This document shows positions 1 through 20,365 of a stretch of DNA of 20,365 nt, piece after piece. Source of the stretch: a virus; the IMG/VR virus record IMGVR_UViG_3300009177_000137, positions 1 through 20,365 of that record; one strand, given 5' to 3'. Made by a program: the position numbers and the translations under genes. The notes beneath the pieces were generated by a model. That model was not told the origin of the DNA. It saw only the letters and a program-made list of their open reading frames with translations, and searched no databases. Position 1 is the first letter of the stretch; the number at the start of each line of letters is the position of its first letter.

Positions 1-33
1 CTTGACCTTTGGTCTTGCATGGAATGTCTTGTA

Positions 34-73
34 GACGCACTTTGTGCGTCGTTACTACGCACAAACTACGCAC
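34..73. repeat. Hairpin plus direct repeats after the left minus-strand operon
   Basis: A perfect inverted repeat, GACGCAC-ttt-GTGCGTC, occupies 34-50. It is followed by two direct copies of CTACGCAC at 55-62 and 66-73 with an 11-bp period. The block starts right after the stop codon of the minus-strand gene ending at 75, so the stem could stop or stabilise that transcript. No T-run follows it, so a classical intrinsic terminator is not supported. The shared GCAC motif in both orientations could equally be a protein-binding array. Nothing else is seen in 1-74. Confidence 0.45.
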
Positions 74-74
74 T

Positions 75-335
75 TCACGGGTGCGGGCGCCCGACGCCGA
101 AGCACTCGATCTGCCGTGAGGCGCTCTCCCGCCAGGAGGTGATCAACCGCTCGGCCTCCTCCTCGGTGGCGGAGACCGCGGCGGCGAGGCTCGTGAGTTC
201 ATACATGAGCGCGCCCGCGATCGAGGGCGGCGCCTCCTGCCCGAACTCCACGATCAGGAACGAGCGGAGCTTACTGTGCAGGTCCACCGCGCGTTCGGCA
301 GTCGCGCGGCGCTCCTCGGTCCACAAACGGTTCAT
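75..335 (-). CDS. Small helical phage protein, paralogue of the 4114-4392 product
   Basis: The product is 86 residues, predicted mostly helical, with no membrane segment or known motif. I chose the ATG at 335 because it overlaps the upstream stop as ATGA and has a purine-rich AAAGGGG ribosome site about 8 bases before it; the open frame extends to 647 but that part is a shadow of the two upstream genes. Residues 19-53 align without gaps to residues 21-55 of the plus-strand protein at 4114-4392, with 11 of 35 identical by eye (shared H, L, L, G, E, I, A, L, E, L, A). This is the last gene of the left minus-strand operon. The function is unknown. The duplication suggests a family with a real role, but I cannot name it. 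Confidence 0.75.
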   Translation of the reverse strand: MNRLWTEERRATAERAVDLHSKLRSFLIVEFGQEAPPSIAGALMYELTSLAAAVSATEEEAERLITSWRESASRQIECFGVGRPHP

Positions 336-556
336 GGGCGATCCCCTTTCCGGTGACAGGCCAGGTGCGAGTGAAACAGATCGAGGTGGAGCGCCTGCGC
401 GCCGCGCCGCACCTCCGTCTCGATGATGCGCGGCGCGCCCGCGAACGGACGCCACCGTCCGGTCTCCGCGTTCTGGTAGAAGATCAGGACGCACCGACAA
501 CTCCGGCACCGCCCGACGAACCGCGAGTCCGACCAGAACCACGCCGACGTAAACAT
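332..556 (-). CDS. Small Cys/His (putative zinc-binding) phage protein
   Basis: The product is 74 residues. It contains a C-R-S-C-R-C cluster at about residues 17-22 and an H-S-H-L-A-C-H segment near the C-terminus, an arrangement that resembles the split zinc ribbons of small phage proteins (a CxxC pair early and a H/C pair late). The start ATG at 556 lies 6 bases after the stop of the preceding gene, and the stop overlaps the next start as ATGA, so it is translationally coupled on both sides. No clear ribosome site precedes it, which fits coupling. Zinc binding is inferred from residue spacing only. The role is unknown; DNA or RNA binding is possible. Confidence 0.65.
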   Translation of the reverse strand: MFTSAWFWSDSRFVGRCRSCRCVLIFYQNAETGRWRPFAGAPRIIETEVRRGAQALHLDLFHSHLACHRKGDRP

Positions 557-562
557 CGCGAT

Positions 563-934
563 TCACGACCAGTCGATCGCGAGCTGGTGCGACTCCGCGA
601 GCTTCTTCGCATAGCGATCCGCGCGGCGCTCCATCGCGGGAATCCATATCCCGTGGTGACGCTCCCAGGTGTCGCGGCGGAAGTGCCCGGTTCGCGTGCA
701 GAGTTCGAGCAGCTCGTCGAAGCGGTCAGGCGTGAGGAGCGAGGCCTCGCGCAGGTCATCGAGCGGGAGCGCCGCGCCGCGCGAGTCGATGCCCTGGCCT
801 GGGCGCCGCCCGTGCTTCGCGACATGGCACCACAGACCGACGAGCCCGCCGATCCCCTCGGCGCCGAACGCGCGGGCGACGGCGCGGATCTTCGGGTCCT
901 CGGGCATATCGCTATCGAGTTGGAACCACTTCAC
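563..934 (-). CDS. Replisome-organiser N-terminal-like (DUF4373/Lin1244-type) protein
   Basis: The product is 123 residues. It begins MKWFQLDSDMPEDPKIRAV and continues with a GAEGIGGLVGLW segment, which matches the pattern of DUF4373-type N-terminal domains of phage replication proteins (a deep-water 'F/L-D-x-D ... D-P-K-I ... G-x-E-G ... G-L-x-x-L' helical winged domain). In those families this domain is followed by a helicase-loader or DNA-binding part; here the protein ends after it, so it is either a stand-alone domain or a regulator. The start is GTG at 934, chosen for the GGGAGG site 8 or so bases upstream. It sits 15 bases after the putative excisionase gene and 6 before the Cys/His gene, so they form one operon. 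Family assignment is by eye. Confidence 0.65.
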   Translation of the reverse strand: MKWFQLDSDMPEDPKIRAVARAFGAEGIGGLVGLWCHVAKHGRRPGQGIDSRGAALPLDDLREASLLTPDRFDELLELCTRTGHFRRDTWERHHGIWIPAMERRADRYAKKLAESHQLAIDWS

Positions 935-949
935 GGGCAGGCCTCCCGA

Positions 950-1261
950 TCAGCGCGTGCCCGTGCGGCGCGCCGTGCGCGCGCTCGACTTCTTCCGAAG
1001 GTCGGCCTTCACCGGGCGGCGGCGCGTTTGGAACCCGCCGTGGTTGCGCTTCTCGTGATCGCCGCGATCGTGTTCCAGGTCCGCCTCGACGACGGACTTC
1101 CGCCAGCGATACGGATACGAGGCGAACGGGCGCGGGTGGAACGTGCCGTCCTGCAATTTTTGCCGCACGGTTGAATGGGAGAGCCGATAGAGCGCCGCGA
1201 TCTCGGGCAGGGTGACGATCACGCCGAGCTGATCCAGGCTACTAATCACCAAAGGTTTCAC
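950..1261 (-). CDS. AlpA/MerR-like HTH protein, putative excisionase
   Basis: The product is 103 residues. Residues 17-60 contain a helix-turn-helix of the excisionase/AlpA kind: a 'T-L-P-E-I-A-A-L-Y-R-L-S-H-S-T-V-R-Q-K' helix pair followed by a short wing with F-x-x-x-Y-P-Y-R-W. The C-terminus is strongly basic. I chose GTG at 1261 because AGAGGAG lies just upstream; the frame runs open to 1342 but that extension is low complexity. It is the first gene after a good minus-strand promoter (1400-1428) and is transcribed divergently from the integrase. Small HTH proteins next to a phage integrase usually act as recombination directionality factors, bending attP/attR DNA and often repressing int. 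That role is inferred from fold and position. A plain transcription regulator is the alternative. Confidence 0.72.
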   Translation of the reverse strand: MKPLVISSLDQLGVIVTLPEIAALYRLSHSTVRQKLQDGTFHPRPFASYPYRWRKSVVEADLEHDRGDHEKRNHGGFQTRRRPVKADLRKKSSARTARRTGTR

Positions 1262-1362
1262 GAGGTGGCTCCTCTCTTTTGAGCCCCGCACAACGAAAGT
1301 ACCGAGCCCGCCGCGGTGGGATCGCGGAGGCTCGCGCCGCAATAAATCGAGAATGAGGCCGG

Positions 1363-1384
1363 AACTACAGGGGAGTTTGTAGTT
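1363..1384. promoter_or_regulatory. Inverted repeat in the leader of the left operon
   Basis: AACTACA (1363-1369) and TGTAGTT (1378-1384) form a perfect 7-bp inverted repeat with an 8-base spacer. It lies about 16-37 bases downstream of the minus-strand -10 candidate, a typical operator or leader position. The binding protein is unknown. Confidence 0.4.
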
Positions 1385-1399
1385 GCCAGAATTGAGGTC

Positions 1400-1428
1400 T
1401 TTGTATAAAAAGTACGATTCGTTGTCAA
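1400..1428 (-). promoter_or_regulatory. Promoter of the left minus-strand operon
   Basis: On the minus strand there is a perfect TTGACA (1428 to 1423), a 17-base AT-rich spacer, and TACAAA (1405 to 1400); TATACA with a 15-base spacer is an overlapping alternative. It points at the HTH gene starting at 1261. Its -35 overlaps the -35 of the divergent integrase promoter, so the two promoters may compete for polymerase. Confidence 0.6.
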
Positions 1429-1450
1429 TTTTTACGCCAGGAATTATCTA
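1422..1450 (+). promoter_or_regulatory. Candidate integrase promoter
   Basis: TTGTCA (1422-1427), a 17-base spacer and TATCTA (1445-1450) face the integrase. The -35 matches consensus at five of six positions; the -10 is weak. The tandem TAATTC repeats at 1437-1456 cover the spacer and -10, so occupation of those repeats would be expected to block this promoter. This is inference from position. Confidence 0.42.
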
Positions 1451-1456
1451 GAATTA
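1437..1456 (-). repeat. Tandem TAATTC repeats in the integrase promoter (arm-site-like)
   Basis: On the minus strand TAATTCTAGA (1456 to 1447) is followed directly by TAATTCCTGG (1446 to 1437), a 10-bp period. The same 10-bp motif occurs in tandem on both sides of the attP core (3660-3689 and 3878-3897), there on the plus strand. An AT-rich motif this similar is unlikely by chance in such GC-rich DNA. The likely meaning is binding of integrase or its directionality factor at its own promoter. Confidence 0.6.
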
Positions 1457-1463
1457 GGACAGG

Positions 1464-1503
1464 CCCGCGGTTAAGCGGGACCGGCGCCGCGCTTAGGCGG
1501 CGC
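1464..1503. promoter_or_regulatory. Two spaced palindromes ahead of integrase
   Basis: CCCGC-ggttaa-GCGGG (1464-1479) and GCGCCGC-gcttag-GCGGCGC (1484-1503) are two stem-loops. Their cores CGCGGTTAAGCGG (1466-1478) and CGCGCTTAGGCGG (1488-1500) match at 11 of 13 positions with a 22-bp spacing, about two helical turns. They could be a repressor operator pair in DNA, or hairpins in the 5' leader of the integrase mRNA that limit translation. They end 24 bases before the integrase start. Confidence 0.5.
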
Positions 1504-1527
1504 GACTCAAGAGAATGAGGCGTAGAC

Positions 1528-2733
1528 ATGGCACGCAGTAAGGCGCCGCGGCGGTTGTATCCCGGGGTGTGGCGCGAGGGCGATCACCTCGTCGCGGAGG
1601 CGAGCGCGGGGAACTCGCGCACGGGCAAGGTGCGCGATCGGAAACACTTTCCGCTCGGCACCGACTACCGCTCGAAGATCCTCCCGTGGCAACTCAGCCG
1701 ACAGAGCGAGTTACTGCGCGAGCGCCCTGAGGTGGCGGAGCGCGGATCGCTCGCCGCCGATGTGGCGCGGTATCAAGCCGACTTACCAGAGGGCACCGCC
1801 TACACGAAGAACAGCGCGCAGATCCTCGCGCACTGGGCGCGCTCTCCGCTCGGGAAGCGCCCGACGCTTGACCTCGTGAAGCACGACCTCAAGTCGCAGA
1901 TCGCGCGGTGGCTCGCCGCGCCACACGCCGCCTCGGTCAATTCCTGCAACAAGCGCCTCACCAAGTTTCGGATGATGTTCGAGGCGCTCTATCCTGCCGC
2001 GACGAATCACGCGCTCCTGATCAAGTTCACGAAAGAACCCGAGAGCGAGGTCCGCGACATTTCCCCGCTCGCGGTCCAGGCGATCCTCGATGCCCTGCCC
2101 GATCTCGGGCGCGCGGAGAAGGGCGGCGAGCGCCCGGGTGTGAGCGAGACGAAACTGCGCCTCGCGGTCATGGCGTGGACGGGCGCGCAGGGCGCGACCC
2201 TGCGACGGGTGACCACGCAGCACATCGACCTGAAGGGCGGGCGCATCTATCTCACCGCGCGCCGGAAGGGCAAAGGGACGCCCGGGCGGTGGCTCTCCCT
2301 GATCCCGAACGCGATCCCCGCGCTCGGCGCGTTCGTGGCGGCGGGCCTCGTCGGGAAACCGTGGGCGCGCTCCTCGATGCGGAAGACCTGGCTCCGCGGG
2401 ATCGCGCGGGCGAAGGATGCCGCCGCGGGGCACTTCGATCGGACGGGCGATCGCTCCTGGCTCGATGATCTGGAGGCGCTCCCGCCGAACTGCCACCCCT
2501 ACGATCTGCGCCACGGGTTCGCCTCGGAGGTCTACCGGCAAACGGGCGACCTCGGCGCGGTGAAGGAACTCCTTCAGCACGCGAACTTCGAGACCACGCA
2601 ACGCTACACGAAGGGCGCCGTCTCCGAGCGCGTGCAGGCGGCGACGAAGATCGCGGGCGCCGCCTATGCGAAGGTGCCCTCGATGCCGAAGGCGCCGACC
2701 CTGCACCTCGTGAAGAAAACGGGCACGAAATGA
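1528..2733 (+). CDS. int: Tyrosine-family phage integrase
   Basis: The product is 401 residues, a normal length for a three-domain phage integrase: an arm-binding N-terminal part (about 1-65), a SAM-like core-binding domain (about 80-180) and a catalytic domain (about 190-385). Visible catalytic-box residues are K247/K249 in RRKGKG, Y325-D-L-R328-H329 (the HxxR box with Y in the first position), H351 in LLQHANFE and the nucleophile Y360 in TTQRYTKG. The box-I region reads WTGAQGATLRR, with Q221 where most relatives have the first catalytic arginine. The ATG at 1528 has GAGG about 8 bases upstream. It cuts and rejoins phage attP with a bacterial attB; the adjacent tRNA-type core at 3745-3793 is its likely substrate. 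Downstream it is followed by two small genes in the same direction. Confidence 0.95.
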   Translation: MARSKAPRRLYPGVWREGDHLVAEASAGNSRTGKVRDRKHFPLGTDYRSKILPWQLSRQSELLRERPEVAERGSLAADVARYQADLPEGTAYTKNSAQILAHWARSPLGKRPTLDLVKHDLKSQIARWLAAPHAASVNSCNKRLTKFRMMFEALYPAATNHALLIKFTKEPESEVRDISPLAVQAILDALPDLGRAEKGGERPGVSETKLRLAVMAWTGAQGATLRRVTTQHIDLKGGRIYLTARRKGKGTPGRWLSLIPNAIPALGAFVAAGLVGKPWARSSMRKTWLRGIARAKDAAAGHFDRTGDRSWLDDLEALPPNCHPYDLRHGFASEVYRQTGDLGAVKELLQHANFETTQRYTKGAVSERVQAATKIAGAAYAKVPSMPKAPTLHLVKKTGTK

Positions 2734-2765
2734 AGGCCGCGCCGATCAGTGAAAGGAACCAGTCC

Positions 2766-3191
2766 ATGACGATCTACGACGAACTCGCGCGCCTCCTCGC
2801 GTATCACGAAAACGCCGCCGAGACGGTGCGGGCGCAGTTGCGCGTGCTCGGGCGCGGCCAGGACGACCGCGCCCAGGCGCGCGGCCTCGGCGCCGCCGTG
2901 CAGCGGTCGGGTGTGATCGCCGCGCGCGATCTCGATCCCGATCGCCGCGCGGCGAGTGGCCTCTCCCAGGCCACGATCGAGCGCCGCGCGCGCACCGCCG
3001 CCGTGCTCGCCCAATTCGACCCGCGCGAACCGAAACGCGCCGCGGACCTGACCGATCAGGCGATGCCCCTCGCGGGCCTCGGCTCGCTCGTGCGGCGCGG
3101 TTATCTCCGCGCGGAGGCGGGCGGGTTCGTCCGCACCGACAAGCCGTTCTTTGTCCATCCGAACGAACCGAGCGCGCGCGCGCCCCGATGA
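2766..3191 (+). CDS. Small phage protein with a winged-helix-like C-terminus
   Basis: The product is 141 residues and is not a family I can name. The second half (about residues 85-135) reads like a winged helix-turn-helix: a leading helix RTAAVLAQF, a D-L-T-D-Q-A-M-P-L segment, then a recognition-type helix with LVRRGYLR and a hairpin GGFVRT. The first half is helical and rich in Arg/Ala. The frame is open from 2730, overlapping the integrase stop as ATGA, but I prefer ATG at 2766 because AAAGGAA stands 8 or so bases before it. Its stop overlaps the next start as ATGA. A DNA-binding regulatory role is inferred from the fold guess only. Confidence 0.7.
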   Translation: MTIYDELARLLAYHENAAETVRAQLRVLGRGQDDRAQARGLGAAVQRSGVIAARDLDPDRRAASGLSQATIERRARTAAVLAQFDPREPKRAADLTDQAMPLAGLGSLVRRGYLRAEAGGFVRTDKPFFVHPNEPSARAPR

Positions 3192-3514
3192 TGTTCCGCC
3201 GCATCTACTACGTGCTCGACGCCAACGGCGAGCCCGAACGCTGCGACGATTGGATGCGGTGGGCGAAGTGGTTCGAAGACACGCCCGCGCGCATCGTCGC
3301 GCGCGAGGAGCTGCCCAACGGCGTGCAGGTCTCGACGGTGTTTCTCGGTCTCGATCACAACTTCTTCGGGCGCGGCGCGCCGGTGCTGTGGGAGACGATG
3401 ATCTTCGGCGGACCGCATAACGACTTGCAGGTCCGCTATACCTCGCGCGCCGCCGCGCTCGACGGGCACGCCCAGGCGGTGCAGCTCGCGCGCACCGCCT
3501 CGCGCCTTCCCTGA
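3188..3514 (+). CDS. Conserved phage protein of unknown function
   Basis: The product is 108 residues. The pattern YYVLD-x-G-E-P ... W-x-x-WAKWFE ... VSTVFLGLDHNF ... P-V-L-W-ETMIFGG ... RAAALDGHAQAV is one I recognise from many temperate phages and prophages as an uncharacterised small protein; I know of no demonstrated function. The start is ATG 3188 (a second ATG follows at 3191), overlapping the stop of the preceding gene as ATGA and lacking its own ribosome site, so it is probably translated by coupling. It is the last gene of the integrase operon and is followed by GC-rich hairpins and attP. Confidence 0.85.
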   Translation: MMFRRIYYVLDANGEPERCDDWMRWAKWFEDTPARIVAREELPNGVQVSTVFLGLDHNFFGRGAPVLWETMIFGGPHNDLQVRYTSRAAALDGHAQAVQLARTASRLP

Positions 3515-3535
3515 TTCGCCTCCGCTCCCCTTCTC

Positions 3536-3607
3536 GTACCACCGCGCGCGCGCCTCGATAGCGGGCGCGTGCGCGCGCGGCGGTACTGACGACGAGGGTC
3601 GTAGTAC
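3536..3607. terminator. GC-rich overlapping hairpins after the integrase operon
   Basis: A 16-base arm starting GTACC at 3536-3551 pairs with 3571-3586 with a single mismatch and a 19-base loop. A second stem, 3583-3593 with 3598-3607 (ACGAC with GTACT, one bulged G), reuses the GTAC at 3583-3586, so the two structures exclude each other. Position 22 bases after the last plus-strand stop suggests transcription termination before attP, but there is no T-run on either strand, so intrinsic termination is uncertain. Confidence 0.45.
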
Positions 3608-3618
3608 GAAGGTCTTCG

Positions 3619-3641
3619 GGGGATGCCCCGGGGGATGCCCC
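3619..3641 (+). repeat. Left pair of GGGGATGCCCC repeats
   Basis: GGGGATGCCCC occurs at 3619-3629 and again at 3631-3641, a 12-bp period. Together with an inverted copy at 3698-3708 and a pair at 3836-3859 this makes five exact copies within 241 bp. They bracket the attP core. Confidence 0.85.
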
Positions 3642-3659
3642 GCCCTCCGTCGTCCTCAA

Positions 3660-3689
3660 TAATCCTTAGTAATTCTTGATAATCCCTGT
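3660..3689 (+). repeat. Left arm: three tandem TAAT 10-mers
   Basis: TAATCCTTAG, TAATTCTTGA and TAATCCCTGT follow each other at 3660, 3670 and 3680, exactly 10 bp apart, so all would face the same side of the helix. They resemble the two TAATTCTCGG copies at 3878-3897. These are candidate arm-type sites for the integrase N-terminal domain. Confidence 0.7.
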
Positions 3690-3697
3690 CGGGCCTC

Positions 3698-3708
3698 GGG
3701 GCATCCCC
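3698..3708 (-). repeat. Inverted GGGGATGCCCC copy
   Basis: GGGGCATCCCC on the plus strand is an exact reverse-complement copy of the repeat at 3619, 3631, 3836 and 3849. It lies between the left TAAT array and the core. Confidence 0.8.
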
Positions 3709-3744
3709 GTGATCGGGTGTTTCCCGTAACTCATTGATTCGAAA

Positions 3745-3793
3745 GGGTGCGCCCGCTCGGATTCGAACCGAGGCCCCCGCCTTAGGAGGGCGG
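3745..3793 (-). other. attP core: 3' part of tRNA-Arg(CCU)
   Basis: On the minus strand one reads the anticodon stem CCGCC/GGCGG (3793-3789 with 3781-3777), loop CTCCTAA (3788-3782, anticodon CCT), a 4-base variable loop, T stem CTCGG/CCGAG with loop TTCGAAT (3767-3761), the acceptor 3' strand CGGGCGC (3755-3749) and discriminator A (3748). The CCA is not encoded (CCC follows). The 5' acceptor strand and D arm are missing: upstream sequence does not fold as one. This is therefore not a functional tRNA gene but the piece carried by a phage that integrates into the host tRNA-Arg(CCU) gene and restores its 3' end. Confidence 0.85.
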
Positions 3794-3835
3794 CCTCCTA
3801 CCGTTTTCGTGCCCGTATTCATTGGGCGAACTCAT

Positions 3836-3859
3836 GGGGATGCCCCACGGGGATGCCCC
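3836..3859 (+). repeat. Right pair of GGGGATGCCCC repeats
   Basis: Exact copies lie at 3836-3846 and 3849-3859, a 13-bp period, 43 bp to the right of the tRNA-derived core. They mirror the left pair. Confidence 0.85.
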
Positions 3860-3877
3860 AACTCGCGACAGGCGCCC

Positions 3878-3897
3878 TAATTCTCGGTAATTCTCGG
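3878..3897 (+). repeat. Right arm: two tandem TAATTCTCGG
   Basis: TAATTCTCGG is repeated exactly at 3878-3887 and 3888-3897. It matches the left-arm 10-mers in sequence type, orientation and period, and ends 17 bases before the stop of the membrane protein gene at 3915. Confidence 0.75.
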
Positions 3898-3914
3898 CGC
3901 GGCGATTCGGGCGC

Positions 3915-4085
3915 TCACGGGAGCACTGGCCAGGGCGCGCCGAGCAGGCGGAACAGATACACGAGCACGATCACGACGACGACGAGGCGCACGAGGACGC
4001 GGAAGATCGGGTCCATTGGCACGTAGTGCTCGACGATGTAGGCGAGCACGCCCAGGATGACGAGCGCGAACAGATACGCGAACAT
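3915..4085 (-). CDS. Small two-helix membrane protein (Thivi_2564-like), possible holin
   Basis: The product is 56 residues with two hydrophobic segments (about residues 3-18 and 29-48) separated by a short EHYVPMDP loop. This 'hydrophobic helix, Y/F-V-P-M-D, second helix' pattern matches the Thivi_2564-type small membrane proteins that occur often in proteobacterial phages and genomes; their function is not established. I chose ATG at 4085 for its GGGAGG ribosome site rather than the longer frame to 4127. Its position at the far end of the late operon and its two-helix design would suit a holin, but no lysis enzyme is next to it, so that is speculation. Confidence 0.75.
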   Translation of the reverse strand: MFAYLFALVILGVLAYIVEHYVPMDPIFRVLVRLVVVVIVLVYLFRLLGAPWPVLP

Positions 4086-4113
4086 GAGACCTCCCGGTGT
4101 ATGGTTGCGCCCG

Positions 4114-4392
4114 ATGCCTCGACACATTCCGACGCCTGCCGACTTCGCCGCCGCCGCGCCGCGCGCGCGGACGATTCACGCCACCCTGCAGACCTGGCTC
4201 TCGACCACCTACGGCGAGGAGCCGCAGCTCGCGATCCTCGCCGCGTTGAGTTTCGAGATCGCGCGCCTCGTCGCCGTCGCCCCGGGCGTGACGCCCGCCG
4301 AGCAGGCGGCGACGCTGTCGGTGATTCGCGCGGAACTCGCGAGCGAGGTCAGCCGGGTCGCCGCCACACGTTCCAGCCCCAATACACCGTAG
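4114..4392 (+). CDS. Small helical protein, paralogue of the 75-335 product
   Basis: The product is 92 residues, predicted helical. Residues 21-55 align without gaps to residues 19-53 of the minus-strand protein at 75-335 (11 of 35 identical by eye, with conservative changes elsewhere). That similarity is the main reason to call this plus-strand frame real even though it stands against the late operon. The start ATG at 4114 is 28 bases from the divergent membrane protein start, leaving little room for a promoter, and no clear ribosome site is present. Its last 44 bases overlap, tail to tail, the end of the minus-strand gene at 4349. The function is unknown. Confidence 0.6.
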   Translation: MPRHIPTPADFAAAAPRARTIHATLQTWLSTTYGEEPQLAILAALSFEIARLVAVAPGVTPAEQAATLSVIRAELASEVSRVAATRSSPNTP

Positions 4393-4951
4393 TGCCCGCG
4401 GGCACGCCGGAGATCTGTCGGAAGTGCAGGGTCCAGCCCGCCGCCCAGTTATCGACCGTGCTGAGCGTGCCGAAGGTGAACCCGTGCGCCTGGGGCAGGC
4501 CCAGTGTGAGAACACCAGAGGCGAGCGAGTGGAACACCGTGTTCGTGGAGACGATCGGGCGCACCGTCACCTCGAACATCCCGACATTGCCGTTGCCCAT
4601 ATCGCCCACGCCACTCGCGCCCGTGAGCGTCACCAATGGAGACGAGTTTGGATTGCCCGACCCATACAGATCCACGATGAGCGGTGTGGAGAGCACTCCC
4701 GCGACTTGGAGAATGGCGTCGATCTTGAGAAGGTCGCGCGGCCCGAGCTTCGCGGCGGCGATCGGCAACGTGGCGAAGACGCCGACACCGGGACTCGTAT
4801 CGGTGCCCATCGCGGAGACGAGCAGCTCATCGGCGCCGACGACGCCCGCGTCGATCTGATCGTAAAGTTCGGTTTTCCACGCGTTGTTGATGATCGTTCC
4901 GGTCGTGCCGGAGCCGTCATCGTCGATCATGGGCGTGCGGGTGATCGGCAT
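4349..4951 (-). CDS. Phage structural protein, probably distal tail
   Basis: The product is 200 residues. It starts MPITRTPMIDDDGSGTTGT and continues with TIINNAWKTELYDQID, an N-terminus I associate with virion-associated proteins encoded at the end of tail modules in soil and proteobacterial phages. The remainder looks beta-rich with many Gly/Thr/Val, no membrane segment and no enzymatic motif. A strong AAGGAG precedes ATG 4951 and overlaps the stop of the tail hub gene 12 bases away. As the last gene of the late operon it may be a fibre, tip or decoration component. A receptor-binding role is inferred from position only. Confidence 0.65.
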   Translation of the reverse strand: MPITRTPMIDDDGSGTTGTIINNAWKTELYDQIDAGVVGADELLVSAMGTDTSPGVGVFATLPIAAAKLGPRDLLKIDAILQVAGVLSTPLIVDLYGSGNPNSSPLVTLTGASGVGDMGNGNVGMFEVTVRPIVSTNTVFHSLASGVLTLGLPQAHGFTFGTLSTVDNWAAGWTLHFRQISGVPAGTTVYWGWNVWRRPG

Positions 4952-4963
4952 TCGCAGCTCCTT

Positions 4964-6625
4964 CTAAGATTCGTCGGTCACAACAAGATCGAAATACGTG
5001 CTCGCCTTCACGACGGCGCCCGAGCACCGGCGCCGCGGCGGTTGCGTGCGGAGCGGGAAGGAGATCTCCACGCGCGTGATCGTCCGCCACAGCACGAGCG
5101 GATCGATCACTGAGGTGCCGGTCAGGTTGATCGCCTGCAGGCGTCCCGGTTTCGCGTTGAGGTCCTCGGTCTCCCACTCGCAGGTCTGCAGCGGGTGCAC
5201 GAACGCTTCGAGGTCGGCCTGGGCGCGCGCCTGGGCGCCCGCATAGCTATAGCGCCCGTCCTGCACGAACCCTTCGATCGGTGGCCACCCGTCGAGCGAG
5301 GAGGCTAGGCGCGCGAGCACGACGACCGGCGTGCCGACCGGCGCCGCGCGCACGATCCCGTTGAGCGGCGACGGCGCGGTCGTCTGCAGACTCAAGGGAT
5401 AGTCCTCCATCACACAATCCACCCACTCGACCGTTTCCCCGATCGCCATCGGGACGGTGAGCTGCCCGTACGGGTGGATCGCGGAGGCCAGGTTCAAATA
5501 CAGCAACCCGTCCTGCGTGCCGGAGGCCTGATAGGCGGCGAACTGTCCGCCAATCTTGATCCAGCCCTGGATCGGTGGCGCGACCGGCGTCAGCTCGCAC
5601 CACAAGATCGGATCGCCCACCGCGAAGGCGAGCGCGACCCGCGTCTGCGGCGGGTTCCGGTCCACAACGACATGGACCGGCGTTTGGAATTGCATCCATT
5701 GCGTGCCCAGGCGCACGACATGCTGATAGTCGACGCCGAGACTCGCATCGAAGAAGGAGGCATCTTCGAGCGGGATACCGATCGGGCTCGATGCGAAGGT
5801 GTCGATCTGCGGGAGCGGGATCAGGGTCGCGGTGCGGCGCCCCTCGACGATGACCGCGCGCCGGAGCTGCGTCGCGTCGGTCGTCAGGCGGAAGGCCTTC
5901 AGCGAGGCGAGGTTATTCGTGAGCGTCTGCGGGTTCACTTGCCCGGGCTCGTCGAGCGTGCCCGCCCAGGCGTGCACCTCGAACCCGTCGATGTAGAACC
6001 CGCCGCCGACACCGTTCAGCAAGGTCCGCATGACGGTCGAGGGCCGTTCGTTGACGGCATCGAATGCGGGGATCGAGGGCATCCCGGGTTGCACGAACTC
6101 GAGATCGAAGTCGAGCGGACCCGCCGCGATCGGGGAGAGGTTGCAGAACTGCCGCACGAGAAACGCGATCGAGGCGCTCACCGACTGCGTCGGGAATCGG
6201 TAGGACACGATCCGCGCGTCGAAGCGCCACATCGCGTCTTGGCACTGCACCGAGACCCACGGCGATTCGTTCATCGCGCGCCGGTCATATTGCACGACGA
6301 GGGCATAGCCCTGGAACAGCACATCCCCGGGCGCCCAGGCGACCGCGATCTCGGCGCCCACGGTCGGCACGGCGGCGGGCGGTGCGGTCGGCACGATCTG
6401 AAAACTACAGGTATCGGGCTCGTCGTTGAGCGCCTGCGTGACCTGCAGGGACCCGTGTCGAATGTAATCGGTCAGATCGGTCCGCGAGACGATCGCGCCG
6501 GTGCCGTCGCGCACGATCAGATCGACGGTGGAGAAGGGCGCGACGAAGTTCGATCGCGTGGCGCCCGAGCGCGCGAGGCCCGAGCGCGCGAAGGTATAGG
6601 CGCGCTCGGCGCCCGCGATCGCCAC
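4964..6625 (-). CDS. Tail hub / tail-tip (Tal-like) protein
   Basis: The product is 553 residues. The N-terminal third has the pattern of baseplate-hub proteins (gp27/Gp37-like): DYIRHGSLQVTQALNDEPDTC followed by a 'VGAEIAVAW...VLFQGYALVVQYDRR' strand pair and 'PWVSVQCQDAMWRFDAR'. These are beta-barrel domains that ring the tail tip and sit under the tape measure protein. The middle (about 180-230) resembles the second hub domain, and the rest is beta-rich. The start is GTG at 6625, overlapping the tape measure stop as TAGTG. Its position right after the tape measure gene is where hub proteins are normally found. A distinct Dit-like protein is not seen, so this protein may also do that job. 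Confidence 0.8.
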   Translation of the reverse strand: MAIAGAERAYTFARSGLARSGATRSNFVAPFSTVDLIVRDGTGAIVSRTDLTDYIRHGSLQVTQALNDEPDTCSFQIVPTAPPAAVPTVGAEIAVAWAPGDVLFQGYALVVQYDRRAMNESPWVSVQCQDAMWRFDARIVSYRFPTQSVSASIAFLVRQFCNLSPIAAGPLDFDLEFVQPGMPSIPAFDAVNERPSTVMRTLLNGVGGGFYIDGFEVHAWAGTLDEPGQVNPQTLTNNLASLKAFRLTTDATQLRRAVIVEGRRTATLIPLPQIDTFASSPIGIPLEDASFFDASLGVDYQHVVRLGTQWMQFQTPVHVVVDRNPPQTRVALAFAVGDPILWCELTPVAPPIQGWIKIGGQFAAYQASGTQDGLLYLNLASAIHPYGQLTVPMAIGETVEWVDCVMEDYPLSLQTTAPSPLNGIVRAAPVGTPVVVLARLASSLDGWPPIEGFVQDGRYSYAGAQARAQADLEAFVHPLQTCEWETEDLNAKPGRLQAINLTGTSVIDPLVLWRTITRVEISFPLRTQPPRRRCSGAVVKASTYFDLVVTDES

Positions 6626-9600
6626 TAGCCCGCCCGCCGCACGGAGCGGAGCCCATACTTCGCGGTGAGCGCGTCATTCACCCGATCCGCGAGCCGCTGC
6701 AGGTCGCCCGGGGTGTCGAAGAACGCGCCCTCGGCGTGAATGATGATCGAGGGCGCCGCCGCCGCGGGCGGACTCCCCGCGCCGGGGGCGAGGGTGGCGA
6801 ACGCGCCCGAAGCCCGCGACTCGTCGAAGGGCACCACCGCCTCGATCCCGTGGAGCATCACGGGCGTGCCCTTCCCGAAGTCGCGGAACCCGTCGGTGCC
6901 GCCCTGGTAACTCTCCTGCGGCGCGACCGCGGGCCGATAGGTGTTCTTCCCACCCTTGATCGGATTCTGTTCGACGGGCACCGCGGCGACGGGCACGGTG
7001 AGCGCGGGCACATTCTCGATCGCGGTCGTGAGCCCGCGCGTGATCGCGTCGGTGAGCTTGTGCACTTCGTCGATGAGCGCGCGAAACCCGTCCGACATCG
7101 AGAGCGTAAAGTTCACCCCGGCATCGTCGAGGTCGGTGATCGCGTCGCCGTTCTTATCAATGAGTTGGTGCGCGTCCACGAACTTCTGGAGCATCGGGCG
7201 CATCGCCTCAGGCACATCGGTGCCCATCGCGATCGCGTCGTTAATGTAATCGCTCACCGACTGGCTCATTTTGTCGGTGATGACGACCGAGTCGAGGCCC
7301 GCCGCGTTCAGGACTTCCCAGTCCTTAAACAGTTGCTGCGCCTGCTTGTCCAGCTCCTGCCGCTGCATCGCGGGGCCGAGTTCTTCGAGCGTGAACCCGT
7401 AACGCTTCGCGGTCTCGGTGACGAGATCGAGCGCCTGCGCCTGATAGGCGAGCGCCTCGTTCATCTTCTTCACCTGTTCCTCGAGGTCGGTCTTTTTGTG
7501 CGCGTCGTAGAAGTCCTTGAGGCTCATGCCCGCGCGCTCGGCCTTCTGTCGGAACGCCTCCATCCCGCCCGCGGCCTCGATCATGTCGTCGCGCAGACCG
7601 ATCACTTCCTTGCGTTCCTTCGCCGCGTTGAAGAACCCGCGGAGGAGCCCGATCCCCGCGCCGACCGCGGCGCCCCACGGACCTGCCACCGAAAACCCCA
7701 TCGCGGCGCCGGTCATCGTGCTCGACAGTTTCCCCGCGCCCTTCGTCGCATCGAGAAACGTCGCCGCGAGCGCCACGCCACCCGCGGCGGCCTGCCCGAG
7801 CCCCTGCGTGAGGTTGCCGGTCTTGATGTTCTTGAACCCGTCTTTCATCGCCTTCGACGAGCTCGCCGCCGCGTCCATCGCGCCGACCGCGGTCGAAATG
7901 TCCCCCGCAATCCCGGCCATCCCGCCGCCCTGGATCTGCGCGAGCTGCGCGAACGCGCCCGCGAGATCGTGGATCGTCCCGCGGAGTGATTCGTTCGCCG
8001 CCGCCGCCTTCGCCTTCGCCGCGGTCTCGTTGGTCTGCGCGGCCTCGTTCACGGAGAGCCGATAGGCCTCGTCGGCGAGGAGCGCGTTCAGATCGTCGAT
8101 GCCCTGGATCTGTGCGCCTTGCTGCGAGACGACCGCGGCCAGGTGGACCGCGCGGGTCTTTTCTTTGTCGGTGAGTTCCTTCACGCCGATCGTGGTCTTC
8201 CCGAGAATGAACGCATAGGCGACCTGCGCCTGATAGGCGAGGAACACCGCCTCGGATTCGTCTTCGAGCACGTGGTTCAACACCTCCGCCTGATCGACGA
8301 GGTTCTGCAGTTGCGGCGTGAGGGCGGCGCCCGCGTCGCGGAGCTTCTTCGCGTTGTCCGCGAGCCGAAGCATCACATCGAGGTTCTGCACCTGCGCGGG
8401 CGTGAGCTTCGCGTAGGCCTCCGAGAGGTCCTTCACTTGCTTCGCGAGGCCCGCGCCGCTGATCGTGTCGGTCAGCTCCTGGATCTTCTTCCGGTGCTCC
8501 TCGGCCTTCTCCGCGGCCTTCTTGTCGGCCTCCGCCTGCGCCTGCGTGCGATACGTGAGGTTCGCGGTTTCCTTCGCGAGCCGTTCACGTTCCGCCTGCG
8601 CCTTCTTGTCGGCCTCCGCCGCCGCCGCGGTCTGCTTGTGGGTGGCCTCGACCGCCGCGCCGAAGTCCTGATAGCCCTTCACGCCGTCTTTGAGGAACGC
8701 GCCGATCCCGCCCCACAGTTCTTTTTGGAACTCCATGTCCTTCTCGAACTGCGTCATCGCGTCGGCGATGATCCCGCCCGTCACCCGCACGACGAAGTTC
8801 CCGAGCCGCGCCCACGCGTCCTGCGCGTCGGCGAGGCGCTTGATCGTCTCGTCGGACATGACCTTCGCGCCCGCGGCCACCTCGCGATAGCCCGCCGCCA
8901 TCCCGGGCAAGAGGTCCCGCGCATCCTTCCCGAACAGTTCTTGTTGGACGCGGGCGCGTTCCATCGGGTCCGCGATCTGCCCGACCGCGTCCGCGACGGT
9001 GAGAAACGCTTCTTCCGGTTTCGCACTCCGCACCGCCAGGAACCCCAGGTGCGCCGCCTTCAACGCTTCGACGGTCGAGGTGCTGCCCTCGCCCAGTTTG
9101 CTGTTGAGGGTGCCCGCCGCCTTCGTGAACCCTTCCAGTGACCCGCCGCCTTGCTCGACCGCGTATTTGATGCGCTGGAAGGCCTCGGCGCCCATGCCGA
9201 CCGCGCCCGCCTGATTTTTGATCGCGCTCGCGGCGTCGAACACGCTCCCGATGAAGTTCGTGATCGCGCCGACCGAGAACGCGATCCCGACCGCGCCCGC
9301 CATCTTGTTGAGCGTGCCGAGCCAGTCGGTACTTTGCTTGTTCGCGTCCTTGGTCTGGTCGGCGATCTTCTGGAGGTTCTGCGGGACCTCCATGCCGAGC
9401 GCCTTCATCTTGCTGACCGCTTCGTTGGTCGTCGCGCCCAGGCGGGCGAGTTCTTTTTCGGTGAGCTTCGAGACGCCGCCGATGTCCTCGACGGCCTTCG
9501 CCATGATCGTGGCCTCCTGCACGATCTGGCGTCCCGAGAATTGATTCGAGAGCGTGTCGAGGCGCTTGCCGACCTTGTCGGCGCCGTCGCCGAAGTCCTT

Positions 9601-9675
9601 CAGCGTCGCGGTGGCCTTGTTGACCGCGTCGTAGAAGGAGGCAAAGTTGGCGGTGAAAGTCGCAGAGAGTGCCAT
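6625..9675 (-). CDS. Tail tape measure protein
   Basis: The product is 1016 residues and the largest in the window. It is Ala/Lys/Glu-rich and largely helical: an N-terminal helical part, a hydrophobic stretch at about 118-148, a charged alanine-rich coiled coil at about 348-398 with repeated AEADKKA, and a glycine-rich hydrophobic segment at about 655-682. The C-terminus has GGTDGFRDFGKGTPVMLHG and EAVVPFDE, a signature seen at the end of many siphovirus tape measure proteins. It sets tail length and is ejected with the DNA; at roughly 0.15 nm per residue the tail would be about 150 nm (inference). It follows the frameshifted chaperone by 4 bases, the classical order. Confidence 0.95.
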   Translation of the reverse strand: MALSATFTANFASFYDAVNKATATLKDFGDGADKVGKRLDTLSNQFSGRQIVQEATIMAKAVEDIGGVSKLTEKELARLGATTNEAVSKMKALGMEVPQNLQKIADQTKDANKQSTDWLGTLNKMAGAVGIAFSVGAITNFIGSVFDAASAIKNQAGAVGMGAEAFQRIKYAVEQGGGSLEGFTKAAGTLNSKLGEGSTSTVEALKAAHLGFLAVRSAKPEEAFLTVADAVGQIADPMERARVQQELFGKDARDLLPGMAAGYREVAAGAKVMSDETIKRLADAQDAWARLGNFVVRVTGGIIADAMTQFEKDMEFQKELWGGIGAFLKDGVKGYQDFGAAVEATHKQTAAAAEADKKAQAERERLAKETANLTYRTQAQAEADKKAAEKAEEHRKKIQELTDTISGAGLAKQVKDLSEAYAKLTPAQVQNLDVMLRLADNAKKLRDAGAALTPQLQNLVDQAEVLNHVLEDESEAVFLAYQAQVAYAFILGKTTIGVKELTDKEKTRAVHLAAVVSQQGAQIQGIDDLNALLADEAYRLSVNEAAQTNETAAKAKAAAANESLRGTIHDLAGAFAQLAQIQGGGMAGIAGDISTAVGAMDAAASSSKAMKDGFKNIKTGNLTQGLGQAAAGGVALAATFLDATKGAGKLSSTMTGAAMGFSVAGPWGAAVGAGIGLLRGFFNAAKERKEVIGLRDDMIEAAGGMEAFRQKAERAGMSLKDFYDAHKKTDLEEQVKKMNEALAYQAQALDLVTETAKRYGFTLEELGPAMQRQELDKQAQQLFKDWEVLNAAGLDSVVITDKMSQSVSDYINDAIAMGTDVPEAMRPMLQKFVDAHQLIDKNGDAITDLDDAGVNFTLSMSDGFRALIDEVHKLTDAITRGLTTAIENVPALTVPVAAVPVEQNPIKGGKNTYRPAVAPQESYQGGTDGFRDFGKGTPVMLHGIEAVVPFDESRASGAFATLAPGAGSPPAAAAPSIIIHAEGAFFDTPGDLQRLADRVNDALTAKYGLRSVRRAG

Positions 9676-9679
9676 CGGG

Positions 9680-10197
9680 TTATTTCCGCGCGGCCTCGCG
9701 GTTCAAGTGCTCGATCAGCACGGTGTAGACATCGACCGGGAGATCGAGGAGTTCGTCGTAGGTCCACCCCATCGCGCGACAGATCACGAGGTCCGAGATC
9801 ACGCGCTCACGCCAGCCGGGTCTTTTTTTTCGTGCTCCCGCTCGGCGGTCATCGCGGCGTCGTGCGCCTGGATCGCGTCGAGGATCTCGCGCAGGCTCTC
9901 GGGCGTCTGGTTGCGGAGCGCCGCGGCGACGAAGGCATAGGACTGATCCCGAATGCCGATCGGGCGATCGTCGGCATCGGTGATCGACCAGTCGATGAGG
10001 TAACTCACCGCCTGGGCGATCCCGATGTGTTCGAGATCGAGTTCCGGTTTCTCGCCCGCGCGGAACGTCGAGGCCCGAATCACGCGCGCCTGGGCGTCCC
10101 GCTCCTCGCCCGCCGTGAGGTGCTTCCGCACGAGGAGCCAGTCGCCGCCCGAGAGCGTCACCCGCATTTCTTCCTGTTTGCGATACCGCGATCCCAT
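9680..10197 (-). CDS. Tail assembly chaperone, -1 frameshift fusion (gpGT-like)
   Basis: Ribosomes slipping back one base on the A-run at 9829-9823 leave the 132-codon frame after residue 125 and read 47 more codons to the TAA at 9680, giving a 172-residue protein. The extension reads RPGWRERVISDLVICRAMG then WTYDELLDLPVDVYTVLIEHL, a sensible helical domain like lambda T or the C-terminal chaperone domains of HK97-type phages. The second frame has no start of its own in the right place and ends 4 bases before the tape measure start. The longer product binds the tape measure protein and recruits tail tube subunits in known systems. Efficiency cannot be judged from sequence. Confidence 0.8.
9799..10197 (-). 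CDS. Tail assembly chaperone, unshifted form (gpG-like)
   Basis: The product is 132 residues and ends EHEKKDPAGVSA when no frameshift occurs. It starts at ATG 10197 behind a strong AAGGAG that overlaps the stop of the preceding gene. The body has the look of phage tail chaperones: a short beta part (VTLSGGDWLLVRKHLTAG) and helices with ALRNQTPESLREILDAI. It lies between the tail tube gene and the tape measure gene, where gpG-type chaperones are encoded. It keeps tape measure protein soluble during tail assembly and is absent from the finished virion in known phages. Confidence 0.85.
   Translation of the reverse strand: MGSRYRKQEEMRVTLSGGDWLLVRKHLTAGEERDAQARVIRASTFRAGEKPELDLEHIGIAQAVSYLIDWSITDADDRPIGIRDQSYAFVAAALRNQTPESLREILDAIQAHDAAMTAEREHEKKDPAGVSA
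9823..9829 (-). promoter_or_regulatory. Programmed -1 frameshift slippery site
   Basis: The coding strand reads GAA-AAA-AAA-GAC in the zero frame (9831 to 9820), eight consecutive A's. The heptamer A-AAA-AAA allows both tRNA-Lys to re-pair after a -1 slip, and the downstream -1 frame is open and encodes a plausible chaperone tail. Zero-frame termination follows 8 codons later at 9799. Confidence 0.85.
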
Positions 10198-10208
10198 CGA
10201 TCACTCCT

Positions 10209-10478
10209 TCAGCGTTTCGGCAGCAACCGCGCGGCGAGCTGCCCGTGATAGATCGTCACCTCCCCGATCGGGCGCCGCGTCGGCGCGCCCTCGGGATAAG
10301 TGATCTCCAGCGTCAACGGCGCCTGCGTGATGCGGAAGGCGTCGACCTCCCGCACCTCGGCCACCAACCGATCGCCCTCGATGCGCCACGCGCCGAGCTG
10401 CGCGGCGCGCTGATAGCCCAGGCGCACCGTCGCCGCGGCGCCCGCGATCACGATCCGCTGTGAGCCGACGACCGCCAC
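10209..10478 (-). CDS. Small conserved tail-module protein
   Basis: The product is 89 residues from GTG 10478 (7 bases after the major tail protein stop). The frame is open to 10541, but that part is a shadow of the tail gene. The sequence is beta-rich: VAVVGSQRIVIAG, VRLGYQRAAQLGAWRIEGDRL, then LTLEITYPEGAPTRRPIGEVTIY. No ribosome site is obvious, so translation probably depends on coupling. A small protein is often found here between tail tube and chaperone genes. I cannot assign a specific function; a tube-associated or tail terminator role is possible. Confidence 0.7.
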   Translation of the reverse strand: MAVVGSQRIVIAGAAATVRLGYQRAAQLGAWRIEGDRLVAEVREVDAFRITQAPLTLEITYPEGAPTRRPIGEVTIYHGQLAARLLPKR

Positions 10479-10485
10479 GGCGCGC

Positions 10486-11112
10486 CTATGGGGCGATGCC
10501 CGCGGCCCAGGCGGTGCCGTCCCAGTGCGCCGCGCTGCCATCCCCGAGCATCACGAACTGCCCGCTCGCCCAGGCCGTCGCGGGGCTCGCGGTGACGCCC
10601 GTCATGCCGAGCAGGTTCGCGGGTGCCATCGCGCCCGCGGGCGTGAACTTCCCGGGCGAGGTGATGCCGTTGGCGCCGGTCGCCGCCACCTGCGAGCTGC
10701 GCGCCCAGGCGCCGTTCGCGACGAAGGTGCCGTCGATCGTGACGGCGCTCGTTACGCCACCCTTCACCGACGCGTCGAGCCACGCGGGACCTTCCCATCC
10801 CTGCGCGGAGGTCGCGCTCGGCCAGAAGGCGAGATAGCAGCCCACGGGCGAGTCGGCAGCGTCGAAGATCACATCGACGAGCCGATCCCAAAACGCGGTG
10901 AAGGTGCCGGAGAGGTCCTTCAGGCCGACGACGTAACGCTTGTTGCTGTCGCCCAAACTGGTTGTCTCCACTTTGTCAGTGGCCATGTTGAGCGCCCAGT
11001 CGGAAATGTTCCCGATCGCGACCCACGGGTCGCCGGGCAACATCTTCATCGCCAGGATGGACTCCTTCCCGTGGGTGCCGGGGTTATTGACGGGCGGGGC
11101 GGGTGCAGGCAT
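10486..11112 (-). CDS. Major tail (tube) protein
   Basis: The product is 208 residues from ATG 11112, which has GGAGGAG at ideal distance; an upstream in-frame start at 11154 lacks one. The N-terminal part holds the tube-fold signature: WVAIGNISDWALNMATDKVETTSLGD followed by KDLSGTFTAFWD, as in phage tube proteins that flag 'DKVDTT' and 'GDSNK'. The C-terminus (about 165-208) carries a small extra module with VMLGDGSAAHWDGTAW, a decoration found at the end of other siphovirus tube proteins. Many copies stack as rings to form the tail. It lies between tail completion and chaperone genes, as expected. Confidence 0.88.
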   Translation of the reverse strand: MPAPAPPVNNPGTHGKESILAMKMLPGDPWVAIGNISDWALNMATDKVETTSLGDSNKRYVVGLKDLSGTFTAFWDRLVDVIFDAADSPVGCYLAFWPSATSAQGWEGPAWLDASVKGGVTSAVTIDGTFVANGAWARSSQVAATGANGITSPGKFTPAGAMAPANLLGMTGVTASPATAWASGQFVMLGDGSAAHWDGTAWAAGIAP

Positions 11113-11156
11113 TGGACTTCTCCTCCAGTTGAAAACCGTTTCACGGTGGAACAAAC

Positions 11157-11579
11157 TCAGCCGATCGAGCCGGTGACCGTGAAGCCCGCGCGCTCGACGA
11201 GCGCGACGAGGTCCGCGTTCATCGCGCGCCGGTGCGTCACGACGATCGGCACGAAGGTGTGCGCGGCGGGCATCCTGCCGGTGTTCTTGCCGTTCGCCCA
11301 GTGGCGCGCCGCCTTCGTCCCGCTCTCGTAGATGTAGGCGTGGAACGCGCGGTTCCGAATGATCGCGACCGCGCTCACGGCATCGCCGCGCGACTCGACC
11401 GAGAGCCCGCGGATCAGGTTGCCGGTCCGATACGGATACGCGTCCGCGATCTGATTCGCCGCCGCCGCCGCGTGCGTCCGCACGATCACATCGGCCTCGT
11501 GCACGAGCGCGGGCGGGAGCGCCTTCAACGCCTCGCGGAGTTCGTCGAGCCCGGTGATCTTCAGTTCATTCGTGGCCAT
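11157..11579 (-). CDS. HK97 gp10-like tail completion / tail terminator-side protein
   Basis: The product is 140 residues from ATG 11579, 14 bases inside the preceding gene. It shows the gp10-like (HK97-gp10_like family) layout: LKITGLDELREALKALPPAL, a central A-N-Q-I-A-D-A-Y-P-Y-R-T-GNL segment, then FHAYIYESGTKA and a C-terminal helical end. These proteins sit at the head-tail junction. The P-Y-R-T-G-N-L and Y-E-S-G-T motifs are the family's most recognisable points. Genes on both sides (head closure protein, major tail protein) agree with this role. A 44-base gap with a short CCGTttcACGG palindrome separates it from the tail tube gene. Confidence 0.85.
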   Translation of the reverse strand: MATNELKITGLDELREALKALPPALVHEADVIVRTHAAAAANQIADAYPYRTGNLIRGLSVESRGDAVSAVAIIRNRAFHAYIYESGTKAARHWANGKNTGRMPAAHTFVPIVVTHRRAMNADLVALVERAGFTVTGSIG

Positions 11580-11850
11580 GTCGCCCCACCACTTCCGCCA
11601 CCTGCACGAGCAGCTCGATGTGCCGGAGGTCCACATCGGTCACGCTCTGCACTTGGAACAGGCGCCCCTCGAACCGCACGCGCGTTTCGAGGTTGATCGC
11701 CGGGTGATACCGCCCACGCAGGACATGGCCGGTCACGCCCTCGACGACCGTCAGGCCCGACGATTGAATCGCGCACGGCCACGCGATGGGATCGAGTGGC
11801 GCGCCCGCGGCGTCCTCGAGTTGGACTTGGTGCCGATAGGACCCGACCAT
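11566..11850 (-). CDS. Head closure (head-tail joining) protein
   Basis: The product is 94 residues, the usual size for SPP1 gp16/HK97 gp9-type head closure proteins. Typical features are the N-terminal YRHQVQLEDAAG, a central P-I-A-W-x-C beta part, then RYHPAINLETRVRFEGRLF with QVQSVTDVDLRHIEL, which matches the family's 'H-P-G-I-x-x-x-x-R-I... F-x-V-x-x-V-x-D-x-x-x-R' pattern. The ATG at 11850 directly follows the connector stop (TGAATG). It forms the ring that closes the connector and holds the DNA in until the tail is added. Confidence 0.85.
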   Translation of the reverse strand: MVGSYRHQVQLEDAAGAPLDPIAWPCAIQSSGLTVVEGVTGHVLRGRYHPAINLETRVRFEGRLFQVQSVTDVDLRHIELLVQVAEVVGRHGHE

Positions 11851-12528
11851 TCACGCCACCGTCGAATCACGCGAGCGCCGCGTGAGCTTCTCGATCGCCG
11901 TCCACACCCGATCGTCGTTGTCGTTGTCCGGGCCGAATTCGTCGCCGCGGTGTTCGTAGAAGTGCGTGAGGAGGACGAGCACCGCCGCCTGCAGCCAGGG
12001 CGGGACCGTCTCGGGGGTCCAGGTCGGATCGTTCCGCTCGTGCAGGTAATCGCGGATCGTCGCGCTCGCCGCGCGCACCTTCTGTGCCACATCGGCGTCC
12101 TGCGCGGGATCGGTGACCCGCAAGTGGATTTTCGCGACCTCCAGGGTCACGAGGTCGGGATCGCTCGGGCTCGTCACCGCGAGGCCCGCGCCTGCGCGCA
12201 GGAAGAACACATCCACCATCCCCGAGCCCATGCCGGAGGCCTCGGTGCAGCTCACGGGGAGTTCCACGTAACCCGGGCGCGCGAACCCGGGCGCCGTGAT
12301 GCGGAGCGCGATCAAGGCCTGCCGACTCCCCTGCTGCTGCAGGAAGATCACCGAGCCGACCGGGAAGGCGAGGATCGCGGTCGCCGGGCGCGCGCCATCG
12401 GTCGCGATGTTGTGGAAGAAGGCGCGCGTCACGAGCCCGACCCACGGGGCGAAGGCATCGAGGCGCACTTCGCCATCGGCGGGCGGGAGGCCTGGGACGG
12501 CGGCGAACCAGAACGGCCACGCGATCAT
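11851..12528 (-). CDS. gp6-like head-tail connector with an N-terminal extra domain
   Basis: The product is 225 residues from ATG 12528, which overlaps the upstream stop as TGATG. The second half (about 120-225) is a gp6-like adaptor: LVTLEVAKIHLRVTDPAQDAD, then helices with ASATIRDYLHERND and PPWLQAAVLVLLTHFYEHRGD. Adaptor proteins of this kind are usually about 100 residues. The first half is an additional beta-rich domain (FPVGSVIFLQQQGSR, YVELPVSCTEASG) that I have seen as a separate small virion-associated domain in related phages. The fusion would place that domain at the connector ring, perhaps on the outside. Family assignment of the C-terminal half is firm, the N-terminal role is unknown. 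Confidence 0.82.
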   Translation of the reverse strand: MIAWPFWFAAVPGLPPADGEVRLDAFAPWVGLVTRAFFHNIATDGARPATAILAFPVGSVIFLQQQGSRQALIALRITAPGFARPGYVELPVSCTEASGMGSGMVDVFFLRAGAGLAVTSPSDPDLVTLEVAKIHLRVTDPAQDADVAQKVRAASATIRDYLHERNDPTWTPETVPPWLQAAVLVLLTHFYEHRGDEFGPDNDNDDRVWTAIEKLTRRSRDSTVA

Positions 12529-13016
12529 CACTTCACCCACCGATCCCGCCCGCGCTTGACCGCCAGGGTCCAGTCGGCGGCGGTCGCCGCCTCGCCAGGG
12601 CGCGCCGCGGTCGTCGTGTTCGCGTGCCACATCGAGCCGTCGAGCGTCACGAGGTCGCCGCGCGTGTACTGCGCGCCTGCCACGAAGACGCCCCGATAGA
12701 TCGGCGTCGGGAGCGTGACGAGCGCCTCGGTGCTCCGCTCGCCGCGCGCCCATCGGTGCGTGAGCGTGCGTTCCCCGTCATAGGCGACCGCGTAGTCGTC
12801 GAACCCGAGCCCGTCGAGGCCGGGAGGACCGCTCGGCCCGGGCACGACCGCGCGCGCCTCCAGGGCGGCGAGGCGCTCCCGGGCGCCGAGCAGCTCGGCG
12901 GCGAGCGGTTCGAGCCCGCGCAGGCGCTCGACGACCGGCGCCAGGGCGGCGCGCACCACCGCCTCGATGAGATCGGCCATCGCCCGCGCCTCGTCAGGGA
13001 TCGGGAGGTCAGGCAC
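12528..13016 (-). CDS. Coiled-coil / collagen-like / carbohydrate-module virion protein
   Basis: The product is 162 residues. Residues 10-60 form a helical coiled coil rich in Leu/Ala/Glu. A short collagen-like stretch follows (PGPSGPPGLDGLG, about 64-76), then FDDYAVAYDGERTLTHRW. The C-terminal third resembles chitinase-type carbohydrate-binding modules: YRGVFVAGAQYTRGDLVTL with GSMWHANTTTAARPG and WTLAVKRGRDR. The start is GTG at 13016, overlapping the portal stop by 8 bases. Proteins of this build are found between portal and connector genes in related temperate phages. The trimer-forming stalk plus sugar-binding tip suggests a capsid- or neck-attached fibre that sticks to glycans; this is inferred from domains. 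Confidence 0.75.
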   Translation of the reverse strand: MPDLPIPDEARAMADLIEAVVRAALAPVVERLRGLEPLAAELLGARERLAALEARAVVPGPSGPPGLDGLGFDDYAVAYDGERTLTHRWARGERSTEALVTLPTPIYRGVFVAGAQYTRGDLVTLDGSMWHANTTTAARPGEAATAADWTLAVKRGRDRWVK

Positions 13017-14427
13017 TGAGCGCGCTCCAGTCCTTCCGCAGTAACGCGAGCGCCAAGGCCTCGACCCGGGCGCTCGCGGCGCCTGGGACGGGCGGGAGCG
13101 CCGCGACGGGTGCGGCGCCCGCCGACAGCTCCGGCGTGGCCTGGGCGGGCGCAGGCGCCGCCGCCTTCGCGAAGGGCGCGTCCGAGTCGCGCTCGTCGAG
13201 CGCCGAGAGGGAGAAGTTCTGTTGTTGCATGTAGGGCGTGTCGCCGCCCTTCACGCTCCCGAGCCCGAAATACTTCTTCCGCGCCTCGTTGGGCGACATC
13301 GCGCCGGAGCCGATCGCCTCGCTCGCCGCCTTGGTCTTCGTCTGCATGTCGAGCCAGATCAGATCGTCGGGATCGAACTCGGTGCCGTAGGGCGTGCCCT
13401 CCAGGCCGAGCCCGTCATCGAGCACGAGTTCCGCAGACGTGAGGTGCGATTGAATGCACTGCGAGTAATAGGCCTGGAGCATCGCTTCGACATTCGCCAC
13501 GGGCGGCGCCGGTCCGACGCCGACCATGTAGGCGGGCACATGGAAGCAGGAACAGATCGTCTCCGCGGTCCAGTTCAGTTGTTCGATGAGCTGCGAGTCG
13601 ACCGCGTTGACCGTGAGCGCCTCGTATTTGACGCCATCGCTCAGGACCGCGACGCGCCCCGCGTTGACGCCGGAGAAGTTCGTCTCCCAGTAGTCCTTGA
13701 CGCGCTTCGCCTGATCGTTCGAGATCGCGCCGGGATAGGTGAGCAGGCTCCCCGCGTGGCTCCCGCCTGCGAAAAACTGGTTGCTGGTCTGTTGAATCGT
13801 GAGCCCCTGCAGCGCCGACAGGCCGCACGCGTAGAGCGGACTCGTGCCGATCAGCGGGTGGAACAGCGGGACGCACTTATCGTGAAAAATCTCCGACGCC
13901 GGGACCGTGACGATCTCACTGGCGACGGCGGCGAGGTCATCGCGCCGCAGCTCGTAATAGACGCTGCCATCGGGCGAGACGAGCGGGCACACGCGTTTCG
14001 GGTCGAGCACATACATGGCGCGGACGAGCCCGTTCCCGTCGCGCTCCTTCAGCGCGTAGGTGTTCCCCTGCCACAGCTTCGAGGTCATCCACTGTTCGAT
14101 GAACGAGAGGATCGTTTGATACCGATTCGGTTTGCGGAGCACGGGCGAATAGGCGGAGTTGGTCGTCTCGGTCCAGATCCCCTCGTCGTCGTGTTGCACC
14201 AGGCGGAGGCGGAGTTTCGCCACATCGCGCGCGATCAGGGTGATGCACGCGAAGACGGTCGTGTTCGAGAGCGCGGTCGGTCCGCTGATCTCCGCGTTTT
14301 GTTGCCACGCGCCCGTGAACGGTTCCCGAATGATCGGATACCACCCGCCGCGCGAACTCGAGCTGAGCGGGCGCAGGCCTGCGGCCTTCGTGGCGGAGAG
14401 TTCGAAGCCGAACAAGGACAGGCGCAT
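13009..14427 (-). CDS. Portal protein (HK97 family)
   Basis: The product is 472 residues, normal for the HK97-type portal. It shows ALSNTTVFACITLIARDVAKLRLRL near residues 50-75, the YSPVLRKPNRYQT and EQWMTSKLWQGNTYALKERD segments, the W-T-A-E-T-I-C-S-C-F-H-V-P-A-Y-M-V-G-V wing/helix region and LVLDDGLGLEGT. Twelve copies form the ring through which DNA enters and leaves the head. I start it at ATG 14427; the frame extends to 14469 without a good start or ribosome site. Unusually it follows, rather than precedes, the capsid gene, separated by a long stem-loop. The C-terminal 70 residues are Ala/Pro-rich. Confidence 0.95.
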   Translation of the reverse strand: MRLSLFGFELSATKAAGLRPLSSSSRGGWYPIIREPFTGAWQQNAEISGPTALSNTTVFACITLIARDVAKLRLRLVQHDDEGIWTETTNSAYSPVLRKPNRYQTILSFIEQWMTSKLWQGNTYALKERDGNGLVRAMYVLDPKRVCPLVSPDGSVYYELRRDDLAAVASEIVTVPASEIFHDKCVPLFHPLIGTSPLYACGLSALQGLTIQQTSNQFFAGGSHAGSLLTYPGAISNDQAKRVKDYWETNFSGVNAGRVAVLSDGVKYEALTVNAVDSQLIEQLNWTAETICSCFHVPAYMVGVGPAPPVANVEAMLQAYYSQCIQSHLTSAELVLDDGLGLEGTPYGTEFDPDDLIWLDMQTKTKAASEAIGSGAMSPNEARKKYFGLGSVKGGDTPYMQQQNFSLSALDERDSDAPFAKAAAPAPAQATPELSAGAAPVAALPPVPGAASARVEALALALLRKDWSALSA

Positions 14428-14442
14428 CGACGAACCCCAGGC

Positions 14443-14492
14443 CCGCCGCGGCGCCCGTGGGAGTGGCAAGACTCCACGGCGCGCCGCGGCGG
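14443..14492 (-). ncRNA. Long stem-loop between capsid and portal genes
   Basis: Bases 14443-14464 pair with 14471-14492 across a 6-base loop. By eye the stem is 12 + 6 + 3 = 21 G/C-rich pairs interrupted by two single-base bulges. It fills almost all of the 72-base gap between the capsid stop and the portal start and is not followed by a U-run. In the late mRNA it could act as a processing or partial termination signal that lowers expression of portal relative to capsid. Confidence 0.55.
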
Positions 14493-14499
14493 AACGGGA

Positions 14500-16374
14500 C
14501 TAGGTGGTCGGGTTGATCGTCGCGGGATAGACCGCGCCGGTCAGGTAGTACACCGCGGTCGCGCGGGACTTCTTCCAGTTGATGAACCGCTCGGCGCGCA
14601 GACCGACGAGGTTGTCTTGGAAGAACGAGGACCACACCGCGGTCGCGTCCGCGGGCGAGATCGGCGTGTCGCTCATTTGCACCGTCGCCTCGCGCGAGAC
14701 GTCGATCGACACGCCACCGTCATCGGCCAGGAGCACGTAGTTCGGCGCGAGCCCGATCACGAGGTCGCCCACGGTGTTGCTCGCGACGATCGTGACGCCG
14801 TTGGTCGTGCCGCCCGTGGGACCGATGCCGGGGAAGCGGAGCTGCCCGAGTCCGCTCGTGCCGAACCCCATCGAGAACGCGTTCACTTCCGACATGAGGA
14901 TCGTGAGGCCCGCGAGCGGGACGCCGTTCGTCGAGAAGTACCGCACGATCGCGGCGAGGTCCGCGGCGGGATCGTTCATCGAGGCCGCGGTCGGCGCGCC
15001 GTTGGTGATCGAGGCGGGCGAGACATTCGGCACCTCGGCCACCGCGGGATCGGTGAACTGCTGATCGAGAAATGCGGCGATCCCCGCGACCATTTCGTCG
15101 CGCACGATCGTCTCGGCGTCGGGCGAGGAGGAGCGCACGAGCTCCTCGGTCAGGACGATGATGCCGGAGGCCTTCGCCATGCCGAGCGTCACCGATCCGA
15201 GCTGCATTTTCGTGACGGGTTTCGACTTGCCCTGGCCGACCCACTTGTAGGTGCCGCCCGCGGTCTGCGCGGGAATTGAGACATTGAACGGCACTTTCTT
15301 GAGCGGGACCTTACCGAGAATCGTCGCCGCGCGCGCGAGGGCGATGAACTCGTTCGTCAGGTTCGTGACCTGCACGAGCGCGCCCGCCCAGGCGGGATCG
15401 CTCGTCGAGCCCGGGGCGACCGCGGCCTTGATCAGGAGATCGACGTTCGCGTCGCGGTATTGCTTCGCGTATTCCATCGCGCGATAGCTGTCGCCCTTCG
15501 CGTGGAGGAGCGCCTTCACCGATCGCACATAGGTGAGGCCCGCGGGGAGGTTCGACTTCACCGAGACTTGGAACGGCGCCACGATCGGGCGCGCCGTGGG
15601 GTTCTCGATGCGCGTCGCGCTCGCGGCCTGGGCGCGGTCGAGATCGCGGAAGCGCACGAGGTCGCCGTCGATCGTCTTCACCTGCAGGGCGAGCCCGTCA
15701 TACTCCTCGCGCCCCGTTTCGTCGAGGGTGGCGTCGGTCGCCGTGCCCATGATCGCGCCCATGCGGGCGACTTTGGCGGCGCGGGTGTTTTCAAACTGCG
15801 TGATCTGTTCCTGAACGGTCATAGGTGGCGCGTCGTTTCTGCGCGCTGGGGTCGAGGGGATCTCCGAAGCGCCGGAGTAGTGAAGGCCTGACGCGGCCCG
15901 GTCGAGACTTTTGATCGCGTAAATCGTGGCGTCCGTGTTCGCGGGCACCGTCACGAGCGAGAGTTCACAAATCTCGTACCGCGTGATGTGGAGCCCGTTC
16001 TTCAGGCGGCGCGCGCCGCCCTCGACGATGCGATAGCCGATCGACACCGCGCGAATGAACCCCGCGCGCACGCTCTGCACCGCCTCCAGGGTCCGATCGC
16101 GGAGCGGACCCGCGTCCGCGATCTCGGGGATCGTGGCCTCGAAGGTGATGCCCGCGCCGGTCGCCGGGTGCAGGGTGGCGAACCCGATCGGGCGCTCCTT
16201 GTCGTGATGCCACAGGAGCGGGAGCGGGTTCGTAAAAGTGGCGCCGAGCGGTTCGAGCACATCGCCCGCGCGGTCAGGCGTGGCGGTCGTCGCCGTGCCG
16301 GAAAACCGCAGGCGCGCGGCGCCAGGAGTCGTCGCGTCTTTCAGGTCGAGCAGCGCGTGGGCGTGCAGGAGCAC
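14500..16374 (-). CDS. Fused prohead protease - major capsid protein
   Basis: The product is 624 residues. Residues 1-160 are a HK97-type prohead protease (peptidase U35): LLWHHDKERPIG with the catalytic His at 56/57, AVSIGYR with the nucleophile S111, and ELSLVTVPAN at 137-146. Residues about 185-260 are a charged helical scaffold-like delta region beginning MTVQEQITQFENTRAAK. The remainder is an HK97-fold major capsid protein. A split version would start at M185 (15822), but no ribosome site precedes it. The GTG start at 16374 is chosen on frame and protease N-terminus; ribosome site weak. One chain therefore supplies protease, scaffold and shell, and must be self-cleaved for maturation. 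Such fusions exist in other phages but are less common than two genes. Confidence 0.9.
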   Translation of the reverse strand: MLLHAHALLDLKDATTPGAARLRFSGTATTATPDRAGDVLEPLGATFTNPLPLLWHHDKERPIGFATLHPATGAGITFEATIPEIADAGPLRDRTLEAVQSVRAGFIRAVSIGYRIVEGGARRLKNGLHITRYEICELSLVTVPANTDATIYAIKSLDRAASGLHYSGASEIPSTPARRNDAPPMTVQEQITQFENTRAAKVARMGAIMGTATDATLDETGREEYDGLALQVKTIDGDLVRFRDLDRAQAASATRIENPTARPIVAPFQVSVKSNLPAGLTYVRSVKALLHAKGDSYRAMEYAKQYRDANVDLLIKAAVAPGSTSDPAWAGALVQVTNLTNEFIALARAATILGKVPLKKVPFNVSIPAQTAGGTYKWVGQGKSKPVTKMQLGSVTLGMAKASGIIVLTEELVRSSSPDAETIVRDEMVAGIAAFLDQQFTDPAVAEVPNVSPASITNGAPTAASMNDPAADLAAIVRYFSTNGVPLAGLTILMSEVNAFSMGFGTSGLGQLRFPGIGPTGGTTNGVTIVASNTVGDLVIGLAPNYVLLADDGGVSIDVSREATVQMSDTPISPADATAVWSSFFQDNLVGLRAERFINWKKSRATAVYYLTGAVYPATINPTT

Positions 16375-16399
16375 CGCGCGCGAGTATCGGTCGAGCGCC

Positions 16400-16588
16400 C
16401 TACGGGCTCCGAGTTTCTGTTTTTTGGCGCCGGGTCCGGAGGTCGCGCCGAATCAGCTCGGGCACCGAGACGCGCGCCGCCCGGGCGCGCCGGTAATAGG
16501 CGTCGTAGGTGCGCGCCGGGATGGTGAGCGAGACGACCACGGATCGATCGGGCGGGTCGATCGGCGGGCGCCCGGGTTTATTCGTCAT
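16400..16588 (-). CDS. Small ribbon-helix-helix protein between TerL and capsid genes
   Basis: The product is 62 residues. VVVSLTIPARTYDAYYRRA gives the antiparallel strand and first helix, and VSVPELIRRDLRTRR the second helix, the CopG/Arc-type ribbon-helix-helix pattern. The N-terminus (GRPPIDPPDR) looks like an AT-hook-like arm. The start ATG 16588 lies 11 bases inside the terminase gene and has GGGGGAGG about 8 bases upstream; I prefer it over the longer frame to 16660. Proteins of this fold bind DNA as dimers and usually repress. Inside the late operon it might autoregulate structural genes or assist packaging; that is inference. Confidence 0.78.
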   Translation of the reverse strand: MTNKPGRPPIDPPDRSVVVSLTIPARTYDAYYRRARAARVSVPELIRRDLRTRRQKTETRSP

Positions 16589-18134
16589 CGGACGGACCTC
16601 CCCCAAACACGAGGATCTGATATTCGGGCGACGGTGCGTGATCGTTCCGCTCCATCGCATCGAGCGCCATCACGAGCGCGACGGCGCCGTCGATCTTCTC
16701 GGTCGAGGCCTCCTTCGAGAGTTTCACGTTCCCCGCGGCATCGCCCTCGACCGCCGCGTTGGACAGGTTCCAGCGGAGGACCGGGTGCCCGTCATGCCGG
16801 AGGCGCTTCGACAGGATCGCCATCTCCAGGGACTTCGTCGGCGCGGAGAGCGAGGCGAGCCCCTGGCGCATCTTCACGCACGGGAGCCCGTCGATTTTTT
16901 CGAGCCGACTGACCAGATCGGTCGCGTTCCACGGGTCGTACGCAATCATTTTGAGGTCGAACTCCGTGTCCCAGTCCGTGAGGAGCGCGCGCACGGCATC
17001 GTAGTCGACGACCGGCCCGGGCGTGGCGGTGACGAACCCCTCCCGCCGCCACACATCGTACGGGACCCGATCGCGCGTCACGCGCTGTTGAATCCGATCC
17101 GCAGGGATGAAGAAATGCGGGAGCACCGCGAACCACTCGCCCATCGGGAAGACGGCCACCACGGCGGTGAGGTCGGTCGTGCTCGACAGGTCGAGGCCGA
17201 TGAAGCACCGCCGCCCGCGGAGCGCCGCGCGATCGATCGGGCCGAGACACGCGTCCCACGCCGTCATCGCGACCCACCGCGCGGCCTGTTCGGTCCACTG
17301 GTTCAAGTAGAGGCGGCGGAACGAATTCTCCGCGCCTGGGATCTCCCGCGCGCGCAGGCACGCGATCCGAAGCTCCTCCAGACTCCGGAAGTCCCCGAGC
17401 GCCGGATTACAGGCGCGCCACACCTTCTCGTCGGTCCAGTCGGCGTCCGCGGGCGCCTCGTAAATCACCGGAAGAAACGACGGATCGATCGACGGGTCCG
17501 CGAGGACGCGCTTCGCGTGGCTGTAGACCTCCCACAGGATCGAGTGCCGGTCATAGCCTGCGGTCGAGATCGCGATCACCTGCGGTTGCGCCCTGGCGCC
17601 GGTGCTCGATGTGAGCACATCCCACAGTTCGCGGGAGGGCGCCGCGTGCAGCTCGTCATAAATCACGCGCGAGGCGTTGAACCCGTGTTTTGAATAGGCC
17701 TCGGCAGAGATCGCGCGATAGAACGAGCCGGTCTTCCGATGCACGATCCGTTTCTGGCTGTCGATGATCTCGCAGGCGGCGAGCAGCTCCGCGTCGTTGC
17801 GGATCATCTGCGCCGCCACATTGAACACGAGCGCGGCTTGGTCCTTGTCCGCCGCGGCGGAGTAGACCTCGGCGCCGATCTCGCCGTCGAACAGCAACCC
17901 GTCGATCGCCAGGGCGGCGGCGAGTTCCGACTTCCCGTTCTTGCGCGGCAGCATTAGCAAGCAAGTGCGAATCCGGCGCCGATGTGTCAAGCGGTCCACC
18001 GCGAACAGTTGCCGGAGGATCTTCTCCTGCCATCGGCGGAGGTGGAAGGTCTGCCCCGCGAACGGGCCTTTCGTGTGCGTGAGTTGGTTGATGAGCCGGA
18101 GTTTCAGCGCGACAGGGTTCGGTGGGCGAGGCAT
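16578..18134 (-). CDS. terL: Terminase large subunit
   Basis: The product is 518 residues, a Terminase_1/HK97 gp2-type motor. The ATPase half has a Walker A-like PRKNGKS (63-69) and Walker B VIYDELH with D160/E161; S-T-A at 190-192 fits the coupling motif. The nuclease half carries D315 (GLDLSSTTDL), D400 (AYDPWNA) and D482 (EKIDGAVAL), the expected metal-binding acids. The protein packages DNA into the prohead and cuts it to length. The start is ATG 18134, 28 bases after the small subunit stop. Its end overlaps the ribbon-helix-helix gene start. Confidence 0.96.
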   Translation of the reverse strand: MPRPPNPVALKLRLINQLTHTKGPFAGQTFHLRRWQEKILRQLFAVDRLTHRRRIRTCLLMLPRKNGKSELAAALAIDGLLFDGEIGAEVYSAAADKDQAALVFNVAAQMIRNDAELLAACEIIDSQKRIVHRKTGSFYRAISAEAYSKHGFNASRVIYDELHAAPSRELWDVLTSSTGARAQPQVIAISTAGYDRHSILWEVYSHAKRVLADPSIDPSFLPVIYEAPADADWTDEKVWRACNPALGDFRSLEELRIACLRAREIPGAENSFRRLYLNQWTEQAARWVAMTAWDACLGPIDRAALRGRRCFIGLDLSSTTDLTAVVAVFPMGEWFAVLPHFFIPADRIQQRVTRDRVPYDVWRREGFVTATPGPVVDYDAVRALLTDWDTEFDLKMIAYDPWNATDLVSRLEKIDGLPCVKMRQGLASLSAPTKSLEMAILSKRLRHDGHPVLRWNLSNAAVEGDAAGNVKLSKEASTEKIDGAVALVMALDAMERNDHAPSPEYQILVFGGGPSDDE

Positions 18135-18162
18135 CGCAGGAATAGAAAATGAATAATCGCGG

Positions 18163-18630
18163 TCACTTTAGTACGCCCGCCCATTTGCTGTCAGGCGTGG
18201 CGACCCACGGTTCGAGCTGCACCGTCACGCGCGATCGGGCGCTCGGCGTGATGCCGAGTTCCGCCGCGGCCTTCAGCATCAACGCGAAGGCCTTGTTCGC
18301 CATGCCGAGCGCGGGGTTCGGGATCGGATATCCGCTCGGCGCCTTGATGATGAACGGGTGTTTCGCCGCCTCGCGTTCGAGCGCGATCCACTGTGCGTAT
18401 TTGACGCAGTAGCCCGTGAGCACCGCGCGATCGACCGTTGTCACCTGCCCGCGCTCGATGAGCATCGAGGCCACGCGCCGCCACTCCGCCGCGGCCTCGG
18501 GCTCGGTGAGATCGGCGGGCACCTCGGCATCGAGCGCGCCGTGCTTCGGTTCGGCGGGGTTCGTCGGGCGCTTGCCCGGGTTCCCGCGGAGGAGCTTCAG
18601 CGCGGTCGGTTGCGGTTTGCGGCCTCTCAT
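18163..18630 (-). CDS. terS: Terminase small subunit (P27 / Terminase_4 family)
   Basis: The product is 155 residues beginning MRGRKPQPTALKLLRGNPGKR, the hallmark N-terminus of P27-type small terminase subunits. It continues with DLTEPEAAAEWRRVASML and LTGYCVKYAQWIALER, and ends in a helical C-terminus with LGITPSARSRV, which is typical of the family. It binds the packaging site and hands DNA to TerL. ATG 18630 overlaps the methyltransferase stop as ATGA, so the two genes are coupled. Confidence 0.93.
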   Translation of the reverse strand: MRGRKPQPTALKLLRGNPGKRPTNPAEPKHGALDAEVPADLTEPEAAAEWRRVASMLIERGQVTTVDRAVLTGYCVKYAQWIALEREAAKHPFIIKAPSGYPIPNPALGMANKAFALMLKAAAELGITPSARSRVTVQLEPWVATPDSKWAGVLK

Positions 18631-20012
18631 CGCACGAGCTCGTGCTCGAGGTGGACCGCGCGCCCGCCCGTGAAGGCCTCCCACCGATCGATCGCCACTT
18701 GGCAGTAGCTTGGGGCGAGGTCGATCGCGTAGCACGCGCGTTGTAATTGTTCGCAGGCGATGATCGTCGTGCCACTCCCGACGAACGGATCGAAGACGGC
18801 GCCCGGGACCGCTTCGATATAGGCGAGCGGGAGCCCCACCGGAAACTGCGCCGGGTGATCCGCGTTGTCCTGCACGGGCGCGAGCGAGATCACCGTCCCG
18901 AGTGCCCGATGCGGTCGAATCGTGACCGCCTTCTTCGCGCTCAGACTGCCATCGGCGCGGCGGTTCGTCGCGTGGTGCGTGCTGCCCGCGGTCTTATTCG
19001 CGACGGTGGGACGGAGGCGCCGCGGCCCGCGCCCGAACACGAAGATCCATTCGTGCTGGATCGGAAACATCGCGGTCACCTGGCCGACCGACATCGGCAT
19101 CGCCTCGCGACTCCACACATTCCACGAGACCAACGCGAGCCCTGCCGATTCGGCGGCGGCGAGGTAGGCGTCCCAATAGCGATCGACGATGCCGTCGCGC
19201 CGCGAGAGCCCGAGATTCACCGCGACGAGATCCGCGTGCGGCGCCGCGGCGGCGAGAAACTGCGCGAGGTGCGCGGGCGCGAGATCGCCGGCGTTCGTGT
19301 AGGTGCGTTGGCGCGCGTAGGGCGGCGAGGTGAAGCAGAGCGCCGCGCGCTGCCCGCCCAGGACGCGCGCCACCGCGGCGGGCACGGTGGCATCGCCGCA
19401 GAGGAGCCGATGCGCGCCGAGCTGGAACAGATCGCCCGTGCGGATCGTGGTCGGGCGCGCCGCGGGCACGGCATCGGGATCGGTGAGCCCGTCGCGGCGG
19501 GCGGGCATCGGGAGGAGCGCCGCCGCCTCCGCCGCGGTCCAAAACGGTTCGAGGCTGAGCCCGCCCGCCTGATCGGCGGCGAGCTGATCGAAGTTCCAGG
19601 CGGCGAGTTCCGCGGTGCGGTTGTCGTAGATCGCGAGCGCGCGCTTCTGGTCGTCGGTGAGCCCGCGCCGCCGCACGGCGATCAGCTCGTCGCCCGCGGC
19701 CTCGATGACCCGCACGCGCGTGATGCCCGCGGCGGCGGCGGCGGCGGTGACGCCGTTCCCCGCGAGCACGACGTTCGCCTCGTCGATCACGATCGATCGC
19801 GCGGCGCCGACCTCGCGGAGCGCCGCCGTCACCATGTCGAGGTTCTTCGCGTTGTGGAGACGGCGGTTCTCCGGATCGGCCACGAGGTCCGCGACGGCCA
19901 GGGCGGAGTGAGCTGTCCCGAACCTCCCCGCTTCGGGACCGAGCGGGCCGACACCCTGGTTGGTCGGCGGGAGCTGATCGCGCGCGGGCGGGAGCGCGGC
20001 GGAGGCCTTCAC
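18627..20012 (-). CDS. ParB-like domain fused to beta-class DNA methyltransferase
   Basis: The product is 461 residues. Residues 35-140 form a ParB/Srx-like domain (LVADPENRRLHNAKNLDMV, VIDEANVVLAGNG, RAVRRRGLTDDQKRALAIYDNRT-type end). The usual G-H-R/x motif reads GNG here. Residues 190-461 are an amino-methyltransferase with TSPPY (228-232) first and DPFVGSGTT (408-416) last, i.e. circularly permuted beta class. SPPY favours N4-cytosine methylation, although N6-adenine enzymes can carry it. I start at GTG 20012, which overlaps the upstream stop as GTGA; the frame is open to 20318 but its first 100 residues overlap another likely gene. It may protect phage DNA from host restriction or mark packaging sites. 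The recognition sequence cannot be read. Confidence 0.85.
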   Translation of the reverse strand: MKASAALPPARDQLPPTNQGVGPLGPEAGRFGTAHSALAVADLVADPENRRLHNAKNLDMVTAALREVGAARSIVIDEANVVLAGNGVTAAAAAAGITRVRVIEAAGDELIAVRRRGLTDDQKRALAIYDNRTAELAAWNFDQLAADQAGGLSLEPFWTAAEAAALLPMPARRDGLTDPDAVPAARPTTIRTGDLFQLGAHRLLCGDATVPAAVARVLGGQRAALCFTSPPYARQRTYTNAGDLAPAHLAQFLAAAAPHADLVAVNLGLSRRDGIVDRYWDAYLAAAESAGLALVSWNVWSREAMPMSVGQVTAMFPIQHEWIFVFGRGPRRLRPTVANKTAGSTHHATNRRADGSLSAKKAVTIRPHRALGTVISLAPVQDNADHPAQFPVGLPLAYIEAVPGAVFDPFVGSGTTIIACEQLQRACYAIDLAPSYCQVAIDRWEAFTGGRAVHLEHELVR

Positions 20013-20227
20013 GGGCTCCGCCTGGGCGCGCGCCCTCGGCGCCCGTGCCCCTTCGCTCCCGCCCGTTGGAACTTCGCCAGGGCGCGCGCGGCGCCCGCGC
20101 TCGATAGCTTGCGGTCGAACCCGTCGAACCGCTGGTCGAGCGTCTGCGCCGTCCAAAACGGATCGGGCGGGTCGCCCAGGAGGCGGAGTTCGAGGCGCCG
20201 GAGGAGCTGCAGGAGCACGCCTGCCAC
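20009..20227 (-). CDS. Small unknown protein upstream of the methyltransferase
   Basis: The product is 72 residues from GTG 20227, behind an AGGGGAA site. It reads LLQLLRRLELRLLGDPPDPFWTAQTLDQRFDGFDRK, with a coherent helical and amphipathic composition, followed by a basic tail with RAGAKGHGRRGRAPRRS. It ends as GTGA overlapping the methyltransferase start, which is typical of coupled genes. I do not recognise the family. The basic tail suggests nucleic-acid contact. It is the first gene of the late operon in this window. Confidence 0.55.
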   Translation of the reverse strand: MAGVLLQLLRRLELRLLGDPPDPFWTAQTLDQRFDGFDRKLSSAGAARALAKFQRAGAKGHGRRGRAPRRSP

Positions 20228-20296
20228 CGCTCACCGTTCCCCTCGCGCGGGCGCCTGCCGATCCCCTGGCCTGCGCCCGCCGCGCGGCGCCGCCGT

Positions 20297-20339
20297 CCCT
20301 GGCGCCACCCTGGGACACCCCAGGGCACCCCCCTGGCGC
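20297..20339. repeat. Hairpin flanked by direct repeats upstream of the late operon
   Basis: A perfect CCCTGGG-acac-CCCAGGG stem (20308-20325) lies between two copies of CCCTGGCGC at 20297-20305 and 20331-20339 (34-bp spacing). It sits about 70-110 bases upstream of the first late gene in the window. It could be an operator, a promoter-proximal terminator or a packaging-related site. No clear promoter is visible, and the sequence ends 26 bases later. Nothing else is seen in 20228-20365. Confidence 0.45.
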
Positions 20340-20365
20340 AATTCCGCGAAAACCTGCGCGAGAGA

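Follow-up and report, generated by a model that had tools for sequence, protein, structure and literature searches.

Genes of the integration cassette

The window, by which we mean the whole 20,365-base virus record analysed here (68% GC), carries an integration cassette in which a tyrosine integrase gene (int) and a leftward operon are divergently oriented, with a phage attachment site (attP) at the other end of the cassette (Table 1). The integrase gives a Pfam Phage_integrase match and fold matches to lambda Int, and its N-terminal strands and helix precede a catalytic domain; this organization, together with the 2 + 1 + 2 layout of the P-type sites (putative arm sites) at attP, corresponds to that of lambda-like integrases.

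The first gene of the leftward operon, which was aligned in 14 phages, encodes a small winged-helix protein that weakly matches HTH_17 and PHROG excisionase/regulator families, the HTH_17 match being found in 13 of the 13 records searched. Its predicted structure has a mean pLDDT of 73, rising to about 90 in the DNA-binding core, and its best fold matches in the PDB include BldC, the RdfS excisionase, the P2 protein 4lhf (Cox) and Pukovnik Xis, with none of the Foldseek matches at E<=0.001 (best, 0.042). Among its fold matches are thus recombination directionality factors (RDFs) and BldC. A small winged-helix protein encoded first in the early lytic operon is a feature of systems of the Apl/Cox type, and the gene content of the leftward operon suggests that it is early lytic.

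A search confined to the HTH_3 family found no Cro/CI-type repressor in 12 of 13 records, the window included, some of which may be fragments. The one record with such matches, L022, encodes them between its HTH gene and int, and has also lost the A-type pair (see below) upstream of int. Elsewhere in the window, a small ribbon-helix-helix-like ORF without a Pfam match (16400-16660, minus strand) lies between the terminase and capsid genes and could be an unrecognised regulator.

Table 1. Features of the integration cassette (window coordinates).
Feature	Position	Strand	Remarks
Lin1244-like / replication-initiation-like gene	563..934	-	second gene of the leftward operon
Winged-helix excisionase-like protein (HTH_17 / phrog_66)	950..1261	-	first gene of the leftward operon
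Leftward -10, TACAAA (17-bp spacer) or TATACA (15-bp spacer)	1400..1405	-	from alignment of relatives
Leftward -35, TTGACA (excisionase-like operon)	1423..1428	-	TTGAC[A/T] in 13/14 aligned phages
A-type tandem TAATTCTAGA TAATTCCTGG	1437..1456	-	proposed operator pair for the excisionase-like protein
Putative int -10, TAGAAT	1449..1454	+	overlapped by the A-type pair; without a good -35
Tyrosine integrase, N-terminal three-strand + helix domain (arm-binding type)	1528..2733	+	
Left P-type pair, GGGGATGCCCC twice, 12-bp spacing	3619..3641	+	proposed Int arm sites P1-P2
Left A-type triple TAATCCTTAG TAATTCTTGA TAATCCCTGT	3660..3689	+	10-bp period
Inverted inner P-type copy (P3)	3698..3708	-	
attP core, 3' half of tRNA-Arg(CCT), anticodon loop CTCCTAA	3749..3793	-	read from sequence
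Right P-type pair, 13-bp spacing	3836..3859	+	proposed P4-P5
Right A-type pair, TAATTCTCGG twice	3878..3897	+	

Two classes of sites at attP

The whole attP covers positions 3619-3897, with a core about 2.2 kb from the start of int. No complete tRNA was found at this core in the window; tRNA cores homologous to it are present at attP of the relatives. The sites of the relatives also follow a common order. A P-type pair (12-bp spacing) comes first, then three AT-rich A-type repeats with a 10-bp period and a P-type copy in inverted orientation; beyond the tRNA core lie a second P-type pair (13 bp) and one or two A-type repeats. Among integrase groups, the P-type sequence differs completely (GGGG..CCCC, CCGCCCCA, GTCACGCA, CTACCAAGTGA or GGGTACACAC), and yet the layout of two, one inverted and two copies and the 12/13-bp spacing remain constant. 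The A-type sites, which we delimited by eye in each relative, keep TA[AT]TT[CT] in most phages. Those at attP of the window are direct repeats with a period of one helical turn, as in Apl/Cox-type systems, and exact copies of GGGGATGCCCC occur in the window at attP only.

Comparison alone thus separates excisionase-type from integrase arm-type sites in about 20 attP regions, and a set in which the P-type sequence changes within a fixed layout should be useful for studying the specificity of integrase arm domains. In L005, L006, L007, L027 and L029, a second HTH_17/AlpA-like gene, located left of attP on the minus strand, starts inside P1-P2, so that the repeats are read as GGTPGGTP-type peptides.

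A repeat pair between int and the leftward operon

A sigma-70 consensus scan of positions 1000-5000 on both strands returned no promoter-like match, after which the promoters were taken from conserved hexamers. The leftward promoter is the better of the two. Its equivalent is kept in nearly all aligned relatives: TATATA occupies the -10 place in L005, L006, L007 and L027, three of which (L005, L006 and L027) have TTGACA-N17-TATATA, and the L022 version of the -35 is TTGACC. For int, a -35-like word, TTGTCA at 1422-1427, lies 21 bp from TAGAAT, and YAGAAT is equally far from TTGTCA in most relatives.

Between these elements, TAATTCTAGA (1456-1447) and TAATTCCTGG (1446-1437) form a minus-strand tandem with a period of exactly 10 bp. 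Given the int -10 at 1449-1454 and the leftward -35 at 1428-1423, the pair covers the former and adjoins the latter just upstream. The first-pass annotation had described a TAATTC pair here, inverted relative to the attP arm repeats and sharing their period, and it is present exactly as claimed. The annotation had also placed the repeats over the spacer and -10 of an integrase promoter candidate: the overlap with the -10 stands, and the candidate itself is weak, having neither a sigma-70 match nor a good -35.

The pair is rare in the window. TAATTC hexamers occur five times, at 1441-1456 (minus strand), 3670 and 3878-3893, and the exact tandem TAATYC-N4-TAATYC has four matches in the 20 kb, confined to 1441-1456, 3660-3685 and 3878-3893. 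Allowing up to two mismatches, there are five matches against 0.54 expected, a number reached by 0 of 100 shuffles. The segment 1435-1458 is identical to the right attP arm (3876-3899, inverted) at 20 of 24 nucleotides. The exact scan agrees with the earlier statement that copies are limited to 1437-1456, 3660-3689 and 3878-3897. Copies scattered without relation to int or attP, which the first-pass annotation had set against its own proposal, are absent from the window, so that in this sequence the proposal withstands that check; among the relatives, five have an additional copy that recurs about 1 kb into the leftward operon. This A-type-like site, CCTATTTCTG[A/C]GCG..TTTGT on the minus strand, is located approximately 0.9-1.1 kb leftward of the int start, just after the replication-like gene, in L007, L027, L028, L029 and L031, and was not seen in the window.

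Several other elements surround the two promoters. An inverted repeat, AACTACA-N8-TGTAGTT, just 3' of the leftward -10 (1363-1384) could be a further operator or a leader hairpin. The int leader (1464-1505) contains two GC-rich hairpins, CCCGC..GCGGG and GCGCCGC..GCGGCGC, the CTTAG loop of the latter resembling the attP core. In L005, L006 and L007, the int leader carries CTCTGAGACG repeats with a 10-bp period, possibly another operator array.

Conservation and co-variation of the int-upstream copy

Searches with the integrase and the HTH protein yielded about 20 related phage contigs, with integrases ranging from identical to about 35% identity; near relatives in this comparison share ancestry and the records may be incomplete. 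The annotated phage collection contained no relative of the window integrase. In genome collections, the integrases found were all distant and had no HTH, A-type or P-type sites nearby, so that no integrated prophage with attL and attR was available for comparison. In an exact-pattern tandem scan, the matches beyond the same family were AT-richer unrelated contigs.

We scanned each contig with a weight matrix trained on the A-type attP sites of the other groups, so that each score was held out. In most of 14 phages, the minus-strand tandem upstream of int scored highest outside attP, and in 7 of 12 intergenic regions its score was beaten or equalled by 0 of 2000 dinucleotide shuffles. In the window, 1437-1456 ranks second across the whole sequence in a motif model built from the attP arms of other phages alone; 21 of 2000 dinucleotide shuffles of its intergenic region reach the held-out score. 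Most relatives retain the pair, which in the window lies about 2.2 kb from attP, in their int/xis intergenic region; operators repeated at a promoter region away from att are again a feature of Apl/Cox-type systems. L005 and L007 have a further A-type copy just 3' of the leftward -10.

The promoter copies also co-vary with attP of the same phage (one representative per group; permutation P=0.00125). In the window, L027, L067, L070 and L072, the attP that matches the promoter copy best is that of the phage itself, and diverged promoter copies follow their own attP, as do CCTATTTTAA in L067, CAACATT in L070 and GCTTATTTTTGCATAAATTT in L072. No convincing own-attP match was found upstream of int in L021, L065, L074 and L076. 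When the promoter region was compared with its own attP by best HSP, the result was decisive for the L021 and L023 groups only, short sites being uninformative. The A-type class is the only one common to attP and the int promoter of the window. These comparisons support the view that the A-type repeats of attP and the repeats upstream of int are the same kind of site.

One contig shows a different combination. In L083 (2074-3900), a homologue of the excisionase-like protein (58% identity) adjoins an unrelated P4-type integrase and abuts a tRNA-like core with the right arm only (a P-type pair and CCTAATTC) of the window's family, an apparent module exchange.

Which protein binds the A-type sites?

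When HTH is controlled for, P-type divergence follows the integrase (partial Mantel 0.50, P=0.003); it does not follow the HTH protein (0.02). There is no correlation between A-type and P-type divergence (0.14, P=0.19), and each class is therefore likely to be bound by a different protein. The P-type sites are thus probable targets of the integrase N-terminal domain, i.e., putative arm sites. A-type divergence fits the HTH protein (partial 0.27, P=0.066) and the integrase N-terminus (0.29, P=0.047) equally, and co-variation therefore leaves the binder of this class unsettled. In L070, the CACGCA P-type of its integrase group is kept, the A-type sites have diverged and the recognition helix is the most diverged. 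Direct repeats of 10 bp are a hallmark of RDFs, as documented for Apl, lambda Xis and Pukovnik Xis (PMC7498355), and head-to-tail binding on repeats spaced one turn apart is known for BldC and RDFs (PMC11963761, PMC7498355). From the fold matches to RDFs and BldC, and from the fit of the P-type sites to the integrase N-terminus, we assign the A-type sites, including 1437-1456, to the HTH protein and not to the integrase, an assignment that we favour without great confidence.

The first-pass annotation had proposed that the protein binding the attP arms also controls int. The shared site class on which this proposal rests is borne out by conservation and own-attP co-variation, whereas its binder is not likely to be the integrase, whose arm sites are probably GGGGATGCCCC; the divergently encoded winged-helix excisionase-like protein (950-1261) is the likelier one. 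Were the A-type repeats integrase arm-type sites, the integrase would bind 1437-1456 and repress its own gene. The A-type sites do flank the core on both sides, like arm sites, and lambda-type integrases can use tandem arm sites. Their divergence correlates with the integrase N-terminus as well as with the HTH protein, and int promoters repressed by Int exist in KplE1 (IntS; PMC2951348) and ICEMlSym (IntS; PMC11963761). Against this, a better set of arm sites is available in the P-type copies, which change with the integrase and are absent from the int promoter of the window. The place of the head-to-tail, AT-rich 10-bp array, between P2 and the core, is moreover that of the excisionase sites in lambda-like attP. 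Because the P-type set fits better, TAATTC as an integrase arm site was rejected as the best reading, and repression of int by its own product through this pair seems rather unlikely.

The pair could also be a weakly functional or non-functional remnant of attachment-site duplication, in which case the int/xis intergenic region would descend from a copy of attP, and in L021, L023, L024, L026 and L028 this region indeed has its own tRNA anticodon stem-loop-like core and a P-type pair at the attP spacing. We consider this improbable, since in most relatives the A-type pair is fixed relative to the leftward -35 without any core or P-type copy and co-varies with its own attP, which indicates selection. 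The same co-variation makes it very unlikely that the repeats are promoter parts only (AT-rich -10 or UP-like elements) resembling the attP arms by composition. In a window of this GC content, AT-rich words cluster in promoters and att arms, TAGAATTA overlaps a -10, and some shuffles do reach the held-out score of the pair; this explanation has to face the exact 10-bp register, the lack of any other tandem in 20 kb, the top non-attP rank in most relatives and the seven relatives of twelve in which no shuffle matched the score. Finally, another phage or host protein, e.g., a nucleoid protein, might bind both places, its gene lying outside the window or among the uncharacterised ones, such as the ribbon-helix-helix-like ORF; as the motif changes follow the phage and not a common host factor, and a conserved gene of excisionase fold adjoins the site in the relatives, such a binder is highly improbable.

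A proposed control circuit

We thus read 1437-1456, at a probability of roughly 0.6, as an operator of the phage's own excisionase-like protein, through which both int and the protein's own operon would be controlled. As the pair beside int matches the attP repeats and is kept in most of the approximately 20 relatives, control of the integrase gene probably falls to the protein that also helps the phage to excise from the chromosome; as the site adjoins the stronger leftward promoter, control of both operons is probable. We infer from these data that the product of 950-1261 is the binder and an excisionase, as well as the sign and strength of the regulation.

In the proposed circuit, monomers of the excisionase-like protein would bind cooperatively, head to tail, to the AT-rich 10-bp repeats of attP and help excision. 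Once enough product of the leftward operon had accumulated, it would fill 1437-1456, cover the int -10 and lower integrase synthesis. As the pair is oriented towards the leftward -35 and lies directly against it, the protein would probably adjust its own operon too, more likely down, by a filament spreading over the -35, than up. This would probably be feedback of a known type in a new phage family, and it provides a testable control circuit for uncultivated phages in which 12 of 13 records have no detected CI-type (HTH_3) repressor.

A second att-like half-site in some relatives

In L021 (920-1020), L023 (3780-3880) and at equivalent positions in L024, L026 and L028, an att-like half-site lies in the leader between the leftward promoter and the start of the HTH gene. 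Its core is the phage's own, with 15/15 identity to CGCCGTGTGAAGGCG, L021 having CCGCCTTAGGAG, which matches its different tRNA. The phage's own P-type pair follows 55-60 bases past the core, as in attP (E down to 3e-9), and the L023 group also has an inverted P copy. The half-site is inverted relative to attP, and int lies between the two cores.

The half-site could serve the integrase as an operator or as an inversion site, or it could be a relic. A lysis-lysogeny switch built from recombination sites can be imagined, in which the excisionase would act on the int promoter and the integrase, in some relatives, on the leader half-site, the two repressing each other without a CI-type repressor. 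Although we regard this as doubtful, such a temperate phage would choose between integration and replication by means of its recombination proteins. In an extreme form, the two inverted cores would let the integrase invert the int cassette, which is extremely improbable; a scan for one pattern of inverted-cassette junction found none, a weak negative since few contigs carry the leader core.

Comparison with known systems

Among the closest parallels is Apl of phage 186, the one-turn direct repeats of which occur both at attP and in the lytic/lysogenic promoter region, and the window protein putatively works like Apl. The geometry differs: in 186, pR and pL are face to face with seven operators there and five at attP, whereas the promoters of the window are back to back with two, perhaps three, putative operators there. 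Apl needed three adjacent operators in vitro; the window has two clear ones and an AT-rich third. In the window, the rightward gene is int itself and a CI-type repressor was not detected. Since the pair overlaps the int -10 upstream of the leftward -35, instead of lying between face-to-face promoters, we do not file the protein as an Apl/Cox member and say only that it may work like one. Cox of P2 and P2-like phages is likewise a winged-helix RDF with operators at att and at the early promoter region; its promoter arrangement is different, and the likeness rests on fold (4lhf, a weak match with prob 0.63) and not on sequence membership.

RdfS of ICEMlSym(R7A), the fold of which matches the window protein (8dgl, prob 0.97), is a winged-helix RDF with binding sites at attP and at promoters, and it coordinates the rdfS and intS genes. 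The attP of this element has five Int arm sites, the same number as the putative ones of the window. RdfS sites, however, share no consensus motif and act at att to activate PintS, whereas the window has a clear 10-bp motif 2.2 kb from attP. In KplE1, TorI (and IntS) repress int via sites common to recombination and the promoter (PMC2951348). The int promoter overlaps the attachment region there; in the window it does not, att lying 2.2 kb off at the other end of the cassette, and one class of sites is shared. XisF4 of Pf4, an excisionase, doubles as a transcriptional regulator and binds the promoter of its own gene, next to a divergent gene (PMC7379572); this divergent gene is the repressor gene pf4r in Pf4 and int in the window. 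What differs from the known systems is thus that no CI-type repressor was found, that att is distant, and that xis and int stand back to back with int as the target.
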